A stretch of DNA of 51,782 nucleotides from Nitrospirota bacterium (lineage in GTDB: Bacteria > Nitrospirota > Thermodesulfovibrionia > Thermodesulfovibrionales > JdFR-85): contig JAYWMQ010000053.1 in the NCBI GenBank assembly GCA_035873375.1, forward strand, positions 1 through 51,782. Direction: 5' to 3'. The position numbers were made by a program, and so were the translations under genes. Of this stretch, positions 1-51,782 are shown piece by piece (positions within the stretch are counted from its first letter, which is position 1; each line of letters begins with the position of its first letter). The notes under the pieces were generated by a model. That model had not been told where the DNA came from and did no database searches. It saw only the letters and a program-made list of their open reading frames with translations.

Positions 1-174
1 AAAGGCGTCAAACTGCGCCCGGGCCAGCTTAAATGGCGTGGTCTTGCCGTTTTCCCAGCGGTTGATCGTGGCAAAGCTCACCCCCAGCTCATGGGCCAGC
101 TCTTCCTGGCTGATCCCCAGTTGCCTTCGGACTTCCCTGACCAATACCGGAAATGTCTTTGGACTTTCGATCAT
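1..174 (-). CDS. XRE-family helix-turn-helix protein, 3' end beyond window
   Basis: The 58 visible residues begin MIESPKTFPVLVREVRRQLG and contain a complete Cro/C1-type helix-turn-helix: the Q-E-E-L-A segment, the recognition-helix motif VSFATINRWENG, and a K/R-rich end. This is a sequence-specific DNA-binding domain. The start is the only ATG in the open frame. The gene is cut by the window edge, so it could be a short regulator or the N-terminus of a larger enzyme; this HTH type is often found alone or at the front of DNA-modification and helicase proteins. A six-half-site repeat array lies about 300 bp upstream, but a link between the two is only inferred. Confidence 0.75.
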   Translation of the reverse strand, partial: MIESPKTFPVLVREVRRQLGISQEELAHELGVSFATINRWENGKTTPFKLARAQFDAF

Positions 175-686
175 TGCGACATCCTTTGCCGTGTCTTTGC
201 ACGGCTGTTTTCGCTCTGCAAGCAAGCATGTGTTTGCCCACGGCCAGCCAGGCTCAGGCAATCCGTCCAACCCGCAATACGAAGATATAATATAACAGGT
301 GTCATGTCACGTGCAAGGAAAATCTAATAACTACGGCAGCCGCTGAGGCTTAAAGAGCGAGATAATTGCAGCACCCTTATCCACGAACCATGGACCGGCT
401 ATCCCTGATGTGCTGCTCAAGAAAAGCGAGGTGTGACAGGTGATGCAAAAACATTTTCTGAGAAGGACAAAAAACATGTCCACGACATGGACACAACGCA
501 AAAACATGTCCATATTTTGTCATTTTATGGACACATTATAACAATACGTCCACGTTATGGACATGTTTTTCTGGCAAAAAATTGCTTTCCTAATAGACAC
601 TGCAGACGTGCATGTCGCAACCACCTGCACCGATTTCTGAATTTGTCATGCATAAGTTACACTCAGGGACTGAACCGGCACACAAA
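175..686. other. Noncoding gap between the XRE gene and fic
   Basis: No convincing gene was found in 512 bp. Short open frames here lack family resemblance and overlap one another. The only clear structure is the half-site array at 470-570. The promoter of the minus-strand XRE gene should lie in this gap. Confidence 0.6.
470..570. repeat. Symmetric array of six TGTCCA/TGGACA half-sites
   Basis: TGTCCA occurs at 477 and 507 with a CGTCCA variant at 547. The reverse complement TGGACA occurs at 488, 528 and 558. Start-to-start spacings are 11, 19, 21, 19 and 11 bp, so the whole array is mirror-symmetric about position 520. The outer pairs form two 17-bp palindromes (half-site, 5-bp gap, half-site), and the flanks share the 13-mer AAAAACATGTCCA in inverted orientation. 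It lies in the gap between the 3' end of fic and the XRE gene. It resembles a multimeric operator; no known regulator was recognised. Confidence 0.7.
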
Positions 687-1775
687 CTATTTCCCTGCCA
701 GCAGATCATAGAGCCGCCAGTTCAGATACAGGGTTTCCCGGCCAATTTTACGGGCTTTCAAAGTCCCGATTTCCTCCAACTCCTTGAGATATTCCGCAGC
801 TGTTTTTCTCTTGGCAATACCCGCCTCTATCAGAAACTTCCCCTTGGTGTATGGCTGACGAAAAAGCAGCTCGATGAGCTCCTTGGAGTAAACATGGCGG
901 GGGAGTTCCTTACGGGCTTTTTCCATAGTCTCCTCCATCAGGTTCCGGATGGCGATAATGCGCTCGCGGGTAAACCCGGCGGTCTCTTCAACTGCTTCGA
1001 GCATAAAGAGAATCCACCGTTGCCATTGACCCTTTTCCGTAACCTCCCGAAGAAGGCGATAGTATTCGCTTTTGCGTTCGATTATTGCTTTACTGAGATA
1101 AAGCACCGGCAAATCAAGCAACCCCCGAAAGACCAGAAACAGGATATTTATTATTCGGCCGGTTCGGCCATTACCATCGGGAAATGGATGTATCGCTTCA
1201 AACTGGTAATGGATCAATGCCATTTTGATCAGAGGGTCTATATCGTCCTCAGAATGGATAAAATCCTCCAGATTCTTCAGCTTGTCCCGGATGATCGACT
1301 CACCTTCAGGTGGTGTGTAGAGAACCTTTCCGGTGGTGCTGTTTACAACCTTTGTCCCCGGCGTTTTGCGGATGCCCGCCTGGTTTTGCTTGATTGTCTG
1401 AACGATCCTGACAAATAGATTTGTAGACAACACCGGTCGCTTTTTCAGCGTATTGTACCCCCCCCAGAGAGCTTCACGGTAACGAAGCACTTCTTTGGTG
1501 GCAGCATCTATCTGACTTGTATTGGCGGTAAAGGCCCGGAACAAGGCATCATTGGTTGTGATGATGTTTTCAATTTCAGAACTTGCCTTTGCTTCCTGAA
1601 GAATCAGTGAATCGAGTAACATAGCCTGGTTGGGTATCGTCAGCCCGACTCCCTTAAGCTCGGCAAGGGCACGGTTTGCGGCGATGGCTCTTTTAAGGAT
1701 AGCTTTTGTTTCAAAGCCCGACTCAGGAGGCAAAGGCGGAAGGCTATTGTAGGGTTTATCCGGATCAAATTTCAT
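687..1775 (-). CDS. Fic/DOC family protein (AMP transferase), class II self-inhibited
   Basis: This 362-aa protein has the full catalytic motif HPFPDGNGRTGR at residues 196-207, so it is predicted to transfer AMP from ATP to a hydroxyl side chain of a target protein. The N-terminal helix has SSEIEN at residues 65-70, matching the [S/T]xxxE[G/N] inhibitory motif that places Fic proteins in the self-inhibited class II. Residues 1-90 look like the Fic_N domain, and the C-terminal 90 residues look like a winged helix. The start overlaps the stop of the preceding 35-residue frame as ATGA, suggesting translational coupling. Fic genes of this type are often embedded in type I restriction operons. 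The physiological target cannot be read from the sequence. Confidence 0.92.
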   Translation of the reverse strand: MKFDPDKPYNSLPPLPPESGFETKAILKRAIAANRALAELKGVGLTIPNQAMLLDSLILQEAKASSEIENIITTNDALFRAFTANTSQIDAATKEVLRYREALWGGYNTLKKRPVLSTNLFVRIVQTIKQNQAGIRKTPGTKVVNSTTGKVLYTPPEGESIIRDKLKNLEDFIHSEDDIDPLIKMALIHYQFEAIHPFPDGNGRTGRIINILFLVFRGLLDLPVLYLSKAIIERKSEYYRLLREVTEKGQWQRWILFMLEAVEETAGFTRERIIAIRNLMEETMEKARKELPRHVYSKELIELLFRQPYTKGKFLIEAGIAKRKTAAEYLKELEEIGTLKARKIGRETLYLNWRLYDLLAGK

Positions 1776-1879
1776 TTAACCTCCCCATATCCCAAAGCCT
1801 TCAGATTCTTCCTGATCGCGGCTTCAATCTGGTCAGCTTTGGCGAACTGCTCGTAAATTTTTGCCGTAAGTTCGGTCAT
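1772..1879 (-). pseudogene. 35-aa frame resembling the C-terminal tail of HsdM
   Basis: The frame reads M-T-E-L-T-A-K-I-Y-E-Q-F and ends in a KNLKALGYGE-like tail. Type I N6-adenine methylase subunits (HsdM) typically finish with such a charged helix followed by a short L-G-Y-G end. Its TGA overlaps the fic ATG (ATGA). It sits in the same reading frame as the upstream 110-aa gene, separated from it by one stop and one codon. The simplest reading is a relic of an hsdM-fic junction left after deletion of the methylase body. It could instead be a functional small coupling peptide. The family assignment rests on recall of the tail motif only. Confidence 0.45.
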
Positions 1880-1882
1880 CTT

Positions 1883-2215
1883 TTACTCGAAAGGTATGCC
1901 GTCGTCCTCAACTTTGGCCGCAGTTCTCAAAGCCGAGATTGCCTGCCAGCCGTCGATAAGGCCTTCATCCTTGCATACAGGGCAGAACCAGTGAATCCGG
2001 TCGTCTATCTCAAATTGGATTTTCAAAATGCCCTTGCACGATTTTCTCTCCGGCCGCCGCCAGCATTTTGGCGCGTCACCTCCTGATAAACCCCTGTCAT
2101 GTAATGTTATCCAGGTTATGATCTCCGCAAGCTTTTTCACCTTGAGCCGCAACTGAGGCGCAGCCGGTCCGTCTTGCTGTTTGTTCAACCAGTGTCTTAT
2201 GTCAATTACCCACAT
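1883..2215 (-). CDS. Conserved hypothetical protein with zinc-ribbon-like cysteines
   Basis: This 110-aa protein starts with the conserved M-x-V-I-D-I-R-H-W segment. It has a CWRRPERKSCKG stretch and then WFCPVCKDEG, giving four cysteines in two pairs, as expected of a small zinc ribbon, followed by a conserved GLIDGWQ end. I recognise the pattern as a widespread small uncharacterised protein from deltaproteobacterial and Nitrospirae genomes, with no known function. An AAAGGAG-like Shine-Dalgarno lies about a dozen bases upstream of the chosen ATG. The C-terminal 20 residues look less conserved and may have been altered at the junction with the HsdM-like relic. Confidence 0.6.
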   Translation of the reverse strand: MWVIDIRHWLNKQQDGPAAPQLRLKVKKLAEIITWITLHDRGLSGGDAPKCWRRPERKSCKGILKIQFEIDDRIHWFCPVCKDEGLIDGWQAISALRTAAKVEDDGIPFE

Positions 2216-2940
2216 TTATCAGACCACTCCTTTCAACAAACTTGTGAGTTTCCGTCCTATAGCACCCTCCAACGGCCTGCTGTTCATCTCAGCCATTCCT
2301 GCCCCTCGTTTCCGAATCAAGTCTTTTCGCCAACTACAGAAGTCTCCATAGCAACACGTCTACATCCAGGACCACTGATTGTACTTTTGCCTCACTCACC
2401 TCACTCACCACTCACTATGTTTGAAAAAATGCCTATTTTACAGGTGCTTACAAATTCCAATTACAATTTTAACGAACCACTATCCCTTAACCAATTGAAT
2501 TTATTCGAAAAAACGTTGGGACAGTAGTGATAGTCCGTGTATAAATGTCTTTTTGTCGTCATGCCCCGAAAACAGAAAACGTTCGGGGCATCCAGAATGC
2601 ATTGAAGAGACTGGATTCCGGCCGCCTAAAGATACCGGTGCTTCCCGTGTGCGGCCTCTCCAAATGGCGATCAGGAATTCACCGATTTCGTCCCCGTATG
2701 TTCCGTCAATACGGAGCACATACCCCTGGTTGCTGTGGTGCCGCTCATCAAAAGACCGTAAGAGGGCGGATTCGGGGCTGAACAGCCCTGAGCCGTCCGC
2801 ACCAGGCGATTATCCCTGCTCTGGAATTTTCTCTTGTCATCATTCTTTATTGTTTGTGAAATGTGTAGACCTGAACTTCTTTGTTTCCATGACCCCTCTT
2901 TGTTTCCAAAAACGAAAGCTCATTTTAATGAATGTCCCCG
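2216..2940. other. Repeat-rich noncoding stretch, possible degraded coding DNA
   Basis: No confident gene was found. There are short simple repeats around 2390-2420 (alternating cactcac units) and a REP-like palindrome at 2561-2621. A minus-strand frame from about 2822 to 2501 reads VLRIDGTYGDEIGEF in its middle, which looks protein-like, but it merges with the palindrome sequence and has no recognised family. It may be a gene fragment. Confidence 0.5.
2561..2621. repeat. REP-like dispersed palindrome
   Basis: ATGCCCCGAA at 2561-2570 pairs with TTCGGGGCAT at 2582-2591 across an 11-nt loop. It is followed by a weaker CCAG...CTGG pairing ending in CTGGATTCCGG. This composite (GTCATGCCCCGA ... 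TCGGGGCATCCAG ... CTGGATTCCGG) is the type of intergenic repeat found in many copies in deltaproteobacterial and Nitrospirae genomes. Only one copy lies in this window. Confidence 0.6.
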
Positions 2941-5900
2941 TTATTCGTGCTGATCTTCTCCGTCTTGTTTAGTTTCCTTTAGGTATTTTTCTAATTCCTT
3001 TCGTTTACCAGGGAATATTTCCTTTAGAATCTCGATGTCGTCTTCATTGACAGAGAATTCATCAGTATTCAAATCTTTTAGCTGTGCTTCCCCACCAATA
3101 TTGTGTAGCCAAGTGGCTATACGACGTTTCATCTCGATAGATGACGAATTGAGGAATGCATTAAGCAGAGACTTTGCGAGCAGACTTTTTTCAGATGCGC
3201 TTCCAAATAATGCATTCGTCTCATCGGCAGATTCGATGACTGTATTTTGAGTTTTAGGAATGTTGTCAGCGGAGAAAAGAGTAGGGATAGCATTTAAATA
3301 GAATTCTTTTTCTACCTTCTTGCCCAAGTTTATAGCCTGGCTCCACAATCTATCCTTATGTTCATCAGGGGTCTTGCTATCTTCCAGGCACGTATGCAGA
3401 ACTTCAGCACACATTTCGGCATTCATACTATCCAACCATATTGCCAAGGCTCGATCCGGTTCGTCTTCTGGCCCAATCATACTCTGAGACAAAATAAGAG
3501 AGGTTGCCTGTTGCAGTCTGTCTCTGGCCAAAAGAGGCACAATATGCTGCCATGCTACTCGAAGATCAGAAAAAGCATCGTCAGCTGAATCAATGCCCTC
3601 CATAAGCTTTACAATATCTGCTGGTTCTGGAGCCTCTTCAAATGATTTCAGGACTGCTAAGGAGGCTTCCCTATGATATGACCAAAGGTCGCACGCCAAT
3701 TTTACGACGCGTGCAACATTTCCATCTCCAGCCACAAGACCAAGCTTTATCATCTTGGCCAATGAGAGCAGAATCCCATCCGTGTTTTCTTGCGCTGGAT
3801 TACTTGTCGCAACTGTCAACCCATTATTGAACACTGTTGTCATGTTGATACCCGAGAGTTCTTCAGGCCAGTGGTCAGCAATTATTTTGTGCAACCAAGC
3901 AAGCCAAACAGGCTGGGATTGTGCATTATTAAATAGATGCTGGAGATTACCTCCAGCACTGCTATGTGGCTCGTTGTTGAGCATCATTACCATAGTCGGG
4001 AACAGCTTCTTCACAAAAGGCTCAAAGTCATTATGTCTATTTTGCAGCGCCTGGAATGCCTGCTGCATATGGGACTGCATTTCTTTCGTGGTATAACCTG
4101 CCGATGTCAGCGAATTGAAGAAACTGGCATACTTACGGGAAGCAACATCGTCTACTTCAGGGACAGTTAGAAGTTTATTAAGTTCTTGTAGAATTTGCTG
4201 TCGCTCTTCTTTATCCAATAAATCCTGAAAATGCCTTGCCAACCATGAGATCCCCGTATCTGGAAGCTCCGTAAGAAGATTGGATACCATATGGGTTATC
4301 ACTTGGTGAGCCATATCCCTGGAGGCTTTTGTAAGAATATCGATTATTGCAATACAAAACTCGTCGGGTTCTTCGGTAAGAGAATATGCGATTGCTAAGT
4401 TTGCCAGCTTATCCAAGGCCTGCTCTTCAAGGTCGTTTGTACGCGTGGATGCAATCTGCAGTAGAATTTTTCCCCCTTCCTTCCACTGATCGATGCCCCA
4501 TGAGCTCTCATCCTCCATATCTCTTAAAAGCCGGGTAGATAGTGATGCTACAAACGAAGAGATAAAGGTCCCGCCAGCACCATCCTTGTGGCGGTTTGCG
4601 TAATCCCAGGCGAAGGATAGAGCTTCCTCTGTTTTTACTGACACCATGCGCGTCAACTGCTCCCACAGTACTGGGCGGTCATCCTCGCCAGCTGACCATA
4701 AATTATCAAAAACAATCCGGCAGCGCTGAAAAGCTGCCGCAAGGTTGAGATCAGCTGTTCTTTCGTTCTCTATCTCACCAATTAAAAGATCCGTGTATTT
4801 ACTGCCAAGTTTAGGGAGTAGGATATTCTGATATCGTTCCATCCATTGATCGAGAAGGCCATATGGAAGAGTAGCTGATTCTTTGCCTAAAGAGATTGTG
4901 CGTTCTAACAACCAGTCGCAGAATTTGTTTTGCGGTTCGGATGGAAGTCCGTGTCTATCCCAAACCGAAAGGGCCATAGATGCAATTGTTTCGGCCATGC
5001 GCTTGGCCTCATCAAGCGATGGAGGTTGCATTGTTTCCAAAAGCAATGAGAAACCGTGCGAATCTCCATATGCATCATCAATAAGCAATGCAACAATACA
5101 TCGCTGATAATCTGGGTGGACCTTATCAAGGATTCTCGCGATTATTTCAACGCCTATGCGTGATCTGAAGTCTTGAGAGAGCTCTAGTTGGCGACATAAT
5201 GGATGAAGTAATCTTGGTTGCGAAACGGCAGGAATCCGTTCAGAAATAGAAGCTACTACGGCGACGGCATGATTTCGTCTGGTTTCAGATTCCCCTTCGA
5301 GATCCTCGATGATATTTGCCAATAAAAGTGCGTCCTCTTCTGATATAGGCTTATTATCCTTATCGCGCCCAAACTCCTGTAGAACACCTATAGTATCTCC
5401 GGAGACGAGCGCGGCAACTATATTCGCCGCTCTACTGCCGTATTTACGAGTAACAGGATCTTGGGTTAATTGTATAAATGGTTGTATCGAGTCCGGCCAA
5501 CGAAGTCCTCGTAAGCTGCCGACAAAGCGTCGAAGAGAAGTATGCTCGGGACGGAGTTCACTATCTTTACAATACTCAGACAAGAGATGTTTAGGCTTTG
5601 GTGGGAGGTCTTCAAATTGCCGACTTTGTTGCACAAAAACTTCAGTAAAATATCTAATTAGATCTGACTCTTCTTGTAGTTTGTTATAAAAGTGAGGATA
5701 GTTGACCTTTAAGGCACTTATGACTGCGAGAGTTACTGGGTGTTTTGTTATTGTCCCTTCAAGCAAGCCGCCAGCTCGCTGAGTGCCTGAGCCGGAATAC
5801 TCACGTTTTTGGGCAAGCCACCAGGACTGGATAAAGGCATTTACTATCTGAAGAGCATTACGGGGACTTGAAACGTCAACATGAATCATACGGTCCACAA

Positions 5901-7002
5901 CATTACCAATATGTCCACCATTCTTTTCGATTTCTTCTATGGTGTGCGATGCTGCTCCTTTTAGGTGACGAAGTGCAAAATTGCGCATATCCTGCTTCGG
6001 AAAGGGCGGGATTTCCAAACGGAACTGAAAAATACGGTCGAGATACTTTCTGGCATCGTCTCGTGTGATAACAGCACCAGGGAGGTCAGAATTCATTTGA
6101 CGCCGTTTAAGAGCCTCAGCTATTCTGTTTTCATCGCACGAAATTACAAAAATAATACCCAAGACGTCTTGTGGCAGATCCATAAACACACGAATTGCAT
6201 CAAGTCCATCAACCATTTCATGGGCGGACAAACGGTCCAAATCATCAACAAAGATTACGAGCCGTTCATAACTCTTGTGGCTTTTCTTGAACTTAGCAAT
6301 CTGGTTTACCAGCAATTCCTCATATTCTTCTGCAGACGTTTTAGGCATCTCAATTCGAGTTGCTCTGGAATATCTCGGAATCAAGAAAGTCGCTGCGTCT
6401 CCCAAGTATTTCGTGGCGAAAGCACCTGCTAAAGAAAAAGAAAGAGATATAATCCCCAAAGCGGTGGGGTCATTGACACCGAGCCAGAATTTGGTGATCA
6501 ACACCATGGAAAAAAGGATGATCAAGAAAACTGCAACAGGAATTAGATTCCACACTCCCTTTTCGTAAACCTCAAACCAGATATCTTTCCATGTTCTCGG
6601 CTTTAGAAAAGTACTCTTGATTTGATTATAAAGTTCGTCTTTGAGCGTTTGATCGCTACCCCCAAGCTCCAAAAACACGTGCCGTAGCAATGCACGTTTA
6701 ATATCACTGCTGCCACCATATCGCCAAGCATTGAATGTGAGGGCCTTGATGCGTTGACTTCTCTTTTTCCCGCGAGAAGAAGTAGTCGCATCATCCTGCA
6801 AGTCCTTTAGATAGAGAGATTTGATTGTGCTCTTGCCAGTACCCCAAGGACCAAGCAGTCCAATACTATATGGTGGTTGATTATGCTCAGATTCGATTAA
6901 GCTCCTCAAAGCATTCGCGAAATCCTGGTGTCCGAAGGCATCATCAGCTTTCGCGGTAATCTCTCGATCCAGGATGCTCGGCATCAGCTTTGACTGTGGC
7001 AT
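2941..7002 (-). CDS. KAP family P-loop NTPase, large membrane-anchored
   Basis: The 1353-aa protein has Walker A GPWGTGKS at residues 51-58 and Walker B LVIFVDDLDRL at 248-258. Two membrane segments (about 152-173 and 180-200) are inserted between them. That arrangement, with P-loop and Walker B split by a transmembrane hairpin, is the hallmark of KAP NTPases. The remaining ~1000 residues are largely helical with repeat-like leucine-rich helices and match no family I can name. KAP ATPases are membrane-associated and occur in several antiphage systems (QatA is one), so a defence role is plausible but inferred. The ATG follows AAGGAAACGGGG. It is flanked by repeats and by a MIT_C-domain remnant immediately upstream. 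Confidence 0.85.
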   Translation of the reverse strand: MPQSKLMPSILDREITAKADDAFGHQDFANALRSLIESEHNQPPYSIGLLGPWGTGKSTIKSLYLKDLQDDATTSSRGKKRSQRIKALTFNAWRYGGSSDIKRALLRHVFLELGGSDQTLKDELYNQIKSTFLKPRTWKDIWFEVYEKGVWNLIPVAVFLIILFSMVLITKFWLGVNDPTALGIISLSFSLAGAFATKYLGDAATFLIPRYSRATRIEMPKTSAEEYEELLVNQIAKFKKSHKSYERLVIFVDDLDRLSAHEMVDGLDAIRVFMDLPQDVLGIIFVISCDENRIAEALKRRQMNSDLPGAVITRDDARKYLDRIFQFRLEIPPFPKQDMRNFALRHLKGAASHTIEEIEKNGGHIGNVVDRMIHVDVSSPRNALQIVNAFIQSWWLAQKREYSGSGTQRAGGLLEGTITKHPVTLAVISALKVNYPHFYNKLQEESDLIRYFTEVFVQQSRQFEDLPPKPKHLLSEYCKDSELRPEHTSLRRFVGSLRGLRWPDSIQPFIQLTQDPVTRKYGSRAANIVAALVSGDTIGVLQEFGRDKDNKPISEEDALLLANIIEDLEGESETRRNHAVAVVASISERIPAVSQPRLLHPLCRQLELSQDFRSRIGVEIIARILDKVHPDYQRCIVALLIDDAYGDSHGFSLLLETMQPPSLDEAKRMAETIASMALSVWDRHGLPSEPQNKFCDWLLERTISLGKESATLPYGLLDQWMERYQNILLPKLGSKYTDLLIGEIENERTADLNLAAAFQRCRIVFDNLWSAGEDDRPVLWEQLTRMVSVKTEEALSFAWDYANRHKDGAGGTFISSFVASLSTRLLRDMEDESSWGIDQWKEGGKILLQIASTRTNDLEEQALDKLANLAIAYSLTEEPDEFCIAIIDILTKASRDMAHQVITHMVSNLLTELPDTGISWLARHFQDLLDKEERQQILQELNKLLTVPEVDDVASRKYASFFNSLTSAGYTTKEMQSHMQQAFQALQNRHNDFEPFVKKLFPTMVMMLNNEPHSSAGGNLQHLFNNAQSQPVWLAWLHKIIADHWPEELSGINMTTVFNNGLTVATSNPAQENTDGILLSLAKMIKLGLVAGDGNVARVVKLACDLWSYHREASLAVLKSFEEAPEPADIVKLMEGIDSADDAFSDLRVAWQHIVPLLARDRLQQATSLILSQSMIGPEDEPDRALAIWLDSMNAEMCAEVLHTCLEDSKTPDEHKDRLWSQAINLGKKVEKEFYLNAIPTLFSADNIPKTQNTVIESADETNALFGSASEKSLLAKSLLNAFLNSSSIEMKRRIATWLHNIGGEAQLKDLNTDEFSVNEDDIEILKEIFPGKRKELEKYLKETKQDGEDQHE

Positions 7003-7078
7003 AATTACCCCGTTTCCTTTTAGGTCCTCTATCGGGTCCCTCTCCGTCCTTCTATTTGCTGTTCACGACAACAATTCA

Positions 7079-7270
7079 TCAAGAGGCCGCTTTCACTCGA
7101 GTGTAGGTGATTGTTGTTGCCTTACATTTCCGTTTCGTCTGATCCAGGAATCCCAAGGTGAACTTATCCTCCGGTTTTTGGAATATGTCGAGTCCACGGC
7201 CCAAGATAATTCTCCACCCCGTGTCCGTTTCTATCCATCGGTCATGAAGATTGTTGTAGAAAAACAGGGG
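7079..7270 (-). pseudogene. Remnant of a MITD1-type MIT_C (phospholipase D-like) domain
   Basis: The open frame gives 63 codons without a usable start, preceded directly by a stop. The translation contains LHDRWIETDTGW, RIILGRGLDIFQKP, KFTLGF and a final RKCKATTI. This follows the C-terminal domain of MITD1 (HDR, NGW, GRGLD, F-LG, C-ET) in order and spacing. In eukaryotes that domain has a phospholipase D-like fold and binds membranes. The intact gene would have ended just upstream of the KAP NTPase in the same direction, so the two may once have formed an operon. The 5' part is missing, and the break coincides with the inverted-repeat element at 7271-7394. Confidence 0.7.
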
Positions 7271-7394
7271 TCAACATTTGACATTTCTCTTTGTTGTACC
7301 ACCTTAGCCGTTCTCTTTCCGCTATTTTGCTGTTATTAACTGCATTTTTAAAATGATAACCAAGGATTGGCTATGGCCGAATGTCAAATATTGA
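7271..7394. repeat. 124-bp element with 15-bp terminal inverted repeats (MITE-like)
   Basis: TCAACATTTGACATT at 7271-7285 is matched by AATGTCAAATATTGA at 7380-7394, the reverse complement with one mismatch. The element has no coding capacity. It begins exactly where the MIT_C reading frame breaks off, as expected if insertion or an associated deletion truncated that gene. Confidence 0.55.
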
Positions 7395-7422
7395 GACCTG
7401 AACTTATATATTGAAACTTCAT

Positions 7423-7543
7423 CAGCCTTCACTTCTCAATATATTTCGAATTGTGCTGTTTAAGCCGGCCCGCCAGCCTTCGTTTCAAACTCCGGCTTGG
7501 TTCACCGGGCCGTAGCTCGAAAGATATTGAGAAGCGAAGGCTG
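7423..7543. repeat. Long imperfect inverted repeat at the 3' end of ssrA
   Basis: A 28-nt arm at 7423-7450 starting CAGCCTTCACTTCTCAATAT pairs with 7516-7543 with three mismatches. The interior holds further GC-rich complementary pieces (AAGCCGGCCCG against CGGGCC). The right arm runs into the CCA end of the tmRNA gene. It may act as the ssrA terminator or be a repeat inserted at the ssrA end. Confidence 0.6.
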
Positions 7544-7890
7544 GTGGAGGCGGTGGGAATCGAACCCACGTCCGAAAGCACTGCACTCAGGCTCCTACAT
7601 GCTTAGTCTGTCTTTTGGTTTTCAGGCAATTGAGCCGCCGCCAGACAGGCTTCTCAATGCCTTATTCCTCTTTTAGTCTCGCCCAACACCAGAGGAAGGA
7701 ATGTCAGGCCAGCCTGCTGATCGACACCTTTTCGGGATAGCAGACATCTCCCGAAAGATGCGCTGCTTTAATTAAGCAGCGAGTGCCAGTTCGTTGTTGG
7801 CGTTTGTGTTTTTTCCCGTCTTTATTCGTGGTGACGGAACCACGGCATGCAACCTGAGTCTCGTAACCCCCGTCGAATCCATACGCCCCC
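7542..7890 (-). ncRNA. ssrA: Transfer-messenger RNA (tmRNA)
   Basis: tmRNA rescues stalled ribosomes together with SmpB. The 5' end GGGGGCG pairs over 7 bp with the 3' end (CGCCUCC, then A and CCA), forming the tRNA-like acceptor stem. The TGGGTTCGATTCCCA T-arm is present near the 3' end. The internal tag frame ends NTNANNELALAA followed by TAA (stop at 7772-7774), with the typical hydrophobic A-L-A-A proteolysis signal; the resume codon is probably the GGG or AAA just upstream. Length is 349 nt, normal for a one-piece tmRNA. CCA is genome-encoded. smpB ends only 13 bp upstream on the same strand. Confidence 0.97.
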
Positions 7891-7903
7891 TAATCGTTAA
7901 CTA

Positions 7904-8344
7904 TCAATGCTTAAGTGCCCGTTCAATCTCACGCTTTGCCTCGCGCTCCTTTATCCGTTCACGCTTCTCGTAGAGTCTCTTGCCCCTTGCAAGGGCTACC
8001 TCTACCTTAACGTACGGCCCCTTAAAATAAATCTTCAATGGTATAAGGGAAGAACCCTTCTGGGCTGCCTGGCCCATCAGTCTCTGAATCTCTTTTTTAT
8101 GAAAGAGCAACTTCCTCGTCCTTACAGGGTCATGATTCATTATATTGCCGTATTTGTAAGGACTGATATGGCAGTTCAGCAAAAAGGCCTCGCCATCCTT
8201 TATTATCACGTAGCTGTCCTGAAGGTTTGCCTTGCCTTCCCTCAGGGACTTGACCTCGGTACCGGTCAGTACAATGCCAGCCTCATAGGTCTCTTCTATG
8301 TGATAGTCGTGATAGGCCTTCCTGTTTTGACATACTACCTTCAT
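7904..8344 (-). CDS. smpB: SsrA-binding protein SmpB
   Basis: This 146-aa protein starts [20 protein letters not shown] and contains [19 protein letters not shown], a signature of SmpB. SmpB binds the tRNA-like domain of tmRNA and carries it into stalled ribosomes. Length is near the family norm, and the basic C-terminal tail that reaches into the mRNA channel is present. The start matches family alignments, yet no Shine-Dalgarno precedes it, and a TATAAT hexamer (8350-8355, minus strand) ends 5 bp before the ATG. The mRNA may therefore be leaderless. Its partner RNA ssrA lies directly downstream. Confidence 0.97.
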
Positions 8345-8439
8345 TTATTATTATACCACAAAGAGTTTTTGGAAACACGGGCGGGTTGTGCCTGTTAGTC
8401 TGTCAGGATAATAGCTTGCCAGCCGGCTCGCCGGCATTC

Positions 8440-9897
8440 TCAGGAAAGCTTTTTTCTCAAAAGTTCATTAACAAGCTTCGGGTTTGCCTTACCCTTTGAG
8501 GCCTTCATTATCCGGCCTACAAAGAATCCCTGAAGCTTTGTCTCACCGCTGCGGTACCGCTCAACCTCAGCAGGATTTGCAGCCAGGACTTCATCTATCA
8601 ACTTCTCGATCTCCGAGGTGTCGGTTATCTGGACAAGCCCCTTCTCTTTTACAATCGCTTCCGGGGCTTTACCGCTGCGGAACATCTCCTCAAACACGGT
8701 CTTTGCAATTGCACCGCTGATCGTACCGTTATCCATAAGCTTCAGCATGTCAACCAGATGCGCCGGGGTCAGGGGCACCCCTGATATCTCCCTGCCTGTC
8801 TCGTTAAGGAGCCTCAGAAACTCCGACATCATCCAGTTGCTCACTGCCTTTGGCTTGCCGCCAAGCCTGACCGCCTCTTCAAACCACTCGGCAACCGTCC
8901 TCTCCTCAGCAAGCATCCCGGCATCATAGTCCGGCAGCCCGAACTCCTCCGTATACCTCTTCCTCTTCTCATCAGGCAGCTCCACAAGGCCTGACCTCAT
9001 CTCATCAATCCACTCCCTTGACACCTCAATCGGCACGAGATCGGGCTCGGGAAAATAGCGGTAGTCATGAGCCTCTTCCTTTGAACGCATTGACACGGTA
9101 ATGCCTGCACCTGAGTCCCAGAGTCTCGTCTCCTGAATAACCCTGCCCCCCTCCTTCAGGATCTTTACCTGCCTCTTTATCTCATACTCAAGGGCCTTCT
9201 CAACAAACCTGAAGGAGTTTATATTCTTTATCTCCGCCTTTGTTCCAAGTTCATCAGCCCCAACCGGCCTTAAAGAGACATTGGCATCGCACCTGAGGGA
9301 GCCCTGCTCCATGTTGCCGTCACAGACTCCGAGGTATCTGAGGATGGCCCTCAGTTTCCTCATAAAGGCTGCGGCTTCCTTCGGTGTCCTGATATCAGGC
9401 TCTGATACAATCTCCATAAGGGGCACACCCGCACGGTTGAGGTCAACAAGACTGCCGTCTTTCTGATGTATGTTCTTTCCCGCATCCTCTTCCATATGAA
9501 TGCGTGTTAAACCTATCCTTCGCTCAATCCCGTCAGTCACTATGTCCACATATCCATGCTCGCAGATGGGGAGTTCATACTGGCTTATCTGGTATCCCTT
9601 GGGGAGGTCGGGATAAAAGTAGTTTTTTCTTGCAAACCTGCTGTAAGGAGATATAGTGCAGTTCATGGCAAGGCCTGTCTTCACTACAAAATCCACAGCA
9701 CGGCGGTTCAGAACAGGCAGAACCCCGGGCATACCGATACAGACAGGACAGGTCTGCGTATTATGGCCGGAGCCAAACCGGGTGGAACAGCCACAGAATA
9801 TCTTTGTATCCGTTAAGAGTTGAGCATGTATCTCAAGGCCTATTACTACTTCGTATTCTGTTCCTTCCGACTTACGGCTTATGACTTCCGATGACAT
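8440..9897 (-). CDS. gatB: Asp-tRNA(Asn)/Glu-tRNA(Gln) amidotransferase subunit B
   Basis: GatB is the tRNA-binding and kinase-like subunit of GatCAB, which amidates misacylated Glu-tRNA(Gln) or Asp-tRNA(Asn). The sequence has [11 protein letters not shown] near the N-terminus, the cysteine-rich FCGCSTRFG...CPVC zinc site, [14 protein letters not shown] and a GatB_Yqey-type C-terminal domain. I chose the second ATG because AAAGGG lies 8 nt before it; an in-frame ATG at 9915 would add six residues. gatA and gatC are not next to it, so the complex is encoded at dispersed loci. A GCCGG-CTCG-CCGGC hairpin lies just after the stop. Confidence 0.96.
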
Positions 9898-10040
9898 TGC
9901 ATGTACCCTTTCCATTGCCGAATTTTTTTATTTCAGGTGTTGTTGAACCCGGCAATAATTTTAACCCCAAACCAGCTGATTTATCAAGTCATGGAATGAA
10001 TAAAAAATCCGAGGGTTAAAAAAATCCATATTTATTTACC

Positions 10041-10658
10041 TTAAAACGGCAGGCTGAGTGCGGCAACCGGAGAGAAGCTCCGGCGGTGGATGGGACAGGG
10101 CCCGTGTTTTTCGAGCATCTCGATATGCATCCGGGTTGCATAACCCTTGTGTTTTCTGAAACCATAGGCAGGATAAAGGGAGTGAAAATGCTCCATCAGC
10201 CTGTCCCTGGTAACCTTTGCTATTATTGATGCCGCTGCAACCGAGGCACTGATACTCTCTGCCCTCGGCATGGAGACCTGCTTTATCTTCAGGGGAAGCT
10301 CCATTGCGTCTATTATCAGGATGCCGGGGGGATTACCGAGGTCCTCTATCGCCGTTATCATTGCCTGCTTTGTGGCCCTGTATATATTTATCCTGTCTAT
10401 CTCATCAGGACCGATAACCCCTACCCCTATACCTTCAGCCTCAGTCAGTATCTCCCAAAACAGGGCCTCCCTCTGCTTCGGGCTAAGTTTTTTGGAATCC
10501 CTGAGCCCGGGGATCCTTACAGCAGGAGGCAACACCACTGCCGAGGCAACTACAGGGCCTGCCAGAGGCCCTCTGCCGGCTTCATCCACCCCGGACAGGG
10601 GATTGTAGCCCTGTGCACGAAAACGGTCGTCATAGGTGTAAGGATCTTCAGAGGCCAC
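10041..10658 (-). CDS. rnhB: Ribonuclease HII
   Basis: This 205-aa enzyme cleaves RNA at ribonucleotide-DNA junctions and helps remove misincorporated ribonucleotides. The catalytic motif GVDEAGRGPLAGPV is at residues 23-36 (D25, E26), followed by DSKKLS, the IDAMEL strand and the SISAASIIAKVTRDR-type region with conserved aspartate. It is the last gene of the ffh-rpsP-rimM-trmD-rplS cluster, its usual position in many bacteria, 18 bp after rplS. Confidence 0.96.
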   Translation of the reverse strand: MASEDPYTYDDRFRAQGYNPLSGVDEAGRGPLAGPVVASAVVLPPAVRIPGLRDSKKLSPKQREALFWEILTEAEGIGVGVIGPDEIDRINIYRATKQAMITAIEDLGNPPGILIIDAMELPLKIKQVSMPRAESISASVAAASIIAKVTRDRLMEHFHSLYPAYGFRKHKGYATRMHIEMLEKHGPCPIHRRSFSPVAALSLPF

Positions 10659-10676
10659 GATAGTTGCCCATCAGTA

Positions 10677-11027
10677 TCAGCGTCTGAAAAGCTCTTTTTC
10701 CTTAACCTTGGCAGCCTTCCCCTTCTTGTCTCTGAGGTAGTAAAGCTTTGCCCTCCTGACATCTCCCTGCCTGATGACTTCAAGCTTCTCGATAACAGGT
10801 GAATGAACAGGAAAGATTCTCTCCACACCGATGCCGTGAGAGACCTTTCTGAGCATAAAGGTCTCCCTTATACCACTGCCTTTACGGCCTATAACAACAC
10901 CTTCAAAGGGCTGAATCCTCTCCTTGTCTCCCTCTACAACCCTGACGTGGATCCTTACAGTATCACCAATATTGAATTGCGGAACCTCTTTCCTGAAAGC
11001 CTCCTCTACAGAGCTTACCATATTCAT
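10677..11027 (-). CDS. rplS: 50S ribosomal protein L19
   Basis: At 116 aa it has the expected length. Family features include [22 protein letters not shown] and the closing [18 protein letters not shown]19 sits at the 30S-50S interface. Its start overlaps the trmD stop by 4 bp (ATGA), so the two are translationally coupled. Confidence 0.98.
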
Positions 11028-11758
11028 TTTTCTTCCTCCTTTATCTCCCTGATCAGTTCATTATCCTCTTCACTGAGGTTTACTCTCTGCAACAACTCGG
11101 GTCTTCGCTGAAGGGTATGCCTAAGCGCCTCTTTTCTCCTCCACCTTCTTATCAACTCGTGGTTTCCGCCAAGCAGCACATCGGGCACCCTCATCCCCCT
11201 GAACTCTACAGGCCTTGTATACTGGGGATAATCGAGCAGACCTGTTGTAAAAGACTCCTCTTCAGCAGACCTTGAGTCTCCAAGAACACCCGGCAATAAT
11301 CTTGTAACGGCATCTATTATAACCAAAGCAGGCAATTCTCCACCAGTCAGCACATAATCACCGATGGATACCTCCTCATCCGACACCGCCCTTATCCTCT
11401 CGTCAAACCCCTCATACCTGCCAGCTATAAAGAGGATACGCCTCCTGTTTCCTGCATATTCCTCTGCAAGCGACTGGTTAAAAACCCTGCCACCCGGTGT
11501 AAGCAGCACTTTAAACCTCTCCTGCCCATCCCTGTTCAGATAATCCAGGGCATTAAATACCGGCTCGGGTTTCAGGACCATCCCTGCCCCGCCTCCGTAT
11601 GGAGAATCATCAACCTGACGGTGTTTGTCCGTGGTAAAGTCTCTTATGTTATAGACATCCACACTGACAGCTCCCCGCTCTATTGCCCTCTTCATGATAC
11701 TCTCCGAGAGGTAAGACTTTATTATACCGGGGAAAAGTGTCAGCACCTCAAATGTCAT
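11024..11758 (-). CDS. trmD: tRNA (guanine-N1-)-methyltransferase
   Basis: TrmD methylates G37 next to the anticodon and prevents frameshifting. The protein shows the SPOUT-fold trefoil-knot features: [35 protein letters not shown] and [21 protein letters not shown] chose the ATG at 11758 because it gives the canonical [10 protein letters not shown] start; the longer frame begins at 11812 inside rimM and adds 18 unconserved residues. This gives about 244 aa, typical for TrmD. It lies between rimM and rplS, as in most bacteria. Confidence 0.96.
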
Positions 11759-11777
11759 GGTGTCAAATATCCCGGGC

Positions 11778-12284
11778 TCATTCAAGAAGCCCCGCCTCCG
11801 GGGAGATAACAATCCTCTTGTTTCGTATGTCTATATCCCTGACAACATCCTTTATAGCAGGAATCAGGTACTCCTTCTCCCCCTCCCTGACAACATAGAC
11901 ATCATTGCTTCCGGTCTCGATTATGTCGGTCACCCGTCCGATATATTCACCGTCAACAGTAAAGACCCTAAGACCGATTATCTGATAATAATAATAAACA
12001 CCATCAGGTAACGGGGGACTCTCCTCCTCCGGAACCATTAATTGCCCTCCTCGGAGGGCTGCGGCATCTTCAGGGGAGTTAATCCCGCGCAATTTCATAA
12101 TGACTGTACGGCCATAGGGCTTGGAGTATTCAATGGTAAATTCCTTTATCTCGTCATCAAATTTGATATACACTCGAGATACATCATCAAACCTTTCCAG
12201 AGAAAAAGTGAGGGGCAGTACTATAAATTCCCCCTTCACTCCCCGTGATTTGACTATTCGCCCGATACTGACAAGAGAAGACAT
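11778..12284 (-). CDS. rimM: Ribosome maturation factor RimM
   Basis: This 168-aa protein has the RimM N-terminal barrel (VSIGRIVKSRGVKGEFIV) and the PRC-barrel domain (YYYQIIGLRVF...IGRVTDIIETGSNDVYVV...LIPAIKDVV). RimM binds S19 and helps assemble the 30S head. It follows khpA in the operon after a gap containing a strong hairpin. Confidence 0.96.
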   Translation of the reverse strand: MSSLVSIGRIVKSRGVKGEFIVLPLTFSLERFDDVSRVYIKFDDEIKEFTIEYSKPYGRTVIMKLRGINSPEDAAALRGGQLMVPEEESPPLPDGVYYYYQIIGLRVFTVDGEYIGRVTDIIETGSNDVYVVREGEKEYLIPAIKDVVRDIDIRNKRIVISPEAGLLE

Positions 12285-12346
12285 AGTTTATCCTGAAGAT
12301 GGAAGATCTGACTTTACCGGCTTAAAGGCAGGAGCAAGGACACTGC

Positions 12347-12372
12347 CCCGGAAGGGGCGCCCCCCTTCCGGG
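12347..12372 (-). promoter_or_regulatory. 11-bp perfect hairpin between khpA and rimM
   Basis: CCCGGAAGGGG at 12347-12357 pairs perfectly with CCCCTTCCGGG at 12362-12372 across a 4-nt loop. There is no T tract after it on the transcribed strand, so it is not a standard terminator. Lying inside the operon, it could be an mRNA processing or stability element. Confidence 0.55.
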
Positions 12373-12395
12373 TATATCATTCTTTTATTCAAGTT

Positions 12396-12626
12396 TTATT
12401 CGAGAATTTCAAGGACACAGCGTTTACCCATCTTGGTTCCCGCTGCAGAGAGGATTGTCCTCATCGCCCGTGCTGTTTTCCCCTGTTTTCCTATTACCTT
12501 ACCAAGATCACTCTGAGCCACTCTGAGTTCAAGAACAGTGGTTTTCTCACCATCAACTTCCTGTACAACGACCTCTTCAGGTCTGTCAACCAAAGCCTTA
12601 GCCATAGATACCACTAATTCTTTCAT
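12396..12626 (-). CDS. khpA: KH-domain RNA-binding protein KhpA (YlqC)
   Basis: The 76-aa protein is a single KH domain with the GxxG loop in the form [16 protein letters not shown]. It begins with the family-typical [13 protein letters not shown] and ends in VLEILE. KhpA-type proteins bind many RNAs, with effects on cell division and elongation in Gram-positives; a role here is inferred from family and from its usual position between rpsP and rimM. Confidence 0.95.
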
Positions 12627-12659
12627 CTTCTGCCACCTCCATCAGATTGATTCGGCTGC

Positions 12660-12896
12660 CTACAGGCCAGCCTTCTGTAATAGCCTCTTGACCGCATCAG
12701 TCGGTTGCGCACCACGCTGTAACCAGAACCTGGCCTTTTCCGTGTCAATCTTTATTTCAGAGGGGTCCTTCATTGGATTATAAAAACCCACGATCTCAAT
12801 AAAGGCTCCGTCCCTTCTGGTCCTTGAATCTGCAACTACAACTCTGTAAAAAGGTCTCTTATGAGCCCCCAACCTTGTTAACCTGATCTTTACCAA
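12660..12896 (-). CDS. rpsP: 30S ribosomal protein S16
   Basis: A 78-aa protein with the S16 signature [20 protein letters not shown] near its start, followed by [20 protein letters not shown]16 is an assembly protein of the 30S body. A good Shine-Dalgarno precedes it, and its position after ffh is standard. Confidence 0.98.
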
Positions 12897-12998
12897 CTAC
12901 TCACCTCCTGCATCTGACTATATTTAGCATACCGGTAATAGGGCATACAACCTTAGAATTTTAATATACCCGAGGGGGTAAAGTAAACCCTGCCCCGT

Positions 12999-14330
12999 TC
13001 AAAAGGGCATCGGCATGCCCCTGAATTTACCTTTTTTGCCCTTTTTGCCTTTAAACATCTTCAACATCCGCTTCATCTCCTTGTACTGCTTCAGCAACCT
13101 GTTTACATGGGTAACGGTTGTGCCGCTTCCAAGGGCAACCCTCTTCTTTCTGCTGCCGTTCAGTATATGGGGATTTCTCCTTTCCCGCGGGGTCATGGAG
13201 CTTATAATGGCCTCTATCCTCGAAAACTCCTTTTCATCCACCTGCACACCCTTCAGCTGTTTACCCATCCCGGGTATCATGGAGAGGAGGTTCTCTATCG
13301 ACCCCATTGACTTTATTTTCAGCAACTGATCCCTGAGATCCTCCAGGGTAAAAGTCTCATCGGTAATCTTCTTCTGAAGCGCCTCAGCCTCTTTGACGTC
13401 AACCGCCTCCTGGGCCTTCTCTATAAAGCTGAGGACATCACCCATCCCGAGGATCCTTGATGCAACCCTGTCAGGGTGAAAGGGCTCTATCATATCTATC
13501 TTTTCACCAACACCGATGAACTTGATGGGTTTGCCGGTTACAGCCCTTATTGACAGGGCAGCACCACCCCTTGCGTCTCCGTCCATTTTTGTCAGTATTA
13601 TTCCGTCTATGCCCGTCTGCTCGTCAAAACTCTTTGCAACAGTAACGGCATCCTGTCCTGTCATGGCATCAGCCACAAAGAGGACCTCATCCGGCTTTAC
13701 CGCGGCCTTGACACCCTCAAGCTGACTCATCAGCTCCTCATCAATATGGAGCCGTCCTGCGGTATCTATTATAAGGATATCCCTTGCATCCAGCCGTGCC
13801 TTTTTCAGGGATGCACTGGAAACCGCTACAGGGTCCTTCTCATCCCGGGCAGAATAGACAGGGACGTCAATCTGGGCTCCCAATGTAGTCAACTGGTCAA
13901 TTGCAGCAGGTCTCTGCAGGTCTGCAGCCACGAGCATGGGCCTCCTGCCCTGTTTTTTAAACAGATTGGCAAGCTTTGCCGCAGTCGTTGTCTTACCCGA
14001 ACCCTGAAGACCGATCATCATGATTACTGTTGGGGGATTTGGAGCGAATAATATCCTTTCATTCTGACTGCCGAGGAGCTCGATCAACTCCTCATGAACG
14101 ATCTTTACAACCTGTTGGCCGGGGGTCAGGCTCTCAAGAACCTCCTTGCCTATGGCCTTTTCCCTCAGTCGGGTGATAAAATCCTTGACCACCCTGAAAT
14201 TAACGTCAGCCTCCAGCAGGACGAGCTTCAGCTCTCTGAGGGCAACATCAACATCCTCTTCCTTTAAAAACCCCCTGCCCTTGAGCTTTGAAAATATACC
14301 TTCTAATTTTTCACTTAAAGAGTCAAACAT
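12999..14330 (-). CDS. ffh: Signal recognition particle protein Ffh (SRP54)
   Basis: Ffh is the GTPase of the signal recognition particle and targets nascent membrane proteins to SecYEG. The 443-aa chain has the N-domain, then G1 [16 protein letters not shown]3 DTAGRLHID and G4 [13 protein letters not shown]. The methionine-rich M-domain follows (GMGKQLKG...[13 protein letters not shown]) and ends in a basic, glycine- and lysine-rich tail. All GTPase motifs are intact. It lies 9 bp after trxA and probably shares its promoter. Confidence 0.98.
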
Positions 14331-14339
14331 CTCCCCTCA

Positions 14340-14669
14340 CTAACCTAAAAACTGGTCAATTTTTGCCTTGAGCTGGGGTTTTGGAACGGCCCCGACAATC
14401 TGCTCAACCTTCTCGCCATCCTTAAAGAACATAAGCGTGGGTATACCCATAATCTTGTATCTGCTGGCAATATCAGGGTTTTCGTCAGTATTCAATTTAC
14501 AGACCTTGACCTTACCTGCATATTCCTTTGCTATCTCTTCAACAGTAGGTGCCACCATCCTGCAGGGGCCACACCATACCGCCCAGAAGTCCACCATTAC
14601 AAGCCCTTTAAACCCCAACACTTCCTGATCCCAGGATGATGTTGTTACTTCTATAACGCCTTCAGCCAT
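14340..14669 (-). CDS. trxA: Thioredoxin
   Basis: The 109-aa protein has the active site WCGPC in the context VDFWAVWCGPCRMVAP, the cis-proline stretch MGIPTLMFF, and the final EQIVGAVPK region. Thioredoxin reduces cytoplasmic disulfides. The start is preceded by an excellent AGGAGG 5 nt upstream. It is the first gene of the transcript leading into ffh and the ribosomal genes. Confidence 0.97.
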   Translation of the reverse strand: MAEGVIEVTTSSWDQEVLGFKGLVMVDFWAVWCGPCRMVAPTVEEIAKEYAGKVKVCKLNTDENPDIASRYKIMGIPTLMFFKDGEKVEQIVGAVPKPQLKAKIDQFLG

Positions 14670-14721
14670 ATGAACCTCCTGTCATGAATTTTTATAAGTA
14701 TCTTAAATAGTTAATCAAGTT

Positions 14722-14751
14722 ATTATATTTTTCGGAAAAAGAATTTGTCAA
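14722..14751 (-). promoter_or_regulatory. Sigma-70-type promoter for trxA-ffh operon
   Basis: On the minus strand TTGACA (14746-14751) is followed after 18 bp by TATAAT (14722-14727). The predicted start near 14715 gives an RNA leader of about 46 nt to the trxA ATG. Confidence 0.75.
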
Positions 14752-14757
14752 ATAAGT

Positions 14758-15111
14758 TCAGATTATCTTCTTCAGTGTCTCTTCCAGTTCACTGAGTTTA
14801 AACGGCTTTTTAAGTGTAAGGACACCCTTGCTTCTGAAATCACTATCCATCTCAGGCGTGATATAGGCAGAACAGACTACAATATGAGGCCTTTTGCTCT
14901 TTTTGCAGAGTTGATCCACCAGAATTGAGCCATTGCCTTCGGGCATTTTCAGGTCAGTAAAGACTATATCAAAATCAAAGTCTTCCTTCCCGGTAATAAC
15001 CATGGCATCATTAATATTTGAGACCGAGGTCACTTCATAACCCCACCGCTTCAGAGCCCTCTCAAGAAACCACCTTACAAGCTGCTCATCGTCAACCACA
15101 AATGCTTTCAT
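14758..15111 (-). CDS. Single-domain response regulator (REC)
   Basis: A 117-aa stand-alone receiver domain: the acidic pair in FVVDDEQ, a phosphoacceptor aspartate in IVFTDLKMP, the switch serine in VVCSAY, and the lysine in LKKPF are all present. It has no output domain, so it must signal through protein contact. It follows another regulator gene on the same strand, and the two may work in one relay; no histidine kinase is nearby. Confidence 0.92.
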   Translation of the reverse strand: MKAFVVDDEQLVRWFLERALKRWGYEVTSVSNINDAMVITGKEDFDFDIVFTDLKMPEGNGSILVDQLCKKSKRPHIVVCSAYITPEMDSDFRSKGVLTLKKPFKLSELEETLKKII

Positions 15112-15195
15112 AGCTCTCCATACAGGACAATGTCTGTTTGTAATCCTGAATAACCCCGCCTCTTTTTACATTCGAAAATCAAACCAAGCCCCTTC

Positions 15196-15831
15196 TCACT
15201 CAAGGAGGCCACCCTTCTGCATTCTATATTCTAACTCATCTCCCGTAATATTCAGAAGCCCTGCAGCCCGGCCCTGGTCTCCTCCGGTCATCTCAAGAGC
15301 CCTCTCAAGCAGTTTTCTTTCAAATTCCTTAATATCCACACCACCGGCCGGTATACTTATCTCAAGCTCCCCTGAACCGGATCGGCCGACTATGCAGTCA
15401 AATCCCTCAAAACCGTTCTGCAGGGACAGTTTAGTCCTCAACCGGCTCACCTTTTTTCGAAGCACCACGGTCTCAAATGCCTTTTTTATCAGGATATTCA
15501 GTTTGTCCATATTAAAAGGTTTTTCAATAAAGTCATAGGCCCCCATCGTGACAGACTTTACAGCGGTCTGAATATCTCCATAGGGTACGATCATCACGAC
15601 AATGGCATCCCTGTCAAGCTCCTTTATCCTCTCAAGCACGGTCATTCCGGAGATATCCGGCAGATGGATATCGAGAAGGGTAATGTCAGGGCGTTCCTCC
15701 TTATACAGCTTCAATCCCTCTATCCCCTTTTCTGCAGTAATAACAGAGCATCCCTCCTTTTCGAAGTTCTGCTGCAGGGACCATCTCAGGAGCTTCTCAT
15801 CATCTATTATCAATATCCTGGCTTGCTTCAA
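15196..15831 (-). CDS. Response regulator: REC plus Fis-type HTH, no AAA+ domain
   Basis: The 211-aa protein has a receiver domain (residues 1-120; acidic pair D10/D11, phosphoacceptor D54, lysine K104 in FIEKPF) and a C-terminal Fis-type helix-turn-helix (LLERALEMTGGDQGRAAGLL). The central sigma-54 ATPase domain of NtrC proteins is absent, so it resembles the ActR/RegA class that works on sigma-70 promoters. One oddity: the conserved switch threonine-alanine after strand 4 is Val82-Pro83 (VMIVPYGD), which should weaken the phosphorylation-driven switch. The HTH recognition helix is also unusual (NITGDELEYRMQKGG). Confidence 0.85.
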   Translation of the reverse strand: MKQARILIIDDEKLLRWSLQQNFEKEGCSVITAEKGIEGLKLYKEERPDITLLDIHLPDISGMTVLERIKELDRDAIVVMIVPYGDIQTAVKSVTMGAYDFIEKPFNMDKLNILIKKAFETVVLRKKVSRLRTKLSLQNGFEGFDCIVGRSGSGELEISIPAGGVDIKEFERKLLERALEMTGGDQGRAAGLLNITGDELEYRMQKGGLLE

Positions 15832-15882
15832 GGGAATCTCCTTTCACACTATACTCCGAATCCATTGATAAATGGTTGTTGG

Positions 15883-15990
15883 AAGCAATATGACAGACTC
15901 TTCACTCATTCTCGTCCCGGCCATCCGTCCGGGACTCCGAGGTAAGTATCAACGGATACTTAAAACCGTTCAGAGCCTGTCATATCGCTT
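15883..15990. repeat. Three-stem cruciform element
   Basis: An outer inverted repeat AAGCAATATGACAG (15883-15896) / CTGTCATATCGCTT (15977-15990, one mismatch) encloses two perfect inner hairpins: GTCCCGG/CCGGGAC (15914-15935) and AAGTATC/GATACTT (15944-15961). It lies between ccsB and the REC-Fis gene, where it may help terminate transcription, or it may be a small mobile palindrome. Confidence 0.6.
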
Positions 15991-16055
15991 CTTTCCCCAT
16001 GATTGAGGCTTTTTATCACTATCTCCTGGTATAGTTTACTCTATTATAATATCCA

Positions 16056-17138
16056 CTATCCCAGGGCTCCATAACTGTGAAGACCGGACAGTAACAGATT
16101 AACACCGAGATATGTAAAAACCACGGTAACAAAACCCACAACCGCAACCACTGCCACCTTCCGCCCCTTCCAGCCCCTCATAAGGCGGGCATGCAGGTAA
16201 AAGGCATAAACAAACCATGTAATGAGTGACCACGTCTCCTTCGGGTCCCAGCTCCAGTATACACCCCAGGCCTGATCAGCCCAGATGGCACCAAAGATGA
16301 GCCCACCGAGGGTAAATATGGGAAAGCCTACAGCTATAGTCTTATACGTCAGTTCATCGAGCAGATCAGTGGTTATACTGAAGGCAGCCACTATCCTCTT
16401 TAACAGATAGCCGTATCTCCAGACCAGGGCAATAATAACTACGGACCCGATCCAGCTTGTCAGTGACACCGCAGCTGAAGCGCTCTTGAAGGTTGCCCTG
16501 AAGAGGTAGCTCTTTATTACCTCGGAATTAGTAGCCAGAACGTGATACTTAATGAAATCAAGACCCATGGCTGAAAGCAGGACAATGAGGACGCCAAGTG
16601 AAACCGTCCAGAAGATATAGGCCGGCTCGGTCCTTTCTTCAGTCTTCTCTATCAGGTACATAAGTGCCGTGCCAAAGGATAGGCCGAATGCGGCATAGGC
16701 AATAAAGCTCATCGTGACATGTGCAAGCAGCCAGTTGCTCTGAAGCGCGGGCATGAGTGGCTGTATCTCCTTAGACATGCCTGTCATCTCTATAAAGGCC
16801 AGCGCCAGGCCTGCCACAGGGGTTATAAAGGCACCGAAGGAGCGGTTCCTGTATTTAAACTCAATAACAAGATAACCAAGGATGAGGCACCAGACAAAAA
16901 ATATAAGGGATTCATAGAGGTTTGAGACAGGCGGCCGCCAGAAACTCCTCAACCCCATTTCATAACCCTCAACCCATCTCATCAGAAACGCAGCGGTCTG
17001 AGCCACAAAACTCGCCACAGTTATACCTGTGGCAACCACCCCTATCCCTCTCTTCCTGAAGACCAGGTATGAAATATATGCAACCATCGAGAGCATATAT
17101 CCAATAGTTGCTATACCAAAGAGCACCGAACTATCCAT
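16056..17138 (-). CDS. ccsB: Cytochrome c biogenesis protein CcsB (ResC)
   Basis: The 360-aa integral membrane protein carries the tryptophan-rich WWD motif WGVYWSWDPKETWSLITW, which presents heme to apocytochrome c in System II maturation. Conserved histidines flank it (LLAHVTMSF and the HSY end). The N-terminal half and a central LLSAMGLDF...VIIALVWRYG portion are further membrane helices. It overlaps the ResB stop region by 8 bp, so the two subunits of the synthase are co-expressed. Confidence 0.95.
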   Translation of the reverse strand: MDSSVLFGIATIGYMLSMVAYISYLVFRKRGIGVVATGITVASFVAQTAAFLMRWVEGYEMGLRSFWRPPVSNLYESLIFFVWCLILGYLVIEFKYRNRSFGAFITPVAGLALAFIEMTGMSKEIQPLMPALQSNWLLAHVTMSFIAYAAFGLSFGTALMYLIEKTEERTEPAYIFWTVSLGVLIVLLSAMGLDFIKYHVLATNSEVIKSYLFRATFKSASAAVSLTSWIGSVVIIALVWRYGYLLKRIVAAFSITTDLLDELTYKTIAVGFPIFTLGGLIFGAIWADQAWGVYWSWDPKETWSLITWFVYAFYLHARLMRGWKGRKVAVVAVVGFVTVVFTYLGVNLLLSGLHSYGALG

Positions 17139-18579
17139 CTGCTTCTCCTGACAGGCCCGCTATAAACCTCTCGATCTTTCTTTCAAAGGACGGTCTGTTC
17201 TTGCTTGCTGTGGCAAGCACTGTGACCGTACTGTGCCTGCCCTCGCTTCTGACCAGGACCCAAATCCTCCTGTGGCTCATGAAAAAGGCCATGTAAAGGC
17301 CCAGAGTCATTATACCACTTCCAAGATAGACCAGCCACACGCCGGGGTCCTTTCTGACCTGCAATCCCGTATATTGAACCCCCCAGTAGTCTACAAGCTC
17401 TACCATATTGCCGTCAGGGAGACGCCACGTTGCAGGAAAGCGCCTCAGTATCCACCCTGCATACTTTGCCTTGCCCCCCTCTGAAAATTCTATGTAGACG
17501 GCAGGGTTGTTCATCATATCCGAATACGTAAAGGTCTTCCCTGAATTATCCATGGCAAGGGCAGGACTGAAGTCCCTGATTGTGCCAACAATCTCTGTGC
17601 CTGGTATGACAAAGGACTCACCGGGCATCCTGTTAACGGTCACTGCCTTGCCACTGCTGCCCCTGATTTTCAGAATAAAATATCCCTGTGCATCGGGAAC
17701 CATTCCATAATTCGACTGGTAAAAAGTATACCCCCCATACCTTAGTGGAGAGTTAACCTCCACAACCTTTTTCAGGACCTCTTTTCCGTCCCTGATAACA
17801 GTAAGGCGGCTTCTGTAAACCTTCGGCATATCCGACATATCATAGAACTCAACATCAAAGTCATCACACCTGATGGCAAAGCCAAGCTTATGCTCGGTAT
17901 CATCCCTTGCATATGCAATATCAGAGATATAGCCCTCCTGAATGGGCAAATAACCCCTGAAGCCAAAGAATACTCCTATCACCGCACCCAGCATAATGAC
18001 GATGATGCTGAGGTGTGTTATATAGACACCGAGCCTTGAGTACCTACCCTTCTGTGAATAGAGCTGGTAACCTCCGTCCTCCATGGCACTCTCTTCAGCA
18101 TTGAACCCCAGGGATTTAAGCACCTGCACGAGTTTTTCCCTTATAGACGCGGGGGACCCCTTTAGCTGTACGTTCTTTCGTATGGGAACGGTCATGGCCA
18201 TCAGTGGAGAGAGCGGCTTCAGCGGTTCGCTGACGAGTTTCCATATTCGGGGAAGCCTGTCAAGAGAGCATATAATGAGGTTTGCTGAAAAGAGGGCAAG
18301 AAGGGCCACGAACCACCACGAACGGTACATATCCATAAAACCGAGGGTCTCGAAAACCCTGTATGCTGAAGGGGCAAGGGAGTCTCCGAAGAGCCGCTTC
18401 AGGAGTATCAGGTTCTTTTCAGGCTCTCCTCCCTGCTCAATAACAGTACCAACTATGGAAGAGAGGGCTATAAGGAAAAAGAGCACGACAGCAAGCTTTA
18501 TCGATGCAAATAAATCCCATATCCGGTCAACAAAGCTCTTTTTCCGTTCTGTCATCTGCTCCTGCTCTCCTCTCAACAC
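17131..18579 (-). CDS. resB: Cytochrome c biogenesis protein ResB
   Basis: ResB (CcsA/Ccs1 partner) forms the periplasmic heme-handling synthase with CcsB. The 482-aa chain has a cytoplasmic start, membrane segments near residues 30-50, 80-100 and 170-195, a long periplasmic domain (QEGYISDIAYARDD, YGGYTFYQSNYG) and a last helix near 415-435 (VYLGSGIMTLGLYMAFF). This layout is normal for the family. The ATG is followed at once by basic residues, as expected for the inside-positive end. Confidence 0.94.
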   Translation of the reverse strand: MLRGEQEQMTERKKSFVDRIWDLFASIKLAVVLFFLIALSSIVGTVIEQGGEPEKNLILLKRLFGDSLAPSAYRVFETLGFMDMYRSWWFVALLALFSANLIICSLDRLPRIWKLVSEPLKPLSPLMAMTVPIRKNVQLKGSPASIREKLVQVLKSLGFNAEESAMEDGGYQLYSQKGRYSRLGVYITHLSIIVIMLGAVIGVFFGFRGYLPIQEGYISDIAYARDDTEHKLGFAIRCDDFDVEFYDMSDMPKVYRSRLTVIRDGKEVLKKVVEVNSPLRYGGYTFYQSNYGMVPDAQGYFILKIRGSSGKAVTVNRMPGESFVIPGTEIVGTIRDFSPALAMDNSGKTFTYSDMMNNPAVYIEFSEGGKAKYAGWILRRFPATWRLPDGNMVELVDYWGVQYTGLQVRKDPGVWLVYLGSGIMTLGLYMAFFMSHRRIWVLVRSEGRHSTVTVLATASKNRPSFERKIERFIAGLSGEADG

Positions 18580-18971
18580 GCCTACTTAATACTAATATTT
18601 TCCATAAACTTCTAACAAGTAAGCCCCGTTCGTCAAAATCAACCACTTAAGAGCTTGCTGCCAAGCCCTTGTTTTGTCTCCCTGAACTTGATCCTTGTCA
18701 TGCTGAACTTGATTCAGTATCTCTCCGTTTCCGTATTCATTTGTAAGGGTAATAATTAAAGGTTAATAATAACAGGAAACAGGAAAAGGAACACACCCCT
18801 TAATCCCCTCTTGATAGAGGGGAAAATCCTTGACGATACCGGCCTCACCAGGATAAACAAAACGAGATAATGGGTGGGAAACAAGTCTAACTCCCCTCTA
18901 AAAAGAGGGGGCAGGGGTGTGTAAAAAGCATGGAAGTGGATAAAGGGCAGAAGAGAGGTTTTGCCGGCAGA
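18580..18971. other. Repeat-bearing noncoding gap
   Basis: No gene was seen. The gap holds the dispersed sequence GTCATGCTGAACTTGATTCA at 18697-18716, a frequent intergenic repeat in Nitrospirae and Deltaproteobacteria, and the MITE-like element at 18791-18922. The resB promoter should lie near 18590-18640 but no clear match was found. Confidence 0.6.
18791..18922. repeat. 132-bp MITE-like element with nested hairpins
   Basis: Perfect 10-bp terminal inverted repeats ACACACCCCT (18791-18800) and AGGGGTGTGT (18913-18922) enclose two sub-terminal hairpins of the form CCCCTCT...AGAGGGG. It has no coding capacity. The form matches miniature palindromic elements spread by transposases encoded elsewhere in a genome. 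Confidence 0.7.
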
Positions 18972-19226
18972 TCATACCTCTATCTTCCCGCCATGGAATT
19001 GCCCCATCAATGCCGCAAAAACAAAAATGGGAACGTATCGGAACTCAAGATGTGAAAACACCCGAAGAAGAAATATAGCAGGAATGGGGATATGTATATA
19101 CATAAACCACTTGAAGGAGAACTTCCTTGATCTCACCCTGAGGGAACCAAAGGGAAGATTAATCAGATAGGTAAACAGAAAGAGCCCTATTACAAGTGCC
19201 ACCTTTGATTGTGATAATATATCCAT
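18972..19226 (-). CDS. Small conserved membrane protein
   Basis: An 84-aa protein with three predicted membrane stretches (VALVIGLFLFTYLINLPFG, WFMYIHIPIPAIFLLRVF, YVPIFVFAALMGQF). The LINLPFG-x-LR-x-R-x-R and K-W-F-x-Y-I-H-I-P-I-P patterns recur in uncharacterised small membrane proteins of anaerobes. No function is known. It follows zapA closely on the same strand. Confidence 0.7.
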   Translation of the reverse strand: MDILSQSKVALVIGLFLFTYLINLPFGSLRVRSRKFSFKWFMYIHIPIPAIFLLRVFSHLEFRYVPIFVFAALMGQFHGGKIEV

Positions 19227-19295
19227 AATCAGCAGTGTCCAAAACAGTATAAAAAGTGTACTGACTGACTTGCCATCGCCTGCAGCCTGAAAATA

Positions 19296-19562
19296 TCAGT
19301 CAAAAAGCCTCACCAGTTGTTCAGTCTTCTTCTCTATGCCCTTTGTCAGGTCTTCCTGTTCCTTCCTGTATCTGTAAAGCTCGTCAGCTATATCCAGTGC
19401 TGCCAGTATTGCAGCCTTAAGAGGTACGGTGTTTGGCCCTTTATCGTAAATCTCCCTGATTCTTTCGTCAACGAACCGGGCAAGTTCCTGGATATGCTCA
19501 TCAGAAGCGTCACCCTTAATCCTGTATCGTTGCCCCAGTATGTTTACCTCAACACTGCCCAT
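19296..19562 (-). CDS. zapA: Cell division protein ZapA
   Basis: ZapA bundles FtsZ filaments at the division ring. This 88-aa protein has the N-terminal VEVNILGQRYRIKGDASDEHI, the VDERIREI helix and a C-terminal coiled coil (ALDIADELYRYRKEQEDLTKGI). Length and order are standard. The upstream coiled-coil gene is probably co-transcribed. Confidence 0.93.
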   Translation of the reverse strand: MGSVEVNILGQRYRIKGDASDEHIQELARFVDERIREIYDKGPNTVPLKAAILAALDIADELYRYRKEQEDLTKGIEKKTEQLVRLFD

Positions 19563-19571
19563 TTCCCCTCA

Positions 19572-19790
19572 CTACAGCTCTATGCTTTCCAGTTCGCTGA
19601 GCAACTCCTCGATCTGTCCCTTTACAGACGTTTTTTCCGTTCTGAGACTCTCGATCTCCACATTCTTTTCATTCAGCAACGCTTCGAGTTCTCTCACTTT
19701 GTTCTCAAGAGATATCTTCTCTTCTCTCAAAACCCTTACCTTCTCAATAGCCGATACTATCTTCTCGTCAAGATTCCTCAAAGTCTCCAA
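19572..19790 (-). CDS. Small coiled-coil protein upstream of zapA (ZapB-like)
   Basis: Nearly the whole protein is one predicted coiled coil with heptad leucines and many E/K residues (LEALLNEKNVEIESLRTEK). I chose a TTG start because AAGGGGG lies 8 nt upstream, giving 72 aa; ATG starts at 19829 and 19865 would add 13 or 25 residues that lack coiled-coil character. Such genes commonly precede zapA and are called ZapB-like, but sequence alone does not prove the role. Confidence 0.7.
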   Translation of the reverse strand: METLRNLDEKIVSAIEKVRVLREEKISLENKVRELEALLNEKNVEIESLRTEKTSVKGQIEELLSELESIEL

Positions 19791-19883
19791 TCTGCATACC
19801 CCCTTATCGTCATTAAATAAAGAATTCATTCGAGGCACTGCCTCCGTGTAACGTTTTAAACACATTAAATTAAAATACGTAAC

Positions 19884-19909
19884 AGTTCAGCTATTTTCAG
19901 ACAGGATTA
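19884..19909. repeat. Dispersed 26-nt repeat, copy 1
   Basis: The 26 bases beginning AGTTCAGCTATTTTCAG recur at 40815-40840 with one mismatch. Both copies lie in intergenic DNA, and GGATA-containing sequence follows each. Confidence 0.65.
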
Positions 19910-20042
19910 ACAGGATACCCTTAAAATCCCGTCTAAAACTCTTTCCAAATACCGTTTATCCTGTCAAACTTTTCACTGGTGCACTGCTCCTAAAATACCA
20001 AAAATCACATGGAGATTTCCACCCTGCCTGATAAACAAGGTG

Positions 20043-20597
20043 TCATGATTCGGTTTTTCTGTTCAATTTCCGCTCCCCAGCCTCCCTTTTAAGCCATCCG
20101 GCTATCACCCTCTTCATTGCCTTTGCATTATAACCATGCCAGCGCTTACGCTCTTTCCTGTCAGATAACAGGGCATCCTTGAACCGCTTGAACGAACCGG
20201 CGCCGTCAAGGGCGCTCCGGAGGGAGTCCCTCAACTCCGGGTCTGCCACTGTATCTATAAAGCTATTCATTACATTAAACGCCTCCTCAGCGCTCCTCTC
20301 AGGTATACGGAGATACCTCTCCTCATCCATCAATACTGAGAGTGCAATATCCAGGGCATCCTCAGATGAATCAGGAAGTTCTGCATCAAGATTCACCTCG
20401 CTGTCAAAGACTACATCTTTTTCATAATCCGGTGAGGTCTTGCCGTATAGTGTCATCAATGCCTCGTTTAAGTCGCCAACTGAAAGGACAACCACCTTGA
20501 AGGTCTCTAAATCGAGAAAATAGTCGAACCAGTCCCTCTTTACGTCCTCCATAGCCTTCTGAATTTCATTATAATTTACCGGGATATTCTTGTTCAT
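20043..20597 (-). CDS. UPF0158 family protein
   Basis: The 184-aa acidic protein matches the UPF0158 pattern: an I-x-x-A-M-E-D start, FYFLDLETFKVV-like segment (here WFDYFLDLETFKVV), R-Y-L-R-I-P, and an F-x-R-F-K-D-A-L end followed by a W-x-x-Y-N motif. Family function is unknown. I chose the ATG at 20597; a longer open frame to 20837 has unconserved sequence and overlaps the divergent SEC-C gene. Confidence 0.75.
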   Translation of the reverse strand: MNKNIPVNYNEIQKAMEDVKRDWFDYFLDLETFKVVVLSVGDLNEALMTLYGKTSPDYEKDVVFDSEVNLDAELPDSSEDALDIALSVLMDEERYLRIPERSAEEAFNVMNSFIDTVADPELRDSLRSALDGAGSFKRFKDALLSDRKERKRWHGYNAKAMKRVIAGWLKREAGERKLNRKTES

Positions 20598-20717
20598 GGG
20601 AAAACACGGCCCTTTTCTGTTAACATAGATTGTTGAAATAATAAAGTATATCTCAGACCAGGATTTTCTGCATTTTCTATTATAATAAATTATAAACATA
20701 CCGGAGGAATTAGTAAG

Positions 20718-20897
20718 ATGGGCATCATAGAAAAGGTTGCTTCTTTCTTTGACCAAAAAACTGAAGAGCCCGTGCCGAGACTTGGAAGAAATGATATCTG
20801 CTGGTGCGGGAGCGGAAAAAAATACAAGAGGTGTCATCTTGAAAAAGATGACAAAAAAAGGGCCGGACAGAGGACTGCAGCATGCAAAACATCCTGA
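20718..20897 (+). CDS. SEC-C motif zinc-binding protein
   Basis: A 59-aa peptide ending in a SEC-C motif: RNDICWCGSGKKYKRCH supplies the C-x-C-x(8)-C-H zinc ligands found at the end of SecA. Stand-alone SEC-C peptides are common and thought to bind zinc and perhaps ribosomes or SecB-like partners; its own role is unknown. GGAGG lies 10 nt before the ATG. It is divergently oriented to the UPF0158 gene. Confidence 0.85.
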   Translation: MGIIEKVASFFDQKTEEPVPRLGRNDICWCGSGKKYKRCHLEKDDKKRAGQRTAACKTS

Positions 20898-20938
20898 CAG
20901 AGCAAGACAGGGTGAGTATCACCTGCAGGTAGGGATAT

Positions 20939-21562
20939 ATGGGAGAAAAAACAGTTTTTCAGCCACTCAGCAGCAAGGACAGGAGGTCTGTAATACTTTA
21001 CAGGACAGGCATAGTCCTGTCTGCAATACTCCTTGTCCTTGGAGCCTTTCTCTTCATCAGGGACTATGCAGGCGGGGACTGGCAGAAGCCGGGTTCATCC
21101 CTGCGGGGATATGGTGTCACTTTCTACATACTCGCACTCTATCTTGCAGTTGGCATGAGCGTCTTTTTCATCCACCTTTACATTGCAAAGTTCAGGAAAT
21201 TCCTTAAGAGACTGTATTACGTCTCGCTTGCTGCTCTGCTTATCCCCCTCGTTGCAGGCAATGGCGATATAGGTTCCGTGATCTTCGGCACCGGCTACGG
21301 CCCCCTATTCCTGCTACCCCTTTCCGGATGTCTTGGTTTTATTACGGCAAAAGAAGCATTCTGCTTCAGGCTGAACGAGGGCTACCTCCTGGCCATCATC
21401 ATGCCGATATATATCCTGCTCCTCTCTGTAAGAGTCATGAGCCCCCGGGGGGCTGCTTTCGGGCTTATTCTGATAGCCGGACTTATGGTGCTCTTTACAA
21501 TAAGAAAGGTCCCGATGCCCATGCACTTTGATATAGGTGACAAGTCTGCATATGAGCCATAG
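20939..21562 (+). CDS. Integral membrane protein, DUF2301-like
   Basis: The 207-aa protein has about six membrane helices (from ILLVLGAFLFI to AFGLILIAGLMVLF). The loop FITAKEAFCFRLNEGY between them matches the T-[AG]-K-E-A-F-C-F signature of DUF2301. No function is known. It lies 41 bp after the SEC-C gene. Confidence 0.65.
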   Translation: MGEKTVFQPLSSKDRRSVILYRTGIVLSAILLVLGAFLFIRDYAGGDWQKPGSSLRGYGVTFYILALYLAVGMSVFFIHLYIAKFRKFLKRLYYVSLAALLIPLVAGNGDIGSVIFGTGYGPLFLLPLSGCLGFITAKEAFCFRLNEGYLLAIIMPIYILLLSVRVMSPRGAAFGLILIAGLMVLFTIRKVPMPMHFDIGDKSAYEP

Positions 21563-21640
21563 AACGCCTGGAGGCCCGATATCCGGGTACAGGGTGCATC
21601 TTGTTTTAATAACTATGGTAAAAAATGCTATAATTTACAG

Positions 21641-22387
21641 ATGGAAAATCTAAACCTTAAAGGCATCATCCCTGAAGTTTCAGACAGGATAACCCCTTTT
21701 GTAGAGGATATCATGAAGGGAGACTCCAACAATCTGCACTCTTTTCATATTGTCGGCAGTGCCCTCACCCCTGATTTCAACAAAAAGACCTCTGATATCA
21801 ATTCAGTGGTTGTTCTTAAAGAGATGAATCTCGGGTTTGTCAAATTCCTGGCGCCATTGGGCAAGAAATACAGGAAAAAAGGTGTAGCAGCGCCATTGAT
21901 TATGACCCCGGAATATATAAAAACATCCCTTGATGTCTTTCCCATAGAGTTTTTCAACTTCAAACTGATACACCACACGGTCTTTGGTGACGACATACTG
22001 GCAGGACTGGAGATTGAAGACAAGGACATCAGGCTTCAGTGCGAAAGGGAGATAAAGACAAAACTCATCTGGCTGAGACAGGGGTATATCTCCTCTCTTG
22101 GAGACAAAACGCTCCTCAGAGAGAAACTTTCAGAGTCAATTACAGGGTACATCCCCCTCTTCAGGGCGATTATTCATCTGCTCGGCAAGGAGCCTCCTGT
22201 CAGGAGTCATGATGTGGTGGTTACACTTCAGGAAATGACATCCATTGAAACAGGCATATTTGAAAAGATGCTGCTGCTTAAAAGGAACGAACTCACCCTC
22301 TCCATGGATGAACTGACTGCCTTCTTTGAAGAATACTACGCTGGCACAGAGAGGATAGGCAAGATTATCAATGACCTCCATACGTAG
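21641..22387 (+). CDS. Nucleotidyltransferase-like protein
   Basis: The 248-aa protein has the start of a nucleotidyltransferase fold: FHIVGSALTPDFNKKTSDINSV, with GS at residues 39-40 and D52 in the D-x-D position. The second aspartate is Asn54, so the metal site may be degraded. The C-terminal half is helical. The 3' end overlaps the following TPM gene by 17 bp. Activity on nucleotides is uncertain. Confidence 0.6.
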   Translation: MENLNLKGIIPEVSDRITPFVEDIMKGDSNNLHSFHIVGSALTPDFNKKTSDINSVVVLKEMNLGFVKFLAPLGKKYRKKGVAAPLIMTPEYIKTSLDVFPIEFFNFKLIHHTVFGDDILAGLEIEDKDIRLQCEREIKTKLIWLRQGYISSLGDKTLLREKLSESITGYIPLFRAIIHLLGKEPPVRSHDVVVTLQEMTSIETGIFEKMLLLKRNELTLSMDELTAFFEEYYAGTERIGKIINDLHT

Positions 22388-23126
22388 AAGCATAGTCCTG
22401 TCCCTCATCACGCTGCTCTGTCTGACCTCAGTCTCCTGGGCATCCACGCCAAAACCTCCGGCAACGCCACGAAACTATGTGGTTGACCTTGCAGGCATTA
22501 TCAGGGATGACGTGGAGAGAAAGATGGATAACTATCTCAGGGAGCTCGAGCAGAAGACTACAGCCCAGATGATTGTACTGACTGTCCAGAGCCTTGACGG
22601 AGAGAGCATTGACGGCTTTTCCCTCAGGATAGCGGAAAAATGGAAACTCGGACAGAAGGACAAGGACAACGGTGTCCTCTTCACCGTTGCATCCAAGGAC
22701 AGGAAATACCGCTTTGAGATCGGATACGGACTCGAGGGCATACTGCCGGACAGCCTTGTGGGCTCCATCGGCAGGCAATACTTAGTCCCGTATTTCAGAA
22801 AAGGGGATTATTCTACAGGCATATATGCCGCTGTTGTTGCAGTGGCCCAGGAGATCGCAGGCAGCAAGGGCGTTACGATAACAGGAATGCCCACGGTCAG
22901 GGTTTCAGGTAACAGGGCCGGCAAGAAGATGGGTCTGCCCGGTATAATACTGACTGCCGTCTTTCTTATCTTTGCCGTCATACTCTTTATAAAAAACCCC
23001 AGGCTCTTTCTGCTCCTCCTTCTTTTTTCAGGTGGTGGCCGCAGAGGGGGATGGTCAGGCGGAGGGGGTTTTGGCGGCGGCGGTGGCGGCGGCTTTGGCG
23101 GTGGCGGGGCCTCGGGGGGATGGTAG
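22371..23126 (+). CDS. TPM-domain protein (YgcG family) with Gly-rich tail
   Basis: A 251-aa protein with a signal peptide (SIVLSLITLLCLTSVSWA), then a TPM domain (NYVVDLAGII, QMIVLTVQSL, KDNGVLFTV, RFEIGYGLEGILPD), a membrane helix (LTAVFLIFAVILFI) and a C-terminal glycine/serine-rich tail. TPM proteins are envelope proteins of uncertain function that pair with LemA, which is the next gene here. Confidence 0.9.
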   Translation: MTSIRRSIVLSLITLLCLTSVSWASTPKPPATPRNYVVDLAGIIRDDVERKMDNYLRELEQKTTAQMIVLTVQSLDGESIDGFSLRIAEKWKLGQKDKDNGVLFTVASKDRKYRFEIGYGLEGILPDSLVGSIGRQYLVPYFRKGDYSTGIYAAVVAVAQEIAGSKGVTITGMPTVRVSGNRAGKKMGLPGIILTAVFLIFAVILFIKNPRLFLLLLLFSGGGRRGGWSGGGGFGGGGGGGFGGGGASGGW

Positions 23127-23154
23127 CGATTGACGATTGGCGATTGACGATTGA
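23127..23154. repeat. Tandem 14-bp repeat before lemA
   Basis: CGATTGACGATTGG at 23127-23140 is followed at once by CGATTGACGATTGA. A looser set of TTTACTAT repeats continues to about 23189, just before the lemA Shine-Dalgarno (AGGAGG). Confidence 0.7.
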
Positions 23155-23202
23155 TTATTTACTATATACTATTGAAGATTTACTATTTACAGGAGGTTGT
23201 AG

Positions 23203-23778
23203 ATGAATAAGGGATTAAAGATATTTCTGATAGTACTTACAATCTTTCTGCTCTCTGCATCAGCTGTTGTTGGTTGGGGGATTGCACAGTACAACAGGGT
23301 GATTACCATGGATGAACAGGTCACGGCACAGTGGGCCCAGGTTGAAAATCAGCTCAAGAGGCGGTATGACCTGATCCCCAATCTCATTGAGACAGTGAAG
23401 GGATATGCAAAACACGAAAAGGAGCTCTTCGAGAATATAGCAGAGGCGAGAACCAAGTATTTTCAGGCCAAGACCGTTGGACAGAAGATTCAGGCCTCCC
23501 GCGGGCTTGAAGGTGCACTTTCAAGGTTACTCCTTCTCAAAGAGAGCTATCCGCAACTGAAGGCCAATGAGTCCTTCCTTAAGTTGCAGGACAGTCTTGA
23601 AGGAACGGAGAACAGGATTGCTGTTGAGAGGAAACGTTACAATGACGCTGTCCGTGCCCTTAATACATACAGGCGGACTGTATTTGGAAGGTTCTTTGCC
23701 TCTCTGGCAGGAGTGGGCGAGGCACAGTATTATGAGGTTCCCACTGCCCAGAAGGAGACACCCAAGGTAAAGTTCTGA
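23203..23778 (+). CDS. lemA: LemA family protein
   Basis: The 191-aa protein has an N-terminal membrane anchor (IFLIVLTIFLLSASAVVGW) and a four-helix LemA domain with WAQVENQLKRRYDLIPNLIE and KGYAKHEKELFENI. The final YNDAVRALNTYRRTVFGR helix is typical. The role is unknown, but LemA-TPM pairs are conserved. Its stop overlaps the mqnD start (TGATG). Confidence 0.95.
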   Translation: MNKGLKIFLIVLTIFLLSASAVVGWGIAQYNRVITMDEQVTAQWAQVENQLKRRYDLIPNLIETVKGYAKHEKELFENIAEARTKYFQAKTVGQKIQASRGLEGALSRLLLLKESYPQLKANESFLKLQDSLEGTENRIAVERKRYNDAVRALNTYRRTVFGRFFASLAGVGEAQYYEVPTAQKETPKVKF

Positions 23779-24614
23779 TGAGTCAGGAGGTGTCGCTCGG
23801 TTTTTCGACATGCCCCAATGATACGTTTATCTTCCACCCCATAGTCCACGGGAAGATAGATACAGGAGAGATTGTCTTCAGGGAGAGGCTCGGGGATGTG
23901 GAGGAACTCAACCAGATGGCCCTGAGGGGAGAGCTTGACGTAACAAAGGTCTCCTGCCATGCGCTTGGCCATCTGCTTAAAGACTATTGTCTCCTGCGTT
24001 CAGGGGGTGCCCTTGGGAAGGGATGTGGTCCCCTCGTGGTTGCCCGGGAAAAGATAGGGATAGAGGAGCTTAAGGGCAAAAGGATAGCCATACCGGGAAG
24101 ACTGACAACCGCCTTCCTGCTGCTCTGCCTCTACGACCCTGAATTTGAAGGTCACGCGATACCCATGCCTTTTCATCGCATTATGGAGAGTGTCAAGACC
24201 GGAGAAGCCGATGCCGGGCTCATAATCCATGAGGGACGGTTTACCTATCCCATGTATGGATTGACAGAGGTAATGGATTTAGGGAAGTGGTGGGAGGAGG
24301 GAACAGGTCTGCCCATCCCCCTTGGAGGGATTGTTGCCAGGAGGAGTCTCGGCAAGGAGATGACAGGAAGGATTGAACGCCTCATTTCAGAGGGAATAAA
24401 ATACTCCAGGTCTCATCCGGAGGAGCCGGTGAAATACATCAGGCTGCATGCACAGGAGATGTCCGACAGGGTAATAAGGCAACACATTGAACTCTACGTC
24501 AATGAGTTCAGTACAGATGTCGGGGAAGAAGGTCAAAAGGCGGTTGAGACCCTCATTGTCAAGGCCCGAAAGAAAGGGCTCCTGCCTGAAACAACCATAC
24601 CTGTGTTCTGTTAA
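23778..24614 (+). CDS. mqnD: 1,4-dihydroxy-6-naphthoate synthase MqnD
   Basis: MqnD converts cyclic de-hypoxanthine futalosine to 1,4-dihydroxy-6-naphthoate, a step of the futalosine route to menaquinone. The 278-aa periplasmic-binding-like fold protein has the signature GFSTCPNDTFIFHP at the start and GELDVTKVSCHALGHL, RIAIPGRLTTAFLL and AGLIIHEGRFTY later. It implies menaquinone-based respiration. MqnA/MqnC are not in the window. Confidence 0.92.
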   Translation: MSQEVSLGFSTCPNDTFIFHPIVHGKIDTGEIVFRERLGDVEELNQMALRGELDVTKVSCHALGHLLKDYCLLRSGGALGKGCGPLVVAREKIGIEELKGKRIAIPGRLTTAFLLLCLYDPEFEGHAIPMPFHRIMESVKTGEADAGLIIHEGRFTYPMYGLTEVMDLGKWWEEGTGLPIPLGGIVARRSLGKEMTGRIERLISEGIKYSRSHPEEPVKYIRLHAQEMSDRVIRQHIELYVNEFSTDVGEEGQKAVETLIVKARKKGLLPETTIPVFC

Positions 24615-24617
24615 TCC

Positions 24618-25154
24618 ATGTGGTTTCAGGAAGCAGAAAGGCTATTTATACTCCCTGTAGCCAAGATACAGTGGTGGCTCCTGAGTGAGGTCAAGGAGGA
24701 GCTCGGGGAAGTCTTTGGCAAGGAAACCATTATAGCAGACGAGATGCCCCCCCCTGTTGAGGTATTAAACAGGGACAGGGGCCAGATCTACTCAACAGGT
24801 TTAATCGAGGCTATTGCGAACAGGTGCTATAATGGAATGGTTCTGGGAATAATAGATTTCGACCTTTTTGTACCAAGCCTCAATTTTGTCTTTGGCGAGG
24901 CAGACCCCGCAGAGGGGGTTGCCGTAGTATCGATTACAAGGCTGAAAGAGGAGTTCTACGGCAGGGGGGCTGATCAAGGGCTGCTGCTGCAAAGGACACT
25001 AAAAGAGGCAATCCATGAAATGGGCCATCTCTACAGTCTCAAGCACTGCCCCGACCCGCGATGTGTAATGCATTTTTCCAACTCTATCGAAGAAACCGAC
25101 AGAAAATCAAAGGAATTCTGTCCTGTTTGCATCAAGATTTTGAGGAATCTTTGA
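24618..25154 (+). CDS. amzA: Archaemetzincin family zinc metalloprotease
   Basis: The 178-aa protein has the metzincin motif HEMGHLYSLKHC (residues 133-144), with downstream C149 and the C168-x-x-C171 pair, giving the two zinc sites of archaemetzincins. A conserved methionine (CVM) provides the Met-turn. Family members are aminopeptidase-like; bacterial copies are uncommon and scattered. It starts 3 bp after mqnD. Confidence 0.9.
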   Translation: MWFQEAERLFILPVAKIQWWLLSEVKEELGEVFGKETIIADEMPPPVEVLNRDRGQIYSTGLIEAIANRCYNGMVLGIIDFDLFVPSLNFVFGEADPAEGVAVVSITRLKEEFYGRGADQGLLLQRTLKEAIHEMGHLYSLKHCPDPRCVMHFSNSIEETDRKSKEFCPVCIKILRNL

Positions 25155-25184
25155 AGTTTTTTTAATTTTTTTTAAAAAAAACCA

Positions 25185-25213
25185 TTGCTTTTTCTTCCGG
25201 ATTTTTATATAAT
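25185..25213 (+). promoter_or_regulatory. Strong sigma-70-type promoter for candidate sRNA
   Basis: TTGCTT (25185-25190), 17-bp spacer, TATAAT (25208-25213). The start is predicted near 25220. No gene follows for 300 bp, but a terminator lies about 90 bp downstream. Confidence 0.7.
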
Positions 25214-25219
25214 GGTAAA

Positions 25220-25310
25220 CATACCTACCAGACCCTTTCTCCGCCCCCTCGAGATTGGGTCAAACCCCCGGCCCCCATCTCTTCCCTCCGAGATGGGGGC
25301 CACTTTATTT
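25220..25310 (+). ncRNA. Candidate small RNA with two C-rich hairpin loops
   Basis: The stretch follows a near-perfect promoter and ends at a strong intrinsic terminator. Hairpin 1 pairs GACCC (25231-25235) with GGGTC (25257-25261), with an inner TCTC/GAGA stem and a CGCCCCCTC loop. Hairpin 2 is the terminator, with loop TTCCCTCC. Both loops are complementary to purine-rich Shine-Dalgarno sequences (GGAGG, GGGGG). C-rich loops of this type mark regulatory RNAs that block ribosome binding in other bacteria. It is not a known family to my recognition. The reading is from promoter, structure and terminator only. Confidence 0.55.
25270..25310 (+). terminator. Intrinsic terminator, 12-bp perfect stem
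   Basis: GGCCCCCATCTC (25270-25281) pairs perfectly with GAGATGGGGGCC (25290-25301) over an 8-nt loop and is followed by ACTTTATTT. It could also end the upstream mqnD-amzA transcript. Confidence 0.75.
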
Positions 25311-25387
25311 AAGGTGCCATCCTGCAAGTAGCTGAATCAACACAGAGGTTTATATACGAACTCCGGGGTGCGGAATCCGGAATCCTT

Positions 25388-25414
25388 GTCTAACCCGGTC
25401 AACAAATGTTAGAC
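25388..25414. repeat. Short inverted repeat upstream of the PAP2 fusion gene
   Basis: GTCTAAC (25388-25394) and GTTAGAC (25408-25414) form a perfect 7-bp inverted repeat with a 13-nt gap, about 100 bp before the fusion gene start. It may be an operator. Confidence 0.4.
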
Positions 25415-25517
25415 TTGATGTTAATCAGAGGCCTTTCCCCTGCAAGAGAAAGCCGACTTTATAAATAAACCCCTCAGGACATATAATTATTCCGGAAATA
25501 AATAAGAGAAATACCCG

Positions 25518-27623
25518 ATGAGCGGCATAGAGAATCTCCTCGACCATAAGTTATTCTTTTTTATCAACAGGTCCCTCTCAAATCCACTCTTTGACACATT
25601 TATGCCGTTCATCACTGACAGGGCTTTAGCTCTGTTACTCCCTGTTGTTTTTTTTATCTTCTGGCAGGACAGAAAGAAGGCCCTACTTGCGATAATCCTC
25701 GGCCTTTCAGCCCTTGCACTCTCGGACGGGCTTTCAAACATCCTGAAGCATTACTTTGAGCGTCCCCGACCCTTTGTAAACCTGACGGATATCATGGTGC
25801 TGGCTGGCAGGGGAAAGTCCTTTTCAATGCCCTCAGCCCATGCCGCCAATACAGCCTCTGTCGCCACGGTACTGATCTACATGTTATCAACGCTGCGTTC
25901 AGGAAGGGCCTCATTATCTTCATCTGCCTCCTCCCTTATCACTATCCTGAGTGGATACCTTGTTGTTGTGGCCTCCACCATTGCATTTTCAAGGGTATAC
26001 ATAGGTGTGCACTATCCATCGGATGTGCTTGCAGGCATGGCTATAGGCATCCTGACAGGCCTGTTTATAATCCTCGTCTTTGTAAAAACAGAGAAATACT
26101 ATAAAATCGCCCCTTATCCGACTGTGCTCGGCGTTGTGCTACTGGTGATGAGCCTGTTCCGGATTTACTATATCTTCGTGGGTCCACTTGACCTCAGCCC
26201 TGACGAGGCACAGTACTGGGACTGGTCACGAAGGCTCGATCTGAGCTATTACTCCAAGGGGCCTGCAATAGCCTACATTATTGCCATAGGAAAGACATTC
26301 CTGGGAAATACGGAGATAGGGATAAGGCTCCCGGCGGTCTTCTTCAGTCTTTTCAGCAGCCTGGTGCTTTATCAGATGGGCAGGGATATGATGAAGAGGG
26401 AAGCACCTGAAGGCTCAGACATGCCGGAGGTTGCAGGGCTCCTCTCAGCACTGCTGATACAGATAGTTCCCCTGTTTTCAACATACGGGATAGTGATGAC
26501 CATTGATTCACCCTTTATATTCTTCTGGACCATCTCCCTATACCTCTTCTATCTTGCACAGAAAGACTGGCCCGAAACAGGAAAGACAAGGCTCCTGTAC
26601 TGGGCCCTGGCAGGGCTGACTGTCGGCATAGGCCTGCTGGTAAAATATACAATGTCATTTTTCTATCTTTCGGCCTTTCTCTATCTCATCACGGACAGGA
26701 AGAGGAGGGGACTCCTTGCGCATCCAGGGCCATGGCTGTCGTTTCTCATAAGCATTTTATGTTTTGTCCCTGTACTGATCTGGAATTCACAACACAACTG
26801 GGTCACTTTTCTGCATACAGCCGGTCAGGCCCACCTTGCTGACGGCTTCAAGCTAACCACAGGACGTTTCCTTGAATTCATCGGCTCTCAATTAGGAGTG
26901 GTTTCCCCTGTTTTCTTCGTATTTATACTTATCAGCCTATTTGTCCTCAGAAAGAAGAATTCAGACGGAAGCCTTCTCTTCTGGTTTTCCATCCCGATTC
27001 TCCTCTTTTTCTCTCTGAAAAGCCTGCAGGGCAAGGTGCAGGCAAACTGGGCACTTCCGGCATACATTGCAGGGTTTATCTCCCTTAGCATCTATACAGT
27101 AAGATACTGGCATGGATTCAGGAAATCCGTCAGGGCCTTACTTGTAGCCGGAGCCTTGATATCCATCGCCATTACTGCAGTAGCCCATTACCCTTCGGCC
27201 ATTAGCCTTCCCCTCAAGATGGACCCGACGGCAAGGCTCAGGGGCTGGAACGAACTGGGAAAAGAGGTCGGCAAAATCGCTGACGAGATGAAAGCCCCAT
27301 ACTTTATATTTTCCGACAGATACCAGGTTACCTCGGAGCTCGCCTTCTATGTGCGGGGAAACCCTGTAACATACAATGTAAACCTCGGCAGGAGGATGAA
27401 CCAGTACGATCTCTGGCCCGGGTTTTACGACCTGAAGGGATACAATGCCATATTTGTAATGACGGGAGACAACCCCCTGCCCAAAAGGATAGGCCGCGCC
27501 TTTGAAAGATGCGACAAGAGGCTATATACCGTAAGAGAGGAGACAAGGGTATTGAGGGATTACAGCATCTTCGAATGCTATGGATTCAAGGGGATGGAGA
27601 GAAAGGCAGCGGATAATTTTTGA
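25518..27623 (+). CDS. PAP2 lipid phosphatase fused to GT39/GT83-like glycosyltransferase
   Basis: The 701-aa protein joins two membrane enzymes. Residues 1-190 form a PAP2 phosphatase with all three motifs: K77...R84-P, PSAH at 105-108 (the usual PSGH glycine is alanine) and SRVYIGVHYPSD at 158-169. From about 195 a polytopic glycosyltransferase of the PMT/ArnT/RgtA type begins, with the acidic loop motif DLSPDEAQYWDWS that binds polyprenyl-phosphate-sugar. Both halves act on polyprenyl-linked substrates at the periplasmic face, so a coupled modification of lipid A or another envelope glycolipid is inferred. It converges with the defence island, leaving an 18-bp gap. Confidence 0.88.
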   Translation: MSGIENLLDHKLFFFINRSLSNPLFDTFMPFITDRALALLLPVVFFIFWQDRKKALLAIILGLSALALSDGLSNILKHYFERPRPFVNLTDIMVLAGRGKSFSMPSAHAANTASVATVLIYMLSTLRSGRASLSSSASSLITILSGYLVVVASTIAFSRVYIGVHYPSDVLAGMAIGILTGLFIILVFVKTEKYYKIAPYPTVLGVVLLVMSLFRIYYIFVGPLDLSPDEAQYWDWSRRLDLSYYSKGPAIAYIIAIGKTFLGNTEIGIRLPAVFFSLFSSLVLYQMGRDMMKREAPEGSDMPEVAGLLSALLIQIVPLFSTYGIVMTIDSPFIFFWTISLYLFYLAQKDWPETGKTRLLYWALAGLTVGIGLLVKYTMSFFYLSAFLYLITDRKRRGLLAHPGPWLSFLISILCFVPVLIWNSQHNWVTFLHTAGQAHLADGFKLTTGRFLEFIGSQLGVVSPVFFVFILISLFVLRKKNSDGSLLFWFSIPILLFFSLKSLQGKVQANWALPAYIAGFISLSIYTVRYWHGFRKSVRALLVAGALISIAITAVAHYPSAISLPLKMDPTARLRGWNELGKEVGKIADEMKAPYFIFSDRYQVTSELAFYVRGNPVTYNVNLGRRMNQYDLWPGFYDLKGYNAIFVMTGDNPLPKRIGRAFERCDKRLYTVREETRVLRDYSIFECYGFKGMERKAADNF

Positions 27624-27641
27624 TCCTACGCGGCAGTAGTT

Positions 27642-28370
27642 CTAAAATTGATATAATTCTCCCTTTTTTCTTAGTATTTCCCTGCGTCTTTCATAGTCAG
27701 GCATTATCATGCCAACGTATCTCCAGAACGATTTCGAGTGATTCCTGTATTTGAGATGGCAAAGCTCATGGACTACCACATAGTCAACAAGGCTCATGAG
27801 TGCCATTATAATTCTCCAGTTAAACCTTAAAACCCCTTTTGTACTGCAGCTACCCCAGATTTTCTTCTGGTCTCTAATAAACACACCAGGTACTTTCAGG
27901 CCCATTTTGTTAGCGTGTATTTCAACACGTTCGGGAATGCGTCTTGCTGCCTGTATCTTATACCATTCAGTTATTGCATCCCTGATCTCTTCAGGAACTT
28001 TCCCGTTTTTACCTACCGGATTCATTATGACCTCAAGACGGCCCCGATACATCCGCACAACGGTTTTCTTTACATCTCTGTCTTTCAGTATCTTGAGTCT
28101 CATGTGACACCCGAGATAATAAAATGATTCGCCACTTACAAATTCTTTTTTTAGTTGTTGCGAAACATCATTTAGAGACCCCAGTTTTGTAATGATCCAT
28201 TCTGCTTTTGATTTAACTACGTGTGTAAGTCTCGAACAGGATGTGTTAACTGGTGCCCTGACAAAGACTTTTCCGTCAGGTTCTATGGAGAGGGCAATCG
28301 TCTTCTTGCGTCGGGCACTGCGGATTACTGAAAATCTAATCGTTTTCCGGCCAAAAATTACTTTATTCAT
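27642..28370 (-). CDS. YgjP-like zinc metallopeptidase (WSS/SprT-like, DUF45)
   Basis: A 242-aa protein with HELCHLKYRNH at residues 201-211 (two histidines and a third at 211) and the preceding WGSCSTKGVLRFNWR, typical of the YgjP/DUF45 metallopeptidase family. It starts within the end of hsdR (4-bp overlap). Genes of this family often sit next to hsdR in type I restriction loci, where they may remove DNA-protein adducts or control HsdR level; neither role is shown by sequence. Confidence 0.92.
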   Translation of the reverse strand: MNKVIFGRKTIRFSVIRSARRKKTIALSIEPDGKVFVRAPVNTSCSRLTHVVKSKAEWIITKLGSLNDVSQQLKKEFVSGESFYYLGCHMRLKILKDRDVKKTVVRMYRGRLEVIMNPVGKNGKVPEEIRDAITEWYKIQAARRIPERVEIHANKMGLKVPGVFIRDQKKIWGSCSTKGVLRFNWRIIMALMSLVDYVVVHELCHLKYRNHSKSFWRYVGMIMPDYERRREILRKKGELYQF

Positions 28371-31363
28371 CTTCCAAGTCTCACCCTTGCCAGTTCCATC
28401 AACCCAGTTGTCAGAGGCTCTATTTCATCCGGTTTATAGCCTGCCGCCCTCAGATGCCTCTTGATCTGTCTCCGCATTTGGCGCTGAACATCCTCTTTAT
28501 GTATCCAGTCTATTACTGCAAGCTTTTCAAGGGATTCCAGGATTAACCCTGCCAGTTCTTTTTTAGGTTCTTTGTCTTCCCCATAGGAAGCATGTTCTTC
28601 ATCAGACCTCAAAATACCGATATCGTTCTCTTCTTTAGATAGAAGGTTGTAGAAAGCAAGCTCTGCCTCTGACATTCCCATTGTCTCAGCAACCCTATGG
28701 ACATTTATTATTTCGTCCTTTATTGTCTGCAGGAGCTTGAGCTGCCGTGCAGCATCTATCCTCTCCTCTCTTTTTTCCTCGATTATCTTTTCAACACGTT
28801 CCTTCAGGGACTGGTAAAACACAGGGTCTTCTTCTAATCTTACAGAAATCTCGTGTCTTATGGCATGTTCCATCTCGCTCGCCTGTGCCTCTGTTGACGA
28901 AAGCCTGGATACCTCTTCATCAAACCTCTCCGAGAATATTGAGACAGGCTCAAGGAGCCGGTCTATACCAGAGACCTGAATATGTTCCTCAATGATTTTG
29001 CGTACCTTTTCTCTGCATCCTGAGAGGTCAAGCCTCGGGTCACGATAGCGGGTACGGGCAGCATTACGAACATTACCCAGCCACTTGAGGTCTTTTATGT
29101 ACGGAAGGGCTGAAGGGTCAGGTAGAAGCATATCCATGCTCTGTGTAAATCTCCTGAAGGAAATATCAAACTCAGCCCTTACATCCTCCGGCTCAAGCAC
29201 CTTTAGACATGCCTCCAGGTCTCCCCTGTCAATCCTGTCAAAAAAACGCAGGGCTGCCCTGTGGCGGCTCTCAAGCCGGGGCAGTTCATCAGATTTCGGA
29301 CGCATTACACCTTTGATATCCTCTGGATGGAATATGCCTAAGGCATCCTGTAAAAACCGTGATATCCCCCAATAATCCACCACCAGCCCGTAATCCTTGC
29401 CTTCAGCAGTCCGGTTTACCCTCGCTATAGCCTGAAGTAAGGTATGTTCTTTAAACGGGCTGTCCAGATACATGACCTGCTCAACAGGGGCGTCAAAACC
29501 TGTAATCAACATATCGCACACAATGAGTATGGCAAGGGAATCATTCCTGTCCTTAAATCTCTCAATAAGTTCCTGCTGTTTTTCCCTGCTGAGATGGTAT
29601 TTTGCCAGACGCTCAGGGTCATTGTGATTTGCAGACATTATAAGAACAGATTCGGGAGCCCCAAGTCTGTCAAGGGTTTCCTTGTAGGTAACTGCCGTGT
29701 CTCTGTTTACAGCAACAACCTGTGCCTTAAAACCATTTGGATAGATGTATTTCTCAAAATGCTCTATAATGTCCAGACATATCCGTTCGATTCTCCTGAG
29801 AGCCCCGGCAATAGCCTCATGAGTTGCGTATTTCTTCTTGATCTCTTCCCTTTCCTTATCTGTGTAATCTTTAAATACCCTTTCAAAGATGGTATCAAGG
29901 GTTTCACCCTCAACCCTGAGATTCGGGAGACGGCTCTCATAATATATCGGGACTGTTGCCCTGTCCTTAACAGACTGTTCAATCGTGTAGGTATGGATGT
30001 AGGGACCAAAGGTCTGGATGGTGCTCCTGTCTTTTTTATCAATGGGTGTTCCTGTGAACCCTAAAAAACAGGCATTGGGCATTGCCCTGCGCAAGTTTGC
30101 CGCAAGACTTTTATATTGCGTTCGATGTGCCTCATCAACCATGACAAACAGGTTCCTCTCTTCGGTAAGTACTGGATGAAGCTTACCCGTAGCCTCCTGA
30201 AACTTCTGAATAGTGGTCATGATGGTCTTCCCCTGTCCTGATGTGAGCAGCTTACGAAGGTCTGTCACGCTTTTAGCCCTCTCAGGATTTGGGAACCCAC
30301 ACCTTTCAAATGTACCGCTTATCTGTCTATCAAGGTCAACTCGGTCAGTAACAATCACAATTACAGGGTTTTCAAGCCTTGCTATACGCCTGAGTTTGAC
30401 AGTTAGCCAGAGCATGGTCAGGGATTTACCTGAACCCTGAGTATGCCAGATTATGCCACCACGCCTTGCAGGGCTCTTTGCGGAAAGAATCCTCTCTATA
30501 GCCCTGTTTGCAGCGATAAACTGTTGATATCGTGCAAGTTTCTTAACCGTACTGCCTCCTGCAACCTCAAATACAATGAAGTTCCTCACAATATCAAGGA
30601 GATTGTCGGGATAAAGCATCCCATAAAGCAGAACATCCTGGGGTGAGGGAATTCTTCCAAGCCTTTTTTGCAGGTCATCAAGGGTCACGGGAAACGGGAC
30701 CTTCCACTCTGCGTAATGCCTGTGGATAGTCCCCACAGTAGCAAACATGGACACCTGTCCGCATGTTGCAATAAGAATCTGTGCAGGCTCAAAAAGGTGT
30801 GGGGCTCCCAGTCCTTTAAACTTCTCACCAATTTCCTGATAACGGAGGAGTTGAGTAATGGCTTCTTCAATAGGATTTTGTATTGTAGGACTCTTGCATT
30901 CAATAATCACAAGAGGAATACCGTTTACAAATACTACGATATCTGGACATATAAGTTTTTTACTGCCCTGAATTCGGAATTGCCGTGTTACAACAAACTC
31001 ATTATTCTCAGGATGTTCAAAATCAATAAAATGGACACTTTGTCCCTTTTTGCCCTGTCCGAGGTCCTGCTCCAGAGAGATGGTGTGGACTAAAGCAGTA
31101 TGAACCTTTTCATTAGCCTCCATAAGGCTTACAGCCTGAACATTTGCAATCTCGCGAACAGCCTTCTTAAGGTTCTCTTCAGAAATCCAGGGATTGAGTT
31201 TCTTGATAACTTTCTCAAGACGTCTAACTAAAACAACTTCCTTCCGGCTTGCACGTTCTTTATCAAGCTCGTCTGAGGGTATAAAGGCATATCCGATTGA
31301 CTGAAGAAGCTCAATCGCTGGGTCTTCGGAGAGGTGGAGTTCGTTCCAATCTGTTGATGTCAT
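28367..31363 (-). CDS. hsdR: Type I restriction enzyme, R subunit
   Basis: The 998-aa motor-nuclease subunit. The N-terminal nuclease has D141 and ECK at 155-157 (CPDIVVFVNG...IIECKS). The helicase motor has Walker A TQGSGKS (308-314), DEAH-type motif VMVDEAHRTQ, motif III GFTGTP and motif VI QAIARVNRT. The C-terminal helical part binds the methylase. All key residues are intact, so it should cut unmethylated DNA together with HsdM and HsdS. A gap of about 90 bp separates it from the STAND NTPase gene upstream. Confidence 0.97.
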   Translation of the reverse strand: MTSTDWNELHLSEDPAIELLQSIGYAFIPSDELDKERASRKEVVLVRRLEKVIKKLNPWISEENLKKAVREIANVQAVSLMEANEKVHTALVHTISLEQDLGQGKKGQSVHFIDFEHPENNEFVVTRQFRIQGSKKLICPDIVVFVNGIPLVIIECKSPTIQNPIEEAITQLLRYQEIGEKFKGLGAPHLFEPAQILIATCGQVSMFATVGTIHRHYAEWKVPFPVTLDDLQKRLGRIPSPQDVLLYGMLYPDNLLDIVRNFIVFEVAGGSTVKKLARYQQFIAANRAIERILSAKSPARRGGIIWHTQGSGKSLTMLWLTVKLRRIARLENPVIVIVTDRVDLDRQISGTFERCGFPNPERAKSVTDLRKLLTSGQGKTIMTTIQKFQEATGKLHPVLTEERNLFVMVDEAHRTQYKSLAANLRRAMPNACFLGFTGTPIDKKDRSTIQTFGPYIHTYTIEQSVKDRATVPIYYESRLPNLRVEGETLDTIFERVFKDYTDKEREEIKKKYATHEAIAGALRRIERICLDIIEHFEKYIYPNGFKAQVVAVNRDTAVTYKETLDRLGAPESVLIMSANHNDPERLAKYHLSREKQQELIERFKDRNDSLAILIVCDMLITGFDAPVEQVMYLDSPFKEHTLLQAIARVNRTAEGKDYGLVVDYWGISRFLQDALGIFHPEDIKGVMRPKSDELPRLESRHRAALRFFDRIDRGDLEACLKVLEPEDVRAEFDISFRRFTQSMDMLLPDPSALPYIKDLKWLGNVRNAARTRYRDPRLDLSGCREKVRKIIEEHIQVSGIDRLLEPVSIFSERFDEEVSRLSSTEAQASEMEHAIRHEISVRLEEDPVFYQSLKERVEKIIEEKREERIDAARQLKLLQTIKDEIINVHRVAETMGMSEAELAFYNLLSKEENDIGILRSDEEHASYGEDKEPKKELAGLILESLEKLAVIDWIHKEDVQRQMRRQIKRHLRAAGYKPDEIEPLTTGLMELARVRLGR

Positions 31364-31452
31364 AGGCTTTTCCTTATGGAAATTAAAACCAGTCTTTTTA
31401 TTCTCAAATGTACTCCAGACATGAATTCTTACTTTCTCTTAAGTTTCAAGTT

Positions 31453-34400
31453 CTAAGCATACCCATAAACTGCTTCCCTTCTTTCTTTTTTCAGAGAACG
31501 TTCCAGCTCTTTTATAGCCTTTGTCTTGCCGATTTCACCAATTTTTCTTATTCTTGGATCCTCATTTAAACAAAGCCTTTCATAACGTTCTATCCAGCTT
31601 TTCCACATATTTGATATATTCCCGCTATAGGACCACCCATATGAAAAGATGGCACCGGCAATGTCCTCGGGATCATAGCCAGCATCAAGAGCTGCTTCTG
31701 CTTTAGCAATCCAAGCCTCTTCTTCCCAAGCATCTTCACCTAATAAGTCGTTCCTGAATCCACGGAGTGGCAAAAGATGGAAGTCTTTTTTATTCTTGTC
31801 TTCGAGTAAAACCCGATAAAGTTCTAATGAATCTTCTATCAGATAATCAACAATTTCTGTCCACCAAGTATCTTTGGGGAGCATTTTTAACAACTCTTGT
31901 CGTTTCTCCTGACCAAGAGGAGTTATGGCAGACTGATAAATGTTCAACATTTCATAGGGAATACGTTTTTGTTTGATATGGATTTCCCACCATTCATATG
32001 CAAGTTCAGGGTCATTCTTCAATATTTCTCCCAACCAGTATTCATCATAATTTAAATGGAGTATTACCTTTCTCCAATAATCTTTCAAATTGGCATGTAC
32101 CCTGCCTTTAGGATATGATTGCCATTCACCAATTGCTGCATTGCCAGCTATCAAAGGATCGGGATGACATAATAGCCGAATCAATGTTTCCTCAGGAACT
32201 TCTCTTCTCAGACATAAAGTTTCTATCATTGCGGCAAATCCTTCAAGATTTTGAAGGGCCTTATTTAACAAATATGTTGGTGGTGATGGAAGTGTAAGAA
32301 GTATTGGAATTACAACCCACTTCAAACTTCTGATACTTAAACATTCTACTATGGCTTTCTTCCATCCAACCTCATCGTTTAATGCTGCCTGACGAAGAAA
32401 AGGCTCAATTAGATCTCCTGGTATCTCACCCATTATCATAGCTTTGACCCAAGGAACTCTTAATTTAACTTTTTGTGCAAGTTCCCAACATAATAATGGA
32501 CTCCAACGTGGATACTTTACACTCGTAGCCTTCGCTTCTGCCTCAAAAAAAGCGATTTTTTCAACAACTCTGTCAAGTGACTCCTTAGCCCATTCTTTAG
32601 CAAGTTTAAGAACGGCCTTCCTCTGACGTTCCTGGGCATTTTCCCAGTTGTCAATTTCTCTCCAAGGAAAGAGTATTTCAAAAGCCCTGTCCAATTCTAT
32701 CTTGAGTTCTAAACTTAATCTCTTGGCAATTCCCTTTATTCGATGCAACAAACCAAGTCCAACTCCTGGCAACGACACAAGATCACCTAATATTTGAGAA
32801 ATGATCTCTTTTCTTGTTTCATAAAAGCACGGTTGTGGTTTATTCATAAGAGGCCCCGGAAAAGCTATCTCATTTACAACATCAATTACAGGAAGCCAAT
32901 CAGGTTTATCTATTTTTTTTATTATGACCAGAACTTCTGGCCATAATTTTCCAATGCTTTTTATTTCATCCAAGGTAACAGCACCGTGTGTGAATGTCAC
33001 AGTTCTACCGAAGCCTGGATCAACAGTATGACTTTCATATCTTAAAGAAAAAACAAAAGATAAGGCTTTGAGACAGACCTTTATGTCAGTTTCCTTTGCA
33101 ATGGCATCTCTTGTTGCTCTCAGGAGACTTTTTCGGCGTTCTATAACCTCACCAGAACCAGGATAGCTTTCTTTGATCCAATCGCTGATAAGACGCAATG
33201 GATGATCTGTTGCAGAATGCAAGGGTCTTTCATCACCTACTGCAGCCTTTAAAAGTAAAGGTACCACAGTTTCAGGAGCTCTATGGAGAGCAGCACGGGC
33301 TATCTTCATTAAAAGTTCAGGATGACGTTCAAGCACTATATTTGCCTCATTCCTGCCAAGCCAAGCATATGCCTTCCACACATCAGACCGTGCTTTTTCA
33401 AGAATCGTCAAAAGTTGGTCAGAAGGTATAATGGCACCTCGTGCTATTGCACCTACTAACGTTAATGCGACATCCGTTAAATCAGGCGCTTCTTCTATTA
33501 AAGGCTCTGAATCTAAGGATGGTGGACCTTTAAAAAAGATATCCCTTACTAAAGCAAACCGTAATGTTACAGGCTTTACTGATAGAGTATTTAATCTGCT
33601 ATTCTCGTAAATAACACCAGCAGAAGCAAGCTCTGTAACTATAATATAAAGATCGCCTATTGGTAGCTCCAGAGCCTCCGCTACAACTTTCATTGACATC
33701 CCTGAATCTCCTCCAATTGCAAAGGCTGCCAGAACTATACTCGCTTTTTCTCCAACAAGTGACTCAAATGTAGCAAGAATGGATCTGCTAAGTGCATCTC
33801 CTAAAGCCACCTTTTTTACATCACCGTTAACACATAAATAAACAAGGGTAACAGCAAGGCCGGGTCGCCCTTGTGACTGGTTAACGATTTCACGAATTAA
33901 CTCTATAGGGCCTTTTATTCCAGCGAATTTGATAACTTTAACAATTTCGTCCCGCGTCAGCAATTCTAATCGATAAATTTGAGAAGTTGGCAAATTAAGT
34001 GTTTCAGCTACTTTATCCTGAGCACCTGGCCAGCAAGTGGCAATTATCTCAAACGAAGCCCCGATTTGTTCTCTAAGCTGACGAAGTTCTATAAGGAAAT
34101 CAGTATGTAGATGAGCATCATCAACTATAAGAGCTTCCGGATTTTGCATCCTTATAGCTGGAGCAATTACAGAGCAATCCTTATTAATAACAAAAAATCC
34201 TCTGCCCTGTTTTGCATATAAGTGGAGAAGAAAGGTCTTGCCAGAACCTGGCTGACCAACTAATAAGCGATCACCTTTACTTCGTTGAACCCAGGCCATA
34301 TCTTCTTCTCTGCCAATCAATGTCTCACCAAGCAAAGGTCTTGCAGTACGTGGAATAATAGAAATTGGAGAAGGTTCCCCTGTCAGATTAAGGAGTTCGC

Positions 34401-34818
34401 GACACCAATGCTGATTATAATAAAGACGGTCTGCGATAGCAGTTCGTGTATAGACCTGTATTAAAGTAAAACCTAATTCTTCTGCACGATTTTCAAGATT
34501 TCTGCGTTTTATAGATGTTAATTCCTGATTTGTTGCAAGAATAACCTCTCTACGAGTTCCGCTATTGCTTAAGTATGAGTTGAGATTTTTGGTCAAATTT
34601 CCGATTACATCTTTATTTGTGGTACACACTAATGGAAACGGTCGACCTTTGCCGTCTGCAACAGCGCCATCCATGCCTGCATCACTGCCCCCACGTACAG
34701 GGACAATCGCCGGGAAATCAGCACGTAAAATGTCAGCAACACATTCTTCAAATAGATCCGGGTCAATTGGCCCTTTAAAACGTTCGATAATTTGTTGATA
34801 AAAGCGGTCTCGTTTCAA
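31453..34818 (-). CDS. Avs-like STAND NTPase with Mrr-type N-terminal domain
   Basis: The 1121-aa protein begins with a restriction-endonuclease-like fold: FEECVADIL, GSDAGMDGAV (D46, D50) and LVCTTNKD, where the usual Q-x-K is replaced by T-T-N-K. It continues with Walker A GQPGSGKT (188-195), Walker B ALIVDDAH (229-236), IIATCWPG and the GRPGLA motif typical of STAND ATPases. The rest, about 700 residues, is helical-repeat-like and could be a sensor. This layout matches the Avs/NLR-like antiphage class, in which a phage protein bound by the sensor triggers the effector. Its base composition is more AT-rich than that of neighbours, hinting at separate acquisition. It lies between DUF2188/hsdS and hsdR. 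Confidence 0.75.
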   Translation of the reverse strand: MKRDRFYQQIIERFKGPIDPDLFEECVADILRADFPAIVPVRGGSDAGMDGAVADGKGRPFPLVCTTNKDVIGNLTKNLNSYLSNSGTRREVILATNQELTSIKRRNLENRAEELGFTLIQVYTRTAIADRLYYNQHWCRELLNLTGEPSPISIIPRTARPLLGETLIGREEDMAWVQRSKGDRLLVGQPGSGKTFLLHLYAKQGRGFFVINKDCSVIAPAIRMQNPEALIVDDAHLHTDFLIELRQLREQIGASFEIIATCWPGAQDKVAETLNLPTSQIYRLELLTRDEIVKVIKFAGIKGPIELIREIVNQSQGRPGLAVTLVYLCVNGDVKKVALGDALSRSILATFESLVGEKASIVLAAFAIGGDSGMSMKVVAEALELPIGDLYIIVTELASAGVIYENSRLNTLSVKPVTLRFALVRDIFFKGPPSLDSEPLIEEAPDLTDVALTLVGAIARGAIIPSDQLLTILEKARSDVWKAYAWLGRNEANIVLERHPELLMKIARAALHRAPETVVPLLLKAAVGDERPLHSATDHPLRLISDWIKESYPGSGEVIERRKSLLRATRDAIAKETDIKVCLKALSFVFSLRYESHTVDPGFGRTVTFTHGAVTLDEIKSIGKLWPEVLVIIKKIDKPDWLPVIDVVNEIAFPGPLMNKPQPCFYETRKEIISQILGDLVSLPGVGLGLLHRIKGIAKRLSLELKIELDRAFEILFPWREIDNWENAQERQRKAVLKLAKEWAKESLDRVVEKIAFFEAEAKATSVKYPRWSPLLCWELAQKVKLRVPWVKAMIMGEIPGDLIEPFLRQAALNDEVGWKKAIVECLSIRSLKWVVIPILLTLPSPPTYLLNKALQNLEGFAAMIETLCLRREVPEETLIRLLCHPDPLIAGNAAIGEWQSYPKGRVHANLKDYWRKVILHLNYDEYWLGEILKNDPELAYEWWEIHIKQKRIPYEMLNIYQSAITPLGQEKRQELLKMLPKDTWWTEIVDYLIEDSLELYRVLLEDKNKKDFHLLPLRGFRNDLLGEDAWEEEAWIAKAEAALDAGYDPEDIAGAIFSYGWSYSGNISNMWKSWIERYERLCLNEDPRIRKIGEIGKTKAIKELERSLKKERREAVYGYA

Positions 34819-34892
34819 ACTTTACCTCATAACCTATCTACATAAGTCTTTCATGGATATTGAATTCTCAAATTTCCTATTTTCACTATAAT

Positions 34893-35129
34893 CTACTTCT
34901 TATCCTTTGGTGGACATGGATCGTTACCACGACTGTCCGAACGGGAGATCTTACCGTCAAGGTTATGAATAACAAGCTCGCTGCCCACCTGATTCCTACT
35001 GATTTCTCTTGCGCGGTTAATTGCATCCTGTTTACGATCAAAATAACCAGAAGCTCTGTCAGCCCCGCCTTTTTTAATATTCCATCCTCCGTCAGAATCA
35101 GGCACTACATGATGTGTTTTTCTTGGCAT
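34893..35129 (-). CDS. DUF2188 protein
   Basis: This 78-aa peptide has the DUF2188 pattern HHVVPDSDGGWNIKKGGADRA, FDRKQDAINRAREI and ELVIHNLDGKI. Family function is unknown. Its leader (AAGGAGGATTAAA) is nearly identical to that of the SNase-like gene in the same island, suggesting both came as similar cassettes. Confidence 0.9.
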   Translation of the reverse strand: MPRKTHHVVPDSDGGWNIKKGGADRASGYFDRKQDAINRAREISRNQVGSELVIHNLDGKISRSDSRGNDPCPPKDKK

Positions 35130-35146
35130 AATTTAATCCTCCTTCT

Positions 35147-36409
35147 TTAAACTTTCACCCTCACTTCCCCTGTCAACAAAACCTGCATGAGTGCGGTTTT
35201 TATATTTTGCATACTATCAAGCAGTTCTTGTTTTGCAGTAAGATTGTTATCTATACTCCTGATGATACTTATAATCTTATGCTGTTCTTCAGGTGACGGT
35301 AGGGGAACAGGAAACAATTTAAGTTGGGAAGAGTTAATAGACGCTAAATTAGTTGTCTGTTTTGCTGCATTCAAGAAAAACTGTTTTCCTATCGTACTGG
35401 CAGCAAAAATAGCCAAGTAATATGGCGATATTCTTGAAGAGCATCTTACGGCAAAGACATGATTTTGATGCACACAAGGATTAATTTTAGCCTCCCAAAC
35501 GCAGCCTCTTCCTAGTTTATCATTGTCACCACCTTCATTAAAAAGCACATCGCCCTTTTGAAGTAGGTATCTCTCGGCTTTATTTTTGTCAATAACAATA
35601 TGCTTAATTTCTGAAAGATCAACAAATCCATCTTGCACATTAGCAACTCGCAAGTAAGGAAGCGTTATAGGGTTCTCTTTTTTCTTTTTAGAGTTCTTCG
35701 CAACTCCAGTTTGAACTTTCGCTATCTCTCTAAGTTTCACCACTTCCCACTCCTCCGGTATCTCTCCGATAGGTGTCTTTTTAAATTTATTATGCCGTCC
35801 GGGGATACCTCTGGTGAGGAGTTCCTGCATCAGCCCCTTTTTTACAACCTTTGTTTGCTCAATGACCGCTTTTGTTTTTTCAATCGCATCGTCTACAGAT
35901 GAAATGATTGCAGCGATTTTGCGCTGATCGAGAAGAGGGGGAAGAGCTATTGGGAAAGCAGCAAGTGCAGAATAATTTACAGAATCACGTACTGTGCCTT
36001 GCGTACTAACTTTAATAAGATTCTTTACCCGTCCGCTTTTTAACCAATGGCTAAGAAAATCTGCGTCTATATCAGACAGGGTTTCAAAGATTACATACAT
36101 GGGACTGAGCAATCCAGCATCATAATTTTTTAATCGTGCTAAAGACCCGACGTTGAGACGTGAAGGATTGTAGGCAAATTGTCCTTTACGAACAACTTTG
36201 TAATTGTCCAGATTTTTACTATAGACTTTTCTTTCAAAGTATTCTTCTGACAGCACAAAGCCTTGTGTATTGGTAACGCTAAGAACTGGTAACCTCCCAT
36301 GACTTCCGTTTCTCTCTTTAATTTCCTGTAAATACTGTCCTAATCTAATCTCTTTCCACCCTTCCGGCACCGCTTTACTCACCATCACCCCCCAACTCCT
36401 CTTTCCCAA
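35147..36409 (-). CDS. hsdS: Type I restriction enzyme, specificity (S) subunit
   Basis: The 420-aa protein has two target-recognition domains with conserved helices between them. Each repeat starts with a similar unit (AVPEGWKEIRLGQYL and GEIPEEWEVVKLREIA), and the central conserved region includes LPPLLDQRKIAAIISSVDDAIEKTKAVIEQTK. The two TRDs each read half of a bipartite target. ATG at 36409 is used; an internal ATG at 36385 (MVSKAVPEGW) is an equal alternative. It lies between the SNase-like and DUF2188 genes. Confidence 0.95.
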   Translation of the reverse strand: MGKRSWGVMVSKAVPEGWKEIRLGQYLQEIKERNGSHGRLPVLSVTNTQGFVLSEEYFERKVYSKNLDNYKVVRKGQFAYNPSRLNVGSLARLKNYDAGLLSPMYVIFETLSDIDADFLSHWLKSGRVKNLIKVSTQGTVRDSVNYSALAAFPIALPPLLDQRKIAAIISSVDDAIEKTKAVIEQTKVVKKGLMQELLTRGIPGRHNKFKKTPIGEIPEEWEVVKLREIAKVQTGVAKNSKKKKENPITLPYLRVANVQDGFVDLSEIKHIVIDKNKAERYLLQKGDVLFNEGGDNDKLGRGCVWEAKINPCVHQNHVFAVRCSSRISPYYLAIFAASTIGKQFFLNAAKQTTNLASINSSQLKLFPVPLPSPEEQHKIISIIRSIDNNLTAKQELLDSMQNIKTALMQVLLTGEVRVKV

Positions 36410-36440
36410 GTTCCTGCATAATCTGTTTCTCCAACACTTA

Positions 36441-36459
36441 CTCCAACAAGTTGTTGGAG
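36441..36459. repeat. Perfect 9-bp palindrome upstream of hsdS
   Basis: CTCCAACAA and TTGTTGGAG flank one central base, 32 bp before the hsdS start. The sequence has the size and symmetry of an operator or a small hairpin. Confidence 0.55.
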
Positions 36460-36514
36460 ATTTGGAAGGTCTTCGTATGCTGTGTGTCTTCCCTCATTTC
36501 ATAAACCTCACTGA

Positions 36515-36790
36515 TTATCTTCCTTTATCAGTATACCCCTTATTCCTCATCACCTGATTAACGGATTTGCCAGCGACTTTTACATTTGCAACAATTCGCC
36601 GATAAGATGTGCCTTTTTCGTCATAGCTGACAGTTTTCCCTTCAATCAGGTTACTCAATTCATTTCTTGCCTTAGCTCCTCCTTTTGTCCCAAGTTCTGG
36701 AGCCCTCACCTTGGAAAGGCGAACTGATTTTCCACCTTGGATCTTAAAAGTATCTCCATCGATTACTTTTGAAACTTTTCCTTTTGCCAT
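36515..36790 (-). CDS. Minimal staphylococcal-nuclease-like (SNase) protein
   Basis: The 91-aa protein covers the core of thermonuclease: VIDGDTFKI (D11, D13), VRLSKVRAPE (R24, E32) and YRRIVANV with R64/R65, followed by VNQVMRNKGY. The three catalytic positions (R, E, R) are present, but the second calcium ligand (Asp40 of the staphylococcal enzyme) is Arg29. It is shorter than secreted SNases and has no signal peptide. It may be a DNA/RNA-binding relative or a weak nuclease. AAAGGAGGATTAAA precedes the ATG. Confidence 0.75.
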   Translation of the reverse strand: MAKGKVSKVIDGDTFKIQGGKSVRLSKVRAPELGTKGGAKARNELSNLIEGKTVSYDEKGTSYRRIVANVKVAGKSVNQVMRNKGYTDKGR

Positions 36791-36819
36791 TTTTAATCCT
36801 CCTTTCTCTGAAACTGCAC

Positions 36820-37929
36820 CTAAGTTTTGATATATTCAGCAAATATCGGGCGTACTTTACTCATCAGATTGCGCAGATTGGTATAGGGTATCAGCTTTTC
36901 GTACTGTAATCTTCCAACAACGATTGCAGGGTGGATACCAAGTTTCCGGGCAAAAGAGATAACAATCTTTCTTGAAAAATATGGGTTGCTCCGGCTTACA
37001 AAATCCCTGAAACTCTCTGATGGGATTAACAAGTCACGTGCGGTTTGATTTGCCCTTTTCTCAACTTCGTTCTCTGGTTCGTCTGTTATATCCTTGTCAA
37101 TGTAACTGATATTATTCCTGGAACTTTCTAACAAATGTGCAAGTTCATGCATCAACGTAAACCAGAAATTATCCATTCTATCCATTCTCAGAGATAGGGC
37201 AACTACCGGTGACTTTTTGTCCAGCCAGAAGGCAGCACCATCAACACGCGTCTGGGGCAGAGGTGGCACAAAGACAAGTCGGATGCCGAGTTCACAGAGT
37301 CTTTGATGGATCTGGCGGGTGGTTTGCTCCTCAACAGAAAGTAAGGCTAACCCCTTAACAGATTGCCTTAACTTTTTTAAGTCAAATTCGGGACAGGAGT
37401 GTTTTCGTGCTTCTATTTCTGCTTTTCTTATCCAAGCCATGAGCGATGGAGTATCAATAACACCAGAGCCGGACTTACGAAAATCTGCTGCTATTGCAGG
37501 GGGGGTATCCAAATCTGGAATGCCAAGGAAGTCAAGAACCTCTGCTTCTAACAGGTTAATCGACTCTGACGCCTTTATCCAACCGCGTTTTATCAGTTCT
37601 TTTACCGGAGCTATACTGTATAATTTTGCTTTTCGTGAAACAAGCTCTGCCTTATGTTGCTCCTGAAAAAGCATATCCAACCTGTAAGCTGATTCAAGGT
37701 TCAACCAGAACTCAGGGGAAGTCCCCAGTGCTTCCGAGAAAAGGATTGCTGTCTCCGGGGTAATTGTCTTCTTACCGGCTATTATTGCATTAATGGACTG
37801 CAAAGGCTTACCCGTTATTTCTGCAAAATCTCCCTGGGTCCAGCCACGTGCATCAAGCTCTTCTTTTAATATTTCACCCGGCGGTATTGGCCGATATGGC
37901 CTTTTCCTGTTTTCCATTTTAGTCCCCAT
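36820..37929 (-). CDS. higA: HigA antitoxin fused to ImmA/IrrE metallopeptidase
   Basis: The 369-aa protein has an XRE helix-turn-helix (residues 20-60: RPIPPGEILKEELDARG, then TITPETAILFSEALG) typical of HigA, and a C-terminal ImmA/IrrE domain with HELAHLLE (261-268). HigA neutralises HigB and represses the pair; the peptidase domain could cleave a repressor or the antitoxin itself when stress is sensed. It overlaps higB by 11 bp, so the two are translationally coupled. Confidence 0.9.
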   Translation of the reverse strand: MGTKMENRKRPYRPIPPGEILKEELDARGWTQGDFAEITGKPLQSINAIIAGKKTITPETAILFSEALGTSPEFWLNLESAYRLDMLFQEQHKAELVSRKAKLYSIAPVKELIKRGWIKASESINLLEAEVLDFLGIPDLDTPPAIAADFRKSGSGVIDTPSLMAWIRKAEIEARKHSCPEFDLKKLRQSVKGLALLSVEEQTTRQIHQRLCELGIRLVFVPPLPQTRVDGAAFWLDKKSPVVALSLRMDRMDNFWFTLMHELAHLLESSRNNISYIDKDITDEPENEVEKRANQTARDLLIPSESFRDFVSRSNPYFSRKIVISFARKLGIHPAIVVGRLQYEKLIPYTNLRNLMSKVRPIFAEYIKT

Positions 37930-38218
37930 AATGGTTATTTATCTCTATTAAAACCACTGTCTTCCCATCTTCATCTTTTTCAATCGTTAATATTAATCTC
38001 CATCCTTTATTAAGCCTTATGGAATATCTATTCCTTTCTGATTTCAGCTTTTCAAAGTGCAGACTCTTTAATGCTCTCAAATCCCTTTCGTCTTTAGCAC
38101 CCTCAATAGTCCTTACTCGCCTTTTGAAAGCCTCCACTATACCCAAAGGGTAGCCTTCGCTTCCAGTTCCATAAAGATAAAGACGTTTCAGCTTAGAATC
38201 AGCAAACCTAAACTTCAC
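37919..38218 (-). CDS. higB: HigB-type toxin (RelE superfamily)
   Basis: A 99-aa protein of the RelE/HigB fold: FADSKLKRLYLYG, FKRRVRTIEGAKDERDLRAL, and the basic catalytic end NRYSIRLNKGWRLILTI. It should cleave mRNA on ribosomes unless bound by HigA. It starts with GTG; GGAG lies 8 nt upstream. It has its own promoter inside the restriction island, with a leader of about 10 nt, so it can be controlled apart from hsdM. Confidence 0.88.
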   Translation of the reverse strand: MKFRFADSKLKRLYLYGTGSEGYPLGIVEAFKRRVRTIEGAKDERDLRALKSLHFEKLKSERNRYSIRLNKGWRLILTIEKDEDGKTVVLIEINNHYGD

Positions 38219-38234
38219 TAATCATTCTCCATAT

Positions 38235-38263
38235 ATTATAAAACATAACTGATAACTTGTCAA
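38235..38263 (-). promoter_or_regulatory. Consensus promoter for higBA
   Basis: On the minus strand, TTGACA (38258-38263), 17-bp spacer, TATAAT (38235-38240): a perfect consensus. A TTCACC-GCTAA-GGTGAA inverted repeat (38270-38286) sits just upstream and is a candidate HigA operator. Confidence 0.8.
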
Positions 38264-38269
38264 CTTATT

Positions 38270-38286
38270 TTCACCGCTAAGGTGAA
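38270..38286. promoter_or_regulatory. Candidate HigA operator
   Basis: TTCACC and GGTGAA form a perfect 6-bp inverted repeat with 5-nt loop immediately upstream of the -35 element. HigA proteins autoregulate through such repeats. Confidence 0.5.
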
Positions 38287-38295
38287 TACAGTTTA

Positions 38296-39816
38296 TCAAT
38301 ATCCTAATTCTTTTAAGAAGGCATTCATCCTTGCCTCTGCCTCATCACGCTCTTTCTCAAGCCGGCGAAGCTTTTTTAAGGCCTCCTTTACATCAATCTT
38401 TGGTTCAGGAATTGTGTTATCCACATATCTGGTGATATTCAGGTTATAGTCATTGTCTTTAATCTCTTCAAGCGATACAACCCTGGCATAACGCTCAATA
38501 TCCTTATACTCGCTGAAGGTTTTTACAATCTTCTTTATGTCCTGCTCCCTCAGAAGATTCTGATTCTTTCCAGCCTCATATTCATCTGCAGCATGGATAA
38601 ATAGAACTTTCCCTTTTCGTTCATCTGGTTTGTTTCTATTGAATATCAATATTGCTGCCGGTATGCCTGTCCCATAAAACAGATTTGACGGAAGTCCTAC
38701 AACAGCCTCAAAAAGGTCATGTTCCAGAAGTCCCCGGCGGATTCTTCCTTCCGCAGCTCCACGGAATAAAACACCATGGGGCATGACAACACCTACCATG
38801 CCCTGCATATTTATGGTTGCCACCATATGCTGGACAAAGGCATAATCGCCTTTTGTCTTTGGAGGCAGACCAAATCGGAAACGTCCATATCCATCATTTT
38901 CACCCACTTCCCTGCCCCACTCATCAAGACTGAAAGGAGGATTTGCTATCACCCTGTCAAAGAGCATGAGTTCAGCGTCCTTAACAAGCTTTGGGTCACG
39001 AATAACATCTCCTTTTTCGATCCTTGCATCAGGAAGTCCGTGCAGAAGCATGTTCATTTTGCATATTCCCCAGGTGCCGAGATTTTTCTCCTGGCCAAAA
39101 AGTGAAAGGTTCTTTGGGTTTCCTCCCCGGCGTTCAATATGATGGGCACATTCAATAAGCATACCTCCGGAACCTACGGTTGGGTCGCAGATTCTCATCC
39201 CCTCTCCCGGGGCAAGGAGTTCTACAAGAAGCTGGACTACCTTCCGCGGTGTATAAAATTCTCCCCCTTTTTTGCCTGCATCATCAGCAAATTTCTCTAT
39301 CAGGTACTCATAGGCCCTGCCGAGCATATCTGGTTCCGACAGGTCTGAATTTTTCAGTCCAATCTGCGAAAAATGCTGAACAAGCCGCAGAAGAACCGTT
39401 TCACGGTTTTTTGCATCCCCAAGCCTGTAAGGGTCGTTAAAGTCTATCACTGCAAGGACACCTTCAAGAGATGGATTCTGTTCCTCAAGGGCTTCACATG
39501 CCTTGTTAAGGGCTTCACCCATCTGAGTTGACACCTTTCTTATCTTAGACCATCTTGCCCGTGGAGGCACAAAAAACTGGTGCTCATCCGGGTCTTCCCA
39601 TGCAATTTTCTTGGCTTCTTTCGGGGGAGTTCCGGCCTCAAGCTCCCTTTTTTCAACTTTTTCCGCCTCTTCTTCAAAAACATCCGAAAGGCGTTTCAAA
39701 AAAAGCATTCCAAAAATATAATTTTTGTAATCCGATGAATCAATGGAGCCTCTAAGAATATCTGCAGCACCCCACAGGTGAGCATTGAGTTGTTCCCTTG
39801 TAAGTCTTCTATTCAA
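38296..39816 (-). CDS. hsdM: Type I restriction enzyme, methyltransferase (M) subunit
   Basis: The 506-aa N6-adenine methylase has the AdoMet motif DPTVGSGGML (about 215), the catalytic NPPF motif (VIANPPFSLDEWG, near 292) and N-terminal helices (NAHLWGAADILRGSIDSSDYKNYIFGMLFLKRL) that contact HsdS. It ends in a charged helix and LGY, as usual. It starts within the preceding half-S gene (8-bp overlap). Confidence 0.97.
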   Translation of the reverse strand: MNRRLTREQLNAHLWGAADILRGSIDSSDYKNYIFGMLFLKRLSDVFEEEAEKVEKRELEAGTPPKEAKKIAWEDPDEHQFFVPPRARWSKIRKVSTQMGEALNKACEALEEQNPSLEGVLAVIDFNDPYRLGDAKNRETVLLRLVQHFSQIGLKNSDLSEPDMLGRAYEYLIEKFADDAGKKGGEFYTPRKVVQLLVELLAPGEGMRICDPTVGSGGMLIECAHHIERRGGNPKNLSLFGQEKNLGTWGICKMNMLLHGLPDARIEKGDVIRDPKLVKDAELMLFDRVIANPPFSLDEWGREVGENDGYGRFRFGLPPKTKGDYAFVQHMVATINMQGMVGVVMPHGVLFRGAAEGRIRRGLLEHDLFEAVVGLPSNLFYGTGIPAAILIFNRNKPDERKGKVLFIHAADEYEAGKNQNLLREQDIKKIVKTFSEYKDIERYARVVSLEEIKDNDYNLNITRYVDNTIPEPKIDVKEALKKLRRLEKERDEAEARMNAFLKELGY

Positions 39817-40450
39817 CTTTTACCTCCAACTGGTTAGATGATTGCATAAATGATTTAAGGGCAATGCTGTAAGCTATATCACGTCTCAGATTGGCAGATT
39901 CAACCGCAGCTCTATAACAATTGTCAGCAGCCGATATTAAGCCCGCAAGCCTTTTCTGAATTTCTACAGGGATTAAAGGTACTTCTATTTTTTCAATATC
40001 TGATACTGTCAGGGCTATCTGCCTGGTAGAAGACCTGACGTTTGAAAGCAAAATCTTCTGTCCCTCAGGACTCTGAAAGAAGGCAGACAGGAATATGGGC
40101 TCAAAATTACCATTGAGACGTATGGCTATAAGGTTTGATGCTATCAAATAACCATCGAGACTTTCGGGGACAACAGCCGATTTAAGGACTGTACCTCTGC
40201 AGGTAACTACCACGTCACCGGAACGCACAGTATATTTCTCCAAATGCCTATGGCTGTCAACTGATATCAGGCAAGGGGCCTCGATATCTATCCGGCCATC
40301 TACAATGTTTTTGATGTTTATAGCAGGGACATTTTTACTTAAGCTGATTTTCCCGTTCTTTCTGGAAGGGTACAGACCCTGGAAGATTTTTTCAGCCAAC
40401 TGAGAGAGCCGGATGTTTTTTGCCTGACTTACAGAGGTTTCTTTAAACAT
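39809..40450 (-). CDS. Single-TRD HsdS-like protein
   Basis: At 213 aa it is half the length of a normal S subunit. It has one target-recognition domain (INIKNIVDGRIDIEAPCL, SGDVVVTCRGTVLKSAVV, VRSSTRQIALTVSDIEKIEVPLIP) and one conserved helix region (EIQKRLAGLISAADNCYRAAV). It lacks the second TRD. Single-TRD proteins can dimerise to form a symmetric S subunit, or act as decoys or regulators. It is first in the island, with hsdM overlapping, while a full hsdS lies six genes downstream. The start has no Shine-Dalgarno; see the promoter entry. Confidence 0.8.
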   Translation of the reverse strand: MFKETSVSQAKNIRLSQLAEKIFQGLYPSRKNGKISLSKNVPAINIKNIVDGRIDIEAPCLISVDSHRHLEKYTVRSGDVVVTCRGTVLKSAVVPESLDGYLIASNLIAIRLNGNFEPIFLSAFFQSPEGQKILLSNVRSSTRQIALTVSDIEKIEVPLIPVEIQKRLAGLISAADNCYRAAVESANLRRDIAYSIALKSFMQSSNQLEVKVE

Positions 40451-40455
40451 TACAC

Positions 40456-40485
40456 ACTATACAATATAAATGAGCTGAATGTCAA
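40456..40485 (-). promoter_or_regulatory. Promoter of the restriction island, predicted leaderless
   Basis: TTGACA (40480-40485) and TATAGT (40456-40461) are 18 bp apart on the minus strand. The predicted start falls on or beside the ATG at 40450, so the transcript would have no leader. Confidence 0.65.
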
Positions 40486-40497
40486 CAAAATTATTGC

Positions 40498-40532
40498 AGT
40501 ATTTTAATACTACAATACAGTATTGGAATACT
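40498..40532. promoter_or_regulatory. Twin palindromic operators, 21 bp apart
   Basis: AGTATTTTAATACT (40498-40511) and AGTATTGGAATACT (40519-40532) share AGTATTNNAATACT. Their 21-bp centre spacing is two helical turns. They lie just upstream of the -35 of the island promoter, suiting a dimeric regulator bound in tandem on one DNA face. No regulator was identified. Confidence 0.7.
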
Positions 40533-40814
40533 GGTCTATAAAATTTCAGAATTACAGTCTAAGTTAATGCTTTTTAAGCTGTGTTGCATAACTCGGAAAG
40601 TTTTTAATCCTGCCCATAGGGGCGGGGTCCCCTCCCCCCACTTACAGTCAGGAAGGTTATGATTTATTTTGAAGCTTTGTTGTCTAATTTAACATATAAT
40701 ATAGAGTGCTGCGATAGTATCCAATCGCGCAAGTAATGGAGGTGGGAGCATTTCACGGCAGGCCGGACTTGACGCCCCGACACTCTGCATCACATAATAA
40801 TCCGGGTAGGCAAT

Positions 40815-40840
40815 AGTTCAGCTATTTTCAGGCAGGATTA
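40815..40840. repeat. Dispersed 26-nt repeat, copy 2
   Basis: Matches 19884-19909 with one mismatch; see copy 1. Confidence 0.65.
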
Positions 40841-40908
40841 CAGAACAATCAGGATACTTTTTACGGATGATAAGCGGATCATAATTGAATAAAAGGGGAA
40901 TTTAAACC

Positions 40909-42171
40909 ATGTTTCGTTTTATCCATGCAGCCGATATTCATCTCGACAGCCCTCTTAAAGGTTTAGAATTACCGGAAGACGCTCCTTTAGAAGAGAGCAG
41001 GGCAGCGAGTCGTCATGCCCTGGAAAATATGCTTGACTTGGCAATTCGTGAAGAAGTTGCTTTTGTCTTAATTGCAGGGGACCTTTATGATGGTGAATGG
41101 CGAGACTTTAACACAGGTCGGTTCTTTAATAAATGCATGGTTAAACTGAGAGATGCGGGGATACGTGTTTTTATTATATCGGGCAATCACGATGCCTCAA
41201 ACCAGATGACCAGAACCTTGCAATTGCCCGATAATGTTCATATGTTTTCTTCCCGAAAACCTGAGACGGTTACTATCGATAATATAAATGTTGCTGTTCA
41301 CGGGCAGAGCTTTGCAAACAGAGCAGTGTCAGATAACCTGAGTTTAGATTATCCAAAAGCCAAAAGCGGGCACTTCAATATAGGGTTATTACATACTGCA
41401 CTCTCCGGGCGGGATGGTCATGAGCCTTATGCCCCCTGCACTGTCGAAGACCTGAGTGCAAAAGGTTATCAATACTGGGCCTTGGGCCATGTACATAATC
41501 GTGAGAAAGTTCACAGTGATCCCTGGATAGTTTTTCCCGGAAACATTCAGGGAAGACATATCCGGGAGACCGGGGCCAGGGGATGTACTATGGTTACGGT
41601 CGATGGAAACCAGATCAGCAACGTAGAACATATAGACCTCGATGTCCTGCGCTGGAGCTTGTATGAGATCGATCTCAAGGACTGTTTAAACACGGATGAG
41701 GTCTGTGATCGCGTGCAGAAGGTTTGCGAGAGGGCCTTGACAGACGGCGATGGACGTCCGGTTATAGTTCGATTGGAGCTGAAGGGAACAACCCCGTCTC
41801 ATCAGAAATTACACGCTCAGTCCCCTTACTGGACTGAAGCGTTCAGGGCAATTGCCGGCAATCTTGGCGGAGCCGGAGTCTGGCTGGAGAAAGTTAAGCT
41901 GAGAACACGGGAGCACACTGACCCTGAATCATTAATTCAGGGTGACACTCCGATAGGAATGCTGCTGACCAATCTTAAGGACCTCGCAATAGATGTGGAC
42001 AAACTGGCTGACCTTGACACGGAAATGACAGCGTTTCTTAATAAATTACCGGCGGAGATTCGCGGAGGGGTTGATCCATTTGATCCGACTGATCCCGGCC
42101 AGTGGGACGAGATCATTTCTGATATTAAAGACCTCCTGGTCGCACGGCTGCTCAGCGAAGGACGGTCATAA
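40909..42171 (+). CDS. yhaO: YhaO/SbcD-like DNA repair exonuclease
   Basis: The 420-aa calcineurin-fold phosphoesterase has FIHAADIHLDSPL, LIAGDLYDGEWRDF, ISGNHDASN, LLHTAL and ALGHVHNRE, the metal-binding motifs of Mre11/SbcD nucleases. The variant D-S-P-L-K-G-L and C-terminal region fit the YhaO subgroup. It probably cuts DNA ends with the ATPase encoded next, whose start overlaps its stop by one base (TAATG). Confidence 0.9.
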   Translation: MFRFIHAADIHLDSPLKGLELPEDAPLEESRAASRHALENMLDLAIREEVAFVLIAGDLYDGEWRDFNTGRFFNKCMVKLRDAGIRVFIISGNHDASNQMTRTLQLPDNVHMFSSRKPETVTIDNINVAVHGQSFANRAVSDNLSLDYPKAKSGHFNIGLLHTALSGRDGHEPYAPCTVEDLSAKGYQYWALGHVHNREKVHSDPWIVFPGNIQGRHIRETGARGCTMVTVDGNQISNVEHIDLDVLRWSLYEIDLKDCLNTDEVCDRVQKVCERALTDGDGRPVIVRLELKGTTPSHQKLHAQSPYWTEAFRAIAGNLGGAGVWLEKVKLRTREHTDPESLIQGDTPIGMLLTNLKDLAIDVDKLADLDTEMTAFLNKLPAEIRGGVDPFDPTDPGQWDEIISDIKDLLVARLLSEGRS

Positions 42172-45100
42172 TGAGAATCAAACGGCTTGACATCAAAGCA
42201 TACGGCCATTTTACTGATTTCCCGATCGACCTGTCCTCAGAACTGCCGGGACTTCACGTCATATTCGGACCAAATGAGGCAGGCAAAAGCACTGCCCTGA
42301 GAGCGCTCAAGGCCCTTTTTTACGGTATCGATGCGCGGACTCCTGACAACTTCCTGCACGACTACAGCAAGCTACTGATTGGAGGACACCTCGAAAATTC
42401 GAAGGGAGATTCTCTGGTCTTTTGGAGAAGAAAACGGAATATCGGCGATCTTCTTGATGCTGATATGGCTTTACTTGATGCCGGCACTCTTAATGATTTT
42501 CTGGCAGGTGTGGGAGAGCCCCTTTTTGACTCCCTTTTCGGCATTAACCATGAAACTCTGATCTCAGGAGGAAAGGACATCCTTGAACAGAAGGGGGATG
42601 TGGGGCAGGCCCTCTTTTCAGCGGGCGCCGGACTTTCGTCCCTGCACGGGATTATTGAAGCTCTGGAGAAGGAAGGTGCAGACCTCTTTAAGGCTGGAGG
42701 AAGTAAGCCTGAAATAAATAAGACGACAAAACACTTTCAGTCCTTAAAGAAAGAGATTCGTGTTCTGTCTCTACCCGGCAGCAAATGGAAAAAACAGGAA
42801 GACCTCTTTGAAACAGCATCTGCTCAGCTTGTTAAAGCTGAACAGGAGCGAAATAATTGCCGTGCGGAGCTGGAACGGCTCAGAAGACTGAAGCGCGCAA
42901 TGCCGTATCTGTCCGGAAGGCGCGATATGCTGGAGAAGTTGAATGCCTTGGGGTCTCTGGATCACCTGCCTGGAAACTTTCTGGATAGCCTATCGGAAAT
43001 TCGTAATGACATTGATGAGTTCGGTAAAAAGCTAAGTGATGCTGAGTCCCTAAAGGAGAGTCTTGAGGAGAAGATAGCCGATTGTGCTGTTCGACAGGAA
43101 CTCCTTAATCAGGCGGAAACGGTCGATGCATTGCATCAGCGGCTGGGAACACGACTGCAGGCAAAGAAGGACAAGCCAGGGGTTCATGACCAGATGATCC
43201 GTTACAGGACAAAGGCCGCAACCCTGCTGAATCATGTTGTTCCCGGCCTTGAAATTTCCCGTATTAATGAAATAAAGCCTTTCATCGATAAAAGACAGGA
43301 CATACTCAAACTTGGCAATCGATATGCCGGAATTAAGAAAAGCCTGAGGCAGGCTGAAAAGCTGGTTAAAGATCTAACGGGTTCACTCATGAAGACCAAA
43401 ACCGATCTGGAAACGCTACCTGCTTATACAGAGATGTCGGGGCTGGCCTCGGCAGTTAAAAGTACGCGTAAAGCCGGGGACATAGACCAGCATATCCGGG
43501 GTCTGGATCTGGAGATTAAAAACCACCGAGCCTCTGCGGAAACCGAGACGAAACAGCTTGTCCCCTGGGAAAGTCAGATTGATGATCTTCTTTCTCTTCC
43601 CATTCCTTCTCTCGATACGGTGAATAAATTTGCTGATGATATTCGGGACACCTCTGAGACAGTCCGAAACGTAGAAGAAAAACTACAGGGGGCTCAGGAA
43701 GATATTGACCGAATTAAATCCGAGCTTGGAGAAATGGAAAAAGCCGGAGCTGTACCTACAGTTGAGGAATTGGATCAGGTGCGTGACAGTCGTGATCAGT
43801 TGTGGCAGATTGTCAGGCGGGACTGGCTGAAGAAAGAAGATATCGCAGAGGAGCTGAAAAAGCTTGGATTAAGTAAAGAACTTCCAGAGGCTTATGAAGA
43901 AGGAGTCAGGAATGCGGATGATGTTTCCGACCACCTTCGTACTGAGGCAGAGCGGGTCCACAAGTATGCGCACCTGACAGCCGAGGCAGAAAAACTTGAT
44001 AAACAGATTCAACGATTACAAGAATCAGGAGACAAAGCTGCTGAGCGTCTGATCCAAATAGAGAAAGCCTGGAAGGAAATATGGCACAGCTGCGGTATAA
44101 CGCCCTTATCACCCGGAGAGATGAGAGGCTGGATCGAGCGCTGTCAGGAAATTCAGAGAATGCTTAAAGACCAGATGGATAAGATGGAGCAAAAACAAAA
44201 CCTGGTTGATCAGCGTCAGGGCCTTTTGGTGCTGCTTGTCAGCGAACTGAAAGACATAGGTAAAGACAAAAAATTTCAGAGTGATGATATAGAGCCGACT
44301 ATTGCCTATGCGGAACAGCTTCTTGAGGAACTGAAAGGAAATAACAATCAAAGGCATTCGCTGGAAAAAGACATTAACAGGATTCAGAGAGATATTGAGC
44401 CTGCAAGAAAAGAATTAGAAACCAGTAAAAGTGCAATGGATAGCTGGCATAAAGACTGGAAGGAACCTATGGAAGGTATCGGGCTTCCTGAAGACACCAC
44501 TCCGGAAGACGCGGTTGAAGCTCTGGAAAACCTGAGGGATTGTCTTGAGCAACTCGGAAAGGCTGAAGAATCTAAACAAAGGATAGATGCTATGGATAAG
44601 TTTAAGGATGAGTTTTCCGGAGATGTTCAGGTTCTCGTAGAATCCGTTGCACCGGAGATCAACGATCTGCCTCCGGAGCAGGCAGTGGTCAAGCTTCAGT
44701 CCATGCTGAAAGAAGCGAGAGCCCTGGCCACAAAAAGAGATGGTTTCATGGAACGCGTGGAAGCTACTGAAGAAGATATACGCCTGGCTAAAGTAGAGCT
44801 TGATCGGGCTATGGAAAAAATTGATGAACTGAAAAAAACTGCACGATGCGAAAATGATGAGCAGTTATATGAGATTGAGAGAAATTTTCGGGAATTAGTT
44901 GATTTAAAGGAAAAATTAAGCCAGGTTGAAGAGACGCTTGCCGGCATTGCTGAGGGAGTACCGCTTGAAGAGTTGGACAAACAAAGCCTGGATGTAGATC
45001 CTGATGGCCTGCCCGGCAAGATTGATACAATGGAGAGACAGCTTAAGGATGAACTTGACCCGCTGATCCAAAAGCTGTCAGAGGATAAGGGTGAGGCACG

Positions 45101-45689
45101 CACCATACTGCAACAGATGGACGGCAGCGGAAAGGCTGCTGAAAAAGAGGAGGAGGCCCAACAGGCTCTGACAAAAGTCAGACGCCTCGCCGATAACTAT
45201 GTTCGTCTCAGAATTGCAGCTCTGGTCCTCAAGAGGGAGGTTGACCGTTACCGGCAGGAGAACCAGGACCCGATCCTGAAAATCGCTGCCCGTTACTTTT
45301 CTAAACTGACCCTGAAAGCATTTTCAGGTCTCAGGTCTGATATTGACGATAGCGGCAAGCCGATTCTTGTTGGAGTCTGCCCTGATGGCAGTTTCAAGAC
45401 TGTTCAGGAAATGAGCTCGGGTACACGGGACCAGCTCTACCTTGCATTGAGACTGGCGACACTTGAGTGGCGGGTTGAAAAGCATGAGCCGATGCCGTTC
45501 ATTGCAGATGACATCCTTGTCAACTTTGATGACGCCCGAGCCGAGGCAACTCTAAAGGCATTGGCTTCTCTGGCTGAAAAGAATCAGGTGATTCTCTTTA
45601 CACATCACCGGCAGATTGTTGAGAGTGCCGAAGCGCTTAAACTAAATAATCTCGTATTCATACACCCTCTCAGCAATATAACGAGTTAA
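42171..45689 (+). CDS. yhaN: YhaN/SbcC-like ATPase
   Basis: The 1172-aa SMC-like protein has Walker A GPNEAGKST at residues 33-41, a long coiled coil in the middle (repeated E/K/L heptads from about 200 to 950), and the C-terminal signature MSSGTRDQLYLALRLA with Walker B PFIADDILVNFDD. Sequence near the start (LFYGIDARTPDNFLHDY) is typical of the YhaN subgroup. It partners the YhaO nuclease in double-strand-end processing. It converges with bioD. Confidence 0.92.
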   Translation: MRIKRLDIKAYGHFTDFPIDLSSELPGLHVIFGPNEAGKSTALRALKALFYGIDARTPDNFLHDYSKLLIGGHLENSKGDSLVFWRRKRNIGDLLDADMALLDAGTLNDFLAGVGEPLFDSLFGINHETLISGGKDILEQKGDVGQALFSAGAGLSSLHGIIEALEKEGADLFKAGGSKPEINKTTKHFQSLKKEIRVLSLPGSKWKKQEDLFETASAQLVKAEQERNNCRAELERLRRLKRAMPYLSGRRDMLEKLNALGSLDHLPGNFLDSLSEIRNDIDEFGKKLSDAESLKESLEEKIADCAVRQELLNQAETVDALHQRLGTRLQAKKDKPGVHDQMIRYRTKAATLLNHVVPGLEISRINEIKPFIDKRQDILKLGNRYAGIKKSLRQAEKLVKDLTGSLMKTKTDLETLPAYTEMSGLASAVKSTRKAGDIDQHIRGLDLEIKNHRASAETETKQLVPWESQIDDLLSLPIPSLDTVNKFADDIRDTSETVRNVEEKLQGAQEDIDRIKSELGEMEKAGAVPTVEELDQVRDSRDQLWQIVRRDWLKKEDIAEELKKLGLSKELPEAYEEGVRNADDVSDHLRTEAERVHKYAHLTAEAEKLDKQIQRLQESGDKAAERLIQIEKAWKEIWHSCGITPLSPGEMRGWIERCQEIQRMLKDQMDKMEQKQNLVDQRQGLLVLLVSELKDIGKDKKFQSDDIEPTIAYAEQLLEELKGNNNQRHSLEKDINRIQRDIEPARKELETSKSAMDSWHKDWKEPMEGIGLPEDTTPEDAVEALENLRDCLEQLGKAEESKQRIDAMDKFKDEFSGDVQVLVESVAPEINDLPPEQAVVKLQSMLKEARALATKRDGFMERVEATEEDIRLAKVELDRAMEKIDELKKTARCENDEQLYEIERNFRELVDLKEKLSQVEETLAGIAEGVPLEELDKQSLDVDPDGLPGKIDTMERQLKDELDPLIQKLSEDKGEARTILQQMDGSGKAAEKEEEAQQALTKVRRLADNYVRLRIAALVLKREVDRYRQENQDPILKIAARYFSKLTLKAFSGLRSDIDDSGKPILVGVCPDGSFKTVQEMSSGTRDQLYLALRLATLEWRVEKHEPMPFIADDILVNFDDARAEATLKALASLAEKNQVILFTHHRQIVESAEALKLNNLVFIHPLSNITS

Positions 45690-45747
45690 TGATTTTAAAC
45701 CTGCATGCGCAGCAGGGGCTGGGTCTCCACGCCCTTCACCCTCATAA

Positions 45748-47148
<1,401 letters not shown>

Positions 47149-47164
<16 letters not shown>

Positions 47165-48297
47165 TCCCGTGCCTCCTTCAGTCTCTTTATAAGAAGATCC
47201 AGATCTTCTTCTGTATGAACTGCGGACACTGTAACCCTCACCCTTGGAGTCCTGACCGTCGGTTGCCTGATTGCAGGTGCATAAATCCCCCGGCTCATCA
47301 AAAACTCCGAAAGACCAACGGCTGACCGGTTATCTTTGAGCACAAGAGGCACAATCGGGGTCTGAGACAAGCCTGTATCTACACCAATCGAATGAAGTCC
47401 ACGGACAAGGCAGTTCCTGTTCTTCCAGAGCCTCTCCACCAGGGAGGGGTCATCAAGAATAATATTGACTGCCTCAATAGAGGCAGCGACGAGATGTGCC
47501 GGAAGTGCAGTAGAGTACATAAGCGTCCTTGAAGTGTTTATCAGCCATTCGGTTACAACCCCCGTAGCTGCAACAAAGGCACCACAGGAGCCCACAGCCT
47601 TCGAAAGGGTTCCCATCTGTATTATAAAGGGCTCGGGAGAAAGACCGAAGTGACCGAGCGCCCCCTTCCCTCCTCCAAGAACACCCGTGCCATGCGCATC
47701 GTCTATATAAAGGATTGCATCATACCTGAAAGCCAATTCCCGCAATTCTCCTAAAGGGGCAATATCTCCATCCATGCTGAAGACAGAGTCTGTGATTATC
47801 ACTGATTTTCCCTTTCTGTGTCTGTGCAACAGCCCATTGAGGTGCTCCATATCATTATGCCTGTATATAAAGAGACGTGCCCTGCTGAGACGGCACCCAT
47901 CTATAAGGCTGGCATGATTGAGCTCATCACTGAAGATCGTTGTATTGCCGTCGGATATTGCAGGGATAACTCCGGTGTTTGCCGCATATCCGGAACCGAA
48001 TATGACGGATGCCTCTGTACCCTTGAGTCTTGATACAAGAGATTCAAGCCTCCGGTGAAGAACTGTTCCACCAGATATGAGTCTCGATGCACCGCTGCCG
48101 GTCCCATACTCTTCAACAGCCCGGACAACGGCCTCTCTTATGGAGGGATGATTGCAAAGGCCAAGGTAATCGTTAGAGGAGAAATTAATCAGGGACCCTC
48201 TCCCCGTCTTTATTACCCTGCCCTGAGGGGAATACCTGTCGCTTATACTCCTGAAAAGCCCCTCATGTATTAACCCTTCAAGCCTTTTTTCAAACAC
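47149..48297 (-). CDS. bioF: 8-amino-7-oxononanoate synthase
   Basis: BioF condenses pimeloyl thioester with alanine in biotin synthesis using PLP. The 382-aa protein has NFSSNDYLGL at the start, ASVIFGSGYAANTGVI, YIDDAHGTGVLGG, and GTLSKAVGSCGAF with the PLP lysine. Length is normal. It is the first of three overlapping genes. No BirA operator was seen upstream. Confidence 0.95.
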
Positions 48298-48429
48298 GGG
48301 ATATTTTACCAGAAGGGAACACAGTATTGTTGGGTATTACTGACCTCAGAGGATAAAGCACACGTCCTGGCGTCACGCATCACAGGCAAGATTGCAGACA
48401 GGAACCCTGTCATCTCTCCATCGCTATTT

Positions 48430-48457
48430 TTGATACAACGGGCAAATATGCTATACT
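48430..48457 (+). promoter_or_regulatory. Promoter for ftsB and chemosensory genes
   Basis: TTGATA (48430-48435), 16-bp spacer, TATACT (48452-48457); about 30 bp before the ftsB ATG at 48490. Confidence 0.6.
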
Positions 48458-48489
48458 TTATGAAAATTATGATATAATGGTCTATAGTT

Positions 48490-48813
48490 ATGTATCCTCA
48501 GAACCTGCTCAGGAAACAGGTAGTTAATGAGAGGAAGAAGCAGTCGATAGTCTGCTTTACCGTCCTGCTGATGTTTATCTTTTATCTGGCCTGGGTACTC
48601 TTGTTTGATGAAAATGGGGTTGTAAAGTTTTTTGAACTCAAGGCAAGACGCACAACGGTAATCGGCGAGGTTGCGGAGCTGCAGAAGGAGAATGTAAAGC
48701 TGAATGAGGAGATAACGTTGCTGAAAGAAAACCCCTTCTACATAGAAAAACACGCCCGTGAAGATATGAATCTCTCCAGACCTGATGAGTATATTTTCAT
48801 TTTTGATAAATAA
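48490..48813 (+). CDS. ftsB: Septum formation initiator, FtsB/DivIC family
   Basis: A 107-aa protein with a short cytoplasmic start, one membrane helix (CFTVLLMFIFYLAWVLLF), a coiled coil (EVAELQKENVKLNEEITLLKE) and the YIEKHAREDMNLSRPDEYIF end. This matches FtsB, which with FtsL and FtsQ activates septal wall synthesis. Gene order with a signalling cluster is unusual but spacing (18 bp) suggests one transcript. Confidence 0.9.
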   Translation: MYPQNLLRKQVVNERKKQSIVCFTVLLMFIFYLAWVLLFDENGVVKFFELKARRTTVIGEVAELQKENVKLNEEITLLKENPFYIEKHAREDMNLSRPDEYIFIFDK

Positions 48814-48831
48814 CCCCCGTATGGAGGCAGT

Positions 48832-50103
48832 ATGGGAAAAAAGAAGTCTGTTCTTATTGTAGATGACTCTCTCACTGTCAGGAGGTTGGTGGAAGTGGTT
48901 CTGTCAAGGGAAGGCTATGAGGTTTATACCGCCCCTGATGGTGACGAAGGACTTGAAATCGCAAGAAAGGTCATACCTTCAATAATACTCGTTGATTTTG
49001 TAATGCCGAGGATGAACGGGTATAAACTCTGTAAACTTATACGTTCCGACCGCAAGCTGAAGGATATCCCCCTGATACTGATAACCTCCAAGGGGGAGGA
49101 TGTAGGGCAGTCCTTTGAAGAGAAATTCTGTGTCCTCCATTATTTTCAGAAGCCCTTTGAACCCGACGAGCTTATAGAAAAGATAAACGAGGTTCTGGGT
49201 GTTCAGGAAGGGGCTCCGGATAAAACGGTTATATCTGCACCATTGGATACAGAGGGGGAATTAATTGAAGGCATAGACAAACTGTTACGTTATTATTTCG
49301 AGAAAGAATTCAGGGTTATGCTCAAAACCCTTATGGTTGAAGTCCTCAAGGAGACCGAGGTTGCCCGTTCTACCGGACTGATAATCTCAGGTGAGCTGAG
49401 GTATCTTACAGTTGCAGATGTCCTGCAATTCATAGGAATGCTGAATCTATCAGGCAGACTCTCGGTAGTCTCATCGAATCTCAACTCCGAGATATACCTG
49501 GAAAGGGGACAGATTGTCTTCTCCACCATAAGCAAACCCGGCTACAGGACATTTCTTACAGACCTTCTCGTTGAAGAAAAAAAACTAAAAAAGAAAGATT
49601 TAAAAAACATTGTCGCGGAGGCAAAAAAACTGAACCTGCCGGTGGGAAGGGTACTCGTCCAGAAAGGCTCTATTACAGACGATGAACTTATGGGCTACCT
49701 GAAACGCCTGACTGAAGACGCAATATTTCATACGCTCGCAGCGACTTCCGGCCACTTCTATCTCGAAGAGACACCCCTGCCCCTGAACATGAGTGACATA
49801 AAATTCAGGCTGTCAACGAGTGCAACCATTCTTGATGGACTCAGAAAACTGGATGAAAGCAGGCTTGCTGCGGAGATATTCAGAAGTGACGATATGATCC
49901 CCCTGAGATTAATAACCAATGAGGACGCACTTGAGGGCATTACCCTTGAGGATAAGGAACTCAGGATATTCTCACTCATTGATGGTAAAACGAGATTGAA
50001 GGATATTATAATTAAAAGCAAGATTGACGAACTGGAGGCAAAGAGGATTTGTTATTCCCTGCAAAAGATTGGGCTATTAAAGATAAAGGATGAGAGGAGG
50101 TGA
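48832..50103 (+). CDS. REC-PATAN (DUF4388) response regulator
   Basis: The 423-aa protein has an N-terminal receiver (IVDDSLTVR, LVDFVMPRMNG with phosphoacceptor Asp, LITSKG, YFQKPFEPDE), a PATAN/DUF4388 domain (LRYLTVADVLQFIGMLNLSGRLSVV...IYLERGQIVFS), and a C-terminal helical portion. PATAN regulators control pilus-based motility in cyanobacteria and deltaproteobacteria. It heads the chemosensory genes. Confidence 0.9.
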   Translation: MGKKKSVLIVDDSLTVRRLVEVVLSREGYEVYTAPDGDEGLEIARKVIPSIILVDFVMPRMNGYKLCKLIRSDRKLKDIPLILITSKGEDVGQSFEEKFCVLHYFQKPFEPDELIEKINEVLGVQEGAPDKTVISAPLDTEGELIEGIDKLLRYYFEKEFRVMLKTLMVEVLKETEVARSTGLIISGELRYLTVADVLQFIGMLNLSGRLSVVSSNLNSEIYLERGQIVFSTISKPGYRTFLTDLLVEEKKLKKKDLKNIVAEAKKLNLPVGRVLVQKGSITDDELMGYLKRLTEDAIFHTLAATSGHFYLEETPLPLNMSDIKFRLSTSATILDGLRKLDESRLAAEIFRSDDMIPLRLITNEDALEGITLEDKELRIFSLIDGKTRLKDIIIKSKIDELEAKRICYSLQKIGLLKIKDERR

Positions 50104-50109
50104 GCTTAG

Positions 50110-50478
50110 ATGGCAAGGATTCTCGTAGCAGAAGACAGTATTACCGACCTTCAGTTTATAAAAAATGCCTTGAAGGAGACCGGTTATGAGATACTGACTG
50201 CATCAAACGGAGATGAGGCCGAACAAAAGGTGAGGTCGGAAGTGGTGGATCTGATAATACTTGATGTGGTTATGCCTAAAAAGAATGGCTTCCAGGTATG
50301 CAGGTCTCTTAAAAGAGATGAAAAATACAGACACATCCCTATTATTCTGATTACATCCAAGACACAGGACAGTGACAGGTTCTGGGGATTAAAGCAGGGA
50401 GCTGATGAATATGTTACAAAGCCCTTTGAGCCAACAGATCTTTTAGAGGCGGTAAAAAAACACCTCATGAGTAGATAA
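50110..50478 (+). CDS. Single-domain response regulator (PilH/PilG-like)
   Basis: A 122-aa receiver: AEDSITD, LDVVMPKKNG with phosphoacceptor Asp, LITSKTQDSD and YVTKPFEPTDL. It has no output domain. Its place between a PATAN regulator and CheW matches Pil/Frz-type chemosensory operons, where it would act on pilus motors or as a phosphate sink. Confidence 0.93.
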   Translation: MARILVAEDSITDLQFIKNALKETGYEILTASNGDEAEQKVRSEVVDLIILDVVMPKKNGFQVCRSLKRDEKYRHIPIILITSKTQDSDRFWGLKQGADEYVTKPFEPTDLLEAVKKHLMSR

Positions 50479-50514
50479 CAGTGAAATTCAGTCCAATGAG
50501 GAAGACATTGCAAA

Positions 50515-50910
50515 ATGGTTGAAAATATAGAAAACTCAGGCACTCCGGAAAAGGAGTATGCTACTCCCGAATTAAAGGCCTGTATATTTTCTGTCGGCGC
50601 GCAGGAGTTTTCAGTAGACATGGCCTATCTAAAGGGAATAGCGGAGCTTTCAGATATCTCCCCCCTGCCTCTCAGTCCCCCTTACATAGAGGGGCTTACA
50701 TCCCTGAGAGGAGAGGCCGTGCCCGTTGTGAATCTCGCCACCCTGAAGGAGCTTCAGGAAGAAAAGGCTAAAGAAAGGTGGCTGATAGTGCTTGAGGTGG
50801 AGAGGACTCTTTTTGGAATTATTGCAAACGAGATGCCGGATCTGGCCGCAGATTACAGAGGTGAGTTTATTGATGTCCCGGAATTTTTTGAAACATACAG
50901 GTTGAGGTAA
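50515..50910 (+). CDS. cheW: CheW-like adaptor
   Basis: The 131-aa SH3-like adaptor has IFSVGAQEFSVDMAYLKGI, the SPPYIEGLTSLRGEAVPVVNL signature, and FGIIANEM. It couples receptors to the CheA kinase. Its stop overlaps the next start by one base (TAATG). Confidence 0.93.
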   Translation: MVENIENSGTPEKEYATPELKACIFSVGAQEFSVDMAYLKGIAELSDISPLPLSPPYIEGLTSLRGEAVPVVNLATLKELQEEKAKERWLIVLEVERTLFGIIANEMPDLAADYRGEFIDVPEFFETYRLR

Positions 50911-51782
50911 TGGCAGAAAAGGGTTTACGCGATTTCTTTCTTGCAGAGGCGGAAGAACACCTGGTTGTCCTTGAAAAAGGATTCCTTAAACTGGAAAAGA
51001 ACCCTTCGGAACTTTCCGGCATACAGGAGCTTTTCAGGGCTGCTCACACCCTTAAGGGTTCCGCTGCACTTGTCAAACTTGATACCACAAGCAAGGTTGC
51101 ACATAACCTCGAAGATGTCCTTGAGTCAATCCGGGACGGCAATACCCCCGTTACCAGACCGGTCGTTGACTGGCTTCTCCATACCCTTGATGCCATAAAA
51201 CTCCTCATATCGGAAATAACACTTGGAAATCCTGAAACAAGAGAAGTTGCCGCTGAAGTCGAGGAAAGCCTTAAAGAAATCCTTTCCGGGGAAAAGACTG
51301 CAAAGAGTATCTCTGTCAAGAAAGAAAAGGCTGTACCCGAAAAGAGGCAGGTGCCCCGGAGAAAAGAAGACGTCGAGGTACTGTCGAATTACGTCAGAGT
51401 TCATGTTGATAACATAGAACGGATGATGAACCTCGTAGGTGAGTTAACAATCCTGAAAAATTATCTACTTTCTGAAACAAGGGGAATATTAGATATTAAA
51501 GACGAAATCGAGTATGCCGGCAGCAGGCTAACAAAGGAAATAGATGACTTCAACAGCAAATACGCTTATTCCATTCCGGACAAGATTACATATGTGGATG
51601 CACTACTTGAAGATTTCAGGGAACTCGAGTTTGACAGGTATGATGAGCTGAATCTCTTTACCAACAAGCTCCACGAGATAATGGATGATATAACGGAGGC
51701 ACTTAAAGACTCCGCCAATTTCCTTGTTCGGTTTTCGGATCATATCAGGATGATCGACAGGATCAATATGGATATGAGAGAG
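50910..51782 (+). CDS. cheA: CheA/ChpA-type histidine kinase, 3' end beyond window
   Basis: The 291 visible codons start with an HPt domain with phosphorylated H46 in FRAAHTLKGS. A linker follows, then the dimerisation domain begins (VRVHVDNIERMMNLVGELTILKN) with an insert ending FDRYDELNLFTNKLHEIMDDI, a feature of ChpA/PilL-type hybrids. The kinase, CheW-like and possible receiver domains lie past the edge. No chemoreceptor gene is between CheW and this kinase. Confidence 0.92.
   Translation, partial: MAEKGLRDFFLAEAEEHLVVLEKGFLKLEKNPSELSGIQELFRAAHTLKGSAALVKLDTTSKVAHNLEDVLESIRDGNTPVTRPVVDWLLHTLDAIKLLISEITLGNPETREVAAEVEESLKEILSGEKTAKSISVKKEKAVPEKRQVPRRKEDVEVLSNYVRVHVDNIERMMNLVGELTILKNYLLSETRGILDIKDEIEYAGSRLTKEIDDFNSKYAYSIPDKITYVDALLEDFRELEFDRYDELNLFTNKLHEIMDDITEALKDSANFLVRFSDHIRMIDRINMDMRE

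Follow-up and report, generated by a model that had tools for sequence, protein, structure and literature searches.

The stretch at positions 25185-25310 of the window, by which we mean the whole 51,782-nucleotide DNA of a Nitrospirota bacterium analyzed here, carries promoter-like boxes followed by two hairpins, raising the question of whether it encodes a small RNA and, if so, what this RNA may act on. The features of the locus are collected in Table 1. The TTGCTT-N17-TATAAT element described in an earlier note on this DNA is present as claimed, and the statement in that note that no gene lies here is borne out, with only two short open reading frames of 48 and 40 aa in the ORF list of the window overlapping the small RNA locus, and with RNA-like variation consisting of 1-nt insertions or deletions and compensatory stem changes. 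The locus is flanked by genes for an archaemetzincin-like peptidase M54 (24618-25154) and a PAP2/mannosyltransferase (25518-27623). An Rfam search of the whole window at gathering cut-offs returned only tmRNA, the gene of which is located at 7542-7890 on the - strand and gives the tag peptide ANNELALAA.

Table 1. Positions of the predicted features of the small RNA locus in the window.
Feature	Position	Strand	Remarks
-35-like box TTGCTT	25185-25190	+	TTGCAT in three sister species
-10 box TATAAT	25208-25213	+	17-nt spacer from -35 box; 17 nt before hairpin 1
Predicted small RNA	25220-25306	+	Start predicted from -10 box, +/-2 nt; 3' end uncertain
Single-stranded 5' leader CAUACCUACCA	25220-25230	+	Common to genera with longer leader
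Hairpin 1	25231-25261	+	Stem GACCC-UU-UCUC / GAGA-UU-GGGUC, loop CGCCCCCUC
Loop 1 CGCCCCCUC	25242-25250	+	Nearly invariant; complementary to GAGGGGGCG
Hairpin 2	25270-25301	+	Perfect 12-bp stem; possible weak terminator
Loop 2 UUCCCUCC	25282-25289	+	Complementary to GGAGGGAA, a Shine-Dalgarno-like sequence

The 106-nt stretch at 25215-25320 has a minimum free energy of -44.2 kcal/mol compared with -23.8 +/- 3.1 kcal/mol for shuffled sequences (z = -6.5), and none of 200 shuffles was as stable. In alignment A4, which comprises 17 copies and leans towards the structure of the covariance model because it was fitted to that model, 95.6% of cells pair and 11 of the 21 pairs have changed on both sides, compared with 3.5 +/- 1.3 in shuffles, of which 0 of 500 reach 11. 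Control structures slid along A4 gave at most three doubly changed pairs, and RNAalifold run on A4 returned nearly the same structure with 10 such pairs. Nine sequences aligned with MAFFT alone give the same picture (5 doubly changed pairs versus 2.1). With the outermost stem pair, which is often unpaired, omitted from the count, there are 11 G-U cells and no A-C cells on the + strand (three A-C cells if this pair is kept), indicating that the small RNA is encoded on the + strand. Per-column conservation over 10 copies, to which each genus contributes one or two, is 0.97 in loop 1 and 0.94 in stem 1, followed by loop 2 (0.90), stem 2 (0.83), the spacer (0.65), and the tail (0.59); pairwise identity in the flanks of these copies is 0.27-0.34, little above chance, and the DNA on either side differs from genus to genus. 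Homologous loci devoid of conserved loops and stems, which the earlier note would have taken as contrary to a small RNA, are not what was found: the stems covary and the loops are conserved across eight genera. The locus at 25185-25310 represents a genuine RNA family that had not been listed before.

DNA searches recovered homologs at 89-96% identity in sister species and with E values of 1e-8 to 2e-27 in other genera of the family. A covariance model, R1, was built from nine of these homologs with genome G007 left out, and finds the small RNA in 15 of the 17 genomes of its own Nitrospirota family. As the sequences used to build R1 match by construction, independent support comes from the DNA search and from G007, where R1 finds two copies that are not in the model (3.9e-16 and 1.4e-14). 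A second copy is also present in G011 and, weakly, in G012; the latter (L045 1501-1568, - strand) is degenerate: it retains hairpin 2 with a CCCCCUCC loop, but its hairpin 1 has decayed. No copy was found in G003 (84% complete) or G006 (96%), the remaining two family genomes, and a recheck was again negative. Neither the rest of the order (176 genomes) nor the phylum (396 genomes) yielded anything convincing, a possible distant relative in G021 aside. This G021 locus (L040 1501-1580) comprises a GACCUGUCUC...GAGCUCAGGUC hairpin without a C-rich loop, followed by a second hairpin, which has UACCCCCUCC as its loop, and by a strong U-tail, and is possibly a distant homolog. Other matches outside the family (G162, G088, G238/G240, G146, G090, G092, and G057) were rejected as weak, most showing one hairpin only or G+C-rich repeats, and a partial match in G000 (C13) and G003 (C247), which by inspection resembles coding sequence, was attributed to chance. 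When 84,980 species genomes were scanned for the pattern, all matches were in Nitrospirota except for two chance matches to 23S rRNA; the planctomycete matches were dismissed as chance, resembling by inspection the 3' part of 23S rRNA. Viral contigs gave no match. The searches show that the small RNA is restricted to one family of Nitrospirota. The carriers are metagenome-assembled genomes including HyVt-450, HyVt-545, JdFR-85, and SZUA-77, names that we take to denote hydrothermal or seafloor samples.

The -35 box matches TTGACA at three of six positions, and the exact TATAAT recurs in the sister species as well as in two other genera (G010 and G007). In genera with a CAUACCUACC-type leader, a -10-like box precedes hairpin 1 by 14-17 nt; in the other genera the distance is 6 nt. 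Since promoter scores of single genomes against shuffles were mostly not significant, the promoter assignment is based on this repeated position and on the exact TATAAT in three genera. Two sister species (L009 and L010; genomes G004 and G002) carry a tandem duplication of the 5' leader CATACCTACC directly before hairpin 1, which lengthens the distance from box to hairpin and caused the promoter scan to miss the box; TATAAT is present there. At the other end, the perfect terminator that had been placed about 90 bp downstream is partly confirmed: hairpin 2 has the 12-bp stem, ends 88 nt past the -10 box, and scores as a terminator-like site, but its tail (ACTTTATTTA in the window) makes it a weak terminator. 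Most other genera have no U-tract after hairpin 2, and the 3' end of the small RNA is therefore uncertain.

The copies always lie between genes, in at least six unrelated neighborhoods: M54 peptidase and PAP2 transferase (window genus and G010), an NtrC-like regulator (G012, G015, and one G007 copy), ferrochelatase and an EamA transporter (G008, G009, and G016), ThiF and a flavoprotein (G013), UbiA and dehydroquinase (G011), and amidohydrolase and beta-ketoacyl-ACP synthase III (second G011 copy). A fixed association with menaquinone genes was considered and dropped, as it is not kept across genera. In the window genus the next gene is on the same strand as the small RNA; in most genera a convergent gene lies downstream, so that the small RNA cannot be the leader of the gene after it. 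The small RNA is a free-standing gene, predicted to form a separate transcription unit, and not part of a neighboring gene.

A permissive Rfam search (4227 families, E up to 10) matched a single family, 6C RNA (RF01066, known as B11 in mycobacteria), over its full length with 28.2 bits and an E value of 0.046. The earlier note saw no similarity to a known family, which holds in that no family reaches its cut-off, but it did not name 6C, the closest RNA. It could be argued that the small RNA is a diverged true member of this actinobacterial family, related by common descent or transfer, given that the 6C model ranks the locus first in most family genomes, with up to 37.3 bits in G007, and that both RNAs are free-standing genes of about 75-100 nt with two tandem hairpins in the same order and C-rich apical loops. 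All scores, however, remain below the Rfam gathering score of 47 bits. The 6C RNA is named for two stem-loops with typically six C residues each (PMC4046766), and it has two runs of six or more C, whereas the longest runs in the window are five C in loop 1 and three C in loop 2, the small RNA combining a five-C run with CCCUCC; loop 2 reads UUUCCCUCC in most genera. The 6C RNA occurs in Actinobacteria (Actinomycetales), in contrast to the small RNA, which is confined to one Nitrospirota family with Hfq encoded, is absent from the rest of the order and phylum, and was seen in Nitrospirota only in the 84,980-genome scan, chance matches aside. Convergence can also yield C-rich loops on GC stems. 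With six-C runs missing and the score below the cut-off, the small RNA shares the plan of 6C and is not assigned to that family, and membership by descent or transfer appears unlikely. The Hfq gene is found in 16 of the 17 family genomes, a presence that says nothing about a need for Hfq.

The suggestion that the RNA is of RsaE or sX13 type stands as an analogy of shape only. RsaE has C-rich unpaired stretches complementary to Shine-Dalgarno sequences, as does the small RNA, but its model (RF01820, E up to 10) gave no match at the locus in the 17 family genomes, and identity with RsaE was rejected. The sX13 RNA of Xanthomonas likewise has an unstructured 5' leader and C-rich loops with complementarity to G-rich sites close to the starts of translation, through which it represses translation, with loop and target motifs both needed and Hfq not (PMC3771888). 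It differs in having three hairpins with C-rich loops in 115 nt (PMC3771888), compared with two hairpins in the small RNA.

The complementarity of the C-rich loops to ribosome-binding sites, also proposed in the earlier note, agrees with the loop sequences, the complements of which are Shine-Dalgarno sequences. We consider it likely that the locus is a stand-alone gene for a trans-acting small RNA of about 90 nt on the + strand, with its own sigma-70-type promoter and two C-rich-loop hairpins, which represses translation through Shine-Dalgarno pairing. Transcribed from this promoter, the RNA would fold into two hairpins exposing two C-rich loops; these may base-pair to several mRNAs at their G-rich Shine-Dalgarno regions, which would block ribosome binding and lower translation, as in 6C/B11 and sX13. 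The RNA anatomy is what suggests such an anti-Shine-Dalgarno action, and by analogy with the mycobacterial 6C RNA the small RNA probably dampens translation of other genes. In B11, C-rich loops paired to G-rich mRNA sites repress translation, and an eccB4 leader reporter with a six-G tract was still repressed when only one of the two loops was mutated (PMC10470900). The source genome uses Shine-Dalgarno sites such as GGAGG: of the 49 starts predicted in the window, 37 have a match of at least 4 nt, a count in which start choice was partly guided by that match. Exact 8-nt complements of loop 1 (CGAGGGGG) before ATG are not in excess in the window's own genome (11 versus 9 in the reversed control), the sites examined being mostly within genes or G-rich dispersed repeats, and a search for exact loop-1 complements before ATG found no convincing target conserved between genera. 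A dispersed G-rich repeat like AAAGGGGGGCGAGGGGGGATTT, present at L103, L125, L126, and L127 (G011) and L092 (G000), includes CGAGGGGG, which is exactly complementary to part of loop 1.

The lack of a specific conserved target in that search, together with the resemblance of loop 2 to the 3' end of 16S rRNA (CCUCC), would also fit an RNA whose loops titrate the ribosome or a protein, as an anti-Shine-Dalgarno mimic or protein sponge addressing no particular mRNAs. This is rather improbable, as loop 1 (CGCCCCCUC) is not an anti-Shine-Dalgarno sequence yet is better conserved still, and known RNAs of such shape act on mRNAs. A conserved two-hairpin terminator or attenuator serving the neighboring genes would account for the terminator-like score of hairpin 2, for the many copies between convergent genes, and for the same-strand gene that follows in the window genus. 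Such an element could do without invariant loops, yet here they rank among the best-conserved parts; the U-tract is missing in most genera, a promoter-like element of its own lies upstream, and the neighbors differ, so that no gene is regulated in common, making this reading quite improbable. A short protein-coding gene has in its favor the two overlapping open reading frames and an AUG just before GACCC in several genera, but this AUG is missing in G013, G005, G001, and G011, 1-nt length differences shift the frame inside hairpin 2, contradicting a coding reading, and substitutions follow base pairing, all of which leaves it very improbable. Returning to the translation-repressing small RNA, we propose tentatively that it could be a new, hitherto unlisted regulator acting globally at the post-transcriptional level in a vent-associated Nitrospirota family, its two loops (reading GAGGGGG and GGAGGG) addressing two sets of mRNAs, and that it may have arisen independently of 6C.

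With this locus, Nitrospirota gain a well-supported family of small RNAs; a query of the literature on C-rich small RNA in Nitrospirae returned nothing. The family alignment can be used for an Rfam submission and for annotating the carrier genomes. It also adds another apparently independent case of the design with two C-rich loops, which supports pairing of C-rich loops with Shine-Dalgarno sequences as a repeatedly evolved form of translation control.
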